Assembly: GCF_002896875.1 (NCBI RefSeq)
Contig: NZ_CP023278.1
Location: 2,914,001-2,978,000, forward strand
Length of the DNA: 64,000 bases
Reading direction: 5' to 3'
Source of the DNA: Nostoc sp. CENA543
Lineage (GTDB): Bacteria; Cyanobacteriota; Cyanobacteriia; Cyanobacteriales; Nostocaceae
Under the pieces are notes generated by a model, which was given only the letters and a program-made list of their open reading frames with translations, was not told the DNA's origin and did no database searches. Below are positions 1-64,000 of the stretch, one piece after another. A program made the position numbers and the translations under genes. Numbering within the stretch: the first letter of the stretch is position 1; each line of letters opens with the position of its first letter.

Positions 1-51
1 CTATATATATTTTTGTTAGGCTAAACTTATAGGACTGAGAGATTTGCTGCC

Positions 52-909
52 ATGTCTGTAGCTGAAGATTTAACAAACCCAGAATATGTTATCTTTCCTC
101 CAGGGGATTTATACAGTGATGAGCCGCCTTTGGAAAGTTATTTACATTTACAGCAATTAATCCTGTTATTAAACACCTTAGAATGGTTGTGGCAAGACCG
201 CAATGATTTTTTTGCGGCTGGTAATCTCACTATTTTTTACAGTCCAAGACAGTTAAAATCAGAACATTTTCGCGGCCCTGATTTCTTCGTGGTACTGGGA
301 ACAGAACGCAAACCCCGTAAAAGTTGGGTTGTTTGGGAAGAAGACGGGAAGTATCCCAATGTGATTATAGAACTACTATCAGATTCTACTTCGTCTACTG
401 ATAGAGGCTTGAAAAAACAAATCTACCAAGACATATTCCGCACGCCGGAATACTTTTGGTTTGATCCCAATAATTTAGAATTCGTTGGGTTTGTTTTACT
501 GGCTGGTAAATATGAGCCAATAACACCCAACCCCCAAGGTAGGTTATGGAGTCAGCAGTTAGAGTTATATTTGGGGGTTGAACAGCAGAGTTTACGGTTC
601 TACACAGCTGACGGTGAACTCGTGCTGACACCAGCTGAAGTCGCACACCTGGAAATGCAGCGTTTTGAGCAAGAAAAACAACGTGCTGAACAGGAAAAAC
701 AACGCGCTGAACAAGAAATGCAACGTGCTGAACAAGAAAAACAGCGTGCTGAACAAGAAAAACAGCGTGCTGAACAAGAAATGCAACGTGCTGAACAAGA
801 AAAACAGCGTGCTGAACAAGAAATGCAACGTGCTGAACAAGAAAAACAACGCAGCGATCGCTTGGAGGCGAAGCTGCGAGAATTAGGTATAGATCCAAAT
901 ACTATTTAA
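52..909 (+). CDS. Uma2-family (DUF820) putative endonuclease with C-terminal heptad coiled coil
   Basis: A 285-residue protein. Residues about 20-190 look like the Uma2/DUF820 fold, a PD-(D/E)XK-like nuclease domain that is very numerous in cyanobacteria and of unclear cellular role. Visible landmarks are GPDFFVVLG (candidate catalytic Asp), NVIIELLSDST (candidate Glu), a following Lys in GLKKQIYQDI, and EYFWFDPNNLEF. After the domain, residues about 204-266 are nine near-identical heptads of the form RAEQEKQ/RAEQEMQ, predicted to form a charged coiled coil, closed by the common Uma2 tail LRELGIDPN. The start ATG at 52 is the first one in the frame. The family call is firm; the biochemical activity is inferred. 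Confidence 0.85.
   Translation: MSVAEDLTNPEYVIFPPGDLYSDEPPLESYLHLQQLILLLNTLEWLWQDRNDFFAAGNLTIFYSPRQLKSEHFRGPDFFVVLGTERKPRKSWVVWEEDGKYPNVIIELLSDSTSSTDRGLKKQIYQDIFRTPEYFWFDPNNLEFVGFVLLAGKYEPITPNPQGRLWSQQLELYLGVEQQSLRFYTADGELVLTPAEVAHLEMQRFEQEKQRAEQEKQRAEQEMQRAEQEKQRAEQEKQRAEQEMQRAEQEKQRAEQEMQRAEQEKQRSDRLEAKLRELGIDPNTI
661..849 (+). repeat. 21-bp coding minisatellite (nine copies)
   Basis: Nine tandem 21-bp units, typified by cgtgctgaacaagaaaaaca, encode nine seven-residue repeats at the end of the Uma2-family protein. Units alternate between EKQ and EMQ endings. The number of units is likely to vary among strains, because in-frame gain or loss keeps the protein open. The same periodicity keeps frames open on both strands. 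Confidence 0.9.
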
Positions 910-923
910 TTTTCCAGGGTTAT

Positions 924-1124
924 CTACTGTTCGTCAGGAAAAACCCATTTCGGTGGTTCTGTCATTTTCCGCTTGAGACGTTCTTCCGCAATTTGTAGCA
1001 TTCTATCCAAAGAAGTCTCAGCGATAAATTTTGATGCGGCTTCTCTATACTCAATGTTTGGGCATTTATCCCCTAAAACACAACCGTTAATGCAGGCTTG
1101 CGCGCAGTTAATTTTCTGCTCCAC
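924..1124 (-). CDS. Small conserved-looking Cys-rich protein, function unknown
   Basis: A 66-residue protein that I cannot assign to a named family. Its N-terminal third carries four cysteines spaced C-x3-C-x3-C-x5-C (CAQACINGCVLGDKCPN), which could bind a metal or an Fe-S cluster. The rest is charged and helical, ending PPKWVFPDEQ. The GTG at 1124 is the chosen start because an AGGA sits 7 nt upstream (1132-1135). A TTG at 1130 would be only 1 nt from that site. It converges on the Uma2-family gene with a 14-bp gap. Expression is likely but function is unknown. Confidence 0.6.
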   Translation of the reverse strand: MEQKINCAQACINGCVLGDKCPNIEYREAASKFIAETSLDRMLQIAEERLKRKMTEPPKWVFPDEQ

Positions 1125-1150
1125 TGTCAATTCCTCTCTGACTCTAAAAT

Positions 1151-1195
1151 AGGGACTGGTGATTGGGGACTGGGGACTGGGGACTAGGAAAAGTA
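1151..1195. repeat. STRR-type short tandem repeat (ggggactg units)
   Basis: Tandem ggggact units between the small Cys-rich gene and mnmE. Similar G-rich heptamer/octamer arrays recur throughout the window. Confidence 0.8.
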
Positions 1196-1363
1196 GATTT
1201 TGGTTCTTTTGTTGTGATTTTCTACTTTACAGATAGATTTTACCTTGCTGTATGATCTCAAATTAGTCTAAATACTTACCATTTGAGAATAAAGGCTAGT
1301 CAATAGTTTTTCCTTGACTTCTCCTACACCCTTATACGCCCACACCCTTACACCCTTCCCCCT

Positions 1364-2755
1364 ATGTCTCAACAATTCGCCACGACTGGAACTATTGCTG
1401 CGATCGCTACGGCTGTTGTCCCCCAACAGGGTAGTGTGGGTATTGTGCGGGTGTCTGGTGTTGAAGCCATGACTATTGCTCACACTGTGTTTTATGCGCC
1501 AGGGCGACAAGTTTGGGAAAGTCACCGGATTCTCTACGGCTACATTCGCCATCCCCAAACACAACAGCTTGTCGATGAGGCTTTGTTACTCATCATGAAA
1601 GCACCCCGTTCTTACACCCGTGAGGATGTGGTGGAATTCCATTGTCATGGCGGAATTATGGCTGTGCAGCAAGTGTTGCAACTTTGTTTAGAAAATGGTG
1701 CAAGATTGGCACAGCCTGGAGAATTTACCCTGCGCGCCTTTTTGAATGGCAGATTAGATTTAACCCAAGCAGAAAGTATTGCTGATTTAGTCGGTGCGAA
1801 ATCACTTCAGGCGGCTCAAACTGCTCTAGCTGGTTTACAGGGAAAATTAGCTCATCCCATCCGACAATTACGCGCTAACTGTCTGGATATTTTGGCAGAA
1901 ATTGAGGCTCGTATCGATTTTGAGGAAGACTTGCCTCCGTTGGATGATAAACAGATAATAGCAGATATTGAGCGCATTGCCGCAGAAATTACCAAATTAT
2001 TAGCCACAAAAGATAAAGGTGAACTGCTGCGTACAGGGTTAAAAGTAGCAATTGTGGGTCGTCCGAATGTGGGCAAATCCAGCTTGTTGAATGCTTGGAG
2101 TCAGAGCGATCGCGCCATTGTTACTGACTTACCTGGCACAACTCGCGATGTCGTAGAGTCACAGCTTGTGGTGGGGGGAATTCCCATACAGGTGCTAGAT
2201 ACAGCAGGCATTCGGGAAACAGCCGACCGAGTAGAAAAAATAGGGGTTGAGCGATCGCGCCAAGCCGCCAACACAGCAGATTTAGTCTTGTTCACCATCG
2301 ATGCTGCTACAGGTTGGACAGATGAAGACCAAGAAATTTACGCACAAGTACAACACCGTCCATTAATTTTAGTAATGAATAAAATCGACTTAGTAAAACA
2401 GCAATTCATTAACTCTGTAGAATCTGCCCACAATATTACTCACATTGTCCACACAGCCGCCGCCCAAAATCAAGGCATTGATGCTCTAGAAACCGCAATT
2501 TTAGATATAGTTCAAGCCGGTAAAGTACAAGCGGCTGATATGGATTTAGCGATTAATCAAAGACAAGCTGCTGCACTTACTCAAGCTAAGGTTTCTCTAA
2601 CGCAAGTACAAGCCACAATTAACCAGCAACTACCTTTAGACTTTTGGACAATTGATTTAAGAGGTGCAATTCAAGCACTAGGAGAAATCACTGGCGAAGA
2701 AGTAACTGAATCTGTTCTTGATAGAATTTTCAGTAGATTTTGTATTGGTAAGTAA
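1364..2755 (+). CDS. mnmE: tRNA uridine-5-carboxymethylaminomethyl modification GTPase MnmE
   Basis: With MnmG this GTPase installs the cmnm5 group on U34 of certain tRNAs. At 463 residues it has the usual MnmE length and order: a formyl-THF-binding N-terminal domain ([23 protein letters not shown]), a helical domain, an inserted G domain and the helical C-terminus. In the G domain I see GRPNVGKSS (about residue 230), [15 protein letters not shown] and the specificity motif NKID. The protein ends in FCIGK, the family's invariant C-terminal CIGK motif with the catalytic cysteine at 460. The ATG at 1364 matches the usual N-terminus. It stands alone as a housekeeping gene, with no mnmG nearby. 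Confidence 0.97.
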
Positions 2756-3102
2756 ATTATAAACCCACAAAAATACACATCCCTATATGACCATACAGCA
2801 TATATATGTGTATTAGAAGAATGTAAATATTTTAACTTATTTATGATGTATCACGTAAATGTCAAGTAATACTGATAATTTGCTTTAAAAGCTATATTTT
2901 GTTCTCACTGTAATTTTTCTGTTTTGAATATATTGTATACTGTCAGTAGAGAGTACGTATATCTTCATTACAACATGAAAATATCTTAAATTCTTAATAT
3001 TAAATTCATAATTATAGTAATATCGCGTTTCTAATAAAAAAAGCTTCTGGTTATATATTTTTTTGAAAAATAAATAAGTTAGGTTAGCGTAGGTGCAATA
3101 GT
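2756..3102. other. AT-rich intergenic region without a recognised gene
   Basis: About 350 bp of strongly AT-rich sequence between mnmE and a small secreted protein gene. It probably holds the promoter of the latter. I see no convincing ORF, RNA gene or repeat. Confidence 0.6.
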
Positions 3103-3441
3103 ATGAAAATGACTTCATCTAAGATATTCTCCAAAGTTGCTATAGCTTTAACTGCTTTTTCATCAGGATTAATCTTATCTACACCAGTAGATGCTAATGA
3201 GGTGCAGCAGATTCCTAGTAGTTACATCAACATCAGGGAAACAACGTTTTTCACTCAAGGAAGAGAGAAATTTGAAGCAGAAATTAGATTTTTAACAAAA
3301 ATAAATCAGAAATTAACGGACAATATTTTGAAATATGATCCACAAATACCCAAGCAACAAGAAAAACTATTCCTCCAAAAAAAATCTCAGTCATTTCAGG
3401 ATGATTCTAATGTAAATAAATCAATATCATTGATGTATTGA
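3103..3441 (+). CDS. Small secreted protein, function unknown
   Basis: A 112-residue protein with a clear Sec signal peptide: positively charged start (MKMTSSKIFSK), a hydrophobic core (VAIALTAFSSGLILS) and a probable cleavage after VDA at about residue 31. The mature part of about 80 residues is polar and Lys/Gln-rich with no cysteine and no domain I recognise. Two ATG codons (3103 and 3109) are possible starts. Long AT-rich spacers lie on both sides, so it is probably transcribed alone. Likely periplasmic; function unknown. Confidence 0.6.
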   Translation: MKMTSSKIFSKVAIALTAFSSGLILSTPVDANEVQQIPSSYINIRETTFFTQGREKFEAEIRFLTKINQKLTDNILKYDPQIPKQQEKLFLQKKSQSFQDDSNVNKSISLMY

Positions 3442-3552
3442 TAGCATTAGACTTCCATTTAAAATAAATAACAATACAAGTACACATTTAAAAAAAAATG
3501 TGTACTTTTAAAGTATGGTTGTTCTATTTTATTTTTAAACAGATAGGTAGAT

Positions 3553-3653
3553 ATAGCAGTCCTAAATCATCATGAGACACAAGATCCCCGACTTCTTTGA
3601 GAAGTCGGGGATCTGGACACCGCGAGTTCTCACAAATCAGATAGGACTGCTAT
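3553..3653. repeat. Fold-back repeat with perfect 11-bp inverted ends
   Basis: The ends are atagcagtcct (3553-3563) and aggactgctat (3643-3653), a perfect inverted repeat. Inside is a second strong stem, agatccccgactt paired with aagtcggggatct (about 3582-3613). A related copy lies near 7362-7444 with compensating changes in the central stem. It is a short non-coding dispersed palindrome, possibly a MITE. Confidence 0.8.
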
Positions 3654-3717
3654 AAGTGGGGTGTGTTAGGGTGTAATAACGCACCTCTTAAAAACCTAAA
3701 AAAATAGCAGCCGTATT

Positions 3718-4058
3718 ATGTTTGATAATATTCCAGTTAAAGTTCTCGGTTGTTTAAAACCAGGAGAGATTACAGTCATCGCATTACCCGGTGTTGGTAT
3801 GGGGGACTTCCAACTTAAAAAATATACTATCACTGTGTAGGCAGAGGGGCAGGGGGCAGGGAGCAGGGGGAAAAATAACGATGTCTTCTCTGGGAAATTG
3901 GATAATTTATTTTCTGGAAGTCCCTGGTAGACGGAGGTATTTTATGGGAAATACCAACGGAAATGATTCCCATATTCCTCAGAATGCCCAATAGTGAATT
4001 TATAGTAATTTGTGATAGACAAAGTGGTAATTTTATAGAGATACTACCTAAATCATAA
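3718..4058 (+). pseudogene. Small unknown gene broken by a MITE-like insertion
   Basis: The 5' part (3718 to about 3802) reads MFDNIPVKVLGCLKPGEITV and continues IALPGVG before entering inserted DNA, where it stops at 3838-3840. The 3' part resumes in a different frame after 3924: LVDGGILWEIPTEMIPIFL, then RMPNSEFIVICD, ending with TAA at 4056-4058. Both halves look like real coding sequence. They are separated by 122 bp of repeat-rich DNA with inverted ends, so the gene appears disrupted. I do not recognise the family. The CLKPGEITVIALPGVG stretch faintly recalls a degenerate P-loop region. Confidence 0.6.
3803..3924. mobile_element. MITE-like insertion with gggacttcca inverted ends
   Basis: Left end gggacttcca (3803-3812) and right end tggaagtccc (3915-3924) are perfect 10-bp inverted repeats. 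The interior contains a G-rich STRR (gcagggggcagggagcaggg). The right-end region (ttggataatttattttctgg then aagtccc) resembles a second copy ending near 29762 (ttgaataattgattttctgg then cagtctc). It has no coding capacity, and it interrupts a small gene. Confidence 0.6.
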
Positions 4059-4070
4059 ATTAATATTCAT

Positions 4071-4841
4071 ATGTCTTATTTTGCTGAAATTAATCATGGT
4101 AATGCCCTAATTGTAGGAGCGAGTCAAGGTATTGGATTAGGTTTCGTCAAGCAATTACTAGAAGATGAAAGAATCATTAATATTTATGCAACGTATCGCC
4201 AACCAGAATCTGCTGCTGAATTACTAGCATTAGCAGATAAATATGCTCATCGTCTAACTTGTTTAGTGTTAGACATTACTGATGAATTACAAATTGCTGA
4301 AGCTATACAAAAAATCCGTACTCAAGCTGATAAATTGAACTTAGTAATTAACTGTGTCGGATTACTGCACGACGGAGATTTACAACCGGAAAAAAGCCTA
4401 AGACAAATTAATCCAGATAATTTATTACGTTACTTCCAAGTAAATAGTATAGGTGCTGTACTTCTAGCTAAACATCTTTTGCCTTTATTTCGTAATCATG
4501 AGCCTGCTATTTTTGCTACCATATCAGCTAAACTAGCTAGTATTGGCGATAATCAGCTTGGTGGCTGGTATGGTTATCGAGCCTCAAAAACAGCACTTAA
4601 TATGTTGATGAAAAATGTGGCGATTGAGTATGGTAGAAGTTGTCCTAATACTGTAGTGATAACTTTACATCCTGGTACAACTGATACACAACTTTCTCGA
4701 CCATTCCAACGCAATGTAGCAGTAGAAAAACTATTCTCCGTTGAACGTACTGTGAATCAGTTACTAGCAGTTATGGAAAAATTACAAAAAAGTGATAGTG
4801 GGCAATTCTTTTCATGGGATGGTAATAGATTGCCTTGGTAA
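4071..4841 (+). CDS. Short-chain dehydrogenase/reductase (C-factor-like SDR)
   Basis: A 256-residue classical SDR, an NAD(P)-dependent oxidoreductase of unknown substrate. The Rossmann nucleotide-binding motif GASQGIG lies at about residues 17-23. NCVGLLH corresponds to the NAG-like structural motif. The catalytic Tyr and Lys are in YRASK (about 167-171), preceded by a Ser in TISAK. The tail HPGTTDTQLSRPFQ and the final FFSWDGNRLPW resemble C-factor (CsgA)-like SDRs. It begins 12 bp after the stop of the broken gene upstream and is followed by a long spacer. Confidence 0.9.
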   Translation: MSYFAEINHGNALIVGASQGIGLGFVKQLLEDERIINIYATYRQPESAAELLALADKYAHRLTCLVLDITDELQIAEAIQKIRTQADKLNLVINCVGLLHDGDLQPEKSLRQINPDNLLRYFQVNSIGAVLLAKHLLPLFRNHEPAIFATISAKLASIGDNQLGGWYGYRASKTALNMLMKNVAIEYGRSCPNTVVITLHPGTTDTQLSRPFQRNVAVEKLFSVERTVNQLLAVMEKLQKSDSGQFFSWDGNRLPW

Positions 4842-5353
4842 ATACCACGGTAATAAATAGCAAATTTGTTGCTAAATTATATGCTCAATATTGGCTGCGG
4901 TCTTCTAAAATATATTTTTCTTAACTTTCATCCTACTTCAACAGAAAACGTTAATTAGTTCTTTAAGGCTGTTGATCATTGTCATCTTTTCTGTTAATTT
5001 TTCAGTTAAGGTAAGTGTGGCGTTTATTTCATGCTGATTTCTCTATAAAATCCGTGTAGATATTATCATGAAATAAAGCGATCGCAATCAAGGTTCGACT
5101 GTGCAATAGAGATATACCACATTAGCTTTCAGAAGCATTGATTGAGAAGGTTTATAAAAACTATTCGTAAGAAATCAAGAGATTAACTTTCCTACTTTTG
5201 TGCTTTGGGAAGTATTTTCACAACCTGTTACCACCAGCCAGATAGCAAACTTCTCAGTTTTCTGGGTATATACAGTCTAATTCCAGTTCGATTCTGTTTT
5301 GTAGCTAATTTCTGGAAATAAATAACAATCAAGTTGTTTCCAGATGCTCAAGA
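4842..5353. other. Intergenic region, no gene recognised
   Basis: About 510 bp between the SDR gene and the amine oxidase gene. It holds a minor hairpin (tagcaa/ttgcta, 4858-4874) and a HIP1-like site near 5078. No ORF or RNA gene is supported. The distal part is presumably the amine oxidase promoter. Confidence 0.5.
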
Positions 5354-7336
5354 ATGAATAAACGGCTCAGGTTATTTTTTTGTTTAATTATTACCATTAT
5401 CGTCTGCTTTGCTCTCTCACTGAAGTTCATAGGGACAGTTACAGCACAACAGCCAACGATTACCCATCCCCTCACAGCGTTAACAGCAGCAGAAATTAAA
5501 ACGGCTGTAGAAGTGATTAGAAAGGAAAAACCTTTAACTGATATGGCGGCTTTCCCCCTCATCACCTTAGCCGAACCAGATAAAACCGAGGTTTTGAAAT
5601 TTACAGCAGGTCAATCATTTACACGCCAAGTTTTTTTAGTGGTCTATGAGAGAGTACAGAATAAAACCTATGAGGCTACAGTTGACCTTAAAACTCAAAA
5701 AATCACTTCTTGGAAAAAGATTCCCAACGTCCAGCCATCAATTCTGGCATCAGAATACGAAATTGCTAGGCAAGTAGTCAAATCTGACCCGCGATGGCAA
5801 GCAGCAATGAAAAAGCGGGGAATTACAGATTTTAATCAAGTACAGATTAGTTGTTGGGCGGCGGGAATTTTAAGCCAGGAAGAAGCCGCCGCAGGTAGTC
5901 GGATTTGCCGGACTTTATTATTTTACAGGGGTGACAATTGGAATTATTACGGCAGTCCCATTGAGAGTGTACTAGCGACTGTTAATTTAAACACTAACAC
6001 TGTTAGCAGTTTTATTGACCAGGGTGTAGTTCCCATTTCCCAAACTAATTGGAACTATGATTTACAGTCTTTAGGTAAACTGCTGTCACCGCCAAAACTT
6101 TTAAAAATCCTCCAACCCCAAGGTAAAACTTTTCAAATCAAGGGGAATGAAATCACTTGGCAGGGGTGGAAATTTCGTTACATGATGCACCCCCGTAGTG
6201 GACTGGTGTTATATCAAGTCACCTACAAAGACGGCGAAAATGAGCGTCCTGTGCTGTACCGCGCTGGTTTATCGGAAATGGTAGTTCCTTACGGTGATCC
6301 TAACCCCGCATGGTCATTTAGAAATGCTTTTGATGTGGGGGAATATAATCTAGGATTACTTGCCAACACAATGGAGATAGGAAAGGAAGTCCCAGAAAAT
6401 GGGGTTTTACTAGATGCGGTGTTTGCCAATGAAGAGGGCGAACCTTATACTATGCCGGGAGTCGTGGGAATTTATGAGCGCGATCGCGGTATCTTGTGGA
6501 AGCACTATGAGTATAATACCCAACGTAATGATGTGCGCCGTAACCGCGAGTTAGTCTTAACGATGACGGCTGCTGTTGATAACTATGACTACGCCATTAA
6601 CTGGATTTTCCATCAAGATGGCAGTATTGAAGTAGAAAACGATTTATCAGGAATTGTTTTGGCACAGGGAACGGCGGCGGCACAGGAAAAGTTTGATAAT
6701 GCCTATGGACGGATGTTGGCAAAAAATACCTTTGGAGTCAATCATCAACACTTTTTCAACTACCGTTTAGATATGGATGTTGATGGACAAGCGAATTCCG
6801 TCATGGAAATGAACGTGAACAGTTTACCCATCGGTAAGAATAATCCTGTAGGCAATGCCATTGTCGTCGAAGATACCCCATTAACAACTGAAAAAGCTGC
6901 CGTCCGCGATGCAGATATCAAACATAGTCGTGAATGGATGATTGTTAGTGCAGAGAAAAAGAATACATTAGGATCTGCACCTGCATATATGTTAATGCCA
7001 GGAAGTAATACTGTGATGTTTTCAGTAGAAGGGGCAAAAATTCGCCAAAAAGCTGGTTTTGCTACCCATCATTTTTGGGTAACAAAATATCAACCCCAAG
7101 AATTATATGCTGGGGGTGATTATCCCAATCAAACTGCACCAGGGGAAGGTTTACCAAAATATATCGCTAATAATGAGTCTTTGACTGGTGAAGATATTGT
7201 TGTTTGGTATACTATAGGGATTACTCACGTACCTAAACCAGAAGACTGGCCGGTGATGCCTGTTCATAAACTTGGGTTTAAACTCTCTCCTAGAGGATTT
7301 TTTAGTCGTAATCCGGCAATTAATTTAGCTGAGTAG
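5354..7336 (+). CDS. Copper-containing primary-amine oxidase, secreted
   Basis: A 660-residue TPQ-dependent copper amine oxidase, which oxidatively deaminates primary amines to aldehydes with release of H2O2 and ammonia. An N-terminal signal/anchor (RLFFCLIITIIVCFALSLKF) predicts export. The topaquinone precursor Tyr is in the NYD motif of VDNYDYAINW (Tyr about 411). Candidate copper ligands are the HxH in NHQHFF and a later His in ATHHFWV. The catalytic Asp is expected in NAFDVGEYNLG. Length and order fit the family. There is no pathway partner beside it. It could provide nitrogen from extracellular amines, which is inference. Confidence 0.93.
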   Translation: MNKRLRLFFCLIITIIVCFALSLKFIGTVTAQQPTITHPLTALTAAEIKTAVEVIRKEKPLTDMAAFPLITLAEPDKTEVLKFTAGQSFTRQVFLVVYERVQNKTYEATVDLKTQKITSWKKIPNVQPSILASEYEIARQVVKSDPRWQAAMKKRGITDFNQVQISCWAAGILSQEEAAAGSRICRTLLFYRGDNWNYYGSPIESVLATVNLNTNTVSSFIDQGVVPISQTNWNYDLQSLGKLLSPPKLLKILQPQGKTFQIKGNEITWQGWKFRYMMHPRSGLVLYQVTYKDGENERPVLYRAGLSEMVVPYGDPNPAWSFRNAFDVGEYNLGLLANTMEIGKEVPENGVLLDAVFANEEGEPYTMPGVVGIYERDRGILWKHYEYNTQRNDVRRNRELVLTMTAAVDNYDYAINWIFHQDGSIEVENDLSGIVLAQGTAAAQEKFDNAYGRMLAKNTFGVNHQHFFNYRLDMDVDGQANSVMEMNVNSLPIGKNNPVGNAIVVEDTPLTTEKAAVRDADIKHSREWMIVSAEKKNTLGSAPAYMLMPGSNTVMFSVEGAKIRQKAGFATHHFWVTKYQPQELYAGGDYPNQTAPGEGLPKYIANNESLTGEDIVVWYTIGITHVPKPEDWPVMPVHKLGFKLSPRGFFSRNPAINLAE

Positions 7337-7361
7337 TATCGAAAGACAACAACAGAAAACT

Positions 7362-7444
7362 AACAAAGAAACAAGATTACCGACTTCTCAAAAAAGTCGG
7401 TAATCTGGATAGCCGGAATTCTCATCAATGAGATAGGACTACTG
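7362..7444. repeat. Second copy of the fold-back repeat seen at 3553-3653
   Basis: A central stem agattaccgactt / aagtcggtaatct (7374-7406), then ggaattctcat and a right end gagataggactact. It aligns with the 3553-3653 element. The stem differs in both arms so that pairing is kept (CCCC/GGGG versus TACC/GGTA). The left end is degenerate. Confidence 0.7.
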
Positions 7445-7539
7445 TGTGTTAATAAATAATAAATGTAGTACATTAAACAAAAAATTTTTTTCCTTATAGC
7501 TTCCGCCTCGCCCCATTCATGATTCAAGCTAATTTGTCA

Positions 7540-7570
7540 ATCACCCTATTGGGTAATCCAATAGGGTGAT
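7540..7570. repeat. Perfect 13-bp hairpin
   Basis: atcaccctattgg (7540-7552) pairs perfectly with ccaatagggtgat (7558-7570) around a 5-nt loop. No T-run follows, so it is not a typical intrinsic terminator. It may still end or protect the amine oxidase transcript. Confidence 0.55.
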
Positions 7571-7727
7571 GTGTTGTTGACATCTGACATTATAAATTTT
7601 GAAGACAGTCATCATCGCAGTGGCTAACATGATATCCTCATTGGCAATTAGGATGATATCTCTTGATGCTTGCTGCTTTATTCCATGTCTTCAAAATCAC
7701 AGTTAACGCACAATTTTGACGGAAATT

Positions 7728-8051
7728 ATGGCTTTAATTAAAGAAATTGCTCAACAAGCTTTAAGCGTTGGTTACTTAGGAATTACAGACCAAAATCAAA
7801 TTAACACACTTTTACAACTTAATTATGACTCAGAAGATGTAGACGCGCTCATTCTTTTGCAACGGGCGATCGCTTCTGGTAAAGTCCAACGGGAATCACA
7901 TCGTCAAAAAAGATACTTACCTGTTTCCAATCAGGAAAATAAAGCGAGTATCAAAATGGCTTACCAAGTCGCCGCCGAAATGACTTTTGCCGCCGCCGTG
8001 GCTTTGAGTATGACTAAAAACACTTCTGAACAACCGTCTCTCGGTACATGA
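7728..8051 (+). CDS. Small unknown protein, possible C-terminal frameshift
   Basis: A protein of about 107 residues starting MALIKEIAQQALSVGYLGIT. A TTG at 7716 would add four residues, but the ATG at 7728 fits better. The N-terminal 60 residues resemble a small family frequent in Nostoc (a helical region with TLLQLNYDSEDVDALILLQ); I do not know its function. The annotated frame stops at 8049-8051. An alternative frame continues without a stop to 8121 and reads NRLSVHEISSIVDEAETQQ, then TPDIVVLPKF, which looks coding. A one-base change near 8030 may therefore have replaced the natural C-terminus. Confidence 0.6.
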   Translation: MALIKEIAQQALSVGYLGITDQNQINTLLQLNYDSEDVDALILLQRAIASGKVQRESHRQKRYLPVSNQENKASIKMAYQVAAEMTFAAAVALSMTKNTSEQPSLGT

Positions 8052-8121
8052 AATTTCATCTATTGTAGATGAGGCTGAGACTCAACAAACTCCAGATATT
8101 GTTGTTTTGCCAAAATTTTAA

Positions 8122-8644
8122 AATGCTCAAAACAGCAGATTTTATCGCGTATCTACATAAATATAATTATTATTTTGGGATCAAGAACAACAGAGTCAAT
8201 CTCTAACCCAGTAAGTTTGGGTTAAATATATTTCAGAGTCTGCTGTGATTCTTGAAATCATTTGCTCAAGAAGGAAACAGAGAACATGACGGAGTTTTTT
8301 TATAAATCAAATATTAGTCCTCATGTCCAGCAAAGATAAATTTTAATCACATTAACCCGACCCCTGCCGCTTCATTTATCCCTACTAAATAATTGTTCAC
8401 AGAACCTCTGGATAGTAGCAAATATCTAAAAAAATAATTAAGTTTTCCGCAACGTCAGTATAAATTTTTCAGATGGGATAATAGCAGGAAATACCACGAG
8501 GATTAATTAATAGCCAATCTCCTTTGGTAATTTTCATTGCTTAACAAAGTCAGAGGTATTTTACAAACATAGTATAAAGAATTGGCAACATTGGATAAAG
8601 ACAGTCAACAATAGCCATAGCTATACTAGGAACTTTGCTAACCT
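8122..8644. other. Intergenic region upstream of glgP
   Basis: About 520 bp, AT-rich. A TATACT hexamer at 8622-8627, 18 bp before the glgP start, is a possible -10 element but I see no clear -35. No gene or RNA is supported. Confidence 0.45.
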
Positions 8645-11209
8645 ATGCAGCCGATTCGCACATTCAACGTTTCTCCTTCACTACCGCCAAGACTAGAACC
8701 AATGCGGAAGTTGGCTTACAACTTACACTGGGATTGGAATGTTGAGACTAAAGATTTATTTCGCCGCTTAGACCCGGATTTATGGGAATCTAGCCACCAT
8801 AACCCAGTATTGATGTTAGGTACAATCAGCCAAGCGCGGCTTTTGGAAGTGGTCGAAGATGAAGGCTTCCTGGCGCAAATGGATCGTGCCGCCCGTCAAT
8901 TAGAAGATTATGTGCAGGAACGCACTTGGTATCAGAAACAGCGCAGTCAGAAGCCAAAGGAATGTTACGCCTATTTTTCGGCTGAGTTTGGATTGGTAGA
9001 TTGTCTACCGGTATATTCTGGAGGCTTGGGGGTACTGGCGGGGGATCACCTCAAATCTGCCAGTGACTTGGGCTTACCACTTGTGGGAGTGGGTTTACTG
9101 TATCAGCAAGGCTACTTTGCCCAGTATCTCAATGTGGATGGCTGGCAGCAAGAACGTTATCCGATTAACGATTTCTACAATATGCCCTTGCACCTAGAAC
9201 GCAATCCCGACGGTTCAGAACTGCGGATTGCCGTAGATTATCCAGGGCGGAAGGTCTACGCCAGGGTGTGGCGCGTACAGGTGGGAACAGTCCCTCTGTA
9301 TATGCTAGATACCAACATTGAACCCAATAACCCTTACGACCACGACATCACAGATCAGTTGTATGGTGGCGATATTGATATGCGTATCCACCAAGAAATC
9401 ATGCTGGGGATTGGTGGTGTGCAGATGTTGAAGGCGTTGGGCTATGAAGTCACCGCTTATCACATGAATGAAGGTCACGCCGCCTTCTCTGCCCTAGAAC
9501 GCATTCGGACATTAATTCAAGAACAGGGATTAAGTTACGCCGAAGCTAAACAGGTGGTGATGTCCAGTAATATTTTCACCACCCATACACCAGTGCCGGC
9601 GGGGATTGATTTGTTCCCTCCCGATAAGATTTTGCATTACTTGGGCTACTACGCAGATATTTTTGATCTCCCCAAAGAGCAATTTTTAGGTCTGGGAAGA
9701 GAAAATACAGGCGATTTATCTGCACCCTTTAGTATGGCAGTGCTGGCTTTAAAGATGGCTACGGCTTCTAATGGTGTTGCCCAACTACACGGCGTAGTTT
9801 CCCGTCAGATGTTCCAAGGGTTATGGAAAAAAGTCCCTGTAGACGAAGTACCAATTACCGCCATTACTAACGGTGTTCATGCCCGCAGTTGTGTAGCGAA
9901 ATCCACTCAAGAGTTATACGATCGCTATCTAGGCCCCAATTGGTCATCAACACCACCAGATAGCCCCATGTGGGAGAAAATGGAAGCAATTCCCGATGAG
10001 GAGTTGTGGCGTAATCACGAGCGTTGCCGCTTGGATATGATTTTGTATGTACGGGATCATTTAGTCAAGCATCTACGCGATCGCGGTGCGTCTCCCTCGG
10101 AAATTGCCCAAGCCCAAGAAGTTCTCGACCCCAATGTTTTAACCATTGGTTTTGCCCGGCGGTTTGCTACCTACAAACGCGCTACCCTGTGGATGCGTGA
10201 CATTGAACGGATTAAGCGCATTTTACTAGGTAACAAAGGCCGTAAGGTGCAATTCGTCATTGCTGGGAAGGCACACCCGAAAGATATTCCCGGTAAAGAA
10301 CTCATCCGCGACATCAATCACTTTATCCGCGAACAACACCTAGAAAAACAAATCGTGTTTGTTCCCAACTATGACATTCACATTTCCCGCTTGATGGTAG
10401 CTGGTTGTGATGTCTGGTTAAATACTCCCCGTCGTCCCCGTGAAGCCTCCGGTACTAGTGGGATGAAAGCCGCTATGAATGGCTTACCTAATTTGAGTGT
10501 GCTAGATGGTTGGTGGGATGAAGCCGACTATGTACGTACAGGTTGGGCAATTGGTCACGGCGAAAACTACGAAGATCCCAACTATCAAGATGAAGTAGAA
10601 GCCAACGCCCTCTATGATTTATTGGAAAAAGAGGTAGTACCCTTATTCTATGACCATCGCGATGATGATGGCTTACCCCGTCCTTGGGTAGCCAAAATGA
10701 AAGACGCGATTCGCTTGAATTGTCCTTTCTTTAATACAGCGCGCATGGTGCGAGAATACGCTGAACGGGCATATTTCCCAGCTAGCGATCGCTACCACAC
10801 CTTAAAATCTGATCAATATGCTCCAGCTAAGGAATTAGCAGCTTGGAAAGCAAAACTTGGTGATCATTGGTTTAACATCAGAGTCAAAGATATTGATGTA
10901 TCTGCAAGTGCAGATATAGAAGTTAATCAAACTGTGGGTGTAAAAGCAAAAGTTGACCTGGCCACTTTAAGCAATGAAGATGTGCAAGTAGAACTATATC
11001 AAGGCGCAATTGATGCCAACGGTGAGATAGTTAACGCTGTCCCTGTCGTTATGGATTACCAAGGACAGGATACAAACGGCTTAGGTGTTTACACTGCTGA
11101 TATCGTTTACACCACCTCTGGTTTACAAGGTTTGTCTTTACGGGTATTACCCAAACACCCACACCTGTCTAGCCTTTATGAACCAAGATTGATTGCTTGG
11201 GCGGAGTAA
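8645..11209 (+). CDS. glgP: Glycogen/alpha-glucan phosphorylase
   Basis: An 854-residue GT35 phosphorylase that releases glucose-1-phosphate from glycogen, using pyridoxal phosphate. This is the long-N-terminal-domain 'alpha-glucan phosphorylase' type: it opens with FNVSPSLPPRLEPMRKLAYN and a DUF3417-like domain. The catalytic core has AYFSAEFGL, VYSGGLGVLAGDHLKSASDL and YHMNEGHAAF. The PLP-binding region is EASGTSGMKAAMNG, with the Schiff-base Lys inside it. The C-terminus carries a short beta-rich extension. It stands alone with long spacers. In cyanobacteria this enzyme mobilises glycogen in the dark. Confidence 0.96.
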   Translation: MQPIRTFNVSPSLPPRLEPMRKLAYNLHWDWNVETKDLFRRLDPDLWESSHHNPVLMLGTISQARLLEVVEDEGFLAQMDRAARQLEDYVQERTWYQKQRSQKPKECYAYFSAEFGLVDCLPVYSGGLGVLAGDHLKSASDLGLPLVGVGLLYQQGYFAQYLNVDGWQQERYPINDFYNMPLHLERNPDGSELRIAVDYPGRKVYARVWRVQVGTVPLYMLDTNIEPNNPYDHDITDQLYGGDIDMRIHQEIMLGIGGVQMLKALGYEVTAYHMNEGHAAFSALERIRTLIQEQGLSYAEAKQVVMSSNIFTTHTPVPAGIDLFPPDKILHYLGYYADIFDLPKEQFLGLGRENTGDLSAPFSMAVLALKMATASNGVAQLHGVVSRQMFQGLWKKVPVDEVPITAITNGVHARSCVAKSTQELYDRYLGPNWSSTPPDSPMWEKMEAIPDEELWRNHERCRLDMILYVRDHLVKHLRDRGASPSEIAQAQEVLDPNVLTIGFARRFATYKRATLWMRDIERIKRILLGNKGRKVQFVIAGKAHPKDIPGKELIRDINHFIREQHLEKQIVFVPNYDIHISRLMVAGCDVWLNTPRRPREASGTSGMKAAMNGLPNLSVLDGWWDEADYVRTGWAIGHGENYEDPNYQDEVEANALYDLLEKEVVPLFYDHRDDDGLPRPWVAKMKDAIRLNCPFFNTARMVREYAERAYFPASDRYHTLKSDQYAPAKELAAWKAKLGDHWFNIRVKDIDVSASADIEVNQTVGVKAKVDLATLSNEDVQVELYQGAIDANGEIVNAVPVVMDYQGQDTNGLGVYTADIVYTTSGLQGLSLRVLPKHPHLSSLYEPRLIAWAE

Positions 11210-11214
11210 TTAAG

Positions 11215-11300
11215 AAAGGGGTGCAGGGGTGCAGGGCGCAGGGGGAGATTTATTTGATCCCAATCCCCAGTCCCTAGTCCCCAGTTCCCAATCCCTTGGG
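11215..11300. repeat. STRR cluster between glgP and the DUF429 gene
   Basis: ggggtgcaggggtgcagggc units, then tccccagtccctagtcccca-type units. The second array runs into the DUF429 gene and encodes its last residues and stop codon. Confidence 0.8.
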
Positions 11301-12011
11301 GATAACAATGTAGCCCGTGGTGCGATCGCCTAGTACCAGGTTGCGTTGTTCTCCCCAGTACCACCAATAAGCAGCTACATACGCACAAATTAAGCTGTCT
11401 AGTTTATCTTCTGTGGCTTTGAGTTCTGTACCTGTGTGGGGAATTTCATCAGTTAACCAACTACCGATAGATAAAGCAGGCTCAAATTGAGGCAGAATTT
11501 CCACAATATATTGATGTAATTTGATTAATTCTAAGCGGCGTTCACTGATACGCCCTTTTTTGTATTTAAGGATGCGTTCTAAACCGAATAAATGCACTAT
11601 AGCGGGATGGGGAAAGACTTCAATTTGATATCTCCCTGGTGTTTGCGGTGTAATTTCCGGTGCATGAAGATAACCACGGGATTCTAATTCTAAGCCAAAA
11701 TTAATAGTCCGTTCTGCAAAGGGGAGATTTTGGTTAGCGGGATAACAGCCGGCGTGATATTTGCCAAAGTATTTGTGAGTTAGTTTATCGGGGAGACGGC
11801 TACCTGTGGCGTTAGGAATGAGGGTAGGTGCATCTACAGCGATGAGTGCAGATTCGTCTGGTTTTACCCAATGATCTATCCAGCTTAAAATATCGGCGAT
11901 CGCATCTTGTCGTTCTAAATCAACTAACTCTAATTTTCCTTTGGTTAATTGTAAGCAAGATAACCCACTAGGTTGAGATTTCCAACCCAAATCAACACCA
12001 ATAAATTTCAT
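11274..12011 (-). CDS. DUF429 family protein (predicted RNase H-like)
   Basis: A 245-residue protein of the DUF429 family, predicted to have an RNase H-like fold; its biological role is not established. The start MKFIGVDLGWKS holds the first acidic residue, and AVDAPTLIPN holds a second conserved Asp. It has internal GCYPANQ and HPAIVHLFGL motifs. The last residues (GLGTGD and stop) are encoded by the adjacent STRR array, so the natural C-terminus was probably slightly different. Confidence 0.8.
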   Translation of the reverse strand: MKFIGVDLGWKSQPSGLSCLQLTKGKLELVDLERQDAIADILSWIDHWVKPDESALIAVDAPTLIPNATGSRLPDKLTHKYFGKYHAGCYPANQNLPFAERTINFGLELESRGYLHAPEITPQTPGRYQIEVFPHPAIVHLFGLERILKYKKGRISERRLELIKLHQYIVEILPQFEPALSIGSWLTDEIPHTGTELKATEDKLDSLICAYVAAYWWYWGEQRNLVLGDRTTGYIVIPKGLGTGD

Positions 12012-12138
12012 ATATTTCGCCTTAGAGATATTGAGACTTTACTCCAAGAAATCAAAGCTTGGGAATAAGAGCGCAATCACCGAAAGGTAAAAATTGATTG
12101 GCGTTAGGAAGCAGGCTGTGTTTGTGTAGCTGCAACTT

Positions 12139-12264
12139 ATACCAATTCACAAAAAATGCGATTCAAATGCAAACGCCAAAAGCTATGCTGAGTCCCATTT
12201 TCTTAATTTTGAATTTTGTAGGCGCAAGCCTTCTCGTAGAGTATTTTGAATTTTGAATTGGTAT
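12139..12264. mobile_element. MITE-like element with ATACCAATTC / GAATTGGTAT ends (copy 1)
   Basis: ataccaattc at 12139-12148 and gaattggtat at 12255-12264 form a perfect 10-bp terminal inverted repeat around non-coding DNA containing ttttgaattttg units. The right end touches the stop codon of the large kinase gene (TTA, 12264-12266). Relatives lie at 18613, 30405, 53331 and 55917. Confidence 0.65.
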
Positions 12265-15200
12265 TACACTGGAATTTCAATTAAAAATTCTGTTCCTTCG
12301 CCCAGAACAGATTTGCAACTTAGTTTGCCACCGTGAGTTTCTTCGACAATTTGACGGGCAATCGCCAATCCCAACCCCGTGCCTTTGCCGACAGCTTTCG
12401 TCGTAAATAAATTGTCAAATATTTTTTGTTTAATTTCTTCACTCATCCCCTTAGCATTGTCAGCGATGACAATTTTAACAAGATTATTCTCTAGCTCAGT
12501 GCTAATAGTAATTCGGTTAGGACTGGCTTGAATATCTGCCATATTTCGTCCCAGATTCGACTCTTCTAAAGCATCAATAGCATTAGCAAGAATATTCATA
12601 AATACCTGATTTAATTGCCCAGGAAAACATTCTATTGGCGGTAAATTACCATAGTTGGTAACAACTGCAATCGCTGGACGTTGTTCGTTAGCTTTGAGAC
12701 GATGTTTGAGAATCAAAATTGTACTATCAATACCTTCATGAATATTAAATGGCACTTTGTAATCGCGATCGGCACGAGAGAAAGTACGTAAACTAGTGCT
12801 GATATTTTTTAGCCTGTTGCACGCCAAAGTCATGGAATCAAGCATTTTGGGCAAATCTTCTAAGCTATATTCTAAGTCAATTGATTCGGCATGGTCTGCG
12901 ATTTCTGCACTCTTGTTAGGGAAAGTTTCTTGATAGAGTTTTAAGTGTGCAAAAATATCAGCAACGGTGGGTTGAGCTTGTTTGATACTGGCAGCAATAA
13001 AACCCAAAGGATTATTCATTTCATGAGCTACACCAGCAACTAAGTTACCCAAAGCAGACATTTTCTCACTTTGAATTATTTGTAATTGCGCTTGTTGCAA
13101 GGCAAGTTCTGCTTGTTTGCGATCGCTAATATTTTTGACAAATGCACAGTTGTACTCTTCGCCTTCCAGTTCAAGGTAGTTAACCGTTACTTCCACCGGA
13201 TAGCTATGCCCTGATTTGTTGAAATTGTCAGCCTCAAAGACAAATGAACCCTTCTGTTTAAGCTCCTGCCAATGCTTTTCCCAAATTTCCGATGAAAGTT
13301 CTGGATTGAAGTCCCACACGTATCTTTGCAAAATCTCAGTTCGAGAATAGCCTAGATCGTGGCAGGCAGCATCATTAACATAAGAAATCTTTCCGCTCGG
13401 TTTAACCCACCAGATCGGCACGCTAGAACGATCAATGGCAAACTGAGTCAGTCTGAAAGATTTCTCAGCTTGTTTGCGTTCGCTAATGTCAATCACTACC
13501 CCATCCCATACAGTTACCCCATCGGCTCGTCGGGTTGGCCTGGAAGCAAATTGCACCCATTTCACCTTTCCCGAAGGCAAGACAAGGCGACATTCTTGTC
13601 TAAAAGGTGTGAGATTTTGTGCAGAGTCGGTGAGGGCTTCTACCATTGCTGCGTGATCATCAGGATGGTGCATTGTATAAAGATTATGTATCCCCGCCAT
13701 TACCAACTCTGGATCTAACTCATACAAGTCCCAACAGCCAGAACTAACGTAGGGTGTAGAAGTGGAACCATCCGCAGCCAGATGGAATTGGTATACCATC
13801 CCCGGAATATTATTGGCCAAATTTTGAAAGCGGATTTCATTAGCCTGCAATTGTGTGAGAGATTGTGTCAATTTTTGGGCATAATTCTGGGAATTTTCAT
13901 AAAGTCGGGCATTTTCTAGGGAAATTGCAGCTTGAGTGCAAAGTAAATTCAGGAGTTCCACGCGATCGCTTGTAAATGCCCCCGTGACTAAACTATTTTC
14001 CAGATATAAAATGCCTCGCAACTTGCCTTGATACAAAATTGGACTACACAAAATACTTTTAGGCTGCTGTTGCTGAATATAGGGGTCATTGATAAATTGC
14101 GGATGTACCCTAGCATCCACAATTACTATTGGTTTTAAACTGCGTTTGACAGTATGAATTAAGCCAACTGGTACATCAACCGAGTCCTCAACAGGCTGTG
14201 GGTTGAGCAGCATAGGATAAAAATCGATGTTGTTACCAGAAAGCTTGGCCAAAGCTTGAATTTGCAGTTGATCGGACTGCGGCATCATAAATACACATCG
14301 ATCAGATCCAGCATTTTTAATCACGATAGAAAGCAGTACCGAGAGCAGTTTTTCCAATTCGATTTCACTGGAAATGGTTTGGTAAGCTTTGAAAATGACA
14401 CCTAAATCAAGAGATGTAGACACACTGCTACTACTAGAAGGATGGGAACTGGTGGAGGTGCTGGTGCTATTCCCTAATGCAAAGATAGTTTCATTTGTGG
14501 AGATAGGAGATTGAGTTTGCTCAAAGATGGGAGCGAGTAGTTGGGGATACCTTCTTTCTAAATCGGCAACTTTCGCTTTTGCGCCCCAACAAGCATAGCC
14601 GTAGTAGGCTTGAATCATGTATTCCTCAGCCATCCGTTTTTTGCCCCAGTCGAGATAAAACTTGGCGGCGAGTTCGTTGGCCAGGCTTTCTTCTTGGATA
14701 TAGCCGTTAGCTTTGGCAAGAGCAATAGCACAATCATAAAATTCCATTGCTTCTTTTCGATTCCCCAACACTCGATACCACTCTGCTGCTACCAGATCAT
14801 ATTTGTGTTGGAAATTTATGGGTGCGTGCGTTGCCCAGTATTTGAGAATTTCTTGGTTACTAGCGATGCGTTCTTCTATCTGCTGTTGTTCCGGTACTGA
14901 GAGTTGTTCAAATACTGCCAGTTGCGCTAAAGACTCATAAAAATGAAAGATCGGTACATAAACAAAAGCCATAACAGCATCTAAATACTGTCTTGCTTGT
15001 TGGGCTTGTTGTACGGCTGGGGCAAACTCAGCGAATAGATAGGAAACAATTAGTTTGTTAATCCACAGCAATGCTAATCCAGTGCGATCGCTTGCCGCTT
15101 CATGCAATGGCAATTGTTGCTGTTCATTGTAAGCTGTACCACTCAAAACCACAGGATTATCTGCATACCCCGTTAAATTCAGGATAATTTGTCGAGCTAA

Positions 15201-18200
15201 TAGACAATAAGTGTGTGTGAGATTTTGCTTAAGGTGAGCAAGTGCTTGACAATAGGCATCAGATTCTAGTTCTAACTGAGTTAAATTTTGTCCCGCAAAA
15301 TGGGAATATAATACGTAGTTATACGCGCAATAACCAGTAAAAGCCAGATCGCCTGCGTCCAAACAACTAGAATAGGCATGTTGTAAAGGTTGTAGAGTCT
15401 CACGCAAATGCGTTTTTCCATGTCTAGTGTAAAGATAGACCAGTGTTAAAGTTTTGCCTTTGAATTGAGAATTGGGATCTCGATATAGTAAATCAAGAGC
15501 TAACTGACCAAATTCATAGCCTAATTCCAAGTTGCCTACGATACCACATAGCAATATTCCATAAGAAGCATAGGTAAAGGGTGATGTTGACTCATTGCCA
15601 TAGACAACCGATAGATAAACCTTTTTTAAAATCACCACTAAATATAAAAGCGGCTGAGATAGATAAGCCGCAGGTGCTAGTGATGTTAAAATTCGTGCTG
15701 CTGCCAGAATATTGTTATCTGTTACAGATGGGAGGTTGAGTAATTCAGCAGGTGAGTGTCCCTCAAGAACATGAGCCACAGCATCAAAGGCAGCTGTGAC
15801 ATCTGCTTGACTAGGTTCCGAAGGCAGTTCCACTTGTAATTGCCCAAGAATATTAATTGCAGCTGCGATCGCATCAGTAATCTGAGCTTGAGTAGTGAAA
15901 GCATCAATGATCACCCCGTACACACTCACCATATCTAATGGCGTTTTGGCATGGTCGAGAACCAGGTCAGTAAATGCTTGCATCTGTTGCAAATCACCAA
16001 TCAGATGAGATGTTTCTGCCGCTATTTGATGCAGTTCCAAAGTCAAGTGATATTGAGTTTGCCAGCTATCTTCAGCCAGTACATCTATACCTTTCTGGGC
16101 ATATTGAAAAGCTGCAACATAGGCTGTGGCAATTTTGGCTTTGCGACTTGCTAAAAGGTTGTACTCCGCTAAGGCTTGCCGTTCTGTGGATTGGGTGAGT
16201 AATTCTTTTGCCAGATTTAGTTGATTGACGATCGCAAAAATGCCATCTTCTAGGTTGGCTGCTGGTGTATTGTTTAGCAGTAATTGCCCAATCTTTAAGT
16301 GAACAGATTGTATTTCTTGGGGTGGAATTAAAGAATAAGCTGCTTGTTGTACTCGGTCATGTAAAAATTTGTATTCAACTGTCATTTGTCCTGGTTGTAC
16401 TTCTTCTACAAATGACAAATTACCCTTGACTGATGACTCTTGTTGATAAAACTTATAAACTTCACTAATAGGTAAAATTAATCCTTCTTGTAATGCTTTC
16501 CACAAAGCAGATGCCGTTTCAATTTCTGATTGTTCTGAAACAATAGCTAAAGTTGCTAAATCAAAAGAGTTACCAATACAAGCTGCTAATTTGATGACTT
16601 GTTGAGTTGATAGCGGTAGTTTTCGCAATTGAAAACTCATAAAAGCCACAATGTCATCTGTAACCGCTTGAGTTGCCACTTGTGCGATGTCACATTCCCA
16701 GCCTCCTGAGGGAGAAAATCTAATTAATCCATCTTGATATAATGCTTTGAGAAACTGGGTGACGAAAAATGGATTACCTTGAGTTTTTTGATAAAGCAAT
16801 ACAGAAAGATTCCATGCCAAATTTTCTGTACATTTGAGAGTGTCAGCGACTAATTTATTTACTTGTTCTTGAGTTAGTGGTAGTAAAGTAATCGTATTAA
16901 TTGTTGCTTGTTTTTTAGTAATTTCACCCAATGTCAACATTAATGGATGTCCTGGGCTGACTTCGTTATCACGGTATGCACCAATGATGAACAGATGACT
17001 TGTATCAACCATTAATAGCTGGATTAAGTTCAGTGATGCCGAATCTGCCCATTGCAAATCATCCAAAAACATCACTAAGGGATGTTCTGCACTGGCAAAG
17101 ACTTGAGTAAATTTGTGAAATAATAAATTAAATCGATTTTGCGCTGCTGTTCCTGATAATTCCACAGCTAGTGGTTGTTCACCAATAATTTTTGATAATT
17201 CGGGGATGACTTCAATAATTACCTGTCCATTTTCGCCAATAGCATTTAAGATTTTGGTTTTCCATTGCCCTATTTGGACATCGCTTTCGGTGAGCAATTG
17301 AGTCATTAAATCTCGGAATGCTTGCACAAAGGCACTGAAGGGAATATTACGCCCAAATTGGTCATATTTCCCTTTAATAAAATAACCGCGTTGTCTCACA
17401 ATTGGTTTGTGAACTTCATTGACAACCGCCGTTTTGCCAATTCCAGAGAAACCAGCGACGAGCATCATTTCGGTTTCACCCTGGCTGACTCTATCAAAGG
17501 CTGCCAGCAGGGTTTTAACTTCAGCTTCTCGGCCATAGAGTTTATCAGGCATGATGAAGCGATCGCACACGTCCCTGGTGGCGATTTCAAAGGATGTTAT
17601 GCCACCTGTTGTTTCTAGCTGTTGTAAACAATTCTCTAAGTCAAACTTTAACCCTAATGCACTTTGATATCTATCCTCAGCATTTTTCGCCATCAATTTC
17701 AGGACAATCTCACCCAGAACTGAAGGAAGTTGTGTTTTGGGATTACTTAACTTTTCTGGAATTTTTGCTAAATGAGAATGTACCAACTCCATTGGATCAT
17801 TTGATGCAAAAGGTAATTCTCCTGTGAGTAATTCATAAAAAGTGACACCCAAAGAATAGAAGTCTGTGCGATAATCAATCCCGCGATTCATTCTCCCTGT
17901 TTGTTCGGGAGATATATAAGCTAGTGTCCCTTCTAAAACATTAGGATTGACTAGTGTTTGGGTTTCTCGTGGAAGTAAAGATGCAATGCTAAAGTCAATT
18001 AATTTAACTTGTTTAGTTTCGGGATTAATTAATATATTGCTGGGTTTAATATCTTTATGAATGATGCGCTCACGGTAGAGTATGTTTAAAGTGTCGCATA
18101 AAGCGATCGCTATCATTAAAAACTCTTTTAAAAACGCAGAACTTTGATTTTGGGCGAAATAATCATTCAGAGAAATTCCCCCAAAGTCTTCCATAACTAG

Positions 18201-18452
18201 GATATAGCCATTTTGGAAGGGTTCTAGGCTATAGGTTTGAATAATCGAAGGTGAATGGAGATTTTTCGCAATGGTGTACTGATTGCGAAACGACAAGATT
18301 TCATGGAAGCTAGGAAAAGGATTTTTCAGTAATTTAATCGCTACTGGTACTAAGTCGGATTCTCTCACTGCTCGATAAACTTGGGTTCTAGAACCACTGT
18401 AGAGTTCTTCGATGATGCGATATCCAAGAATACTAGCAACAGCACTAACCAT
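12264..18452 (-). CDS. Giant dual Ser/Thr kinase - AAA ATPase - GAF - PAS - histidine kinase
   Basis: A 2062-residue signalling protein of the HstK type known from Anabaena/Nostoc. In order: a Ser/Thr kinase domain (residues 1-270; VAIKLL, HKDIKPSN at about 134, and DFSIAS in place of DFG); an AAA_16-type ATPase (GFSGIGKT at about 338, then VMFLDDLQWAD); a long helical TPR-like sensor region (about 700-1300); GAF (about 1360-1510); two PAS domains (about 1535 and 1665); HisKA with the phospho-accepting His in GVAHEMNNPLGF (about 1809); and HATPase_c (NAIDAL, DNAKGM, GTGLGLAIARQI). There is no receiver domain, so a separate response regulator must exist. Start ATG at 18452. Cytoplasmic, with no membrane segments seen. 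Signal unknown. Confidence 0.93.
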   Translation of the reverse strand: MVSAVASILGYRIIEELYSGSRTQVYRAVRESDLVPVAIKLLKNPFPSFHEILSFRNQYTIAKNLHSPSIIQTYSLEPFQNGYILVMEDFGGISLNDYFAQNQSSAFLKEFLMIAIALCDTLNILYRERIIHKDIKPSNILINPETKQVKLIDFSIASLLPRETQTLVNPNVLEGTLAYISPEQTGRMNRGIDYRTDFYSLGVTFYELLTGELPFASNDPMELVHSHLAKIPEKLSNPKTQLPSVLGEIVLKLMAKNAEDRYQSALGLKFDLENCLQQLETTGGITSFEIATRDVCDRFIMPDKLYGREAEVKTLLAAFDRVSQGETEMMLVAGFSGIGKTAVVNEVHKPIVRQRGYFIKGKYDQFGRNIPFSAFVQAFRDLMTQLLTESDVQIGQWKTKILNAIGENGQVIIEVIPELSKIIGEQPLAVELSGTAAQNRFNLLFHKFTQVFASAEHPLVMFLDDLQWADSASLNLIQLLMVDTSHLFIIGAYRDNEVSPGHPLMLTLGEITKKQATINTITLLPLTQEQVNKLVADTLKCTENLAWNLSVLLYQKTQGNPFFVTQFLKALYQDGLIRFSPSGGWECDIAQVATQAVTDDIVAFMSFQLRKLPLSTQQVIKLAACIGNSFDLATLAIVSEQSEIETASALWKALQEGLILPISEVYKFYQQESSVKGNLSFVEEVQPGQMTVEYKFLHDRVQQAAYSLIPPQEIQSVHLKIGQLLLNNTPAANLEDGIFAIVNQLNLAKELLTQSTERQALAEYNLLASRKAKIATAYVAAFQYAQKGIDVLAEDSWQTQYHLTLELHQIAAETSHLIGDLQQMQAFTDLVLDHAKTPLDMVSVYGVIIDAFTTQAQITDAIAAAINILGQLQVELPSEPSQADVTAAFDAVAHVLEGHSPAELLNLPSVTDNNILAAARILTSLAPAAYLSQPLLYLVVILKKVYLSVVYGNESTSPFTYASYGILLCGIVGNLELGYEFGQLALDLLYRDPNSQFKGKTLTLVYLYTRHGKTHLRETLQPLQHAYSSCLDAGDLAFTGYCAYNYVLYSHFAGQNLTQLELESDAYCQALAHLKQNLTHTYCLLARQIILNLTGYADNPVVLSGTAYNEQQQLPLHEAASDRTGLALLWINKLIVSYLFAEFAPAVQQAQQARQYLDAVMAFVYVPIFHFYESLAQLAVFEQLSVPEQQQIEERIASNQEILKYWATHAPINFQHKYDLVAAEWYRVLGNRKEAMEFYDCAIALAKANGYIQEESLANELAAKFYLDWGKKRMAEEYMIQAYYGYACWGAKAKVADLERRYPQLLAPIFEQTQSPISTNETIFALGNSTSTSTSSHPSSSSSVSTSLDLGVIFKAYQTISSEIELEKLLSVLLSIVIKNAGSDRCVFMMPQSDQLQIQALAKLSGNNIDFYPMLLNPQPVEDSVDVPVGLIHTVKRSLKPIVIVDARVHPQFINDPYIQQQQPKSILCSPILYQGKLRGILYLENSLVTGAFTSDRVELLNLLCTQAAISLENARLYENSQNYAQKLTQSLTQLQANEIRFQNLANNIPGMVYQFHLAADGSTSTPYVSSGCWDLYELDPELVMAGIHNLYTMHHPDDHAAMVEALTDSAQNLTPFRQECRLVLPSGKVKWVQFASRPTRRADGVTVWDGVVIDISERKQAEKSFRLTQFAIDRSSVPIWWVKPSGKISYVNDAACHDLGYSRTEILQRYVWDFNPELSSEIWEKHWQELKQKGSFVFEADNFNKSGHSYPVEVTVNYLELEGEEYNCAFVKNISDRKQAELALQQAQLQIIQSEKMSALGNLVAGVAHEMNNPLGFIAASIKQAQPTVADIFAHLKLYQETFPNKSAEIADHAESIDLEYSLEDLPKMLDSMTLACNRLKNISTSLRTFSRADRDYKVPFNIHEGIDSTILILKHRLKANEQRPAIAVVTNYGNLPPIECFPGQLNQVFMNILANAIDALEESNLGRNMADIQASPNRITISTELENNLVKIVIADNAKGMSEEIKQKIFDNLFTTKAVGKGTGLGLAIARQIVEETHGGKLSCKSVLGEGTEFLIEIPV

Positions 18453-18612
18453 ACAGCTAAATCCTCACAATTTCTAGTGGATTTAGTATTCCCAAATCGT
18501 CAATGACAAGTTCAGAATCAGAAGACATTGTCAAGGGTGGTATTTGCTGTGTGATATACTGCCTACCCTTCAGGGTTTACATTTGTGTCAAAATTTGAGT
18601 GGAATGATCCTT

Positions 18613-18721
18613 ATACCAATTCAAAATTCAAAATTCAAAATTCAAAATTCAAAATTAAGAATTAAGACAGAACAAGCATTTGGGGCTGTACATCTGTCGC
18701 ATTCTTTTTTCAAATTGGTAT
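18613..18721. mobile_element. MITE-like element with ATACCAATT ends (copy 2)
   Basis: ataccaattcaaa at the left (18613) and ttcaaattggtat at the right (18709-18721). The interior begins with five tandem ttcaaaa-type units. It is 109 bp with no coding capacity. It lies in the 330-bp spacer between the kinase and proline iminopeptidase genes, which otherwise shows nothing recognisable. Confidence 0.65.
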
Positions 18722-18783
18722 TAGTGGGGCAAAAAAGTCCCCATTGCGGACGAAACAGTACGTACAACACTTAAAATCAGCTT

Positions 18784-19734
18784 TTAATTCATGTCAGCAA
18801 ACCTATCTGTCGCCTCAATTAAAGCACTGCGAATTCCCACTTCACTCATTGAATGCCCCGCATCAGGAACAACGATAAATTCCGCTTCTGGCCAGGCTTT
18901 GTGTAATTCCCAAGCTGATACCATTGGGCAAACTACATCATAACGCCCTTGCACAATCACACCAGGAATATGGCGAATGCGGTCAACATTTAATAGTAGT
19001 TGATTATCAAAATTTAAAAAGCCTTTATTGATAAAATAATGGCATTCAATCCGAGCGAATGCTTCTGCAAATTTATCCTCTCCAAAAGTTTGCATTAATT
19101 GGGTATCTGTAAATAATCTGCTGGTGCTAGCTTCCCAAATTGACCAAGCCTTTGCTGCTGCTTGTCTAATTTCCAAATCAGGGCTAGTTAAACGTTGATA
19201 ATACGCAGTCAGTAAATCATCACGTTCATCGACAGGAATTGGTTTGAGATATTCTTCCCAAGCATCAGGGAAAATATAGCTAGCACCTTCTTGATAAAAC
19301 CACTTTAATTCTTTTTGCCTCAGCAAGAATATACCACGTAAAATTAAACCCGAACAGCGTTCTGGATGAGTTTGACTATAGGCTAAAGATAAGGTGCTAC
19401 CCCAACTACCACCAAAAACTACCCACTTTTCTATATTTAAATGTTCCCGCAATTTTTCAATGTCATTGACTAAATCCCAAGTTGTATTTTCTCTTAACTC
19501 TGCATGGGGTTGACTTTTACCACAACCACGTTGATCAAACATAATTAATCGCCATTTTTCTGGATGAAAATATTGGCGATAATATGGCGGACACCCACCA
19601 CCAGGGCCACCATGCAGTAAAACTATAGGCTTACCTTGGGGATTACCTGATTCTTCAAAATGAATCGTATGTAATTCCGAAACTTGTAATTTACCTGATT
19701 GATAAGGCTCAATGAGGGGATAAAGTTCACGCAT
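18784..19734 (-). CDS. pip: Proline iminopeptidase
   Basis: A 316-residue alpha/beta hydrolase (peptidase S33) that removes N-terminal proline from peptides. Landmarks: LLHGGPGGGCPPYYRQYF with the oxyanion HGGPGG, FDQRGCGKSQP, the nucleophile elbow GGSWGS, the Asp in GRYDVVCP and the His in DAGHS. I choose the start MRELYPLIEPY at 19734, as this is the family's usual N-terminus. The frame continues upstream to 19803, but those codons lie in the spacer and in the left end of the IS element that begins at 19773. The insertion sits about 38 bp upstream of the start and may have altered the promoter. Confidence 0.93.
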   Translation of the reverse strand: MRELYPLIEPYQSGKLQVSELHTIHFEESGNPQGKPIVLLHGGPGGGCPPYYRQYFHPEKWRLIMFDQRGCGKSQPHAELRENTTWDLVNDIEKLREHLNIEKWVVFGGSWGSTLSLAYSQTHPERCSGLILRGIFLLRQKELKWFYQEGASYIFPDAWEEYLKPIPVDERDDLLTAYYQRLTSPDLEIRQAAAKAWSIWEASTSRLFTDTQLMQTFGEDKFAEAFARIECHYFINKGFLNFDNQLLLNVDRIRHIPGVIVQGRYDVVCPMVSAWELHKAWPEAEFIVVPDAGHSMSEVGIRSALIEATDRFADMN

Positions 19735-19890
19735 TTTTAGAGGTAATTGTTGTGATGTTGTGTTATTTTTATGAGTCGTGATGCGTAAAACCCCCTGATT
19801 CATTTGGGGGATATAAGCGAATGAGCCAAATTTATTTGGCTATCTTATGTCAATCATGGTAACATAAGATTGTGTTAAAGAGGTCGAGCC

Positions 19891-21162
19891 ATGATAATCT
19901 ACGAGTTCAAATGTAAAGGAAAAGAAAAACAATATCGTGCAATAGATGAAACTATACGTACTAGCCAATTTATTCAAAACAAGTGCTTGCGCTATTGGAT
20001 GGATAACAAAAAAATTGGCAGATATGACCTTAATAAATACTGTGCGGTATTGGCTCAAGAATTTCCTTTCGCAGATGAACTTAATTCAATGGCTAGACAG
20101 TCTGCCGCAGAACGTTCTTGGTCAGCGATATCTCGGTTTTACGACAACTGCAAAAAGAAAATTAAAGGTAAAAAGGGTTTTCCAAAATTTAAGAAAAACT
20201 GCCGTTCAGTAGAGTATAAAACGTCAGGATGGCAACTTTCGCCAAATCGGAAAGCTATCACCTTTAGGGATAAAAAGGGCATAGGTACTTTAAAACTAAA
20301 AGGAACATATGACCTAAACTACTACGATATCAAACAGATTAAGCGAGTTCGGTTAGTGCGTCGTGCTGATGGTTATTACGCTCAATTTGCTATTGATGAG
20401 GCAGCGCGTTGCGGGGGTTCCCCCCGTTGTAGCGACTGCCGTGTTGACGTAAGGATAGAAACTCAACCGACTAAAAAAGCAGTTGGTTTAGACTTAGGTC
20501 TGAACCACTTCATTGCTGATAGCAATGGTAATTTAGAACTTTCACCTAAGTTTTACCGTAAGGCAGAAAAGCAGTTAAACCGAGCTAACCGCAAGAAATC
20601 CAAGAAGTTCAGCAAGGAAAGAAAGAAAGCAAAGGCTAGACAATCTAACAATTACCGCAAGGCTAGAAATAGGTATGCCCGTAAACATTTAAAAGTAAGT
20701 AGACAGCGAAAAGAATATTGCAAGAAATTGGCATATTCCGTTGTTCACTCTAATGATGTGATAGTCTACGAAGATTTGAATGTCAAAGGCATGATAAAAA
20801 ACCGACATCTATCCAAATCAATCAGTGACGCTGGGTGGTCAACTTTTCGTCAATGGTTAGAGTATTTTGGTTACAAATATGGGAAGATAACTATTGCTGT
20901 ACCTCCCTACAACACAAGCCAAAATTGTTCTAATTGCGGAAAGAAAGTTAAAAAATCCCTATCTACTAGAACTCATGTCTGTGGGCATTGTAACTATGTG
21001 GAAGATAGGGACATAAACGCCAGCATCAACATTTTGAGATTAGGACTCAGTACGCTAGGGCATAGCGGAACTCACGCTTGGGGAGAGACTCCCTCTTGGG
21101 CGATTGGTGTAAACCTGTCGTCTAACGGAGACTCGTTGAACCAAGAATCCCCCGAATTTTAG
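19891..21162 (+). CDS. tnpB: TnpB RNA-guided nuclease (IS1341/IS605 type)
   Basis: A 423-residue TnpB, the ancestor-type relative of Cas12 that in studied members is guided by an omega RNA made from the element's right end. The RuvC triad looks intact: Asp201 (GLDLGLNHF), Glu294 (VYEDLN) and Asp374 (DRDINASINIL). The zinc finger has Cys346/349 and Cys364/367 (CSNCGKK, CGHC). An N-terminal helix-turn-helix and a basic central region (KKSKKFSKERKKAKAR) are present. Residues about 171-190 (AARCGGSPRCSDC...) look like an in-frame insertion encoded by a palindromic G/C repeat. The C-terminal end overlaps the right-end stem. Activity is plausible but untested. Confidence 0.93.
   Translation: MIIYEFKCKGKEKQYRAIDETIRTSQFIQNKCLRYWMDNKKIGRYDLNKYCAVLAQEFPFADELNSMARQSAAERSWSAISRFYDNCKKKIKGKKGFPKFKKNCRSVEYKTSGWQLSPNRKAITFRDKKGIGTLKLKGTYDLNYYDIKQIKRVRLVRRADGYYAQFAIDEAARCGGSPRCSDCRVDVRIETQPTKKAVGLDLGLNHFIADSNGNLELSPKFYRKAEKQLNRANRKKSKKFSKERKKAKARQSNNYRKARNRYARKHLKVSRQRKEYCKKLAYSVVHSNDVIVYEDLNVKGMIKNRHLSKSISDAGWSTFRQWLEYFGYKYGKITIAVPPYNTSQNCSNCGKKVKKSLSTRTHVCGHCNYVEDRDINASINILRLGLSTLGHSGTHAWGETPSWAIGVNLSSNGDSLNQESPEF
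20403..20446. repeat. G/C palindromic repeat inside tnpB
   Basis: The stretch around cgggggttccccccg is far more GC-rich than the surrounding tnpB. It encodes ARCGGSPRCSDC, just before the first RuvC Asp. It reads as a small dispersed palindrome inserted in frame. Insert boundaries are approximate. Confidence 0.5.
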
Positions 21163-21214
21163 TGAAAATGAGCGTAGCGAAATTTTCACTAAAATTCGGG
21201 GGAGTGTCAACCCA

Positions 21215-21670
21215 TTATCGCTTGGCATAAGCAACCAAGGAAACACCCACAACCACAAATACAACTCCTGCAATGCGCGTGGGACTGGCTGCAAACTTAG
21301 TTAGTCCCAGCGCGCCGTAATGATCAAGGAAAAGTGCGGCAATCATCTGTCCTGCAATTGTTAGGGCAAGTGCTAGGGATGCTCCAATTTTGGGTGTAGC
21401 AAAAATGGTTGACCAAACATACAAAGTACCTAAACATCCACCAATCCACATCCACCAAGAAGTTTGTGACAGCACAGCAGCAGCAGGAATGGGATATTGT
21501 GCTACTAAACAAATAGCCAGCGATGCTAATGTACCCGCTAGGTAGGAAATGAATGTGACTTGCATGGGTTCACCTACATAGCGTCGCAGCAGAGTATTGA
21601 GAGCCACTTGGACTGGTAGAATAGCACCACCTGCGAGTGCTGCTAACAGATAAATCGTGCGTCCATTCAT
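21215..21670 (-). CDS. DMT-superfamily (YdcZ/DUF606) small membrane transporter
   Basis: A 151-residue integral membrane protein with about five hydrophobic helices. The opening TIYLLAALAGGAILPVQVAL and the middle segment SWWMWIGGCLGTLYVWSTI resemble the DUF606/YdcZ branch of the drug/metabolite transporter superfamily, with GASLALALTIAGQMIAALFL as the next helix. Substrate unknown. Its stop codon (21215-21217) is 4 bp from the right end of the IS element, so the insertion only just spared the reading frame. Confidence 0.87.
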   Translation of the reverse strand: MNGRTIYLLAALAGGAILPVQVALNTLLRRYVGEPMQVTFISYLAGTLASLAICLVAQYPIPAAAVLSQTSWWMWIGGCLGTLYVWSTIFATPKIGASLALALTIAGQMIAALFLDHYGALGLTKFAASPTRIAGVVFVVVGVSLVAYAKR

Positions 21671-21842
21671 CTTTAATCCTCCCGCACAGAATCTATAAGA
21701 ATATGGTTATTAGTTAGAGATTAGGTCTATTTCATACAGCAGAAAAATTATATTATTTAGACCCTTTGCAAAGTTCTCATATATTTGATTTTTTGGCAAT
21801 AGATTTAATATGTTTTCTTGAGCGATCGCCTACTTGTTTTGA

Positions 21843-22091
21843 TTAACAACGAGCAGAACGTGGCAACATGAAATTTTCCCCTTCTGCGGCAAATACTCCA
21901 CGTACCATCAACACACTATAGTCAAATAAATAGGGAACAGTTGTAGAATGTTCTAAATTTAGCAATTCTGTACTAAAGTAAATGAAAATTTCTTCAATTG
22001 TTTGAGGAATTATCGCTAAAATTTGGCTTAAAGAGCATCTTTGTATTGTAACTAAATCAAAAAGATGCAGTTGATGATTTTCTATGCTCAT
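21843..22091 (-). CDS. Hypothetical small protein
   Basis: An 82-residue frame starting ATG at 22091 (MSIENHQLHLFDLVTIQRC). It contains a possible amphipathic helix (QTIEEIFIYFSTELLNL) and ends MLPRSARC. I see no clear ribosome binding site and do not recognise the family. It lies alone between the DMT transporter and a degraded dipeptidase gene. Coding status is uncertain. Confidence 0.4.
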   Translation of the reverse strand: MSIENHQLHLFDLVTIQRCSLSQILAIIPQTIEEIFIYFSTELLNLEHSTTVPYLFDYSVLMVRGVFAAEGENFMLPRSARC

Positions 22092-22365
22092 ACAGACTAT
22101 TCAATCTAAATCTTCTGCATAATTTAAAATATAGTGATTCCCAGTTAAGTGAGATACAGATAATATTTGGAAACGCAGAGGAGCGCGGAGTAAAGCGCAG
22201 AGTTACGCAGAGATTTGTACCTCAGCAGATTAGGAAACGCTATACCTCTACTCTCATTAAATAAGAACAATGGTTTTTCATTCACTACACCAACAATATT
22301 AGAAACAGAAAGCCGATTCTCTAAAAGTCTATGCAGTAACGTCATAATGAGGTCTAGAGATAGTT

Positions 22366-22647
22366 AGTGATAGTACAGCCCTTACATTGGTGGATGAAAC
22401 TGGACAAGTAATTGATATGGGTTCGCCTATTGATGAAATGTCAGTGCGATCGCATCCTGATTACTATGCTGATCAGGATCATCGCTATGCTCATTACTAT
22501 CATGCCCATCGTCAGTTATTGTATGAGGTCATGTTGAAAGCTGGTTTTCAACGTAACCCCAAAGAATGGTGGCATTTTTGTTATGGTGATCAAATGTGGG
22601 CTTGGTTGAATCATCAATCAGTAGCCCGTTATGGGCGTTTATTTTAG
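22366..22647 (+). pseudogene. C-terminal remnant of VanX-type D-alanyl-D-alanine dipeptidase
   Basis: The frame reads ALTLVDETGQVIDMGSPIDE and later GFQRNPKEWWHFCYGDQMW, typical of the C-terminal half of peptidase M15D (VanX/DdpX), which cleaves D-Ala-D-Ala. The ExxH part of the zinc site (EWWH) is present. The N-terminal half, including the first zinc ligands (the SxHxxGxAxD motif), is missing: the sequence joins family-like text only at about 22375. The first possible start is TTG 22387. Upstream I find only dispersed repeat (acgcagaggagcgcggag-type) and no other part of the gene. I read it as a 5'-deleted pseudogene. Confidence 0.75.
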
Positions 22648-22657
22648 CCTCTGTATA

Positions 22658-23143
22658 CTAAGCATCTTCTGGATTCATCTGTCTTAATTCTTCAGTGGTG
22701 TATGTACCAATAGGACTCCAAAGTAAGTAGGGAACTAGTAATAATGTCGCTACCCCAGAAATTGGTAGCACACAGATTGCTAGTAACACTGCTAACATGA
22801 AACCACTTAAGCCGATAATTTCCCCGGTTTTTAGACTTTGCAGTCTCAGCATCAAGGGTATATAAGCGACTGTGATGATTTCTACCAATATGTATAAACC
22901 CATCAGTAACCAAGTAATTACACTCCCTGGATTGTGCAGCCAAACCACATTAGCTGAAGCCGCACCACAAATAAAAATTACAGTCCAGATGAGGGGGATA
23001 AACGGTTCAAAAACTAGCCATCGGGGACGACTTAATTGTGCAAACCATTTAACATCACGCGGCGTAATGAAGAAACTACCAACCGCTACTAAGAATGTCA
23101 CAGCCCCGATTACCATCCAGGATGGAATCATAATTTTACTCAA
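22658..23143 (-). CDS. TspO/MBR family membrane protein (paralog 1)
   Basis: A 161-residue five-helix membrane protein of the TspO/MBR (translocator protein) group, which in bacteria is linked to tetrapyrrole handling and stress signalling. Signature positions include the WF..LSRPRWLVFEPFIPLIW segment (Trp-rich first loop) and LLVPYLLWSPIGTYTT at the end. It shares its layout and many residues with the next gene upstream (23219-23692): both end in SPIGTYTT followed by QMNPEDA or QINPQDA. The two are 75 bp apart on the same strand and look like a tandem duplication that may be co-transcribed. Confidence 0.8.
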   Translation of the reverse strand: MSKIMIPSWMVIGAVTFLVAVGSFFITPRDVKWFAQLSRPRWLVFEPFIPLIWTVIFICGAASANVVWLHNPGSVITWLLMGLYILVEIITVAYIPLMLRLQSLKTGEIIGLSGFMLAVLLAICVLPISGVATLLLVPYLLWSPIGTYTTEELRQMNPEDA

Positions 23144-23218
23144 CTAATCTTTTGTCAATTAATACACTGCCAGTTTGACAATCGATGATATGGGTTGAAT
23201 CATTCGCTGGTAGTAACC

Positions 23219-23692
23219 TTAAGCATCTTGGGGGTTAATCTGCATCATTTGCCAAGTGGTGTATGTCCCGATGGGACTCCAAAGTAAATAGGGGACTAAT
23301 AATAAGGCTGCCCAACCAGAAACAGTTAAAACTGTAATTGCCAAAATAATACAAATGGTGAACCCTGTACCACCGATGAGTGTACCTACCTGGAGGCTAC
23401 GAAGCTTGAACATCACAGGTGTATAGGCAATGGTGACAATTTCTAGTAGCAGGTATAAACCCATGAGTACCCAAGTTGTATTGGTATTGGGGTTACGTTC
23501 CCAAATAATATAGGCTGACCATGCACCGCAGACAAAGACAACAGTCCAAATTATGGGAATTGCGGCTTCAAAGGTTAGCCATCGTGGTCTTTGTAAGCGT
23601 TTAAACCACTGACGATCGCTCGGTGTAATTAAGTTTGCGGCTAAAGCCACTACAAGAACTATACCCCCAATCACCATCCAAGATTTAATCAT
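23219..23692 (-). CDS. TspO/MBR family membrane protein (paralog 2)
   Basis: A 157-residue membrane protein with the same five-helix plan as its downstream neighbour: an opening IKSWMVIGGIVLVVALAANL, ITPSDRQWFKRLQRPRWL in the first loop, IIWTVVFVCGAW, and a closing LLVPYLLWSPIGTYTTWQMM. Assigned to TspO/MBR by the RPRWL and W-rich motifs. Start ATG at 23692. It is the first gene of a probable two-gene unit. Whether the copies differ in ligand cannot be told from sequence. Confidence 0.8.
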   Translation of the reverse strand: MIKSWMVIGGIVLVVALAANLITPSDRQWFKRLQRPRWLTFEAAIPIIWTVVFVCGAWSAYIIWERNPNTNTTWVLMGLYLLLEIVTIAYTPVMFKLRSLQVGTLIGGTGFTICIILAITVLTVSGWAALLLVPYLLWSPIGTYTTWQMMQINPQDA

Positions 23693-23913
23693 TGCCCTTT
23701 ATTCCTGGCGATCGCCAACTATGCTTTCAATATCTGTTATTCTTCCCCAATCATGTCAATTTAATGCCTAATTACTCATCAATCCTAAGTTTGAGATGTT
23801 TGCTTTGGCTAATTTTCTGTCTAGAGGTATGGTTTTGGCTATGTCTGGAGGTGGGGGTAAAGACTAGAAGGTAAAAATATCCTGGTGTTGGGGAAGTAGG
23901 TAATTTTAGATAT

Positions 23914-24480
23914 ATGCAAGCCGAAACAGAAACGCGATCGCTAGTACATAGTTCACTGCATGGAATTGCCAAGACGATTAATCTTACTGGTTGGATAACT
24001 TTTTGGGTGCAACTAGCACTAGTCGTGGTTTCTGGATTAGTGCTACTATTTGCTTCCACCGGACGCAGATTTGCTACTCAACAAAATACAGGCATCGGGA
24101 TTGGGATCTTCTGGGCTATTTGTGCAGTTGCGGCCTTATTGTTTAGTGTGTATTGGTATTTTCGCTATACTCGCATCGCCAAGCGACTAGACAATCCCAA
24201 CCCAGCTTTACATCCTACTAAAGCAGATACCATCAGAATTATTGAAATAGGAGTTTTGGCAGGTTTAATAGGGATGTTACTCGCTCTTGTGGGTGCTGGT
24301 GCAACATTAGGAGTTTTAGTTGCCAAATCCATCTCTCAACCGCCAGGAGTAGCGATTGTTGATCCCAATAAAATTATCCGCGCTTTGGATGTGTTTGTGA
24401 TGGTAGCAAATATTAATGGTATTGCTGCCCACTTTATCGGGACTGTCGCTTCATTGTGGTTGTTGCAAAAATTAAGGTGA
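23914..24480 (+). CDS. DUF3611 family membrane protein
   Basis: A 188-residue protein with four strongly hydrophobic helices (for example FWVQLALVVVSGLVLLFAS and IIEIGVLAGLIGMLLALVG), matching the cyanobacterial and plastid DUF3611 family. Opening residues SLVHSSLHGIAKTINLTGW and the motif RRFATQQNTGIGIGIFWA are characteristic. Function is unknown; a plasma-membrane or thylakoid location is likely. Divergent from the TspO pair, with about 220 bp between. Confidence 0.85.
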   Translation: MQAETETRSLVHSSLHGIAKTINLTGWITFWVQLALVVVSGLVLLFASTGRRFATQQNTGIGIGIFWAICAVAALLFSVYWYFRYTRIAKRLDNPNPALHPTKADTIRIIEIGVLAGLIGMLLALVGAGATLGVLVAKSISQPPGVAIVDPNKIIRALDVFVMVANINGIAAHFIGTVASLWLLQKLR

Positions 24481-24482
24481 TG

Positions 24483-24520
24483 GGGAATAGGGCATTGGGC
24501 ATTGGGCATTGGGCATTGTA
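24483..24520. repeat. STRR (gggcatt units)
   Basis: Four tandem gggcatt units directly after the DUF3611 stop codon. Confidence 0.85.
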
Positions 24521-24547
24521 TTTTTCTTCGCCTACACCCTTACATCC

Positions 24548-25930
24548 CTATACTTCTATCCCCTTTTTTACAAATTCTAGACACAATTGCCGAAAGCGAT
24601 CGCCCCTCACTTCAAAGTTGGGGAATTGATCAAAGCTGGCGCAGGCTGGTGATAGTAATACTACTGCTGCTTGATGTTCTTTGGCTAACTCTGCACCTCT
24701 AGGTACTGCGTTTTCCATTGTTTCTACAATTTCATAATTGTTATAACCAACTTCTTGCAGCCGTTGAGCAAAGGCTGGTGCCGCCGCGCCAATCAGTAAG
24801 ACAGCCGCCGCTTTGGCTTGGATACTAGCTAACCACGCTGTATCATCTCCTGGTTTAGCTTCACCGCCAGCAATTAACACCACTGGACTACTCACAGATG
24901 CTAGTCCTACGTCTGCTGCGTCGTAATTGGTGGCTTTGCTGTCGTTGATAAAATCAATGCCTTCCCAGGTGCAAATATGCTCTAAGCGGTGGGGAACTCC
25001 AGGGAATTCTCGTACAGCTTTGTCGATGGCTGTAGGTGCGATGCCGGCTAGTCTCGCTACACCTACGGACATGAGTAAGTTTTGTAGGTTATGCGCTCCC
25101 ACCATCCGCAAAGCAGAGGCCTCAATAATTCTCTGGGGTTGAGAGTCGGCTTGTAACTGTTCTATTACCCAACCATCCTCAATATAAAAGCCTTTGTTCC
25201 CAATCAGAAAGTCTTTACCCTTGACACTTGTCCAGTAAGCATCCGGCCAATCACTGATACCTACTTTACTTAGATAAGCATCATCACCGTTCACAACTTG
25301 TAATTGCGACTGACGTAACAGCTTGGCTTTGATGTTGTAATAATTTTCTAGGGTTTTGTGACGGGCTAGGTGATCTGGAGTAAAAGTTGTCCAGACGCTA
25401 ATGTGAGGAGCTAGAGATGCAGAAGATTCGATTTGATAGCTGCTCATTTCCCCAATTATCCAATCGGGTAATTTCTTGGCTAACGCTACTTCACAAGCAG
25501 CGTAGCCAATGTTACCGCAAGCTGGGGCATCAAATCCTGCCGCTTGAAAAATGGCTGCAATCAGGGCTGTGGTGGTAGTTTTACCGTTTGTGCCTGTGAT
25601 TCCCACCCAAGGCAGCTTGTATAAATTGCGCCAAGCCAATTCCATTTCGCCAATTGTTTCTATGCCCAATTCTCGCGCCTTGACTAACACTGGTATGTCC
25701 CAAGGCACACCCGGACTAACGACAATTAAATTGGGTATATCAGCACCATCTAATTCTAATGAATGCCCTAGTTTAACTGTAATTTGTTCCTTGGCGAGTG
25801 CTTGTTGTTGACTGAGGAGGGTTTCGGAGGTGTTGCGGTCACTCAGCATCACCTCCCAACCTTCCCGTTTCAACAATCTCGCCGCAGCAATACCGGACTT
25901 TCCTAATCCAATGACATGGGCTTTGGACAT
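24548..25930 (-). CDS. murD: UDP-N-acetylmuramoylalanine--D-glutamate ligase
   Basis: A 460-residue cytoplasmic Mur ligase that adds D-Glu to UDP-MurNAc-L-Ala in peptidoglycan synthesis. The N-terminal Rossmann domain starts [19 protein letters not shown], the ATP P-loop is [11 protein letters not shown], and the substrate region includes [10 protein letters not shown] and [12 protein letters not shown] choose ATG 25930 (MSKAHV) rather than the upstream codon at 25960, because the family starts near this point. It is not in a dcw cluster here, which is usual for cyanobacteria. Confidence 0.95.
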
Positions 25931-26163
25931 AGACTGTGGCAGATTTCCCTGGTTAAGCACTCATTATGTTATCGCTAATTGGCAAAAATTAACACCATAT
26001 TTTATTGCTTTATACTACAGATTTTTGCAGGTTAGAGGTGTAGGAGTTTAAAGGTATAGGGTTCGGCTGTTGACTCTGTAGCTTTTTCAGAGGTCAAAAT
26101 TCATTGCTCCCACCACATAAGAGTCCTATATTAATAAATAGTCGGAGTATCTTGGAGGTCTAG

Positions 26164-26403
26164 ATGAATGTACAACTTGTTAATTCTCTCGTAGAAGTGG
26201 TACTAAACCTCTCTCCCGAAGAGCAAAAACTCTTTCAAGAAAAGCTTAGCAACAAGCATTCAACGTTACTAACTAGTAAACCTCAAACATCATCCGAGAG
26301 ATTATTACTTTGGCAAGAGTGGATAGATACAGCACCAAAAAGCTATGCCAACCTTGATGATGAAGCTCTGCGGCGAGAAAACATCTACGATGATGAAGTA
26401 TGA
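26164..26403 (+). CDS. Putative antitoxin of a PIN-domain toxin pair
   Basis: A 79-residue acidic protein: N-terminal helix with VEVVLNLSPEEQKLFQEKL, then a linker and an acidic tail LDDEALRRENIYDDEV. The size, the acidic tail and its position directly upstream of a PIN-domain gene mark it as the likely antitoxin. It carries no DNA-binding motif that I can identify firmly. Its TGA overlaps the toxin ATG by 4 bp (26400-26403), so the two are translationally coupled. The ribosome site ggag lies before the ATG at 26164. Confidence 0.75.
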   Translation: MNVQLVNSLVEVVLNLSPEEQKLFQEKLSNKHSTLLTSKPQTSSERLLLWQEWIDTAPKSYANLDDEALRRENIYDDEV

Positions 26404-26831
26404 CCCATTATTTATTAGATACTAATATCCTGTTACGCTCCAGGGATATAGCTTCACCCGATTATAATCTTGTTGATCGCACAATCAGGTATCTAATATC
26501 TAATAACCATCAATGTTTTATTACATCTCAAGTTTTAATTGAATTTTGGGTTGTAGCCACCCGTCCTGTAGCTGTAAATGGATTTGGATGGACACCAGAG
26601 GAAACCGAAGGAACGGTGCAAATGCTCATAAATCAGTTTGAGTGGCTGGAAGAAACACCGGATGTCTTTCGCTTTTGGTTTAGGCTCGCTACAACTTATA
26701 AGGTTTCTGGGAAACGTACCCATGATTTACGCATACAAGCCGTAGTGCTTGCTCACAACATCAGCCATATTCTGACTTTAAACCCAAAAGACTTTGTAGA
26801 AGTTGAGGGAATTACGAGCCGTGATGCGTAA
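26400..26831 (+). CDS. VapC-like PIN-domain ribonuclease toxin, C-terminus altered by an insertion
   Basis: A 143-residue PIN-domain protein, probably an Mg-dependent RNase toxin held in check by the upstream antitoxin. The first catalytic Asp is in LLDTNILLR (Asp7), with further acidic residues in VLIEFWVVA and HDLRIQAVVLAHNI and the typical ending ILTLNPKDF. The last four or five residues (TSRDA) and the stop codon come from the left end of the IS605-type element that begins at 26816. The core fold should be intact, but the natural C-terminal tail was replaced. Confidence 0.85.
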   Translation: MTHYLLDTNILLRSRDIASPDYNLVDRTIRYLISNNHQCFITSQVLIEFWVVATRPVAVNGFGWTPEETEGTVQMLINQFEWLEETPDVFRFWFRLATTYKVSGKRTHDLRIQAVVLAHNISHILTLNPKDFVEVEGITSRDA

Positions 26832-27151
26832 AGCCCCCAAGTATGAAGCACAAAACCAATAAGTTTTGTGCTTCATACGTCTTTTAAGTGGGGGATATAA
26901 GCGAATGGGACAAATTTATTTGTCCGCGAAAAATGATACAATCGAATTGTCCACAACACAGGCAGAGTCTCGCCGCAAGGGAGGAACCTGTCTCGGAATG
27001 GGTGGCAACATATTTTTCGCCGTCGGGCAGCCGGTGTATGCTTGCGGAGGGTAAAGTAATCTGGGATGTTGCTGTATGGATTCGTCCTTTGGGTATCTTG
27101 GATCTCCCTGTGAGGCAAGAATCCCCGAAATTTTATTTCGGGGAGTGTCAA
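26816..27151. mobile_element. Non-autonomous IS605-type element (PATE-like) related to 19773-21210
   Basis: 336 bp. The left end gagccgtgatgcgtaaagcc directly follows TTAC. It then has an extended hairpin with gtatgaagcacaaaac paired to gttttgtgcttcatac inside a ccccca/tggggg frame, gggggatataagcgaatg identical to the tnpB element, and the palindrome gacaaatttatttgtc. The right end is caagaatccccgaaatttta, then cggggagtgtcaa. The interior (about 26940-27100) is GC-rich, structured and non-coding. It has both ends but no tnpB, so it is probably mobilised in trans. It may encode a guide-RNA-like transcript. Confidence 0.85.
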
Positions 27152-27362
27152 TATTGTTCATCCCAGTAGCATCAACAGCTAGAAACTGGGATAAGTGTAT
27201 GATGTTCACATTAAACGTAATTTGTGATAGATACACGAATTTACCAAGCCCCATTGGTTTAGGTGTAGGGGTGTAGGGGGAAGAAAAAGCAGCCAACCCA
27301 ACCCTTGAGTTAAAAGCCCTGGTTCTTGGGGCAAACGTGTTGGGCGGGGATTGAAAAAGAAC

Positions 27363-27405
27363 CCAACCCCTTAAACCCTTACACCCTTAAACCCTTAAAC
27401 CCCTA
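27363..27405. repeat. STRR (acccttaa/acaccctt units)
   Basis: Tandem cccttaaa and cccttaca units that reach the stop codon of glyS. The 210 bp between the IS-like element and this array show no gene. Confidence 0.75.
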
Positions 27406-29550
27406 ACTTTTTACAATTGCCCCAAAGTCTGCTAACACACGAGCGTGATTTCGCAATAATCCCAGCAAATTCAAGCGATTGCGCTTAATTTCTGGATCAG
27501 GGTCAATCACTAAAACGCTATCCGCCCCATCAAAGAAATTACTCACTGTTGGGGCAATATTTATTAACCCTTCTACTAACAGTTGATAGTTACGTGATTG
27601 CTGTGCGGCTTGGGTTTGCGGTACTAATTTAACTAAGGCTGCATAAAAGGCTGACTCAGAAGACTTTTGGAATAGTTCTGGACGGACTAAATTTGTGGGG
27701 TCTAGCTGTTTGGTATCTAAATCACCTTGGGCTGCTAGTCTGGTGGAACGGTTGACGGTTTCGTAGATTTTATCGAGTGTACCATCGCGACGGATTTGTT
27801 GCAGGTATAGGGCGCGATCGCGCACATCTAATAAATCCTGTAATGCCCTATCTGTATACTCTGGATCATTTTCTCCCAAGACGGCATTTACTAAGTCGTA
27901 GTCAATTTGTTTTTCTTCTTGCAGTAGGGTGCGAATCCGTTGTAAGAAGAATTCCTGTAAGGCCGAGTTTAATTTCCCTAAGTCCTTATTGTATTGCTGG
28001 CAGAAGTTAGCAGCGACTTGTTCTAACAGAGTAGCTAAATTGATTTGTAAATTCGCCGCCCAAGTAATGTTAACTACAGCGTTAGCAGCGCGACGCAAAG
28101 CAAAGGGGTCAGAAGAACCACTGGGAATTAATCCTAAACCAAAGATACTCACTAAAGTATCGAGTCTATCTGCGATACCGACTACTTGACCTGTGAGGGT
28201 TTGGGGTAGGATGTCATCTGCCCCCCGTGGTAAATAATGTTCAAAAATCGCTGTAGCCACTGCGGTTGATTCACCGCTAGCGATCGCGTATTTTTGTCCC
28301 ATAATTCCCTGTAACTCTGGGAATTCAAAGACCATTTGCGTTACTAGGTCGGCTTTACACAATAATGCGCCCCGTTCAATATGTTGGCAACTGTCTGCAT
28401 TTAATTGCAGTTGGGTAGAAATTTGCCCAGCAATATTAACTATCCGGTCTACTTTAGTGCGTAATGAACCTAAATCTTCTTGGAAGGTGACGGTTTCTAG
28501 TTGGGGTAAATAATTTTCTAAAGCCTTTGATAAATCAGATTTGTAGAAAAACTGTCCATCTGCTAGCCTAGCTCTAATTACCCGTTCATTACCCACGGCA
28601 ATAATCTCGGCTTTGTTGGGGTCGCCATTACCCACAGTAATAAAATAAGCTTGCAATTCTGTTGTACTACCTGCTTTAAATACGGGGAAATAACGCTGGT
28701 GACTCACCATGACCGTAGTAATTACTTCCGTAGGTAAGGCTAAAAATTCTGTTTCAAATTTACCTACCACTGGAGAAGGCCATTCTACTAAATTCGTCAC
28801 TTCCTCTAATAAGTCGGGGTACATTTCCGTACTCCCGTTTAATTTCTGTACCGCCGCTCGTACTTGTGATTGGATTGATTGGGTGCGTTCTTCGGGATCT
28901 ACAACTACGTAAGCATCACGCAGCGTTTTCACGTAGTCGGCGGCGTTGTGGATGGTGACGGGTTCAGGATGTAAAACACGATGACCATAGGAAATGCGAT
29001 CGCTGTTAATTTTAAGCGAACCATTTTCTAATTCAATCGGCAGAATCGCCTCATCTAACAAACTCACTAACCAACGAATGGGACGAGAAAATCTCACATC
29101 CCCATCTCCCCAGCGCATCAGGCGTTTACCTTCTAGGTTGTAAATCCACTGGGGAACCAGTTCTGTCAAGATATCCGCCACAGGACGGCCGGGAATACTT
29201 TTTTGGACAAAGACAAAATCCCCTTTATCTGTAGGACGCACTTCTAAGGCTTCTATCGCCACACCTTGCTTTTTCGCAAAACCTATGGCGGCTGGTGTGG
29301 GTTGGCCATCTTTAAAAGCAGCTTGGGCGGGTGGGCCTTTGATTTCCTCTTCTCTGTCTGGTTGCTGGGATGGTAAACCCGTAATCAGTACCGCCAACCG
29401 CCGGGGAGTACCGTAAACTGTGACCGATTCACTATTGAGGCTATGGGCTGCTAAACTTTCAGGAATACGCGATCGCCATTGTGCCACAGCACCACTCAGA
29501 AAGCTTGCAGGTAGTTCTTCTGTACCAACTTCTAATAAAAATGCCGTCAT
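27403..29550 (-). CDS. glyS: Glycyl-tRNA synthetase beta subunit
   Basis: A 715-residue beta chain of the bacterial alpha2beta2 glycyl-tRNA synthetase, needed for tRNA-Gly recognition; the alpha chain (glyQ) is not in this window. The typical opening [16 protein letters not shown] is present, followed by [17 protein letters not shown] and [20 protein letters not shown]. The C-terminal DALR-type anticodon-binding region ends [20 protein letters not shown]. Full family length. Start ATG at 29550. Monocistronic here, as expected for cyanobacteria. Confidence 0.97.
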
Positions 29551-29620
29551 ATTTAAGGTTGCGTAGCTTAACTTTCATTGGTCAATTCCAACAGTTTACC
29601 TCGCCATCACGCTGAGGTGG

Positions 29621-29762
29621 ACTATGCCAAGCTACTGTTTGTCGATGGAAAAAGGCAGGGGGCAGGGGGCAGGGGGCAGGGGAGGCAGGGGAGGCAGAGG
29701 AAGAAGAATACAATGATCGTATTTGCTCTGACCCATTGAATAATTGATTTTCTGGCAGTCTC
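29621..29762. mobile_element. Possible second copy of the gggacttcca-type MITE
   Basis: The right end (cattgaataattgatttt then ctggcagtctc) matches the right end of the 3803-3924 insertion. The interior carries the same gcagggggcagg STRR. The left end is less certain (gactatgcca near 29621). It lies between glyS and the ferritin gene. Confidence 0.4.
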
Positions 29763-29813
29763 TTATACCTGTTGAGGAAATTAAGGACACCAGAATTCAA
29801 AGTAATGGCTCTA

Positions 29814-30344
29814 TTATTGAGCTGCGGTCATAGCAGTGGCTTCTTTACCTTTATTGGCTGCCATATTAGATACTTCTCGGTCAATAAAAAATATACCCTG
29901 TCCTTCTGTGCCAATTAGGTTAATTTTATCGAGAATCCCCTTAAATAAAAACTCTTCCTGATGCTGTTCAGCAACATACCATTGCAAAAATTGCAGGGTA
30001 GAATAATCTGGTTCTGTATTTGCTAAATGCACCAAGTCATTAATCTTGCGAGTGATGGACTGTTCATGTTCGTAAATTTGTTCAAACAGTTCTGTCAAAG
30101 AAGAGAAATAATGAGGCGGGGCTTGCATTCCACCAATCACCGCCAATGCACCTGTTTCATGTAAATAATTGAGCAAGCGACGCATGTGCATCATCTCTTC
30201 ATCAGCGTGTTGACTTAAAAAAGTGGCACATCCTTCCAAGGCTTTATAAGCACACCAAGAACTCATTTGTAGATAAAGATGGGAAGAATACATTTCCAAA
30301 TTGATTTGTTCATTCAACCGATCAATCATTGCTTGAGACAGCAT
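29814..30344 (-). CDS. Ferritin (non-haem iron storage)
   Basis: A 176-residue four-helix ferritin that oxidises and stores iron as a 24-mer. Ferroxidase ligands are visible: Glu in INLEMYSSHLYLQM (about 17), the ExxH in ADEEMMHMRRLL (about 50-53), a Glu in LFEQIYEHEQ, and the QHQEEFLF segment. No haem-binding Met of bacterioferritin type is apparent, so I call it FtnA-like. A Shine-Dalgarno aaggagtt precedes the ATG. It lies on the same strand as feoA/feoB, with a repeat element between, making an iron uptake-and-storage neighbourhood. Confidence 0.93.
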   Translation of the reverse strand: MLSQAMIDRLNEQINLEMYSSHLYLQMSSWCAYKALEGCATFLSQHADEEMMHMRRLLNYLHETGALAVIGGMQAPPHYFSSLTELFEQIYEHEQSITRKINDLVHLANTEPDYSTLQFLQWYVAEQHQEEFLFKGILDKINLIGTEGQGIFFIDREVSNMAANKGKEATAMTAAQ

Positions 30345-30404
30345 ATTTTTAACTCCTTGTTAGACAATTTTGGATTTTAAATTTGTGTATCCCCAAACCC
30401 CGTA

Positions 30405-30597
30405 ATACCAATTCGCAATTCGCAATGGACTAACGTCCTGCTTCGCTAACGCAATGGACTAACGTCCCGCTTCGCTAACGCAATTCGCGATGGACTTCTC
30501 TACGAGACGCTACGCTAACGCTAACGCAATTGCGAAATCCTGACTTGACAAGGGTTTTCGGATTTGGATCTGTTTCAAGATTGTCGTGAATTGGCGT
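30405..30597. mobile_element. MITE-like element with ATACCAATTC / GAATTGGCGT ends (copy 3)
   Basis: The left end ataccaattcgcaattcgca is followed by two atggactaacgtcc/tcgctaacgc modules. The right end is gaattggcgt (30588-30597), 7 bp from the feoA stop codon. It shares its left 60 bp with the element at 55917. Non-coding. Confidence 0.65.
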
Positions 30598-30604
30598 AAG
30601 CAAC

Positions 30605-30826
30605 TCAACGCGATTCCACAAAAATACTTTGCGCTGTTTCCCAATCCAAGGCAGCACGAGTTCTACCAACCATGATGATGTAGGATGGAAAGCGTTGCTC
30701 TAGGACTAAATTACAACCTGGTAAAATGCCAAAGGCCATGAGCTTTTGTAACACTGCATCATCTTCAGTTCGCAAACAGACGACGGTTTGCGGTTGACCA
30801 ATTTTGACTGTTGATAAGGCGTTCAT
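30605..30826 (-). CDS. feoA: Ferrous iron transport accessory protein FeoA
   Basis: A 73-residue SH3-like FeoA protein that associates with FeoB and supports Fe(II) import. Typical features are LMAFGILPGCNLVLEQRFP (turn with Gly-x-Leu-Pro-Gly) and the final strand YIIMVGRTRAALD. The start is 1 bp after the end of the FeoB permease gene on the same strand, indicating one operon in the order feoB-N, feoB-C, feoA. Confidence 0.92.
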   Translation of the reverse strand: MNALSTVKIGQPQTVVCLRTEDDAVLQKLMAFGILPGCNLVLEQRFPSYIIMVGRTRAALDWETAQSIFVESR

Positions 30827-30827
30827 A

Positions 30828-32291
30828 TTAAAACTGCACTCCGAATAAAGTTAAGCCAAAATTGACAAGATATCCCATCAAAAAAGCAAAGGGAAAAATA
30901 AACAGCACGATCGCCACAGTAGTTTTAGTTCCCCTCTCTTTAATCAGCATTTGCAATTGAGCAATACAAGGTAAAAACAATGTCAAAACAATCGCTGCTA
31001 CCACTAACTGATTACCTGTGAGGCTACCTTGTTGCTGTAAATCAAATAGTCCGGCTGCACCATAATCTCTTCTAAAAAAACCATAAAGAAAGATTGGTGC
31101 TGCTTGTGTGGGCATTCCCAAGGACGCAATTAGGGGTTCAATTCCCCGAATAATCATGTCAAATATTCCTGTTAATCGTCCCACCCAAATCAACACTGAA
31201 GCCCAAATAAATAAAGGTAGAACTTCCAGAAAATACCATTTCATTCGCACCCAGGTTTTAGTTAACACATTGCGTAATTTGGGCAAACGCAAAGGCGGAA
31301 CTTCCATGTAAAATTTGCCGGAATTACCTGGTAATAATTTGGCGGTGAGATAGCCGACTACGATAAAAATGGCACTGATAAAACCTCCCCAAAACAGTAA
31401 GGCGGCGGGTTTTTGCGCGAGTAATCCCACAATGACACCCCACTGGGCTGCACAGGGAATAGCCAGGGATAACAAAAAGGTAGCAATTAACCTTTCCCGC
31501 TTGGTTTCTAAAGTGCGGGTGACAATGGTGGCCATGGTGTCGCAACCCAAGCCCAAAACCATTGGAATTACGGCACGTCCAGATAAACCCACAGATTTGA
31601 ATAGCCTATCTAGCATTAAAGATAAGCGTGGGAGATAACCACTATCTTCTAGTAACGAGAACATCAAGAAGTAGGTAGCAACCACAGGTAAAACAATCGC
31701 AGTAGCATAGCGAATCCCCAAGGTGATGATGCCATAGTCATTGGCAATCAGGTCTTGCATTGGTCGCCAAGGAATAACTTGGGCGGTGATGTGGTTGACT
31801 AATGGGTTAATTTGTGATTCAAAAAATGTTTCGATGTGATCAACTAGTTCCCCCGCACCAAATTCACCGACAAATTTGTAAACTCCGTAGTAGAGGATAA
31901 CGACAAGGATAGGGAAGCCGGTAATAGGGTTGACTGTGAGTTGATGTAATGTCTCCGTCAGGGAAGATCGCGCCTGTCTGGTTTCCTGCAAAGCGGCTCT
32001 TTCTATAGCATGAGCTTGGTGTTGACGAGTATTGGCGATCGCTAATCCAATGGGTTGTTTGAGTTGATTTTGCGTGACAGTAATCAATACTTCTAAATGC
32101 CGACACTGTTCTTGATCCCGTTGTAAGGTTTGCCATAGTCCTGGATCTTTTTGTAACAGTAATAAAGCTAAACTCCGGGGAGACAGGGAGTAATTAGCAA
32201 ATAAATAGCGTTCGCCCAAGGTTTGCCACCATGATTCTAGTTGTGCGATCGCTGCTTCAATTGGTTCTGGATAAATTACTTGACTAGTCAT
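30828..32291 (-). CDS. feoB: FeoB permease part (split feoB, C-terminal gene)
   Basis: A 487-residue membrane part of the Fe(II) transporter. The N-terminal 130 residues are the helical domain that normally follows the FeoB G domain (EPIEAAIAQLESWWQTLGERY). Then come Gate/nucleoside-recognition membrane segments with VVATYFLMFSLLEDSGYLPR, MVLGLGCDTMA, ETKRERLIATFLLSLAIPCA and TLFLPCIAQLQ. There is no GTPase domain in this gene; it is in the gene directly upstream. Its ATG overlaps that gene's TGA by 4 bp (32288-32291), so translation is coupled. Confidence 0.92.
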   Translation of the reverse strand: MTSQVIYPEPIEAAIAQLESWWQTLGERYLFANYSLSPRSLALLLLQKDPGLWQTLQRDQEQCRHLEVLITVTQNQLKQPIGLAIANTRQHQAHAIERAALQETRQARSSLTETLHQLTVNPITGFPILVVILYYGVYKFVGEFGAGELVDHIETFFESQINPLVNHITAQVIPWRPMQDLIANDYGIITLGIRYATAIVLPVVATYFLMFSLLEDSGYLPRLSLMLDRLFKSVGLSGRAVIPMVLGLGCDTMATIVTRTLETKRERLIATFLLSLAIPCAAQWGVIVGLLAQKPAALLFWGGFISAIFIVVGYLTAKLLPGNSGKFYMEVPPLRLPKLRNVLTKTWVRMKWYFLEVLPLFIWASVLIWVGRLTGIFDMIIRGIEPLIASLGMPTQAAPIFLYGFFRRDYGAAGLFDLQQQGSLTGNQLVVAAIVLTLFLPCIAQLQMLIKERGTKTTVAIVLFIFPFAFLMGYLVNFGLTLFGVQF

Positions 32292-32944
32292 AATTTTTGA
32301 CTATTGACTATTGACTCTTTCCCTACACACCCACTCGAACTAGACGGAACCGGCACAAAAGGCATAATTTTATGTTTCAATTCATCTATGCCTTGGTTCA
32401 AAGCCGCCGCCAGACAAACTACAGGAATTTCCAACTCCATCTCCAATGCGTCTTGTCGCACATCCAGCCCCCAACGTTGGGCTTCATCCATCATGTTGAC
32501 GGCAAGTATTACTGGCAGTCGAGCTTCAATGAGTTGAAAGGTGAGTGGTAGCATTCTTCCCAAGTTCTTCGCATCCACTACATGAATCACGGCTGCTACA
32601 GGTTCAATTAATAATAAATCTCTCGCCACTTTTTCTTCTTCACTAATTGGCAGCAGTGAATACATCCCTGGTGTATCAACCACCGTTATAGTTTGCTCCC
32701 CTATCTGTGCCAGTCCCCTACTCACCTCTACAGTAGTACCAGGGTAATTAGATACTGTGACGTAAATTCCCGTCAGGGCATTAAACAATACGCTTTTACC
32801 AACATTCGGCATTCCTACCAAGGCAATAGGGGGATGAGAAAACACTTCCTTCGCCAAAAATTGCTTACTTTTGCGAAAGAATGGCAATCTTTGTGATGGT
32901 TTTCCACAAGATTGACCCTGAGATTTACACTTATGACATTCCAT
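32288..32944 (-). CDS. feoB: FeoB GTPase part (split feoB, N-terminal gene)
   Basis: A 218-residue G domain of FeoB. G motifs: GMPNVGKS (about residues 44-51), YPGTTVEVS, DTPGMYSLLP and NMMDE. Ahead of it is a Cys-containing leader (MECHKCKSQGQSC), a possible metal-binding addition. The C-terminal tail SIVNSQKL is encoded by a GTCAATAGTCAATAGTC repeat, so the separation from the permease domain falls exactly in an STRR. The domain would act with the downstream permease protein as a two-chain FeoB. Confidence 0.92.
   Translation of the reverse strand: MECHKCKSQGQSCGKPSQRLPFFRKSKQFLAKEVFSHPPIALVGMPNVGKSVLFNALTGIYVTVSNYPGTTVEVSRGLAQIGEQTITVVDTPGMYSLLPISEEEKVARDLLLIEPVAAVIHVVDAKNLGRMLPLTFQLIEARLPVILAVNMMDEAQRWGLDVRQDALEMELEIPVVCLAAALNQGIDELKHKIMPFVPVPSSSSGCVGKESIVNSQKL
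32297..32317. repeat. STRR at the feoB split point (ttgacta units)
   Basis: Two and a half ttgacta units encode the last residues of the FeoB GTPase part, next to its stop and the ATG of the permease part. Confidence 0.85.
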
Positions 32945-32970
32945 AGGAATTTTTTATTGAGTTTTACTGC

Positions 32971-32986
32971 AAGTAATTCTCAAATT
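32971..32986. promoter_or_regulatory. Possible Fur-like site upstream of feoB
   Basis: Read on the feoB strand, ATTTGAGAATTACTT partly resembles the Fur core (GAGAAT-type hexamers), about 27-42 bp before the feoB start. AT-richness makes chance matches common, so this is weak. Confidence 0.25.
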
Positions 32987-33248
32987 AAAATGTGAGGATC
33001 TTGTGAGGGAATATGATATGTGGGTTTTGTTTACCCTAAGTTGTAAAACTTCGCACTATGTCTTAATTCAACATATTTGAGCCAGGCTTGATCAAATTTC
33101 TCCTTTTGTTGTTCCCTTTTCCAGCAAATATCAGAAATATATAAATTTTTGTAAAGATCTTCGTAAAAATACGGAGGCGGTGGAGAAGCACAATTATAGA
33201 AGCAATGAGCTTGCATCGCCCATCAAGAAGATTGTGACAAGGGGAACA

Positions 33249-33683
33249 ATGATGTTAAAAAAACTAGTAGCATCTGTGGTGACTTCCGTGGGTCTATTAA
33301 GCCTGAATGCTAGCCCGACATTAGCAAGACCAGCCCAAGATTTCCGCTATCATCGAAGCTTTAATACTACAAACTGTAATATTGCGATTAACGGCGAAAG
33401 ATATACTTGTGATTATGGGGTCATGGGTGCATTCAGTAATGCTACTGCCAACCTCAAACTATGTTCTACACGATATTGTTTTATTCTGATACTGAGTCGC
33501 GCGCAACTCGCTAATGTTGCCGATGGTCAAGATTTTTACGTCAATCAAGTGGCTTTTCAACGCGGCAACTCGATTGTAGATGAATGGGATGCTTCCATTA
33601 GATGTGGGTTTAGTCGCTCAGATGGTATAGGATGCCTGGGTGAACTGGACAATGGCACTAAAATTGCCATTTATGTTGAATAA
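33249..33683 (+). CDS. Small secreted protein, function unknown
   Basis: A protein of about 144 residues. Starts at ATG 33249 or 33252, preceded by aagggga, are preferred to the upstream GTG at 33180. It has a signal peptide (KKLVASVVTSVGLLSLNAS, cleavage near LARPAQ). The mature domain has five cysteines (in NTTNCNI, YTCDYG, KLCSTRYC, and IRCGFSRSDGIGCL) that could form disulfides. I do not recognise the family. Exported and possibly periplasmic. Divergent from feoB with about 300 bp of mostly featureless spacer between. A hairpin terminator follows. Confidence 0.7.
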   Translation: MMLKKLVASVVTSVGLLSLNASPTLARPAQDFRYHRSFNTTNCNIAINGERYTCDYGVMGAFSNATANLKLCSTRYCFILILSRAQLANVADGQDFYVNQVAFQRGNSIVDEWDASIRCGFSRSDGIGCLGELDNGTKIAIYVE

Positions 33684-33739
33684 GATCATCCTCAGTCCAC
33701 ACAATTAATTTCTCTTACCCATTAATGACCAGCAATAGT

Positions 33740-33771
33740 AAACTCTATCCATATATAGGATAGAGTTTTTT
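33740..33771 (+). terminator. Intrinsic terminator
   Basis: Perfect stem aaactctatcc (33740-33750) with ggatagagttt (33758-33768), a 7-nt loop, and a T-run at the 3' side. It ends the secreted-protein transcript 57 bp after the stop codon. Confidence 0.8.
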
Positions 33772-34250
33772 ATACACACTGATGTTAGTCACCAGATAAA
33801 TTTGTTAAGTAATCCTATCTACATAGATTCTTAACTCTAAAATAAAAATTTGCGGAAAATTGTTAAAGATTTGATGAATTAACCGTATAAACCCTATAAA
33901 TAATGAATATAAAGCTACAATTTCTCTGAAGAATAAAATACCACTAAAAGTAAACAGTATCAGTAAACTGGGAAATTTGACTGTATTACACACAATTACT
34001 GCTCATCTTGAAAGTTGGCAATTATAGGTTGATATTCATACTGACAAGTGATTTATCTGAGGCAACAAACCCATCAACTTATACGTCTTTTCACGGAAAG
34101 GCATCATAGTAGCCACGTACTTTATTTATCGCTGGGTTCTAGTGCGAGACTTTTGCAAAAAATCCTAACTAAAATTATGAAAACTTAGCTGATATCCAAA
34201 CAACTGATATTCTCAAGCGTACATTCAGGAAAAATTTTTATTAAAATCTC
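33772..34250. other. Intergenic region, no gene recognised
   Basis: About 480 bp of AT-rich sequence before the glycosyltransferase gene. No supported ORF, RNA or repeat was seen. Confidence 0.5.
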
Positions 34251-35543
34251 ATGCACATTCTGATTTACTCATACAACTATTACCCTGAACCCATAGGCAT
34301 TGCACCTTTAATCACGGAACTAGCAGAAGGTTTAGTGACAAGAGGGCATCAAGTGAGGGTAATCACAGGCATGCCCAATTATCCCCAAAGGGAAATCTAC
34401 AAGGAATATCAGGGTAAATGGTATGTAACAGAAAAAAAGAATGGTGTGACTATCCAGCGCAGTTACTTACGAATTAAATCTAAACCCAATTTAATAGATC
34501 GCTTACTACTGGAATTAAGTTTTATATTTACCAGTTTACCGCAAGCCTTCAACGGCAAGCGGCCTGATGTCATTCTCCTCACAGTCCCGCCACTGTTAGT
34601 TTCCCTTCCTGCTACTTTACTAGGTCGTTTATATGGATGTCCTGTAGTGCTGAATGTCCAAGATATTCTGCCAGAAGCCGCAATTCGTGTTGGACTGATG
34701 ACGAATAAGCGAATGATTCAGTTTTGTGAAGCTATAGAAAAGTTTGCTTATCGTTATGCTACTAAAATTAGTGTAATTGCTGATGGGTTTTTAGAGAATT
34801 TAGTCAAGAAGGGAGTCAACCCCCAAAAGATGGTGTGTATTCCCAATTGGGTGGATGTAAATTTTATTCGCCCCTTAAATAAAAACAATTCTTGGAGAAG
34901 CAATCATCAACTAAATGGTAAATTTGTGGTGATGTACTCTGGTAACATCGCCCTCACCCAAGGTTTAGAAACGGTAGTTGCAGCCGCAGCTTGTTTGCGT
35001 CATATTCCCGACATTAGTTTTGTGATTGTGGGGGAATCGAAGGCTTTAGCAAGATTACAAAAACATTGTTTAGCCTGTGGTGCAGATAACGTTTTACTTC
35101 TACCCCTACAACCAAGAGAACAATTACCCCAAATGTTAGCTACGGCTGATGTGGGTTTGATTGTCCAAAAAAGCAATGTGATTTCCTTTAATATGCCTTC
35201 TAAGATCCCTCTATTATTAGCGGCTGGTCGTCCAGTAGTGGGATCAGTTCCAGATAATGGGACAGCAGCCAAAGTAATTACAGAAAGCGGTGGTGGTCTA
35301 ATTGTTGAGCCAGAGTCACCAGAAGCACTAGCAGCCGCAGTGTTGGAACTGTACAATAATGCTGACTTAGCTGCAAAATTAGGGCATCAAGGTAGACAGT
35401 TTGCGTTAGAGAAGTTTGCCTTTGAACAAGCTATAGAGAGTTATGAAGATTTATTCTTTGATGTCATAGGTCAAAGAAGACCAACTTTAGATAAAACCGA
35501 ACCCTTGAGTGAACCAAAATCAATTGTTGATGTTTCTAGATAA
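34251..35543 (+). CDS. Glycosyltransferase family 4 (WcaI-like)
   Basis: A 430-residue GT-B fold glycosyltransferase resembling WcaI of colanic acid synthesis, so a role in exopolysaccharide or cell-envelope glycan assembly is likely. N-terminal acceptor domain: HILIYSYNYYPEPIGIAPLI, with GHQVRVITGMPNYP. The donor domain has VMYSGNIALTQGLETVV, FVIVGES and the sugar-nucleotide region IPLLLAAGRPVVGSVPDNG...VEPESPEALA. The hydrophobic stretch VPPLLVSLPATLLGRLYG suggests membrane association. The neighbours are unrelated, so the pathway cannot be deduced. Confidence 0.9.
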   Translation: MHILIYSYNYYPEPIGIAPLITELAEGLVTRGHQVRVITGMPNYPQREIYKEYQGKWYVTEKKNGVTIQRSYLRIKSKPNLIDRLLLELSFIFTSLPQAFNGKRPDVILLTVPPLLVSLPATLLGRLYGCPVVLNVQDILPEAAIRVGLMTNKRMIQFCEAIEKFAYRYATKISVIADGFLENLVKKGVNPQKMVCIPNWVDVNFIRPLNKNNSWRSNHQLNGKFVVMYSGNIALTQGLETVVAAAACLRHIPDISFVIVGESKALARLQKHCLACGADNVLLLPLQPREQLPQMLATADVGLIVQKSNVISFNMPSKIPLLLAAGRPVVGSVPDNGTAAKVITESGGGLIVEPESPEALAAAVLELYNNADLAAKLGHQGRQFALEKFAFEQAIESYEDLFFDVIGQRRPTLDKTEPLSEPKSIVDVSR

Positions 35544-35558
35544 CAATCGCAGACTTAC

Positions 35559-35707
35559 ATTAGGGAATAGGGCATCGGGCATTGGGCATGGGGCATGGGA
35601 ACATTAGGGTAAAATTTCCCTTGTCTCCTATTCCCCATTCCCTATTCCCCAGTCCCCATTCCCCAGTCCCCATTCACCAGTCCCCAATCCCCATTCCCCC
35701 AATCACC
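35559..35707. repeat. STRR cluster (gggcattgggcat and tccccattccc units)
   Basis: G-rich gggcat(t/g) units followed by the complementary-type tccccagtccccattcccc array, filling the spacer between the glycosyltransferase and argF. Confidence 0.85.
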
Positions 35708-35737
35708 ATATAATTATTTTTTACACATCAATAAAAT

Positions 35738-36658
35738 ATGGCAGCATTGATTGGAAGAGATTTATTAAGTCTGGCAGACTTGAATCCTACGGAACTTCAA
35801 GAACTTCTGCAATTGGCGACTCAATTGAAATCGCAAAAATTGCAATTGCGGTGTAATAAAGTCTTGGGTTTGTTGTTTTCTAAGGCTTCAACTCGCACAA
35901 GGGTTAGCTTTACGGTGGCGATGTATCAATTGGGTGGACAAGTTATTGATCTCAACCCTAATGTCACTCAAGTTAGTCGGGGCGAACCTGTACAAGATAC
36001 AGCACGAGTATTAGATCGCTATTTAGATATTCTGGCAATTCGCACCTTTGCTCAACAGGAGTTGGAAACTTTTGCTGACTATGCCAAAATTCCTGTAATT
36101 AATGCGCTGACAGATTTAGAACATCCTTGCCAAATATTAGCTGATTTATTAACTGTGCAGGAATGTTTCGGGACTCTGGCAGGGTTAACTTTAACCTACG
36201 TTGGTGATGGCAATAATGTTGCTAACTCTTTGCTTTTGGGTTGTGCTTTGGCGGGAATGAATGTCAGAATCGCCACTCCCCAAGGTTATGAACCAGATCC
36301 TAACATTGTGGAGCAAACACGGGCGATCGCAGGAGATAAAACTGAGGTGTTAATTACTCATGATCCACACTTAGCCACAAAGGGCGCATCTGTACTCTAC
36401 ACTGATGTTTGGGCAAGTATGGGACAAGAAGCAGAAGCAGGCGATCGCTTCCCTATTTTCCAACCATATCAGATTTCTGAAGAGTTATTGAGTCTCGCTG
36501 ACCCAGAGGCGATTGTTTTACACTGTTTACCCGCCCATCGTGGGGAAGAAATTACTGAAGAAGTAATGGAAGGTTCCCATTCACGCATTTGGGATCAGGC
36601 GGAAAATCGTCTGCACGCACAAAAGGCTTTGTTAGCCAGTATCTTAGGTGCTGATTGA
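35738..36658 (+). CDS. argF: Ornithine carbamoyltransferase
   Basis: A 306-residue transcarbamylase making citrulline from ornithine and carbamoyl phosphate in arginine synthesis. The carbamoyl-phosphate loop SKASTRTR (about residue 50), HPCQ (about 130) and the ornithine-side HCLPAHRGEE (about 265) are all present, with DVWASMGQE as a further landmark. Normal length. ATG at 35738. It is monocistronic with a strong terminator just after the stop. Confidence 0.96.
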   Translation: MAALIGRDLLSLADLNPTELQELLQLATQLKSQKLQLRCNKVLGLLFSKASTRTRVSFTVAMYQLGGQVIDLNPNVTQVSRGEPVQDTARVLDRYLDILAIRTFAQQELETFADYAKIPVINALTDLEHPCQILADLLTVQECFGTLAGLTLTYVGDGNNVANSLLLGCALAGMNVRIATPQGYEPDPNIVEQTRAIAGDKTEVLITHDPHLATKGASVLYTDVWASMGQEAEAGDRFPIFQPYQISEELLSLADPEAIVLHCLPAHRGEEITEEVMEGSHSRIWDQAENRLHAQKALLASILGAD

Positions 36659-36679
36659 AAATTTAAAACTAAAAATTAA

Positions 36680-36720
36680 AAAGGCAAAAGAAAGATAATT
36701 TGATTTTCTTTTGCCTTTAA
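36680..36720 (+). terminator. Intrinsic terminator of argF
   Basis: aaaggcaaaagaaa (36680-36693) pairs with ttttcttttgccttt (36704-36718). The stem is A/T-flanked and lies 21 bp after the argF stop. The remaining spacer to lexA contains a short gactaatgactaatgac STRR and the LexA box. Confidence 0.75.
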
Positions 36721-36915
36721 ACCTAATTTTGCTCATTTACAAGCAAACACAACCATAAGAAAGTAGATTTTTCACCTATTGATTAATATACGGGCAGATT
36801 CTACCAAAACATCTGTTTTTAAACATGAACTTCTAACAGAGTCCGCCCCTAATGACTAATGACTGATGACTAATGACTAATTTTTATTTTTATCTTGTGA
36901 TTAGAGGTTTTTTAT

Positions 36916-36929
36916 AGTACTAATGTTCT
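36916..36929 (+). promoter_or_regulatory. LexA box upstream of lexA
   Basis: agtactaatgttct fits the published Anabaena LexA consensus RGTACNNNDGTWCB at every position. It lies 34 bp upstream of the lexA ATG, so autoregulation is the natural reading. Confidence 0.75.
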
Positions 36930-36963
36930 AGGGACATTTATATTTACATCCCTCATTAATTGT

Positions 36964-37569
36964 ATGGAAAGACTCACTCAAGCGCAACAAGAACTTTATG
37001 AATGGTTAGCCGAATATATCAGAACACATCAGCATTCACCTTCGATTCGCCAAATGATGCAAGCGATGAATTTAAAATCGCCAGCACCAATTCAAAGTCG
37101 TTTAGAACATTTACGCAATAAAGGATACATTGAATGGACAGAAGGGAAAGCAAGAACAATTAGAATTTTACAATCTTTGAAGCAAGGTATACCCGTTTTA
37201 GGAACTATTGCGGCGGGGGGTTTAATAGATCCTTTTACTGATGCTGTGGAGCATATCGATTTTTCCAATCTAATTTTACCGCCGCAAACCTATGCTTTAC
37301 GGGTCGCGGGGGATAGCATGATTGAGGATTTAATTAGTGATGGTGATTTAGTATTTTTGCGTCCGGTTCCTGAACCTGAACATTTAAAAAATGGCACGAT
37401 TGTAGCGGCGCGAGTTGATGGCTATGGTACTACATTAAAACGTTTTTATCGTAGTGGCGATCGCGTCACCCTCAAACCCGCTAACGCCAAATACAACCCC
37501 ATCGAAGTTGCAGCCATGCAAGTAGAGGTGCAAGGTTCTCTTGTCGGTGTTTGGCGGGGTTATATGTGA
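36964..37569 (+). CDS. lexA: SOS-response repressor LexA
   Basis: A 201-residue repressor and latent serine protease. The N-terminal winged helix (SPSIRQMMQAMNLKSP, then SRLEHLRNKGYIEW) recognises the operator. The autocleavage site is Ala84-Gly85 (TIAAGGL), and the catalytic dyad is Ser118 (GDSMIED) and Lys159 (TTLKRFY), so RecA-stimulated self-cleavage should be possible. Some cyanobacterial LexA proteins lack these residues; this one does not. A good LexA box lies upstream. The stop codon is followed at once by an STRR array. Confidence 0.95.
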   Translation: MERLTQAQQELYEWLAEYIRTHQHSPSIRQMMQAMNLKSPAPIQSRLEHLRNKGYIEWTEGKARTIRILQSLKQGIPVLGTIAAGGLIDPFTDAVEHIDFSNLILPPQTYALRVAGDSMIEDLISDGDLVFLRPVPEPEHLKNGTIVAARVDGYGTTLKRFYRSGDRVTLKPANAKYNPIEVAAMQVEVQGSLVGVWRGYM

Positions 37570-37798
37570 ATGGGGAATTGGGAATTGGGAATGGGGAATT
37601 GGGAATGGGGAATTGGGAATGGGGAATGGGGAATGGGGAATGGGGAATAGGAGACGAGGTAGACAAGGTAGATTTTATCCCGATGCCCAATGCCCAATGC
37701 CCCATGCCCAATGCCCCATGCCCAATGCCCGATGCCCGATGCTCGATGCCCGATGCCCAAAATGAATTTTGAATTTTGAATTTTGAATTTTGAATTTT
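37569..37798. repeat. Large compound STRR array
   Basis: About ten gggaattgggaatgggga-type units, then cccaatgcccaatgccccat-type units, then four ttttgaa units running up to the helicase ATG. Several ORFs in different frames pass through it only because of the periodicity; none is a gene. Confidence 0.9.
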
Positions 37799-37799
37799 T

Positions 37800-39278
37800 A
37801 TGTACCTGACGCTAAATTCAGTGCAGCTACCTCCTAGCTTTCGCTTAACTTTGCCATTTGTTAAGGAAAGTGGGGGGAGTTATCAAACTCAGCCATTACC
37901 AGGATGCCCTATGATGCCGGTATCTCTGCAATTACGCCCTTATCAGCGACAAGCTATTACTAACTGGTTTGCTAATCACGGCAGAGGTACGCTGAAAATG
38001 GCTACTGGTAGTGGTAAGACTATTACTGCACTGGCTATAGCTTGTGAACTTTACCAACAAATTAACTTGCAGATGTTGTTGGTGGTGTGTCCTTACCGCC
38101 ATCTTGTCACCCAATGGGCGCGGGAATGTGAAAAGTTTAACTTACAACCGATTTTAGCTTTTGAGAATGTTCGCAATTGGCAAAGTCAACTTTCTACTCA
38201 ACTTTACAATCTGCGTTCTCATTCTCAAGGCTTCATCACGGTAATTACAACTAACTCCACATTAATTGGTGAGGGATTGCAATCACAACTCAAGTATTTT
38301 CCTATCAAAACATTAATTATTGGCGATGAAGCCCATAATTTAGGCGCACCGAAGTTAGAAGAAAGTCTACCTAGAAGCGTGGGTTTGAGGTTGGCTTTAT
38401 CGGCTACGCCAGAAAGATATTTTGATGATGATGGCACACAATCTTTATTTGATTATTTTGGGGCAGTTTTACAGCCGGAGTTTACTTTGAGGGATGCAAT
38501 TTCTCAAGGAGCTTTGGTACATTACTTATATTATCCTATCCTGGTAGAGTTAACGGAAGCAGAAAGTATTGCTTATTTAAAATTAACTAAAAAAATCGGT
38601 AGATCAATACTATATCGAGAAAAAGAAATTAAGGAATCGACTAATTTTGAAGATATTGCAGATTTAAAGCCATTATTAATGCAAAGAGCCAGATTAATTG
38701 GCGCAGCTAGTAATAAATTAAATGCCCTGCGTCAATTAATGGCTAGTCGTCGCGATACCACACACACATTATTTTATTGTAGTGATGGTTCGCTAGAAGC
38801 AGGTCAACGTTCTTCTTTACGACAACTCAAAGCCGTGGCGAAAATTTTAGGCAGAGAATTAGGCTATAAAGTTAGTACCTACACAGCCCAAACACCTTTA
38901 GCAGAACGAGAAATCTTACGTCATCAATTTGAAAATGGCGAATTACAGGGTTTAGTCGCAATTCGGTGTTTAGATGAAGGGGTAGACATTCCAGCCATGC
39001 AAACGGCTGTGATTTTATCGAGTTCTGGTAATCCTCGCCAATTTATTCAAAGACGGGGAAGAGTTTTACGTCCCCATCCCCAAAAGCAACGAGCTACTAT
39101 ATTTGATATGATTGTATTGCCCCCAGATTTGGATAGAGAAACCATAGAAGTAGAACGGAATCTGTTAAGAAAGGAACTAAGAAGATTTGTAGAATTTGCT
39201 GATTTAGCTGATAATGCGGGTGAAGCGCGAATCAAACTGCTAAATTTACAAAAACGTTATGGCTTGTTAGATATTTGA
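37800..39278 (+). CDS. SF2 DEAD/DEAH-box helicase (restriction-enzyme-like helicase)
   Basis: A 492-residue superfamily 2 ATPase. Motif I MATGSGKTI (about residue 62), DEAH motif IIGDEAHN, motif III LALSATPERYF, motif V region GLVAIRCLDEGVDIPAM and motif VI QFIQRRGRVLRPH are all present. The layout (SSL2/type III restriction-like) suggests translocation on double-stranded DNA for repair or defence. No partner nuclease or methylase gene adjoins it. The ATG at 37800 immediately follows an STRR. Whether it belongs to the upstream lexA regulon cannot be told. Confidence 0.9.
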   Translation: MYLTLNSVQLPPSFRLTLPFVKESGGSYQTQPLPGCPMMPVSLQLRPYQRQAITNWFANHGRGTLKMATGSGKTITALAIACELYQQINLQMLLVVCPYRHLVTQWARECEKFNLQPILAFENVRNWQSQLSTQLYNLRSHSQGFITVITTNSTLIGEGLQSQLKYFPIKTLIIGDEAHNLGAPKLEESLPRSVGLRLALSATPERYFDDDGTQSLFDYFGAVLQPEFTLRDAISQGALVHYLYYPILVELTEAESIAYLKLTKKIGRSILYREKEIKESTNFEDIADLKPLLMQRARLIGAASNKLNALRQLMASRRDTTHTLFYCSDGSLEAGQRSSLRQLKAVAKILGRELGYKVSTYTAQTPLAEREILRHQFENGELQGLVAIRCLDEGVDIPAMQTAVILSSSGNPRQFIQRRGRVLRPHPQKQRATIFDMIVLPPDLDRETIEVERNLLRKELRRFVEFADLADNAGEARIKLLNLQKRYGLLDI

Positions 39279-39592
39279 GGTAAGATGAGCCATATTAACA
39301 ATATATTCTTGCTCATCATCGTGAGGTAACAACAAAAGTAATTAACCACGGATACAAGCAGATGGATGCAGATAAGTTTGTACATGGTTAGACCAGAAAC
39401 TCTATATGAAAAGGACTGTGTTCAATAACCTGTATTACTTATAAACAAATATTTATTATTAGCAACCTTAGCTGCAAGCACATCTGAAAAATAACATCGG
39501 TATCAGCTTTGGTTTAGCACATTTGGCTAGCCATTATATGATGAAAATTTATGACTTTTAGTTGATTTTTTAGATTTTGAATAAAATATTTT
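39279..39592. other. Intergenic region, no gene recognised
   Basis: About 310 bp between the helicase gene and the large hybrid kinase gene. It contains a dispersed-repeat-like phrase (accacggatacaagcagatg). Nothing else is supported. Confidence 0.5.
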
Positions 39593-42500
39593 GTGAATCG
39601 CAGCATGAATGTACTCTATGCCATTGATTTGCCTAATTTAGAGCAGGTAATGGAAGATGCTCCTGTTACTGTCACATCAGATATTTTGTTGATTGATGTG
39701 ATTGATTTAATGAATCGGACACTAGGTATTGATAGTAGTTTAGGGGCAGGAAATTTACCCCAACAACGCTACATAGGCTGTATTTTGATTGTTGAAGGTA
39801 AAAGATTAATAGGTATATTCACACTCAAAGATGTAGTTAGGGTAATTGCTTCAGGTCAGGATTTATCTGGTGTCAGAATTGGGGAAGTGATGACACAGCA
39901 AGTGATCACTCTGACTCCTACTCCAGAGGATACTGCCTTAACTGCTTTACTGTTCATGGGTCATCATCAGATTAGTCACTTACCTGTTTTAGATGCACAA
40001 GGGGAATTGGTGGGACTAGTTACCCAGGAAAGAATACGTCAAGTGATTGAGCCAGCGCATTGTTTGAAATTTCGCACTGTCGCAGATGTGATGGTGACTC
40101 AAGTGGTTCACGCACCACCAACTGCATCATTGCGGGAGTTGGCGCAAACTATGAGCGATCGCCAGATTAGCTGTGTAGTGATTGTCACACAACAGCCAGG
40201 CGATCGCCATCTATTCCCAGTGGGGATGGTGACGGAGCGAGATATGATCAATTTTCAGTTACAAGGACTAGATATTGACAGGACTCCGGCGGAAGCTGTT
40301 ATGAGTCAGCCTGTGTGCAGTGTTAGTGCCAGTGATTTGCTGTGGAGAGTACAGGAGTTGATGCAGCAGCAAGGGGTGCGGCGTGTAGTTGTGGTGGGGG
40401 AACATGGAGAACTCCAAGGATTAGTTACCCAAACCAATCTCCTACAAATCTTTAACCCCTCGGAAATGCTGGGAGTGATGGACACCTTACAACAAAAAGT
40501 CCATGAGCAAACTATGCAACTACAAACAGCGAACCAACAATTGCAGCAAGAGGTGAGCCAACGTCAACAGGTAGAAGCATCGCTTAAACAAGCTCAAGCA
40601 GAATTAGAATTACGTGTCGCAGAACGCACGGCGGAACTAGTGCAGAAAAATGTGCGCTTACACAGAGAAATTGCGGAGCGTAAACAAATTGAAATCGCAC
40701 TTCAAGAGCGATCGCATCAATGGCAAGCCTTGTTTGATCATGCCTTAGATGCGATCGCTATTGTAGATGACGAAGGAAAGTATGTAGATGCCAATCCAGC
40801 AGCCTGTAAATTGTTTGGGGTATCTAAGCCAGAACTTTTAAGTGCGAGAATAACGGACTTTACCACACCAGGATTTGATTTTGCTCAAACTTGGCAACAA
40901 TTCTGCCAACAAGGACGAATGTTGGGTGAATTTAAATTACGTCGTCCTGATGGTACAGTCCGGGATACCGAATTTGCGGCGGTTGCTAACTTCATCCCAC
41001 ATCGTCATCTTTCCATAATCCGAGATGTTAGCGATCGGCAACAGGCTGAGACCAGACTGCAAAAAAGTGAGCAAAGACTGCAACTTGCACTTTTAGCTAG
41101 TAATACTGGCATTTGGGACTGGAATTTGCAAACTAATGAGGTTCACTGGTCGCAAGATTTATTTTACTTATTTGGGGTGACTCCTGACACCTTTGAGGTC
41201 AGCTATGAAAATTTTTTAAATAGCATTGTCCATCCTGAAGATAGACAACACCTGCATCAATCAGTTTTGCACTCAATTGACCAGCAAGTACCCTATGATA
41301 TTGAATTTCGGTTTATCTACCCGGATGGTAAAGTTGGTTGGTCAGTATGCAAGGGTAAAGTGTTGTGCGATGACACCACTGGTGAGCCACTGCAAATGAT
41401 TGGGGTGAATATAGACATCACTGAGCGTAAACAGGCTGAATTAGCTCTACGAGAAAGTGAAAAAAGGCTGCAACTAGCACTTTCAGCCACCAATACAGGA
41501 ATTTGGGACTGGAATCTGCAAACTAATGAAGTCATCTGGTCTGAGAATGTATTCCCACTATTTGATCTCGACTCTCAGATATTTAACTGCAATTTGCCAT
41601 CCTTTTTAAATTGCATACATCCTGAAGACCGTGAATTTGTGGAACAATCGATGATGCGGGCTATTGATGAGCAAACACTTTGTGATGTTGAGTTCCGTAT
41701 AGTTTGGCGTGATGGTACTATACATTGGGGCAATGGTAAAGGCAAAGCATTCTACGATCAAACTGGTCAGCCACTGCGGATGATTGGGGTGCATCAGGAC
41801 ATCACCAACCGCAAACAGACTGAAGCCTCATTGAGAGAAAGTGAACAAAGGCTACAAGCAATTATTGATAATTCCCCGGCTGTAATTTACGTCAAAGACA
41901 TCCAGGGAAAGCATCTTTTGGTAAATTCTGAGTTTGAAAGAATTACCCACCTCAAACGAGAAGAAGTCAAAACTAAAACTAATGATGAAATATTCGCTTC
42001 TGAACTTGCTCAAGCCTTGACGAGAAATGATCAAGATATCCTCACTTCTGGAAAACCTTTGCAGTCTGAGGAGGTAATTGAACTAGATGATGGACTACAT
42101 ACTTATTTGAGTATCAAATTTCCTCTTTGTGATTCCGAGGGTCGTCCCTACGCTATTTGTGGTATTTCCACAGATATCACTGAGAAAAAACAACTAGAGC
42201 AACAATTCTACCGCGCCCAAAGGTTAGAAAGTATCGGCACTTTAGCTAGTGGTATTGCCCACGACTTGAATAATGTCTTTGCACCCATTGTGATGATTGC
42301 CCAACTTTTACCTTTAAGATGTAAAAATGTCGATGTACGAACTCAAGAATTATTCAAAACTCTAGAAACTAGCTCAAAGCGTGGTTCTGATTTAGTGAAA
42401 CAGATTCTTACCTTTGCCCGTGGGAAAGAAGGTCAACGTATTTTGTTACAACCGGGACATCTGCTCAAAGAATTAGTCAAAGTCATTAAGCAGACATTTC

Positions 42501-43336
42501 CTAAAGGCATAGAAATTCACACAGACATTCCCAGTAATACACTCTGGATGTTACAAGCCGATCCCACCCAATTAGATCAGGTGTTCATGAATTTGGCAGT
42601 TAATGCCCGTGATGCCATGCCTAATGGTGGTATGCTCACCATTACGGCAGAAAATTATGTGATTGATGAGACTTATGCCCGAATGCACCTTGAGGCGCGT
42701 GCAGGCGGCTATGTTTTGGTGAAAGTTGCAGACACAGGGACAGGAATTCCGCCAGAATTTTTGGAACGAATATTTGATCCCTTTTTTACCACGAAAGAAG
42801 TCGGTAAAGGTACAGGTTTAGGATTATCCACGGTTTTAGGAATTGTTAAAAACCACGGTGGTTTTGTGGAAGTATCAAGTCAGGTGGGTAGAGGTACGCA
42901 ATTTCGGGTGTTTTTGCCCATCTCCACAGGAACAGCCACAGAGGTAAATATAGAGACGGAGTTGCCCAGGGGTCACGGTGAGTTAATTTTAGTGGCTGAT
43001 GATGAAACCGTCGTTCAACAAACCACACAGGAAACCTTAGAAGACTATAACTATCGTACCCTAGTGGTGAATGATGGCATTGAGGCGATCGCTCTTTACG
43101 CCCAACAGCCAAACGACATCAGTGTAGTCTTACTCGATATGCTCATGCCCAACATGGATGGCTTAACCACTATCCGCACCCTCAAAGCCCTGAATCCACA
43201 GGTGAAAATTATTGCTACTAGCGGTTTACCAGCCAATGAACAAAAAGCGATCGCAGTTGGTGCTACTAAATTTCTCTCTAAACCCTACACGGCAACAGAG
43301 TTATTGCAGACTTTAGCGGATGTTGTACAAAATTAG
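39593..43336 (+). CDS. Hybrid histidine kinase: CBS x4 - PAS x4 - HisKA - HATPase - receiver
   Basis: A 1247-residue soluble sensor. Two tandem CBS pairs occupy residues 1-300 (repeated IGEVMTQQVITLTPTPED, VADVMVTQVVHAPPTASL and AEAVMSQPVCSVSASDLL blocks), a likely adenine-nucleotide sensor. A coiled coil (300-370) follows, then four PAS/PAC units (about 375, 497, 625, 748); the second and third are near duplicates (NTGIWDWNLQTNEV in both). HisKA has the His in GIAHDLNNVFAP (about 889). HATPase_c has NLAVNARDAM and GTGLGLSTVLGI. The C-terminal receiver has the phospho-acceptor Asp in VVLLDMLMPNMDG (about 1182). Start GTG 39593 or ATG 39605. No membrane segment. Confidence 0.94.
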   Translation: MNRSMNVLYAIDLPNLEQVMEDAPVTVTSDILLIDVIDLMNRTLGIDSSLGAGNLPQQRYIGCILIVEGKRLIGIFTLKDVVRVIASGQDLSGVRIGEVMTQQVITLTPTPEDTALTALLFMGHHQISHLPVLDAQGELVGLVTQERIRQVIEPAHCLKFRTVADVMVTQVVHAPPTASLRELAQTMSDRQISCVVIVTQQPGDRHLFPVGMVTERDMINFQLQGLDIDRTPAEAVMSQPVCSVSASDLLWRVQELMQQQGVRRVVVVGEHGELQGLVTQTNLLQIFNPSEMLGVMDTLQQKVHEQTMQLQTANQQLQQEVSQRQQVEASLKQAQAELELRVAERTAELVQKNVRLHREIAERKQIEIALQERSHQWQALFDHALDAIAIVDDEGKYVDANPAACKLFGVSKPELLSARITDFTTPGFDFAQTWQQFCQQGRMLGEFKLRRPDGTVRDTEFAAVANFIPHRHLSIIRDVSDRQQAETRLQKSEQRLQLALLASNTGIWDWNLQTNEVHWSQDLFYLFGVTPDTFEVSYENFLNSIVHPEDRQHLHQSVLHSIDQQVPYDIEFRFIYPDGKVGWSVCKGKVLCDDTTGEPLQMIGVNIDITERKQAELALRESEKRLQLALSATNTGIWDWNLQTNEVIWSENVFPLFDLDSQIFNCNLPSFLNCIHPEDREFVEQSMMRAIDEQTLCDVEFRIVWRDGTIHWGNGKGKAFYDQTGQPLRMIGVHQDITNRKQTEASLRESEQRLQAIIDNSPAVIYVKDIQGKHLLVNSEFERITHLKREEVKTKTNDEIFASELAQALTRNDQDILTSGKPLQSEEVIELDDGLHTYLSIKFPLCDSEGRPYAICGISTDITEKKQLEQQFYRAQRLESIGTLASGIAHDLNNVFAPIVMIAQLLPLRCKNVDVRTQELFKTLETSSKRGSDLVKQILTFARGKEGQRILLQPGHLLKELVKVIKQTFPKGIEIHTDIPSNTLWMLQADPTQLDQVFMNLAVNARDAMPNGGMLTITAENYVIDETYARMHLEARAGGYVLVKVADTGTGIPPEFLERIFDPFFTTKEVGKGTGLGLSTVLGIVKNHGGFVEVSSQVGRGTQFRVFLPISTGTATEVNIETELPRGHGELILVADDETVVQQTTQETLEDYNYRTLVVNDGIEAIALYAQQPNDISVVLLDMLMPNMDGLTTIRTLKALNPQVKIIATSGLPANEQKAIAVGATKFLSKPYTATELLQTLADVVQN

Positions 43337-43690
43337 GGACTGGGAAAAATGCTACCTTGTCTACCTTGTCTACCTTGTCTAAGCTAATCTTCATCTAAAT
43401 TCCATCACCGTCATACCGATAAAAGCTGCAAACCCTCTCCCTTGCCCCCTGCTCCCCTGCGGTCTTCGTGTTTTTCCTTATATGCTGTTCCCTATCTACC
43501 CAATTGTACTTAAGTTTTTTGTAAATTTTTTCTACTTGTTTTAGTTAATTGTACGTTTTATGAAAAAATATCTAATAGACACTAATATAATGGAGTGTTT
43601 GCATTTTTAAAAATTTTACTAATATACCATTATAAAGAATTTCAGCATAAATAAAATATATCAGAAAGCAAAATAAAAATAAATACTTTT
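43337..43690. other. Intergenic region with STRR (taccttgtc units, 43351-43384)
   Basis: A taccttgtctaccttgtcta array and a cccttgccccctgctcccct stretch are followed by very AT-rich DNA. No gene is supported before 43691. Confidence 0.6.
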
Positions 43691-43822
43691 TTGTCAAAAA
43701 ACTTGGAAATTTCACCGCCAAAATCTAGAGAATTTGAAGATAGCATTCATAGTGGCTTTACGGATGAAAAAAGCGCGATTGAGGCAGTTAAAATAGGTAA
43801 AAAAGATATTCTCAAAAATTAA
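43691..43822 (+). other. Short ORF or gene remnant upstream of the DndD-like operon
   Basis: A frame open from 43655 with a possible TTG start at 43691 gives 43 residues. SPPKSREFEDSIHSGFTDEK and AIEAVKIGKKDILKN look like real protein, but there is no ATG and no clear ribosome site. Its TAA (43820-43822) is 1 bp before the next ATG, an operon-like spacing. It could be the 3' end of a decayed gene or a small protein. I do not recognise it. Confidence 0.35.
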
Positions 43823-43823
43823 G

Positions 43824-43997
43824 ATGTCGCCAGAGCAAAATATCGATGATGTGCAAGAGCCAATTTTGAGCGCGCCGCCGGAAGTAAGACAAATTATCGA
43901 ACGGGTTTGGCATCTGGAAAAGAATCGGCTAGATAGAAAAAGTAATAGCCCCATCAATGATGATATTTTAGATATTGTCAAGGGAGCAGTGCAATGA
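43824..43997 (+). CDS. 57-residue protein coupled to the DndD-like ATPase
   Basis: A short coding sequence that minimum-length ORF filters miss: MSPEQNIDDVQEPILSAPPE, VRQIIERVWHLEKNRLDRKS, NSPINDDILDIVKGAVQ. Predicted helical and acidic at the start. The TGA at 43995-43997 overlaps the ATG of the ATPase gene (43994), an ATGA arrangement that implies translational coupling and a shared complex or pathway. No family is recognised. The residue pattern (Pro-rich start, then amphipathic helix) suggests a binding partner rather than an enzyme. Confidence 0.7.
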   Translation: MSPEQNIDDVQEPILSAPPEVRQIIERVWHLEKNRLDRKSNSPINDDILDIVKGAVQ

Positions 43998-46066
43998 AAC
44001 TCACATCCATTAAACTGTGTAACTTTCGCTCATTTTATGGCAAAACACCAGAGATGATCATTTCTGGGGGAGATGTCTTGAATACAACGATTATTCATGG
44101 CAATAATGGAGCGGGTAAAACCAGTTTACTGAATGCCTTTACGTGGGTTTTATATGAAAAATTTAGTGCGGCGTTTGCTTCCACAGAACAGTTAGTGAAT
44201 AAAAGAGCGATCGCAGAAGCTCAACCAGGACAAGCTGTAGAATGTTGGGTAGAAATTAACTGGGAACACGAAGGTAAACGCTATAACGTTAAACGCCAAT
44301 GTCGCGGTTATAAAAATAAAACAGATTTTGCTCTAGGTAAAACCGAATTACTCATGCAAGTGGCTGGTGATGACGGTAGATGGTATTTTCCACTACAGCA
44401 ACCAGAAGAAATTATCGGGCAGATTTTACCAGTCAGTTTACATCAATACTTCTTTTTCGACGGCGAACGCATAGAAGAAATTGTCCGTTCGGATAAAAAA
44501 TCTGAAATTGCGGAAGCGACAAAAATTTTCTTGGGTGTAGAAGTCATCAACCGTTCTATTAAACATCTAGGAGAAGCCAAAAAAAGCTTAGAGAATGAAT
44601 TAAAAGCCATTGGGGACTCCGAAATCAAACAACTTTTAAAAGAACAAGCCAAACTCGAACAAGAAATTGCCCAAATCAATACCCGTCAAGCAGAAATTAA
44701 GCAAGAAATAGAATATCAACAAACCTTTAAAAAAGAAACTGGTAATCGGTTACAAGAACTAACCGCCGCTAAAGAACTACAACAAAAACGGCAAGACTTA
44801 GAAAATCAAAAGAAAACCAATCAAGACAACTGGCGACAAACTAAAGAAACCTTGAAAAAAATTATTTCCTCACGGGGTTATACAGTTTTACTATCAGATA
44901 CCACTAACCAGTTTCGGACTATTATCCATGATTTAAAACAACGAGGTGAATTAACTTCGGGAATTTCACGGGAATTTATCACAGAATTACTCAATTCGCA
45001 ACGCTGTATTTGTGGTGCAGAATTGCATTCAGGTAATCACGCCCATCATCATGTGAGTATGTGGTTAGATAAAGCAGGTTCCTCGTCAGTAGAGGAAACC
45101 GCAATTCGGATGAGCGCGCAGGTAGAAGAAATAGATAAACAAGCCGCAGCCTTTTGGGAAGAAGTAGACAAAGAACAAGCCAGACTTAATCAACTACGCC
45201 AAAACATTTCAGAAATCGAACACGAATTAGATAATATTCAAGAACGCTTACGTAAAGATCCCAACGAAGAGATTAGCAACTTACAAAAACGCCTAGATGA
45301 GATTGAAAGTAAAATCGACGAACTAAATCGAGAACAAGGCGCGAATCAGCAAAAGATTACTCACCTTAAAGCCGAGATTGAGACTTTAATCAAACAAATT
45401 GCAAAACAAAAGCTCAACGAAGACAGACAATTATTAGCGCAAAGACGCATCAACGCTACCCAAGACGCTATCGAACGCTTAACGGAAGTGAGAAACCGCC
45501 AAGAAAAACAGTTTCGCCTGCAACTAGAAAAGCGATTGCAAGAAATATTTGCGGCTATTTCTTTTACGCCTTATATTCCTAAAATCAGTGAAAAATATGA
45601 ACTCACCTTAGTAGAAAATACCTCCGGTACAGAAGCAATAGTTGCAGCCTCCACAGGAGAAAACCAAATTCTTAGTCTATCTTTTATCGCCAGTATTATT
45701 GATAAAGTCAGAGAGTGGAGTGCTAAACGGAAAATCCTCACCATACCTGATAGTAGTACCTTTCCCATCGTGATGGATTCTCCCTTTGGGAGTCTAGACG
45801 AAACCTATCGCCGTCGTATTGCCCAAACTTTACCGCAGTTAGCCAATCAATTAATCGTATTAGTGACTAAAACACAATGGCGAGGTGAGGTAGAAGCAGA
45901 AATTTCTGAAAGAGTGGGAAGAGAATATGTTTTAGTTTATTATTCCTCTAAACCAGACTGTGAACAAGATTATATAGAATTAACTGGAGAAAGATATCCT
46001 TTAGTTAAACAAAGTCCCAATGAGTTTGAATATACAGAAGTCATCGAAGTTACAAAAGATTGGTAA
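43994..46066 (+). CDS. DndD-like SMC/Rad50-type ATPase
   Basis: A 690-residue AAA/ABC-type ATPase with SMC architecture. The N-terminal Walker A is in IIHGNNGAGKTSLLNAFTW (about residues 34-50), and YFFFDGERIEEIVR is the segment characteristic of DndD proteins. A long antiparallel coiled coil (about 190-500) is interrupted by a hook-like turn with C-x-C (QRCICGAELHSGNHAHHH). The C-terminal signature and Walker B region is IVAASTGENQILSLSFIA ... FPIVMDSPFGSLDETYR. DndD works in DNA phosphorothioation and related ATPases in defence. Here there is no dndB, dndC or dndE in view, so the function is open. The ATPase family call is firm; DNA repair or defence is inference. Confidence 0.88.
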   Translation: MKLTSIKLCNFRSFYGKTPEMIISGGDVLNTTIIHGNNGAGKTSLLNAFTWVLYEKFSAAFASTEQLVNKRAIAEAQPGQAVECWVEINWEHEGKRYNVKRQCRGYKNKTDFALGKTELLMQVAGDDGRWYFPLQQPEEIIGQILPVSLHQYFFFDGERIEEIVRSDKKSEIAEATKIFLGVEVINRSIKHLGEAKKSLENELKAIGDSEIKQLLKEQAKLEQEIAQINTRQAEIKQEIEYQQTFKKETGNRLQELTAAKELQQKRQDLENQKKTNQDNWRQTKETLKKIISSRGYTVLLSDTTNQFRTIIHDLKQRGELTSGISREFITELLNSQRCICGAELHSGNHAHHHVSMWLDKAGSSSVEETAIRMSAQVEEIDKQAAAFWEEVDKEQARLNQLRQNISEIEHELDNIQERLRKDPNEEISNLQKRLDEIESKIDELNREQGANQQKITHLKAEIETLIKQIAKQKLNEDRQLLAQRRINATQDAIERLTEVRNRQEKQFRLQLEKRLQEIFAAISFTPYIPKISEKYELTLVENTSGTEAIVAASTGENQILSLSFIASIIDKVREWSAKRKILTIPDSSTFPIVMDSPFGSLDETYRRRIAQTLPQLANQLIVLVTKTQWRGEVEAEISERVGREYVLVYYSSKPDCEQDYIELTGERYPLVKQSPNEFEYTEVIEVTKDW

Positions 46067-46211
46067 TCATCAATACTTTTTCCGAAAATCTGTAATTTTC
46101 ATGAAATAAAATTAGCATTTTTAGCAAAATTTTAGTTTTTGATCAGTGCATATGACCCAGGGTGTAAGTGCAAATTAGCTAAAATATTGGTGAGATGCTC
46201 AAATAAATTCG

Positions 46212-46847
46212 ATGAAATATCACAGCATTGATGAGCTGCTTAAAAATAATCAGACTTGGGTGGCTGAAAAGTTAACACTAGAGCCAAATTACTTTGAAGA
46301 ATTGTCAACAGGACAAACTCCCCACTTTCTCTACATCGGTTGTTCTGATAGTCGTCTGCCATTAACTAACTTTACTCGCACTGAACCTGGAGAGTTATTT
46401 GTACATCGGAATATTGCTAATCAAGTTTCTCTCACGGATATTAACTTTCTAGCCGTTTTAGAATATGCAATTTTACATTTGCAAGTCAAACATATTATTG
46501 TTTGTGGTCATTATGATTGCGGAGGAATTAAGGCGGCTTTAGAATGGCGAACCATCGGCATTATTGATAATTGGGTAAATCCAATTAGAGAATTATATTT
46601 ACAAAATAAAGCTGAAATTGATGCCTTGCCAAGCAGAATCGAACGTCTGAATCGTTTAGCCGAAATTAATGTTGTCGCACAAGTGAAGAATCTCTATCAA
46701 ACTTCCATCATGCGTCAAGCACTCTACGAAAGAAACGCCCCTATGGTTCATGGCTGGTTATTAGATATACGTACTGGATTGATTAAAGATTTAAATGTTT
46801 CTACTGTGCAGTGGCAATGGTATCGATGTCCTTTGCTTCTTTGCTGA
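46212..46847 (+). CDS. Beta-class carbonic anhydrase
   Basis: A 211-residue zinc enzyme that interconverts CO2 and bicarbonate. Zinc ligands: Cys44 and Asp46 in GCSDSRLP, and His100 and Cys103 in CGHYDCGGIKAA, followed by the family's LNRLAEINVVAQVKNL. This is the bacterial beta class, without the long C-terminal extension of the carboxysomal CcaA. A cytoplasmic location is likely. It is 145 bp from the ATPase gene and unlikely to be functionally linked to it. A gagtggtgagtggt STRR follows the stop. Confidence 0.95.
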   Translation: MKYHSIDELLKNNQTWVAEKLTLEPNYFEELSTGQTPHFLYIGCSDSRLPLTNFTRTEPGELFVHRNIANQVSLTDINFLAVLEYAILHLQVKHIIVCGHYDCGGIKAALEWRTIGIIDNWVNPIRELYLQNKAEIDALPSRIERLNRLAEINVVAQVKNLYQTSIMRQALYERNAPMVHGWLLDIRTGLIKDLNVSTVQWQWYRCPLLLC

Positions 46848-46895
46848 GTGGTGAGTGGTGAGTGGTGGGTGATGGGTGCTGAGTGGTGGGTGGTG
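46845..46895. repeat. STRR (gagtggt/gggtggt units)
   Basis: Seven-base gagtggt-like units directly after the carbonic anhydrase stop codon. Confidence 0.8.
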
Positions 46896-46922
46896 AGTTT
46901 TTTTTGAAACTGGAGAGTCGTC

Positions 46923-46960
46923 AAAAAAATAGTAGGTGTCAATTACTTACATCACCTACT
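46923..46960 (-). terminator. Intrinsic terminator of the cytM-like gene
   Basis: On the minus strand AGTAGGTG pairs with CACCTACT (46953-46960 and 46931-46938), followed by ATTTTTTT. It lies 24 bp beyond the cytochrome stop codon. Confidence 0.75.
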
Positions 46961-46984
46961 GCTTAGTATAGTAAATATACTGAT

Positions 46985-47359
46985 TTATAAAGTTTCTAAG
47001 TAACTCAAGAGGTCTGCCATTACTTGAGCATTAGGCTGGAATTTAGGCATTGGCGGTGTTTTACCGCTAATGACTTGATGAATTAATCCATACTTGGATT
47101 TGTGTTTAGAAACACCTTGTAAACTGGGGCCGACTCGCCCATCAGCTTCTAAACCATGACAGCCAGCACAATTGATTTGAAAAATAGCGTGTCCTTGTAT
47201 GGGGTCTCCTGACAATGCTAAAACACTTTTGACGTATGGGTCAGAGGCTTGAACCATATTTATACCAAAAATGCCCAATAAGACTGCTAGCAGTATCGCT
47301 AGAGCCAGTAAAGCGCACTGCTGAATCAGGTTTTCAGGTTTAATAATCTGGTTATCCAA
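46985..47359 (-). CDS. cytM: Cytochrome c, CytM-like
   Basis: A 124-residue small c-type cytochrome. Residues about 13-35 form one membrane/signal helix (CALLALAILLAVLLGIFGI). The haem site is CAGCH (Cys64, Cys67, His68), and the probable axial Met is in PPMPKF (Met104). Size, anchor and position next to petG match cytochrome cM of cyanobacteria, a low-potential cytochrome implicated in electron flow under stress. It faces petG across about 210 bp, reading away from it. It is likely anchored in the membrane and exposed to the lumen or periplasm. Confidence 0.85.
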   Translation of the reverse strand: MDNQIIKPENLIQQCALLALAILLAVLLGIFGINMVQASDPYVKSVLALSGDPIQGHAIFQINCAGCHGLEADGRVGPSLQGVSKHKSKYGLIHQVISGKTPPMPKFQPNAQVMADLLSYLETL

Positions 47360-47569
47360 AAGTTGTGCTGTGAATGTCTAGTTGTTTTCAAAAATGTTTA
47401 TTTCCTACACATAGCTTAAAAGTTCTTGATGCTGACTGCAAGCATATCCGAGACTTTGCTTGTAACTAGCGATCGCCTAAAATCTTTACTGAAAGCGGGA
47501 TTCATCACTAATTTGGTAAAATCATAAGTGGGAAATGAATTTTGAATAATCGTAAACAGGAGACTTAAA

Positions 47570-47683
47570 GTGGTTGAACCCCTGCTGTCAGGTATTGTTC
47601 TTGGTTTGATTACAGTTACCCTCGCTGGGTTATTTTACGCTGCCTACAAGCAATACAAACGCCCCAATGAGTTGGGTGGTTAA
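47570..47683 (+). CDS. petG: Cytochrome b6f complex subunit 5 (PetG)
   Basis: A 37-residue single-helix subunit needed for assembly or stability of the b6f complex in the thylakoid. The reading is [36 protein letters not shown], a classical PetG. It starts at GTG 47570 with caggag 7 nt before it and ends at TAA 47681-47683. It is too short for ordinary ORF thresholds. It lies divergently beside the cytM-like gene, with an STRR immediately after. Confidence 0.96.
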
Positions 47684-47687
47684 TTAG

Positions 47688-47762
47688 AGGTAGGGGGCAG
47701 GGGGCAGGGAGCAGGGGGAGAGATTTTCTTTCCTTACACCCTACACCCTACACCCTACACCC
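47688..47762. repeat. STRR (gcaggggg and ctacacc units)
   Basis: A gggggcagggggcaggg array and then four ctacacc units between petG and rsmD. Confidence 0.85.
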
Positions 47763-47820
47763 AACCTTAACTGTTCCTTGTTCTCCCAAACCTGTTCCCT
47801 TCTGTATACTGATAGTGCTT

Positions 47821-48366
47821 CTACTCTGCAAATCGGTAGAAAGTGAGTGCAGTGTTACCGTAAACTTTTTCACGGCAAATTTCCCAATTAGGAATTACTA
47901 TATCTGTCCACCCCTGGGGATTATGCTCAACAGCGATTTCACCTTGAGGATCTAATAATTGATAGTGAGCGATCGCTTCTAATACAGGTTGATATAATCC
48001 ACTAGCATAGGGTGGGTCAAAATAAATTTTGTCAAACTGCTGCCCTGATAAGTGCTTTAGCTGCTGGATGACATCACCACGTAATACTTGCCATTTTTGA
48101 TTTTCCTGCGCTATCTGTTGCCAGTTTTGTTGAATCACAGCGCAGGCGCGACTTGATTTTTCAATTCCGACTACAAAACTGGCTTCTCTACACAAAGCCT
48201 CTGCACCCATTGAACCTGTACCGGTGCATAAGTCTAGCCAGCGACAACCTACTACTTCTCCCTGCCAAATATTAAAAACTGCTTCCCTCACCCGCGCGCT
48301 TGTGGGTCGGGTTTCTTGCCCTGGTAAAGTTTTAATTTGGCGATTCCCGTAAATTCTTAGACTCAT
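47821..48366 (-). CDS. rsmD: 16S rRNA (guanine(966)-N2)-methyltransferase RsmD
   Basis: A 181-residue SAM-dependent methyltransferase of the RsmD family, which methylates G966 of 16S rRNA in the 30S subunit. The typical start is SLRIYGNRQIKTLPG. RPTSARVREAVFNIW is the family hallmark. The SAM site is LDLCTGTGSMGAEAL and the catalytic NPPY-type motif is FDPPYASG. Start ATG at 48366, where gtcaatagtc STRR units begin. Confidence 0.94.
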   Translation of the reverse strand: MSLRIYGNRQIKTLPGQETRPTSARVREAVFNIWQGEVVGCRWLDLCTGTGSMGAEALCREASFVVGIEKSSRACAVIQQNWQQIAQENQKWQVLRGDVIQQLKHLSGQQFDKIYFDPPYASGLYQPVLEAIAHYQLLDPQGEIAVEHNPQGWTDIVIPNWEICREKVYGNTALTFYRFAE

Positions 48367-48465
48367 TAGTCAATCGTCAACAGTCAATAGTCCATAGTCA
48401 ATAGTATGTAGCAAAATCATAATGACTGGAAACAAATGACGAAGCTCTAAGTTGTAATTTCATTA

Positions 48466-49101
48466 TTAAGCAGCAATTTTTTCCCGTACTTGGGAAACAA
48501 AATTAGACAAGATTTGCAAGCCAATGTTAGATGATTTTTCTGGGTGAAATTGTACTGCCATCAGGTTTTCATGGGCAATAGCAGCTGTAATAGTTTGCGT
48601 ACCGTGGGTAACAGTTGCAGCGCGAATTTGTGCTTCAACGGGGTCAACATAGTAAGAATGCACAAAATATACCCAAGGTTGTGGGGGTAAATGCTCCCAC
48701 AAAATACTTTTTGGTTGAGTTAATTGCAGCTGATTCCAACCCATGTGGGGAATTGTTATGCCAGGTTCATGGACAAACCGCTTCACTTTTCCTCGCACAA
48801 TTCCGAGTCCTGGTTGAGTTCCTTCCGCACTGGATTCAAACAGAATTTGTAGTCCTAAACAGATGCCTAAGAAGGGTTTGCCAGATGCGATTATATCTTT
48901 GATCGGCTGCTCTAAATCGCGTTGGCGAATATGTTGGACTGCGGGATCAAATGCTCCCACCCCAGGTAAAACAACCGCATCAGCTTTAGCTAATTCCTTG
49001 GGAGAATCAGTTATTTTGGGAGATGCACCAGCTTTTTCTAATCCCTTGCAAACAGAATGCAAGTTGCCCATGTCGTAGTCTATAACCGCAATCACTGGCA
49101 T
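48466..49101 (-). CDS. hisH: Imidazole glycerol phosphate synthase subunit HisH
   Basis: A 211-residue class I glutamine amidotransferase that supplies ammonia to HisF in histidine biosynthesis. The triad is Cys81 (GICLGLQIL), His186 and Glu188 (QFHPEKS). The opening IAVIDYDMGNLHSVCKGLE and the oxyanion region PGVGAF are typical. hisF is not next to it, as usual in cyanobacteria where his genes are scattered. Confidence 0.96.
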   Translation of the reverse strand: MPVIAVIDYDMGNLHSVCKGLEKAGASPKITDSPKELAKADAVVLPGVGAFDPAVQHIRQRDLEQPIKDIIASGKPFLGICLGLQILFESSAEGTQPGLGIVRGKVKRFVHEPGITIPHMGWNQLQLTQPKSILWEHLPPQPWVYFVHSYYVDPVEAQIRAATVTHGTQTITAAIAHENLMAVQFHPEKSSNIGLQILSNFVSQVREKIAA

Positions 49102-49159
49102 TGATTTATTCCTTGTAAATTATTTATGGAAGGTTTTTCTATTCTAAATAATATTTTCC

Positions 49160-49672
49160 ATGAAGAAAAGAATACTATTAACTTCTTTTGACACTTGGCT
49201 GGAAAATCAACCGTCAAATTCTTCGGATGATTTATTACTTGAAGTCATGAAACTCGACTCACTCCCCTATGATTTAAATTTTTTGCGCCTGTTACCTGTT
49301 GATGTCGAGCTAGCTAGTGTTCGGGTGGTGGCAAAAATAGAGGAATACCAACCTGATTATGTAGTCTGTTGTGGCATGGCCGCTAGTAGGCAAAAATTAA
49401 GTGTAGAACTGGGTGCAAGCCGTGGAGAAACTTTTTTACAGACAACAATTGATGTTAAACAATTAGTCTCAGGAGCAAAGGCGACTGATATTAGTGACGA
49501 CTGCGGTAAATTTGTTTGCGAAGGTCTTTATTATTCTGTACTGGACTACTTAGGGCAAAAGAATTCGACAGCACATTGTATATTTGTTCATGTCCCAGTT
49601 TTAAACCAAGAAAATTTGATAGAGGTTTTGACAGATTTCTTATTAATTATTAACAATTTGGCACTTTTATAA
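49160..49672 (+). CDS. Pyroglutamyl-peptidase I-like protein (peptidase C15)
   Basis: A 170-residue protein related to pyroglutamyl peptidase, a cysteine peptidase that removes N-terminal pyroglutamate. Candidate triad: Glu83 (QKLSVELGA), Cys120 (DDCGKFVCEGLYY) and His144 (FVHVP). It opens RILLTSFDTWLENQPSNSS, like the family's GFEPFGG-type loop but altered. It is about 40 residues shorter than typical members, with a reduced middle part. The triad looks complete, so activity is possible but not certain. It is divergent from hisH with 58 bp between. Confidence 0.8.
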   Translation: MKKRILLTSFDTWLENQPSNSSDDLLLEVMKLDSLPYDLNFLRLLPVDVELASVRVVAKIEEYQPDYVVCCGMAASRQKLSVELGASRGETFLQTTIDVKQLVSGAKATDISDDCGKFVCEGLYYSVLDYLGQKNSTAHCIFVHVPVLNQENLIEVLTDFLLIINNLALL

Positions 49673-49682
49673 GTCGCTAACG

Positions 49683-49812
49683 TCAGGGTGTGGGGATGTG
49701 GGGGTATCAAGGTGTAAGGGTTTAGGGGTGTAAGGGTGTAGGGGAGACAAGGAAGACAAGGGAGAAGTAATGAGTAATGAGTAATGACTATTGACTAATG
49801 ACTATTGACTAA
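49683..49812. repeat. STRR cluster (gtgtaggg, and gactattgactaat units)
   Basis: A gggtgtaaggg/gtgtaggg array followed by gagtaatgagtaatgacta and attgactaatgactattgac arrays between the peptidase-like gene and the DUF3370 gene. Confidence 0.85.
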
Positions 49813-49846
49813 TTTGCTATAACGGGAGATAAATTTTTTTCGGAAT

Positions 49847-51220
49847 ATGTTGCATTTATTACTCGGTTTAATCGTTGCCCAATCAACTCCGGCTACACCA
49901 CCACCAGAAGAAGTTGTCCAACCCCAACAAGTGCGCCCGTTACCAGGACAACTGGATGCAGTGCCAACTTTTAATAGCAATAGTCCCGAATTAGTATTAA
50001 AAGAAGGGATTTTGCTTTCGACTTTTCCACCACAGGGTAAAAAAGTCCCATCAGCGCATTTGAATTATCCTTTTCGCGGTAGGTTTGATGTGTTTGCTCA
50101 TCACGTTGCACGAGCTGAACCGCCGGAGAATTTGCGCTCATTATATTTAGGGATAATTTTACATAACCCTACAAACCAGCCTGTTACAGTCAATGTGTTG
50201 CAAGCTGCAAGTTACTTAAGTCAACCAGATGCGCCGTTTATTGAGTTACCTGCTTTTAGTGAAAATTTGTTAGGTAATTTATTCGCAGGGCCAGGCGATC
50301 GCGTCATGTCTGATATCTTAAGAGGACGCAGACAAGATATTTTTCCTCCCCAAATCGTGATTCCAGCCGGGGAAAGTCGAATGTTACTCAATCAACCAAT
50401 CCCCGTCAAAGGACTGACACCACCCCTCAACGGTCGCTCAACTTTGGCACGACTACGCAGTAATGGTACAGTCTACGCAGCTAGTTTGGCGATGTTTGCC
50501 CCTACTAATACTGACGGGAGTGAACGCGCCCCAACTTTAGGAGAGTGGCAAGATTTATTAAATAATAGTGATGTCTCTAGTCCCCGTGATAGAGTCCCCA
50601 CACCTTTAGAAGAAACAGGTAAACCGCGCATCTATGGCAGAGTGGCTGGGGTTGCACGAGGAACGCAATGGCGCGCTTTTATCGCTGATAGTCCTAAAGC
50701 TAGATACCTAAGTATTCCCCAACCAGGACAGTCATTTTCCTATGCCCTTAGCACCCTACATGGTGGCACATTGGGAACAGACCAAATTCAAAGCGCGCCG
50801 CTTTTAGTGCGTTATCCTGATACCGCTTATCGGGCGCATGGAAATTACGCGATTCAGTATAGTTTGAAGTTACCGTTATACAATAATACTTCTACCGCCC
50901 AAACGGTAAACGTATCAATTCAAACGCCAATTAAAGAAGACAAATTAACACAACCAGGACTGCGATTTTTTACCACACCTGCCCGTCAAGTCTTCTTTAG
51001 AGGTAGTGTGAGAATACGATACAAAGACGATAACGGCCGTCCTCAAACTAACTTTATTCACTTAGTACAAAGAAGAGGTCAGCCAGGACAACCACTAGCT
51101 GTATTAAACATGAAAACAGGCGATCGCTCTCTAGTAGAAGTAGACTTTCTCTATCCCCCAGATGCCACACCCCCGCAAGTATTAACAGTCACAACTCAGG
51201 CTTCTAAGAGTAGTCAATAG
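49847..51220 (+). CDS. DUF3370 family exported protein
   Basis: A 457-residue protein of the cyanobacterial DUF3370 family; function unknown. A short hydrophobic N-terminus (MLHLLLGLIVAQSTPATPPP) suggests export. Family-type landmarks are VRPLPGQLDAVPTFNSNSPE, SAHLNYPFRGRFDVFAHHVA, YLGIILHNPTNQPVTVNVLQ, FAGPGDRVMSDILRGRRQ and GIPxxGES-like VIPAGESRMLLN. Probably a periplasmic or outer-surface beta-rich protein. The last codons and the TAG stop (agtagtcaatag) come from an adjoining STRR. Confidence 0.85.
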   Translation: MLHLLLGLIVAQSTPATPPPEEVVQPQQVRPLPGQLDAVPTFNSNSPELVLKEGILLSTFPPQGKKVPSAHLNYPFRGRFDVFAHHVARAEPPENLRSLYLGIILHNPTNQPVTVNVLQAASYLSQPDAPFIELPAFSENLLGNLFAGPGDRVMSDILRGRRQDIFPPQIVIPAGESRMLLNQPIPVKGLTPPLNGRSTLARLRSNGTVYAASLAMFAPTNTDGSERAPTLGEWQDLLNNSDVSSPRDRVPTPLEETGKPRIYGRVAGVARGTQWRAFIADSPKARYLSIPQPGQSFSYALSTLHGGTLGTDQIQSAPLLVRYPDTAYRAHGNYAIQYSLKLPLYNNTSTAQTVNVSIQTPIKEDKLTQPGLRFFTTPARQVFFRGSVRIRYKDDNGRPQTNFIHLVQRRGQPGQPLAVLNMKTGDRSLVEVDFLYPPDATPPQVLTVTTQASKSSQ

Positions 51221-51315
51221 TCAATAGTCATTAGTCATTAGTCAGCACTCATTACTTCCCCCTTGTCTCCCCAGTCCCCAGTCCCCAATCCCCTACACCC
51301 CTAACAATCCCATCC

Positions 51316-52524
51316 ATGCGCCTGACCTCACTTGATGTTTTTCGTGGTATTACCATAGCGGGGATGATTCTCGTTAATATGGCGGGAGTTGCTGATGATG
51401 TCTATCCTCCCCTAACTCATGCTGATTGGCATGGTTGCACGCCGACTGATTTAGTATTTCCCTTCTTTCTCTTTATCGTCGGTGTGGCGATGACTTTTTC
51501 CCTATCTAAATACACCCAAAATCAGGCAGGGGGGCGGGGTGCAGGGAGCAAGGGCGAAGTTGCAACCGAGGATAACAATCCAACTTCCCCCCTGCCCCCT
51601 GCCCCCTGCCCCCCTGCCTCCCTTTACTGGCGAATATTTCGCCGCGCCGCAATTTTGTTTATTCTAGGCTTGTTTCTCAATGGCTTTTGGAATCAAGGCG
51701 TTTGGACTTTTGATTTTAGTAGCCTTCGCATTATGGGAGTGTTGCAGCGTATTAGCCTCAGTTATCTGCTAGCTTCTCTAATAGTCCTCAAATTACCACC
51801 CAAAGGTCAATGGATAATTGCAGCTACCTTACTCATCGCCTATTGGTTGGGAATGATGTATATTCCCGTACCCGAATATGGGGCGGGGGTATTAACTAGA
51901 GAAGGCAACTTGGGAGCTTATATTGACCGATTGCTTATTCCCAAAGCCCATTTATACAAAGGTGATGGCTTCAACTTCATGGGAGATCCTGAAGGACTCT
52001 TCAGCACAATACCCGCCATAGTGAGTGTTTTGGCTGGTTACTTTACTGGCGAATGGATACGTAAGCAAGCAGTACAAACACGTACTAGCATAGGGTTAGC
52101 CTTATTTGGCATTGGTTGTTTAATTATTGGTTGGGCGTGGGGTTGGGTATTCCCGATTAATAAAAAACTGTGGACTAGTTCCTATGTTGTTTTTACTAGT
52201 GGTTGGGCGTTACTGTTACTCGCAGCTTGTTATGAACTCATTGAAGTGAGACTGATACGACGCTGGAGTAAACCTTTTGAAATTATGGGACTAAATGCGA
52301 TCGCCCTTTTTGTCGCCTCAGTATTACTCATCAAAATCCTAGTGAGAACCAAAATCGGTACAGGCGAAACCGCCATCAGCACCTATAACTGGATATATCA
52401 AAATATCTTTGCATCCTGGGCAGGAACTTTCAATGGTTCACTATTATTTGCCTTAGTCACCGTTATATTATGGTGGGCTGTCGCCGTTTTCATGTATCGC
52501 CAACGCTGGTTTCTGAAGGTTTAA
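51316..52524 (+). CDS. HGSNAT-like membrane acyltransferase (DUF5009/YeiB-type), with in-frame STRR
   Basis: A 402-residue multi-span membrane protein related to heparan-alpha-glucosaminide N-acetyltransferase. It opens RLTSLDVFRGITIAGMILVN, then HADWHGCTPTDLVFPFFLFI with the conserved His/Asp region. About ten hydrophobic helices follow, including ILGLFLNGFWNQGVW and WALLLLAACYELIEV. It may transfer acyl groups to envelope sugars. Residues about 70-102 (Gly/Ala/Pro-rich, GGRGAGSKG ... SPLPPAPCPPASL) are encoded by an STRR in frame in the loop after helix 2. The rest looks intact. Confidence 0.88.
   Translation: MRLTSLDVFRGITIAGMILVNMAGVADDVYPPLTHADWHGCTPTDLVFPFFLFIVGVAMTFSLSKYTQNQAGGRGAGSKGEVATEDNNPTSPLPPAPCPPASLYWRIFRRAAILFILGLFLNGFWNQGVWTFDFSSLRIMGVLQRISLSYLLASLIVLKLPPKGQWIIAATLLIAYWLGMMYIPVPEYGAGVLTREGNLGAYIDRLLIPKAHLYKGDGFNFMGDPEGLFSTIPAIVSVLAGYFTGEWIRKQAVQTRTSIGLALFGIGCLIIGWAWGWVFPINKKLWTSSYVVFTSGWALLLLAACYELIEVRLIRRWSKPFEIMGLNAIALFVASVLLIKILVRTKIGTGETAISTYNWIYQNIFASWAGTFNGSLLFALVTVILWWAVAVFMYRQRWFLKV
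51525..51622. repeat. STRR inside a coding sequence
   Basis: ggcaggggggcggggtgcag at the left and cccctgccccctgccccctg near the right are opposed copies of the same repeat that elsewhere is intergenic. Together they add about 32 residues in frame to the acyltransferase and could form a long G/C stem. Confidence 0.85.
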
Positions 52525-52732
52525 TCATAGAGGTGTAGGCGAGGAACATCTTCCACACCCAAGAAAACTGCCATCGATGACAAAATCTTGAGATTTTTTT
52601 TGGATTCTTGCATAAACTCGTCAGTTCAATCTGATAAATCTATAGGGGCGAAAATTGATGAAAATTCCCCCTAAAAGTCTGATTAAACGCGATTTAACTT
52701 TGATCTAAATTAATCTCAATCGAGGTAAATTC

Positions 52733-53320
52733 ATGCTAGTTTCCACTTTCGAGTTGCTCGTTAAACCCCAGTTTCCCAAAGCTGCAAATTTACCTGCAAC
52801 CATACCACCATCTTTAAAGGACAGTATTGATAAACTCAGTCGTAATGTCATTCAAGGTTATTTTTTAACCTTGAGTAATATTAACGCTTTTGATGTAACT
52901 TTCTCTCTAGTCTTCACCATAGTTTCTAACCCTCCTGTCAACATTAAAGAACTTGTTGCTTTCTTGGATGTTGATGAAACTAATATATTGGCTAATCTAG
53001 AGCCTGATTTTGCTCCCAATAAAATCAGATTTACAAGAACTATCAAAGCCGGTGAAACGGGTTTATTTTTGCTACAGCCAAACATCCTCAAAGAAGGCAT
53101 ATTAGCAAGAGCTAACTTTGAAGTCAGAGGATACGTAGAAGTATTTATTTCTTCATTATCTACTGGATATAATTCTGCTAAACTCCTGCTTACCCCAGAG
53201 CATAGAGGTACATTCTATAAGAGTTTAGATACAGAAGGCCCCAAAGTTCAGTTAGATCAAATTGCTTATTCTCTGCCTACAGCTCATGGTGGTTCTTTAT
53301 TTGAGCTTACTTTTCACTAA
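52733..53320 (+). CDS. Hypothetical protein
   Basis: A 195-residue protein starting LVSTFELLVKPQFPKAANLP. It is beta-strand-rich (DVTFSLVFTIVSNPPVNIKE, FTRTIKAGETGLFLLQPNIL, FEVRGYVEVFISSLSTGYN) and ends AHGGSLFELTFH. There is no signal peptide or cysteine. It resembles a small beta-sandwich, but I recognise no family. Codon use and length support a real gene. The start ATG 52733 is preceded by gaggtaaa. It is monocistronic, with a long repeat-filled spacer after it. Confidence 0.7.
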   Translation: MLVSTFELLVKPQFPKAANLPATIPPSLKDSIDKLSRNVIQGYFLTLSNINAFDVTFSLVFTIVSNPPVNIKELVAFLDVDETNILANLEPDFAPNKIRFTRTIKAGETGLFLLQPNILKEGILARANFEVRGYVEVFISSLSTGYNSAKLLLTPEHRGTFYKSLDTEGPKVQLDQIAYSLPTAHGGSLFELTFH

Positions 53321-53330
53321 AGATTGGGAA

Positions 53331-53547
53331 ATTACACCAATTTTATCTAGTCTGCAAGCTACAGAAAATCATGTAAGTAGAACGGTGTAAATAATTCAAG
53401 GTTTGTAGTGAGGACTTTAGTCCTCAAATAAGGACTGAAGTCCTTACTACAAAACGAATTTCCCAATTTTTATATTGCTTAATGTAGTTTGGTTTTTTCG
53501 CATCGGCTTACTTAAATCTGTTAGCTGTGACGCAAAATTGGTGTAAT
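53331..53547. mobile_element. MITE-like element with ATTACACCAATTTT / AAAATTGGTGTAAT ends (copy 4), composite
   Basis: A perfect 14-bp terminal inverted repeat (53331-53344 with 53534-53547) bounds 217 bp of non-coding DNA. The core xACCAATT matches the ends of the elements at 12139, 18613, 30405 and 55917. A separate 52-bp palindrome sits inside it. Confidence 0.7.
53402..53453. repeat. 52-bp palindrome
   Basis: tttgtagtgaggactttagt ... actgaagtccttactacaaa: a near-perfect inverted repeat of about 22 bp per arm, nested in the 53331-53547 element. It could be transcribed as a stable hairpin. Confidence 0.8.
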
Positions 53548-53573
53548 TAGCCAAGCTAATTTAACACCTAAAT

Positions 53574-53610
53574 AGCAACGTACCAATATCCAGGGTACGT
53601 TGCTTTTTTG
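53574..53610 (+). terminator. Intrinsic terminator
   Basis: agcaacgtacc (53574-53584) pairs perfectly with ggtacgttgct (53594-53604) and is followed by a run of six T. It is about 250 bp after the 52733 gene, whose 3' end was probably separated from it by the inserted element. Confidence 0.85.
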
Positions 53611-53634
53611 TTAAGTTGTTCCCGTGGGGATTGG

Positions 53635-53805
53635 GGATAAGTAATAAGTAATGAGTAATGAGTAATAAGTAATGAGTAATGAGTGCTGTTAGCGGTAGCG
53701 CGGCGTTTAGTCGCTGCTGACTAATGACTAATGACTAATGACTATTGACTATTGACTCATAACTATTGACTATTGACTAATGACTAATGACTATTGACTC
53801 ATAAC
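53635..53805. repeat. STRR cluster (aagtaatgagtaat, gactaatgactatt units)
   Basis: Long arrays of seven-base gagtaat and gactaat/gactatt units running up to the ATG of the next gene, which lies in the last unit (taatgactgat). Confidence 0.9.
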
Positions 53806-53807
53806 TA

Positions 53808-54869
53808 ATGACTGATATTTTAGTAATCGGCGCAGGTATGGCAGGATTAATCTGCGCCCAGCAATTAAGTAAAACGGGTTATTCGGTGCTGGTGGTGGAT
53901 AAATCCCGTGGTGTGGGAGGAAGACTAGCTACGCGGCGGTTGTATGAAACAAGGGCTGATCACGGTGCTTGTTACCTGAAACCGCAAGGGGAATTATTCA
54001 GGGATTTGATAAATTTATTGTGCGATCGCCATATCTTAGAAGTATGGACAGATACAGTCTACGAATTCACCACACATACTGGTTTATCTACACCCCAAAA
54101 TCGTAGTCCTCGTTATGTTGCACCTTTGGGGATGAGTGCGATCGCTAAATTTCTAGCCCAAGACTTAAATATTTTACTCAATCAGCGTGCGATCGGTCTT
54201 CACCTGACACCGGAAAACCATTGGCGCGTCACATTGGAATCTAGTAATGAGGAACTAACCGCTAAAGCTTTAGTCATCGCTATTCCCGCACCCCAAGCTT
54301 TAACCCTACTGACTCCATTGGCGGGGAGGGATTTAAATCCAGCATTGCTAGAGAATTTAAATTCCGTCGAATATTATCCTTGTATTAGCGTCATGAGTGG
54401 CTATCCCACTACATCACAACTACCAGATTGGAAAGCTGTTACTTTTGTTGACAATGAAATCTTGGGTTGGATTGGTTTAGATAGCAGCAAACGTCATCAA
54501 GCACCACAACCTGTATTTGTAGTTCAAAGTAATGCTAGTTTTGCTCAACTGCATCTCGATTCACCAGATTTACAACCCACTGGACAACAAATGTTAGAGT
54601 GTGCAGCCAAAGTTTTCAACCTACCCTGGCTAAACTCTCCTGAATGGATGCAAGTACATCGTTGGCGTTATGCCTTTCCTCGCAGTCCTTGGCCAGAAAA
54701 AGTTTTAGCATTTGACACGACTGCACCTTTAGTTTGCTGTGGAGATTGGTGCGGTGGCAATTTAGTAGAAGGTGCAATGCTTTCTGGACTAGCTGCATCT
54801 GAAAAAATTAACCAACATTTAGACCAATTAATCCCAGCAAATGTAAACTTTTTCAAAGATTTCGTCTAA
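53808..54869 (+). CDS. Renalase-like FAD-dependent amine oxidase/dehydrogenase
   Basis: A 353-residue flavoprotein with an N-terminal dinucleotide-binding motif (ILVIGAGMAGLICAQQLSKT) followed by VDKSRGVGGRLATRR, as in the renalase/NAD(P)/FAD-binding group. DHGACYLKP and the C-terminal FAD-contact region CCGDWCGGNLVEGAMLSGLA (about residues 308-327) are further landmarks. The substrate is unknown; renalase-type proteins oxidise off-pathway dihydronicotinamides. The start ATG 53808 is embedded in an STRR. A hairpin follows the stop. Confidence 0.88.
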   Translation: MTDILVIGAGMAGLICAQQLSKTGYSVLVVDKSRGVGGRLATRRLYETRADHGACYLKPQGELFRDLINLLCDRHILEVWTDTVYEFTTHTGLSTPQNRSPRYVAPLGMSAIAKFLAQDLNILLNQRAIGLHLTPENHWRVTLESSNEELTAKALVIAIPAPQALTLLTPLAGRDLNPALLENLNSVEYYPCISVMSGYPTTSQLPDWKAVTFVDNEILGWIGLDSSKRHQAPQPVFVVQSNASFAQLHLDSPDLQPTGQQMLECAAKVFNLPWLNSPEWMQVHRWRYAFPRSPWPEKVLAFDTTAPLVCCGDWCGGNLVEGAMLSGLAASEKINQHLDQLIPANVNFFKDFV

Positions 54870-54903
54870 TTTTTGCATCTATCGTTAGACTGATTGCTCG
54901 ATA

Positions 54904-54940
54904 TAGTAAGTCTCTCCTTTGTGACTTACTAAATTTTCTT
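54904..54940 (+). terminator. Probable intrinsic terminator
   Basis: tagtaagtc (54904-54912) pairs with gacttacta (54923-54931), followed by aaattttctt. It lies 35 bp after the renalase-like gene. Confidence 0.55.
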
Positions 54941-55403
54941 ACAACTAATAATGATATTTAACAGTCAGTATAGACATTATTGCCAAGCTAATTTATATCA
55001 GATATTAGTAGCTTGGCATTAAGAATCTTAATAATCAAGATACCTTTACTTGAGCTTAAGTTAAACCTTTCTTTATAAATTTACCCTGCTTTTTGATTGA
55101 TCCCTCATTACTTATGATGAGTTTTATGTAGATTTACCGCAAAATCACATAATTTTGGAAAAATGAAAATATAAATAAAAGAGATTTGGAAATTTATCCA
55201 AGTATTGAGTATTTATTCAGTATTTATGCTGTCAACAATCTCAAATTCCTAAAAATCGGTAGAACCAGATACGTGGTATTCTACCCACATAAAAAGTTCG
55301 TTTCAGCGCGGAAGCTCAATATCTCTGCTAAAGAGTCATTGAGGAAGTTTGTTTACTTCTCTCAGCATGTAAATGAAAAGATAAAAACAGGAGTTAAAAA
55401 TTT
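54941..55403. other. Intergenic region with a 10-bp hairpin
   Basis: tgccaagcta (54981-54990) pairs perfectly with tagcttggca (55009-55018). The rest is AT-rich. A 73-residue frame from TTG 55186 to 55407 overlaps the next gene but has no start or ribosome site worth trusting. Confidence 0.5.
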
Positions 55404-55781
55404 ATGAATACGCTAGTCAAACTAACCCAAGAATCAGTCGTAGGAGAGATTGAAAATGTTCTAGATACCTATTCATATTATCCTTATCAACAAGCCTTTG
55501 CAATTCCTGACTTACGACAAGAATTGATTACCTTTGTTGTGAATAGAATTCCATGTTTTCATAGTGCGTTTTCTCCTGCACAGCCAGAGGCACAAAGCTG
55601 CGATCAAGACAGTGTATTTAACCAGAAGTTACCCCGCAGTCCCTTAGAGCAAAAACTGCATCTACAAAACTTAATTCACCAAGGTATTTACTATATCTTT
55701 CAACAAAAGTCAGATTGGATTAGCCACCATCTTTGTGAGTCCGTAGAACCTGCGTGTGAACCCTCTCACTGGTTTGGTTAA
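55404..55781 (+). CDS. Hypothetical protein
   Basis: A 125-residue protein: NTLVKLTQESVVGEIENVLD, then SYYPYQQAFAIPDLRQELIT, with later Cys/His-containing segments (HHLCESVEPACEPSHWFG at the end). A good Shine-Dalgarno (aggag) precedes ATG 55404. The DLRQELITFVVNRIP segment faintly recalls the ComFB-type 'LPP' helix, but I would not assign it on that. A hairpin and a MITE-like element follow. Soluble; function unknown. Confidence 0.7.
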   Translation: MNTLVKLTQESVVGEIENVLDTYSYYPYQQAFAIPDLRQELITFVVNRIPCFHSAFSPAQPEAQSCDQDSVFNQKLPRSPLEQKLHLQNLIHQGIYYIFQQKSDWISHHLCESVEPACEPSHWFG

Positions 55782-55857
55782 CACGGTGTCAAAAATTGGA
55801 GTAGGATGCAAAATTGAGTGTTTTGAAGGGTAAATGGCATCCACAAAATTTTTAGAT

Positions 55858-55903
55858 AAGCTTTTGTCAAGATAGTCAGCATCCAAACTCTTGACAAAAG
55901 CTT
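55858..55903. repeat. Perfect 14-bp hairpin
   Basis: aagcttttgtcaag (55858-55871) with cttgacaaaagctt (55890-55903) around an 18-nt loop. It has no T-run and sits just before the MITE-like element at 55917. Confidence 0.65.
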
Positions 55904-55916
55904 CAAAACAGGAATA

Positions 55917-56055
55917 ATACCAATTCGCAATTCGCAATTCGCAATTCGCAATGGACTAACGTCCCGCTACGCTAACGCAATTCGCAATTAAGAAAGTCAG
56001 ATAACATCTTGGTTTCAAGCTTTGTATCTGTTGCTTAATTTTGGAGAATTGGTGT
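55917..56055. mobile_element. MITE-like element with ATACCAATTC / GAATTGGTGT ends (copy 5)
   Basis: The left part (ataccaattcgcaattcgca repeated, then atggactaacgtcccgct) is nearly the same as in the element at 30405. The right end is gaattggtgt followed by aagg. 139 bp, non-coding. The spacer on to 56228 shows no gene. Confidence 0.65.
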
Positions 56056-56228
56056 AAGGTGATCAAAAAATTGAAGTAGATGCTATCAAATGCAATCAGG
56101 CGAAGCATCATCGCCCATGAAATTCCTGATGTTAAAAATAGTTATTGCCTAATTCTCAATTAGCTGTATCTAATGCCACAAGCTAACAATATTCTACACA
56201 CCCTAAAGTCAATAGAATAGAAAACTAA

Positions 56229-56465
56229 TTATCTTAGCTGATGACGTTCTTCTTCTACGAAGAATGTTTCAATGTTGCTAAATAGAGAACATTCTTGTTC
56301 TTCGTATTCGCGTTGACGCATTTCAACAACGTAGATCAGTTCACCACGAGATTGATCTGAAACCCTTCCCCAAGCATGGCTAACAGATGTTGATGGTAGA
56401 TGGGAAGTATATGTACCATGATCGCCGGGACGGGTTGTGGTGGTGTAGTCTGGCTGCGGCTTCAT
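56229..56465 (-). CDS. Hypothetical small acidic protein
   Basis: A 78-residue frame from ATG 56465: MKPQPDYTTTTRPGDHGTYT at the start, a middle GELIYVVEMRQREYEEQ and a Glu-rich C-terminus (FFVEEERHQLR). It has one cysteine and no recognised domain. No strong ribosome site is visible, but the composition is protein-like. It lies alone between repeat-rich spacers. Confidence 0.5.
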   Translation of the reverse strand: MKPQPDYTTTTRPGDHGTYTSHLPSTSVSHAWGRVSDQSRGELIYVVEMRQREYEEQECSLFSNIETFFVEEERHQLR

Positions 56466-56589
56466 AGAAATCGTGTGAGGTTGAAATTACCATATTCAGT
56501 GTATAAGCAAAATCCCATAAATAGGAAAAATCAAGTGCAATGAGTTGTTAACACCATTGCATTGTGACAATTGATATCAAAGTTGGATC

Positions 56590-56814
56590 ATGAGACACAA
56601 TATCAACTATCAAGATTTTGCATTCACGAATCTAGAGATTGCTAACAAAGGACTTCTAAATTCTTGGGTTATTACCCGTTTATTGCCTAATATGCAGCGA
56701 ATTAATGTTGCTAGCTTTCGCAGTCGTTCTCATGCTGAAGTTTATTTGCGAAATTTACGCCAACTGATTCCTGATGCTGATTTTGTGATGATTTTTGATT
56801 GTCAAAGGGAATAG
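56590..56814 (+). CDS. Hypothetical small protein
   Basis: A 74-residue protein from ATG 56590 (MRHNINYQDFAFTNLEIANK). The second half, NVASFRSRSHAEVYLRNLRQ followed by LIPDADFVMIFDC, has the look of a small alpha/beta (SPOR-like or ferredoxin-like) fold with alternating hydrophobic strands. Family not recognised. STRR arrays follow the stop at once. Confidence 0.55.
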   Translation: MRHNINYQDFAFTNLEIANKGLLNSWVITRLLPNMQRINVASFRSRSHAEVYLRNLRQLIPDADFVMIFDCQRE

Positions 56815-56817
56815 GGT

Positions 56818-56943
56818 GTGGGGAATGGGGAATTGGGCATGGGGTATGGGAGAAGGTAGACAAGGTAGGCAAGGTAGAAGAACTAATGACTAATGACTAA
56901 TGACTAATGACTGTTGACTATTGACTATTGACTATTGACTATT
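56818..56943. repeat. STRR cluster (gggaatgggg, aggtagacaaggtag, gactaat units)
   Basis: Three STRR types in series: G-rich, aggtagacaaggtaggcaag, and gactaatgactaatgactaa/gactattgactattgac. Confidence 0.85.
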
Positions 56944-57016
56944 TTTTGAACTCGTCTCAGTCCTGGACTCTACAATATTAAGTAGTTGCAGTTATCGCCT
57001 CATTAAATCCACGCTG

Positions 57017-57967
57017 ATGAACAAAAAGAATAAGCCAGACTGGGCTGGTGAAAGTTTACTCTCCAATTTCGTTAATTTGTTAATTCAAACTAAGCCCATT
57101 TACGGTGTAATGAAACACCAAGCTAGACAAGTTCTGATCAAAACGGCTGAGAAAAATGGGATTCCTTGGCGTAAAAATTATGAGGCACTCCAAACATCAG
57201 GCGCAAAACAACTGTTAGCCGCAGTGACTAACCCAAATGTTGTTTATCCTGACTATTACAAAGTTCCTTTTCATGCTTACTCTGAGGGCAATCTGTGTTG
57301 GGAGGCTGCTTTTGAGACAGAATCAGCTACCTACGCGATGGCACTGCGGGTATGGCCGCAAGAAAACCTGACTTGGGAAGATGCCCACGCTAGACTCAGA
57401 GGCACTTTCCACGACGCTTTGGAAACATACGGCCCCCAACAAGTCAGGGATATTTTAGATATTGGTTGTTCTGTGGGTGTTTCCACTTTGGCATTACACC
57501 GTTATTACCAGCATCGAGAAAGGTATCCAGTCCGCACTGTGGGTTTAGATTTATCACCCCATATGCTGGCTGTAGCTAGAACTAGGGATGTCAATAGTGA
57601 AATCGCTGAGTGGATTCACGCCAGGGCAGAAAAGACGGGTTTACCAGATAACTCCTTTGACTTGGTAACTCTCCAGTTTGTCACCCATGAACTCCCCAGT
57701 TACGCCAGCCAGGAAATTTTCACAGAGGCCAGAAGATTGCTCAGACCAGGCGGTTATATTGCCATAGTGGATAATAACCCGCGATCGCCTGTCATCCAAA
57801 ACCTCCCCCCCGTTCTCTTCACCCTCATGAAAAGCACTGAGCCGTGGAGTGACCAATATTATACATTCGATATTGAAGCAACCCTGCAAAAAGTGGGCTT
57901 CCTAAAACCAGTCACTGTCCCCAGCGACCCACGGCATAGGACGATTATTGCTCAAAAGCCGATGTAG
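57017..57967 (+). CDS. Class I SAM-dependent methyltransferase
   Basis: A 316-residue protein with an N-terminal extension of about 140 residues and a Rossmann methyltransferase core. Motif I is VRDILDIGCSVGVSTLALH (about residue 145), followed by the acidic VGLDLSPHMLAVARTRD, then PDNSFDLVTLQFVTHELP (motif IV region) and RRLLRPGGYIAIVDNNP. It resembles ubiquinone/menaquinone-type (UbiE-like) and other small-molecule methyltransferases. The substrate is unknown. Start ATG at 57017. Convergent with the CrtISO-like gene. Confidence 0.87.
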   Translation: MNKKNKPDWAGESLLSNFVNLLIQTKPIYGVMKHQARQVLIKTAEKNGIPWRKNYEALQTSGAKQLLAAVTNPNVVYPDYYKVPFHAYSEGNLCWEAAFETESATYAMALRVWPQENLTWEDAHARLRGTFHDALETYGPQQVRDILDIGCSVGVSTLALHRYYQHRERYPVRTVGLDLSPHMLAVARTRDVNSEIAEWIHARAEKTGLPDNSFDLVTLQFVTHELPSYASQEIFTEARRLLRPGGYIAIVDNNPRSPVIQNLPPVLFTLMKSTEPWSDQYYTFDIEATLQKVGFLKPVTVPSDPRHRTIIAQKPM

Positions 57968-58045
57968 AGGCAGGGGGCAGGGGGGCAGGGGGCAGGGGGC
58001 AGGGGTAAAACCTTCTTCCTTCGATGCCCAATGCCCCATGCCCAA
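57966..58045. repeat. STRR (gcagggg and cccaatgcccc units)
   Basis: A gggggcagggggcagggg array directly after the methyltransferase stop, then atgcccaatgccccatgccc. Confidence 0.85.
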
Positions 58046-58049
58046 TTTT

Positions 58050-59585
58050 TCAACCCAAACCAACATCCCTAAGCATAGCCAAATGCTGACTCACTGGTAC
58101 AAAACTATTAGCAACAATCATGCCACTGGCGGCGACGGCTGGTAAACCGATGCCGGGAAAGGTGGAGTCGCCACAGCACATTAAGCCTGATAGGGGTGTG
58201 CTGTGGCCGGGAAATAACCCGACGGCGGCGGAGATGGCGGGGCCGTAAGTGCCGCGATGGCGACGTAAAAATCTTTCGTGGGTGAGGGGTGTACCTACCA
58301 ATGAGATTTCGCAACGGGAACGAATATCAGGAATGATTCTTTCTAAAGCTTGCCACATGACTTCCGCACGCGATCGCTTTTTCTGTTCATATTCTTGACT
58401 TCTTCTGTCCATCCCTTGCCAAATTGCGTAGGGTTCATTCCCTGGGGTGTAAACGTGAATTACGTGTTTCTCTGGGGGTGCTAAGGATGGGTCGAGAATT
58501 GAGGGAATTGATACTAAAATAACGTTTTGCGGTGCTGTAATTCCCAATTCCCAGTCGTTGACTACTATATGATGACAAGCTAAATCTGCTGGTAAATTTT
58601 GAGCATCAATACCTAAGTGCAGGTGCATGAAACTATCGCATTCAGGTATGCCTTGGCGTTGGTTACGGAATTTTGCTGGTAGTGCGGCTGCTGGTACTAA
58701 CTTCAGTGTATCCCAAACCGCAGCATTAGAAATCACAGCCCGCCGCGATCGCACTTCTTCACCATTGCGGAGTTTCACACCAATGGCGCGTTTACCTTCG
58801 ACCAAGATTTCCTCAACATGAGAACCTAAAATTAACTTCCCTCCGTGTTTTTCTAGTCCCTGCACCAAAGCATCCACTAAAGCACCACTACCACCGACAG
58901 GATAATCTAACTTAACTCCTGGCTTATACCAATCAGCAAACATAAATGCTACTTCGGCGGCGTTAGTTCCCGATGCCGGAAGTCCAGAGAGGAGAAAACA
59001 CAGTAAATTTAGCCAATTTTGAATAAACGGGTCACTAACCACACCCCGCATAATCCGGTCAAAAGACCCAGTTAATTTAATCACATTAGCGGCGTGTTGA
59101 GCTAGAGATGGCGCAAACCTGCCCACAGTCAAAGCTGCACCCATATCTAAGCGTAAAGCAGCTGGAGGGAGAGCGATCGCAGCTTGGGCGAGTGGCATCA
59201 TCACCTTTTGTAAATATCGCCATTCCTGAACAGCATTCTGTCCCCGCAATTTAGCTAAAACCTCACAAAATTGCTCACCTCCCACGGCGGTGTCAAAATC
59301 ACCCTCTGGCAGACGACAGCCCCAAGTATCGTAATTAACACAAGGTAAATCAACCCCAATAGCATCTAGCACTTGTCGTAGAGGGTTAACAGAAGGACTA
59401 TAAGACAACCCAGAATAGAGAGAAGGCCCACTATCAAACTTAAATCCTTGACGTTCAAAAGCGTGCGCCGCCCCACCGGGTATAGAGTGACTTTCAAAAA
59501 CCGTCACCTCTAACCCATAACGAGCCAAAAGAGCCGCACAACTCAGACCACCAATACCACTACCAATTACGATGATGTCAGTCAT
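58050..59585 (-). CDS. Phytoene desaturase/CrtISO-family FAD oxidoreductase
   Basis: A 511-residue FAD/NAD(P)-binding oxidoreductase of the phytoene desaturase / carotenoid isomerase / retinol saturase superfamily. The N-terminal FAD motif is IIVIGSGIGGLSCAALLARY, followed by ESHSIPGGAAHAFERQGF and FDSGPSLYSGL. C-terminal FAD contacts are in GLMCCGDSTFPGIGLPAVAA. It differs from the canonical CrtH opening, so I give no symbol. A role in carotenoid or another polyisoprenoid or lipid conversion is likely but unproven. Membrane-peripheral. Start ATG at 59585, next to an STRR. Confidence 0.87.
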   Translation of the reverse strand: MTDIIVIGSGIGGLSCAALLARYGLEVTVFESHSIPGGAAHAFERQGFKFDSGPSLYSGLSYSPSVNPLRQVLDAIGVDLPCVNYDTWGCRLPEGDFDTAVGGEQFCEVLAKLRGQNAVQEWRYLQKVMMPLAQAAIALPPAALRLDMGAALTVGRFAPSLAQHAANVIKLTGSFDRIMRGVVSDPFIQNWLNLLCFLLSGLPASGTNAAEVAFMFADWYKPGVKLDYPVGGSGALVDALVQGLEKHGGKLILGSHVEEILVEGKRAIGVKLRNGEEVRSRRAVISNAAVWDTLKLVPAAALPAKFRNQRQGIPECDSFMHLHLGIDAQNLPADLACHHIVVNDWELGITAPQNVILVSIPSILDPSLAPPEKHVIHVYTPGNEPYAIWQGMDRRSQEYEQKKRSRAEVMWQALERIIPDIRSRCEISLVGTPLTHERFLRRHRGTYGPAISAAVGLFPGHSTPLSGLMCCGDSTFPGIGLPAVAASGMIVANSFVPVSQHLAMLRDVGLG

Positions 59586-59586
59586 T

Positions 59587-59685
59587 AGTTATTAGTCAAT
59601 AGTCAATAGTCAATAGTCAATAGTCATTACTTCTTCCTTGTCTACCTTGTCTCACCATTCTCCCTGCCCCCTGCCCCCCTGCTTC
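59587..59685. repeat. STRR cluster (agtcaat and ccctgcc units)
   Basis: tcaatagtcaatagtcaata followed by ctaccttgtc and cctgccccctgcccccctgc units between the CrtISO-like gene and the kinase gene. Confidence 0.85.
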
Positions 59686-59747
59686 TAATTTTTTTGTCTA
59701 TCCTAAGAATAGGGGAATTTTTTACGTAAATTGCTAGCAGGTGTCAA

Positions 59748-60962
59748 ATGCTGCAAGTAGAACAAATATTGCATGACCGTTATCAAGTTCTGAAACAATT
59801 AGGTAACAATGGTATTCGTCAAACTTGGTTAGCAAAAGATTTACAAGCTCATGATACAGAAAATTCGCAGGTTGTAGTCAAGCTTTTGGCTTTTGGTGGT
59901 AGTGTACAGTGGGATGATTTGAAACTATTTGAACGGGAAGCCCAGGTTCTCAAGCAGTTAAATCACCCTTATATTCCACAATACATTGACTATTTTTGTG
60001 TAGATGACCGCAATCTCTGGTTTGGCTTAGTTCAAGAATATATTCCTGGTGAATCCCTCAAAGAAAAACTCGCTGCTGGCAAAAGATTTACTGAAAAACA
60101 AGCTAAGAAAATTGCGGCTGAGGTTCTCAAAATTCTCACTTATTTACATGAGTTAAACCCTGGGGTTCTACACCGAGATATTAAGCCCAGTAATTTAATT
60201 TTGGGTGATGACAAACATATTTATTTAGTTGATTTTGGTGCTGTTCAAGATAAAGCTGCAAAAGAAGGTGTGACGTTTACTGTTGTCGGTACTTACGGTT
60301 ATGCACCAATGGAACAATATGGTGGTCGTGCTGTTCCGGCTTCAGATTTATATGCACTGGGAGCTACTTTAATTCATCTTTTAACTGGTGTTTCTCCTGC
60401 GGAATTACCCCAAGAAGATTTGCGAATAAAATTTAGTAATAGAGTTAGTTTGAGTCCTGGTTTGATCAGATGGCTGGAAAAATTAACAGAACCAGCACCA
60501 GAAAAACGGTTTAATAATGCAAGTCAAGCTTTGGATACACTCAAACATGGTTTAAAGGAAGAATATCCTCATTTAGAAGTGAAATCTTCTAACCTGATCC
60601 GTCTACCATCTAAAATGTTTATCAATAATTCTGGTTGTGGAATTATTAACACGTTAGAACCAGTTCCAGAGGAAATTCAAGGCTGGAATTGGGGGGCTTT
60701 TTTATTACCTTGGTTTTGGTTATGGAGTAACCAAGTGTGGCTGGGACTATTATGTTTTACACCCTATATTGGTTGGGTAATGACAATCTCACTCGGCGCA
60801 AAAGGTAATGAATGGGCGTGGAAAAGTAGAAGGTGGCGGAGTATTGAACAATTTAAAGCCCATCAAAGAGGTTGGGCGATCGCTGGTGTTTTAATCGGCG
60901 CACCCATTAGTATGATGTTATGGGTGCTTGCATTTTATACACTCAAAGAAATCTTTGATTAA
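59748..60962 (+). CDS. Ser/Thr protein kinase with C-terminal membrane region
   Basis: A 404-residue Pkn-type kinase. Kinase domain residues 10-270: VAIK-like Lys45 (VVVKLLAFGG), catalytic Asp144 (LHRDIKPSN), DFG Asp162 (VDFGAVQDKA), and an activation segment TFTVVGTYGYAPMEQYGG of the cyanobacterial type. After a linker, residues about 315-400 contain three hydrophobic helices (GAFLLPWFWLWSNQVWLGLL, YIGWVMTISLGA, AGVLIGAPISMMLWVLAFY), so it is membrane anchored. All key residues are present. Target and signal unknown. Confidence 0.92.
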   Translation: MLQVEQILHDRYQVLKQLGNNGIRQTWLAKDLQAHDTENSQVVVKLLAFGGSVQWDDLKLFEREAQVLKQLNHPYIPQYIDYFCVDDRNLWFGLVQEYIPGESLKEKLAAGKRFTEKQAKKIAAEVLKILTYLHELNPGVLHRDIKPSNLILGDDKHIYLVDFGAVQDKAAKEGVTFTVVGTYGYAPMEQYGGRAVPASDLYALGATLIHLLTGVSPAELPQEDLRIKFSNRVSLSPGLIRWLEKLTEPAPEKRFNNASQALDTLKHGLKEEYPHLEVKSSNLIRLPSKMFINNSGCGIINTLEPVPEEIQGWNWGAFLLPWFWLWSNQVWLGLLCFTPYIGWVMTISLGAKGNEWAWKSRRWRSIEQFKAHQRGWAIAGVLIGAPISMMLWVLAFYTLKEIFD

Positions 60963-61132
60963 GCATAGAGAAAGTAAAAAGTAAAAAGTAAAAATTCAAG
61001 AAATATTACCTTTTACCTTTTACCTTCTTCTTATGCTGAATTGGGATAAGTAGTATTGTTTCAAGATTCGGGAATAGGCTAAGAATCTAGGTTTTCAATC
61101 CAAAATCCCAAATCCAAAATCCAAAATTGGTA

Positions 61133-61801
61133 TTACCCGTTCACGTTTGATTCAATCAAACCTACAGGACAAGCTACATTTGTCCCACCTAAACCACAAT
61201 AACCATTGGGGTTTTTCGCTAAATACTGCTGATGATAATCTTCGGCATAGTAAAATTCAGGAGCATCCAGAATTTCTGTAGTAATTTTCCCGTATCCCGC
61301 ACGGTTAAGGGCTTCTTGATAAGCATCCCGTGAAGCTTCAGCTAGTTTTTTTTGTTCCTCGGAATAAACATAAATTCCCGAACGGTATTGAGTACCTACG
61401 TCATTACCTTGACGCATTCCTTGGGTGGGGTCATGGCTTTCCCAAAAGACTTTCAGTAATTCAGCGTAACTAATCACTTTGGGGTCAAAGACCACAAACA
61501 CAACTTCATTGTGTCCAGTCAAACCAGAACACACTTCCTTATAAGTGGGATTGGGTGTGTAACCAGCCGCGTAACCTACCGCAGTGCTGTAAACTCCCTC
61601 TTTTTGCCAAAACTTCCGTTCTGCGCCCCAAAAACAACCCAAACCAAACAATGCTGTTTCCATACCTTCAGGAAAAGGTGGTTTGAGGGGGTGATTATTC
61701 ACGTAGTGCTGTGCAGGTACAGGCATAGTTTGTGTTCTGCCTGGTAAAGCCTGTTCAGGAGAAGGCATTGCCAGCTTTTTGCCGAATCCAAAAAGTCCCA
61801 T
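61133..61801 (-). CDS. msrA: Peptide methionine sulfoxide reductase MsrA
   Basis: A 222-residue MsrA that reduces the S-epimer of methionine sulfoxide in proteins. The catalytic Cys56 is in [58 protein letters not shown] and EDYHQQYL are family hallmarks. A resolving-type Cys is near the end ([10 protein letters not shown]). A 45-residue N-terminal extension is typical of cyanobacterial MsrA. The stop codon abuts a sequence ending aattggtatta, which looks like the right end of another ATACCAATT-type element. Confidence 0.95.
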
Positions 61802-61899
61802 TGATTTTTACTCTGATTTTTTATAGATGTTTTTACTTTACTTAATATTTTAGTGTTTCTGCTGACTAGATAGCAGGGTTGGGTATTGGGGCATTTCAT

Positions 61900-61930
61900 T
61901 TTGAATTTTGAATTTTGAATTTTGAATTGA
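61900..61930. repeat. STRR (ttttgaa units)
   Basis: Four ttttgaa units between msrA and the helicase-like gene. Confidence 0.85.
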
Positions 61931-61937
61931 TTTACCC

Positions 61938-64000
61938 CTAAACCCCTATACTCTCTTTCACATCCAACGGAATACAAGCATGAACCAACTGCAACAAAGG
62001 CCCTAGTTGTTCTTGTCCATTGACGGCTAAGTCGCTGTGACACAAATACAATCTTTCGGAGACACGGGAGAGTAAATCGTGCAGAATTCTCTGTAGTCTG
62101 GTTTCTTCTGCTAACCTCTCATCTTCGGCTGTCCAAGGTTGTCCTAGTCTATCTTGCAGGAAAATTGGCGCACCAAATAAGGTTGCTGCCCCACCTTTTG
62201 CCCACAGGGGTGAACCAGTATCTAGCCAAAAGTGCCAACGGTGAAATTTGCGGTTAGCACGGTATTGGAAGATAGTGGCTAAGGTAACGGCTTTTGAGTG
62301 TTTACCGATGGAACGTAGGGGGTATGGGTTGGCAGTAATTGTCCCCCGACGTAGGAGTTGAATAAATTCGGCAATAGTTGTATTGATGAGGCGATGATTT
62401 GCGTCTGGGGTGTTTGCTGTGGTTTGTTTTAATCTGGTGTCAATTTCCCAATAATGTTGGGCTGTTTCTAGTAGTTCTCTTAAAGCTGCCAGTTGTTCGT
62501 AGGGAAGATTACTACCATTCCATAGAAAGTTTTGAATTGCCCTGTCTAAAAGGGAAATAGGGCTGGGAATCAGGCGGAGTTCTTGCTGCGATCGCTGTTT
62601 TTCTATCCACTGTAAAATCTCTGTGTAGGCTGTGGTGGCAGCATAGCCAATTCGATCCCAACGTTCAAAGGTTTTGACTGGTAGGAGGTTGGGGTGTTCG
62701 GGATGAGGAACAAAGCAATAATCTGCTATCAATCCTGCCCTGACTGGGTCGATATTGGGAGAAAGTGCCGCCGGAGTTTCTGATGATTCTGCTTTTCTAC
62801 TCAAAACAACTAACATCTCAGCCACGGCATCCCGGTCTACCAAGCGTCCCAAGCCGGGATAGACTAAAGCCAGCATAGTCAGCAATGCCCGAATGACTGG
62901 AGAACTAATTAAGGGGCGTTGGTCATTGAGTGATTGCACAGTAATATTCTGCTTACTGAGAATTTCTACTATGGTATAGCGAGCGATCGCATCTAAACCA
63001 GGAGCAATAATTGCCACATCTTCGGCTGCAACTAATCCAGAATTAATCGCATAACCAATAAATTCTGCTGTCTGACGCAACAATTGAGAACGGGAGGTAG
63101 TTTGGATTGACTGCACCACTGATGGTAAATCTGACATTACCATTGGTGAACTTAATGATCCAACCATCGGCGCAACTAGTCTATCAGCTAGAGAATCCAG
63201 TGCAAACCCTGGCAAAGTTTCCACCTGACAACGCCTCCCCAACCCTGCCAAATAATCGGGATCTGCCCCTAATCCCAATCTCACCCCCCCATCAGGGTTG
63301 TAGCTAAACGCACCCACTGCACCTTGATCTAAGAGCAATTCCAACAAATTACGCACCATCCCAGGATATTCGTCTACATCATCCGCTACTACTGCTTGAT
63401 AACGGTTGGCTAGGTACTGTTGATAATGCTCATTCTTCAATAAATACTGGGTGAAAAGTTCAGTAATAATCCCGTAGGTTAGAAAGCCCCTCTCTAAACA
63501 CCAATTTCGCCAATCTACCAGTAAATCTGCCATAAATTCTGGCTTTAGATTGCCGCTATTTTCCTCTAAACTGGTTTGCAAAATACCTGCAATTTCCTCA
63601 CATGGTGTTCCACTATAAGCCGCTAACTGCATTAAGTCTAAGATGCGCCTCACAAAGCGGTACTCATTTACTCCCACAAGTTTTAAGGTGTCTTCATCTA
63701 ATTGGTTTCTCCACAGTTTAGTTGCTAGTTCTTGCTCAGTTTCCGGCCGCAAGCGCACAGGAAAATGTGCTTTTAAATGCAGCAGGTCAATCAGTAAAGG
63801 CCAAAATAAAATTACTTCATCTTGAAAAAAACCTAGTGGTGTTCTTACCCGTACTGGATATTTGCCTTGAGTGCTAGTAACAATTTTATCCCCCAACTCT
63901 CGCCGATTATCATCATTGGCAGCCAAAACCAAAATTCCCGGTTTGGCTTGCTGGAGTAACTCTGATTGAGGCATGTAAGTGCTTGCTTGCAATTTTGCTC
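61938..64000 (-). CDS. UvrD/AddAB-like helicase or nuclease relative, 5' end outside the window
   Basis: At least 684 residues, open to the window edge. It begins in view with PGILVLAANDDNRRELGDKI, which in UvrD-type proteins is motif Ia following the P-loop. No Walker A is seen, so the true N-terminus probably lies beyond 64000. AVVADDVDEYPGMVRNLLEL matches the DExx-type motif II. IGYAINSGLVAAEDVAIIAP and VQSLNDQRPLISSPVIRALL fit the helicase 2A region of UvrD/AddB relatives. The final motif VI is not obvious, so helicase activity is uncertain. An internal TTG at 63992 is the first possible start inside the window, but I would not rely on it. Confidence 0.7.
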   Translation of the reverse strand, partial: AKLQASTYMPQSELLQQAKPGILVLAANDDNRRELGDKIVTSTQGKYPVRVRTPLGFFQDEVILFWPLLIDLLHLKAHFPVRLRPETEQELATKLWRNQLDEDTLKLVGVNEYRFVRRILDLMQLAAYSGTPCEEIAGILQTSLEENSGNLKPEFMADLLVDWRNWCLERGFLTYGIITELFTQYLLKNEHYQQYLANRYQAVVADDVDEYPGMVRNLLELLLDQGAVGAFSYNPDGGVRLGLGADPDYLAGLGRRCQVETLPGFALDSLADRLVAPMVGSLSSPMVMSDLPSVVQSIQTTSRSQLLRQTAEFIGYAINSGLVAAEDVAIIAPGLDAIARYTIVEILSKQNITVQSLNDQRPLISSPVIRALLTMLALVYPGLGRLVDRDAVAEMLVVLSRKAESSETPAALSPNIDPVRAGLIADYCFVPHPEHPNLLPVKTFERWDRIGYAATTAYTEILQWIEKQRSQQELRLIPSPISLLDRAIQNFLWNGSNLPYEQLAALRELLETAQHYWEIDTRLKQTTANTPDANHRLINTTIAEFIQLLRRGTITANPYPLRSIGKHSKAVTLATIFQYRANRKFHRWHFWLDTGSPLWAKGGAATLFGAPIFLQDRLGQPWTAEDERLAEETRLQRILHDLLSRVSERLYLCHSDLAVNGQEQLGPLLQLVHACIPLDVKESIGV

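Follow-up and report, generated by a model that had tools for sequence, protein, structure and literature searches.

The 336-bp element at positions 26816-27151 of the window, by which we mean the whole 64,000-nucleotide stretch of Nostoc sp. CENA543 DNA analysed here, is probably a non-autonomous IS200/IS605 transposon whose sole product is an omegaRNA, which a TnpB of the 411-aa subfamily would use in trans. Support at the sequence level comes from the element's scaffold, which is homologous to TnpB omegaRNA, from the structure of its 5' module and the conservation of its -10-like box, and from its 34-locus family; all features of the window described below lie on the + strand. We infer transcription, TnpB loading, donor-site cleavage and movement in trans as follows. 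Transcription from the element's own promoter would yield approximately 196 nt of RNA and, beyond it, a guide read from the DNA to the right of the element, the RNA consisting of two parts, a conserved 5' module and then the TnpB omegaRNA scaffold. A 411-aa-subfamily TnpB encoded elsewhere in the genome would load this RNA in trans and cut TTAC followed by the guide, i.e. a TTAC + TATTGTTCATCCCAGT target. Since this target would be present only after excision of the element, we propose that repair templated by the sister chromosome brings the element back, while a Y1 TnpA would move it in trans.

The 336-bp element and the tnpB element of the window (19773-21210) were both found at the positions given by an earlier, sequence-only reading, and they have a left-end type and a right-end hairpin in common, as that reading had noticed. 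The small element follows the target tetranucleotide TTAC (26812-26815), a putative TAM for a TnpB with a matching guide, begins with GAGCCGTGATGCGTAAA and terminates at the right in GGGGAGTGTCAA. In the relative G012 (contig C35) the site is uninterrupted and the two flanks, 98% and 97% identical, abut exactly at bases 20612/20613, so the element measures exactly 336 bp; it was inserted precisely, 3' of TTAC and without target duplication, and its gain or loss was recent. Insertion 3' of a short fixed target without duplication, with a tetranucleotide that is constant within the two main sub-classes of the family, is typical of IS200/IS605 elements and resembles what is described for IS608, which likewise inserts 3' of a short target, TTAC (PMC8612924, PMC10097598). 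The left end (26816-26907) contains a long hairpin (arms approximately 26839-26879, outer CCCCC/GGGGG), and TTAC with the first 86 bases matches 411-aa-type tnpB elements of G012 (L099) and G013 (L069) at their left ends, with 97.8-98.9% identity over 90 bases (E = 2e-41 and 3e-40). Adjoining it, a small palindrome at 26908-26925 is altered on both arms relative to the tnpB element in a compensated manner (AGCCAAATTTATTTGGCT versus GGACAAATTTATTTGTCC), as had been claimed; as it belongs to the left end and precedes the promoter-like box, it is a feature of the DNA end and not part of the proposed RNA. The insertion entered the 3' end of a PIN-domain ORF (26400-26831; PF01850, 23.4 bits, just below the cut-off of 23.6), which now ends at a stop codon within the left end of the element. 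Nearly the whole element has an 85% identical counterpart in the genome (E = 1.5e-116, beyond chance). This second copy lies at C1:4057933, where a further repeat obscures the empty site. Within 1.5 kb of either copy (L179, L181) no tnpB match (E <= 1e-8) was found.

The putative promoter is an extended -10 box, TGATACAAT, at 26934-26942, identified by a regular-expression search. Such a box lies 13-14 nt upstream of the RNA module in all 33 loci, in the form TGnTAnnnT in 28 and TAnAAT in 5, as counted by regular expressions with no shuffled control. The 5' RNA module A, at 26956-27007, forms a helix (26969-26971/26981-26983 and 26973-26974/26979-26980) closed by a GCAA tetraloop. Across 13 aligned members 36 of its 52 positions are invariant, a figure inflated by the fact that most members were found by exact pattern; the inner pair occurs as CG, TA, GC and AT, the loop is GNRA or UNCG in 10 of the 13, and in the outer helix G-U is replaced by C-G in two G220 loci. 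A model of the module gave no above-chance match in 79 tnpB loci, its sole other match scoring 13.1 bits (E = 0.83).

These observations bear on the reading, which we regard as rather unlikely, that the element is a dead or passive PATE/MITE derivative, i.e. a tnpB element with an internal deletion, in which right end and tnpB tail persist only because TnpA requires the ends and the RNA-like part has no function. It has a precedent in the PATE-like element described in Halanaerobium, which has a left-end stretch of 28 nt and, besides the right end, the final 58 nt of tnpB (PMC7290912); moreover, the core of L221 in G220 still matches the C-terminus of tnpB (residues 380-411, 72% identity), and three host genomes are without an intact close relative of the 411-aa TnpB, the best identity to it being 36% in G007, 53-54% (full-length) in G220, and 53% in G415 besides a broken 66-69% copy; this lack also counts against the reading that we prefer. 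However, a simple deletion, which would contain only sequence of the parent element, could supply neither a 5' module absent from 79 tnpB loci and bearing compensatory changes nor a -10-like box at constant spacing, though the true parent may be unsampled, and in the sub-class of this element a 2-nt gap destroys the tnpB frame, yet stems 1, 2 and 4 of the scaffold are kept. On these sequence grounds, namely the -10-like box and the compensated module, the element is more than a tnpB element shortened by deletion.

The omegaRNA scaffold (27019-27151) comprises stem 1 (27019-27024/27030-27035, loop GGGCA), stem 2 (27041-27045/27115-27119), stem 3 (27048-27051/27106-27109, our own reading) and stem 4 with the terminal GUCAA (27122-27151), an order that agrees with the ISDra2 omegaRNA as described in PMC10097598. 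Within stem 3, the alignments revealed an extra hairpin, GATGTTGCTGTATGGATTCGTCCTTTGGGTATC (27065-27097), which was not found in the 15 tnpB omegaRNAs of alignment A1; a hairpin related to this insert is present in another RNA class (L062, L063, L067). The GC-rich structured core that had been noticed proved real by homology and covariation, the fold of the single sequence being weak (z = -1.59, 8 of 200 shuffles equally stable). In the alignment of stand-alone loci, stems 1, 2 and 4 change on both sides, pairing holds in 98.5% of the cells, and covariation scores 0.233 versus 0.002-0.072 for slid and 0.095 for shuffled alignments. Two of the five measures were not above shuffles (202 of 500 shuffles were as high for both-side pair changes and 329 of 500 for further pair types). 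Many of the pair changes simply separate two sub-classes and thus represent few events. The pseudoknot between the stem 1 loop and the terminus that is described for ISDra2 (PMC8612924, PMC10097598) could pair in 20 of 20 loci, a partly circular count because loci were extracted by a pattern containing the loop; in L059 the right-end hairpin was picked instead. The terminal GUCAA is kept in all 20, the extraction pattern itself requiring UCAA. As the last approximately 16 nt of the ISDra2 RNA derive from the DNA adjoining the right end (PMC8612924), the guide here would, by the same rule, be supplied by the flank at 27152-27171 (TATTGTTCATCCCAGTAGCA).

We used a covariance model built only from tnpB-borne omegaRNAs on the 411-aa side (R1) and a model of the family of the window tnpB, with 423 aa (R2). 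R1 matched the 336-bp element at 26996-27151 with 62.8 bits (E = 1.9e-11), its second-best match in the 7.2-Mb genome behind the 411-aa tnpB (150 of 1340 first-look candidates scored), so that the scaffold is homologous to a tnpB-borne right-end RNA. The 411-aa TnpB is encoded at G000:C1:1856212-1857444, 1.08 Mb from the element, and possesses the expected Pfam domains; it resembles the solved TnpB structure 8bf8 (E = 1.7e-34), which we take to be ISDra2 TnpB. The interval between stems 1 and 2 (GAGGGUAAA...CUCCC) resembles the 411-aa type in the alignments, unlike the 423-aa type. Local alignment within the genome gave the 336-bp core a score of 44.2 with the 411-aa type versus 17.0-19.0 with three of the nine 423-aa-type loci. 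Among the 20 stand-alone cores supplied, R1 matched all (34.0-84.3 bits) and R2 matched 18, R1 scoring above R2 in 19.

The sequence-only reading had paired the RNA with the tnpB element of the window, a tnpB-only IS605-type element that starts with GAGTCGTGATGCGTAAA directly after TTAT, ends in GGGGGAGTGTCAA, encodes a 423-aa TnpB (T423 subfamily, 19891-21162; Pfam OrfB_IS605 and Cas12f1-like_TNB; 8bf8 at E = 1.7e-34) and has its own omegaRNA at 21026-21210 (R2 149.4 versus R1 32.9 bits), whose guide would begin at 21211. That the 336-bp RNA serves this TnpB we consider improbable, though the protein might accept it as well. The ends of the two elements are of common type, the covariance modelling that had been asked for does match R2 to the core (50.5 bits, E = 3.5e-9), the genome contains nine 423-aa-type loci (E <= 1e-60) and only one of the 411-aa type, and local alignment hardly separates the two for the second copy (25.7 for the 411-aa type versus 23.0-24.9). 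Against it stand the better fit of the scaffold to the 411-aa subfamily, the second copy included (R1 44.4 versus R2 28.3 bits), and the stem 1-stem 2 region, so the earlier choice of partner was probably wrong. What stands of that interpretation is that the locus is of omegaRNA type, stands alone, has no transposase of its own and would have a guide starting at 27152; the 5' RNA module and promoter-like box, like the second copy and the family in relatives, go beyond it.

The family comprises 34 module-A loci in 12 Nostocales genomes, 33 in 11 genomes and one, cut by an assembly gap, in G216; under strict filters just 6 of the 388 Nostocales genomes sampled have the module, and plasmids and IMG/VR viruses gave no match. 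Copies are carried, among others, by Anabaena azotica FACHB-119 and Nostoc sp. CMAA1605. From left end to right end the 31 measurable elements span 221-412 bp (L218, L229 and the cut G216 locus gave no length) and are thus too short for tnpB. In L218 a tnpB match lies approximately 0.9 kb downstream of the module, outside the RNA. The target is TTAC or TTAT in 11 of the 33 loci (L056 with an uncertain boundary), TGAC in 20 and neither in 2. Multiple copies occupy unrelated sites in G189 (8), G013 (6) and G414 (5), and five of the six G013 copies are 96-98% identical, L077 being left out of this comparison. The left ends of TGAC-type loci in G189 and G414 match those of tnpB elements of the same genomes (L231, L247) at 83-97% identity (33-49 bases including the target; E = 2e-8 to 4e-18). 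In left end and scaffold, the TTAC and TGAC sub-classes tend to go with different TnpB clades, as far as these alignments indicate; in G013 no TGAC left end was found before tnpB L108, so there left end and scaffold are not coupled. Same-genome co-evolution, analysed by local alignment of 24 cores with 76 tnpB 3' ends (62 labelled 411-aa type, 14 423-aa type), gave a mixed result. Only 5 of 24 cores, one in G044 and four G013 copies, had the best-matching tnpB RNA in their own genome; three G005 copies, L071 and L212 ranked 2 or 3 and the other 14 ranked 6-34, the 336-bp element being 8th of 76. All 24 best matches were of the 411-aa type, weak evidence in a set mostly of that type and without label shuffling. 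L017 and L051, which have a REP-like insert, score by far highest with L257, probably through this insert.

Less probable still is that the RNA is a decoy or regulator that binds TnpB and lowers its activity elsewhere, or guides a nuclease-dead relative, with no cleavage of the donor site. A plain omegaRNA needs neither the extra 5' module nor the extra stem-3 hairpin, and the 5' region of the ISDra2 omegaRNA is described as dispensable for cleavage (PMC10097598), but a pure decoy would need neither a terminal GUCAA abutting variable flanks nor a target tetranucleotide constant in each main sub-class. A protein-coding element was rejected, because module-to-right-end lengths (186-234 nt) differ by non-multiples of three; the 93-aa ORF of the + strand, the only strand searched, had no Pfam match.

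Stand-alone HEARO/IscB omegaRNAs are loci that encode the guide RNA of an OMEGA nuclease but not the protein, and their guides are 5' and belong to IscB. The 336-bp element is likewise a guide-RNA locus without a nuclease gene, but a HEARO/IscB origin was rejected, as no Rfam family matched the window at the gathering threshold and no HEARO match was found in the element at E <= 10. It resembles the described ISDra2 TnpB omegaRNA/reRNA in being a right-end RNA with stems 1-4, a 3' guide from the flank and a left-end TAM (PMC8612924, PMC10097598), and differs in that it does not overlap tnpB, possesses its own promoter-like box, and carries a different conserved 5' module and the extra stem-3 hairpin. 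Like the PATE-like IS605 derivatives of Halanaerobium it has no tnpA and no intact tnpB and retains the tnpB tail and right end; unlike that element, described as a single-copy, ends-only sequence, it belongs to a multi-genome family with its own RNA module (PMC7290912). RAGATH-18 RNAs are TnpB guide scaffolds of which 64% (10,258/16,029) are reported to adjoin IS607 tnpB, so about a third may not; IS607-linked and mainly from Firmicutes, they are unlike the stand-alone element (PMC11061315), which RAGATH-18 did not match, the window tnpB RNA giving only a sub-threshold match (21077-21147, 24 bits, gathering score 44.9). In the portions of the open-access literature covered by our search, tnpB-less TnpB omegaRNA genes with their own 5' module are not described.

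If the preferred reading of the element as an RNA-only transposon is correct, mobile RNA genes would supply TnpB with many guides in trans, much as CRISPR arrays do for Cas12, and would be a plausible intermediate between transposon omegaRNAs and stand-alone guide RNAs, an economical parasite of RNA-guided transposition, and natural protein-free omegaRNA genes whose extra domains might be useful for probing the role of the 5' part. More tentatively, TnpB guide-RNA genes may have become independent, selfish RNA-only transposons that have a promoter and a dedicated 5' RNA domain of their own and parasitise TnpA for movement and TnpB for retention, and their sub-classes (TTAC, TGAC and, in this genome, two or more additional 5' modules) might track different TnpB clades by left end and scaffold. 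It counts against the preferred reading that only one Y1 TnpA locus was found in the genome studied at E <= 0.001, with no such left end in the surrounding DNA; the same left-end motif adjoins a Y1 tnpA in G062 (L171; G062:C41).

The window, part of a 7.2-Mb Nostocales genome (G000:C1:2914001-2978000), carries two elements with related ends: a tnpB-only one (19773-21210) and, at 26816-27151, one of 336 bp that lacks tnpB. Their left ends have GTGATGCGTAAA and the GGGGGATATAAGCGAATG block in common and their right ends a hairpin and GUGUCAA, in agreement with the matching ends described in the sequence-only reading, and the compensation of a small palindrome between the two elements claimed there was likewise confirmed. 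A REP-like palindrome at 21163-21200 is inserted in the right-end hairpin loop of the tnpB element, and REP-like palindromes lie within the loop of omegaRNA stem 3 in two stand-alone copies (L017, L051) and one tnpB RNA (L097). Another 423-aa-type tnpB element of the same genome with the same left end (L015, G000:C1:2842724-2845611) is broken by a 436-aa ORF which by eye resembles a transposase.

An empty-site search was performed with window 26300-27900 as the query. The relative G012 matched query positions 1-516 (98% identity) and 853-1601 (97%), and since both matches abut at C35:20612/20613, G012 has the empty site and the element is exactly 26816-27151, placed 3' of TTAC without duplication. 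The nearly identical flanks indicate recent insertion in G000 or precise loss in G012. Movement would require a Y1 TnpA; in G062 this left-end motif lies next to a tnpA locus that has no tnpB match in its vicinity, but the single Y1 tnpA found in G000 has no such motif beside it, so that current mobility in this strain is doubtful. The empty site nevertheless shows recent gain or loss. A PIN-domain ORF carries the element at its 3' end. To the right of the element lies a dispersed repeat (window ~27239-27406), which recurs many times in G000, G001 and G012, and the other stand-alone copy in G000 is adjoined by a second repeat of ~124 bp.

The core of the 336-bp element is, as judged by covariance models, a TnpB guide-RNA scaffold: two models of tnpB-borne right-end RNAs, R1 (15 RNAs of the 411-aa TnpB subfamily) and R2 (23 RNAs of the 423-aa subfamily, to which the window's tnpB at 19891-21162 belongs), both built with no stand-alone sequence, match the core. 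R1 matches all 20 stand-alone cores tested (34.0-84.3 bits) and R2 18 of the 20, scoring below R1 in 19 (the exception being the locus L055). The 336-bp element scores 62.8 bits with R1 (E 1.9e-11) versus 50.5 bits with R2 (E 3.5e-9), and is second only to the 411-aa tnpB itself in the own-genome R1 search; the window's tnpB RNA scores 149.4 with R2 versus 32.9 with R1. The order of stems (stem 1, long-range stem 2, stem 3 and guide-adjacent stem 4) matches that described for the ISDra2 omegaRNA (PMC10097598), and the GGGCA-type loop of stem 1 could pair with the 3' terminus, a check that is partly circular. The single-sequence fold of the element is unremarkable. Taken over the full alignment of stand-alone RNAs, 98.5% of cells are paired, with a covariation score of 0.233 versus 0.002-0.072 in slid controls and 0.095 in shuffles; pairs changed on both sides and further pair types did not exceed the shuffles (202 and 329 of 500 as high, respectively), and many of the changes merely divide two sub-classes. 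Within the window's sub-class, as read from alignments, a 2-nt gap destroys the tnpB reading frame while the stems are retained.

On sequence grounds, simple deletion does not account for the 336-bp element. Its scaffold is preceded by a 52-nt module, with 36 of 52 positions invariant among 13 aligned members, a figure inflated because most members were found by exact pattern. The inner base pair of its hairpin varies (C-G, U-A, G-C, A-U), as do the loops (GCAA, GAAA, GUAA, UUCG, UGCG, UGUG, GGGU and CACAGA), and one G-U pair of the outer helix is C-G in two G220 loci (L214, L218), which were detected by the model and not by the pattern. The module model R3 finds the 336-bp element; among 79 tnpB loci it has no match better than chance, its next-best score being 13.1 bits (E 0.83). 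In all 33 loci a -10-like box lies 13-14 nt 5' of the module, reading TGnTAnnnT in 28 and TAnAAT in the remaining 5. Searching one genome per species (84,980 species), we found the module pattern in 18 stretches of 8 genomes, all Nostocales-type cyanobacteria by title, and in none of 2.9 million viral contigs; under strict filters the covariance model found the module in 6 of the 388 genomes sampled from the order and in 3 of 386 genomes of an overlapping phylum-wide sample. Altogether 34 family loci in 12 genomes were identified, with up to 8 (G189), 6 (G013) and 5 (G414) copies per genome at unrelated sites, and the distance between left and right ends (221-412 bp in the 31 measurable loci) is too short for tnpB.

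The target left of the element is TTAC or TTAT in 11 of 33 loci, TGAC in 20 and neither in 2. A given end type tends to occur with a given scaffold, since the TGAC loci of G189 and G414 have the left end of the tnpB elements L231 and L247 of the same genomes, the TGAC scaffolds (G189, G414, G044, G013) are most similar to the clade of the tnpB loci L108, L109 and L231, of which L109 (G044) also has the TGAC left end, and the TTAC loci have the left end of 411-aa-type elements in G012 and G013. Two loci depart from this: L230 has a TGAC left end although its tnpB is of the 411-aa type, and at L108 no TGAC left end was seen.

The 411-aa TnpB encoded at G000:C1:1856212-1857444 contains OrfB_IS605 and Cas12f1-like_TNB domains and is similar over residues 18-390 to the solved TnpB 8bf8, which we take to be ISDra2 TnpB. 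The stand-alone RNA would most likely be used in trans by this protein in the ISDra2 fashion, in which, as described, about 16 nt copied from the adjacent DNA form the end of the right-end RNA, and TnpB cleaves the target motif together with that flank, the site created by excision (PMC8612924). Counting against this mechanism, an intact close TnpB is absent from three host genomes, the closest being 36% at best in G007, 53-54% in G220, and 53% together with a broken 66-69% copy in G415; just 5 of 24 cores find their best match in a tnpB RNA of their own genome; and local alignment of the second copy in G000 gives almost equal scores for the two TnpB types (25.7 vs 24.9).

For IscB, loci consisting of the guide RNA alone are known (HEARO). 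For IS605, ends-only PATEs have been described (PMC7290912). About one third of RAGATH-18 RNAs do not adjoin an IS607 tnpB (PMC11061315). Within the open-access literature searched, we found no family of tnpB-less transposons that disperses a TnpB-type omegaRNA gene equipped with a promoter-like box and a conserved 5' RNA domain of its own.

Further tnpB-less RNA-like loci were observed. Two omegaRNA-like cores of the 423-aa type with no tnpB match nearby, L198 (G000:C1:3365982-3366163, minus strand, R2 87.5 bits) and L203 (G000:C1:6133349-6133547, plus strand, R2 50.6 bits), by eye have a different 5' module in common, AACCACTT..AAAAACCC..GCACCTTGA.AACTGAA..GGGGTTCTAC. A third kind of 5' module, GCGGTAAAGCGCATA.ATAAAAA.CGAA.TAGGTC, again by eye, is common to the tnpB-less cores L202 (G000:C1:1851240-1851391, minus strand) and L064 of G072. 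The near-identical short tnpB-less copies L205 and L206 (G000:C1:5135191 and 4745938; R2 30.6 and 29.1 bits) end in GGAGTATGTCAA. Tn​pB-less RNA-like stretches in G017 (L062, L063) and G044 (L067) end in GGGAGAACGTCAC and differ in their 5' part from the 336-bp element, whose stem-3 hairpin GATGTTGCTGTATGG..CATC is present in L062 and L063 and as a variant in L067.
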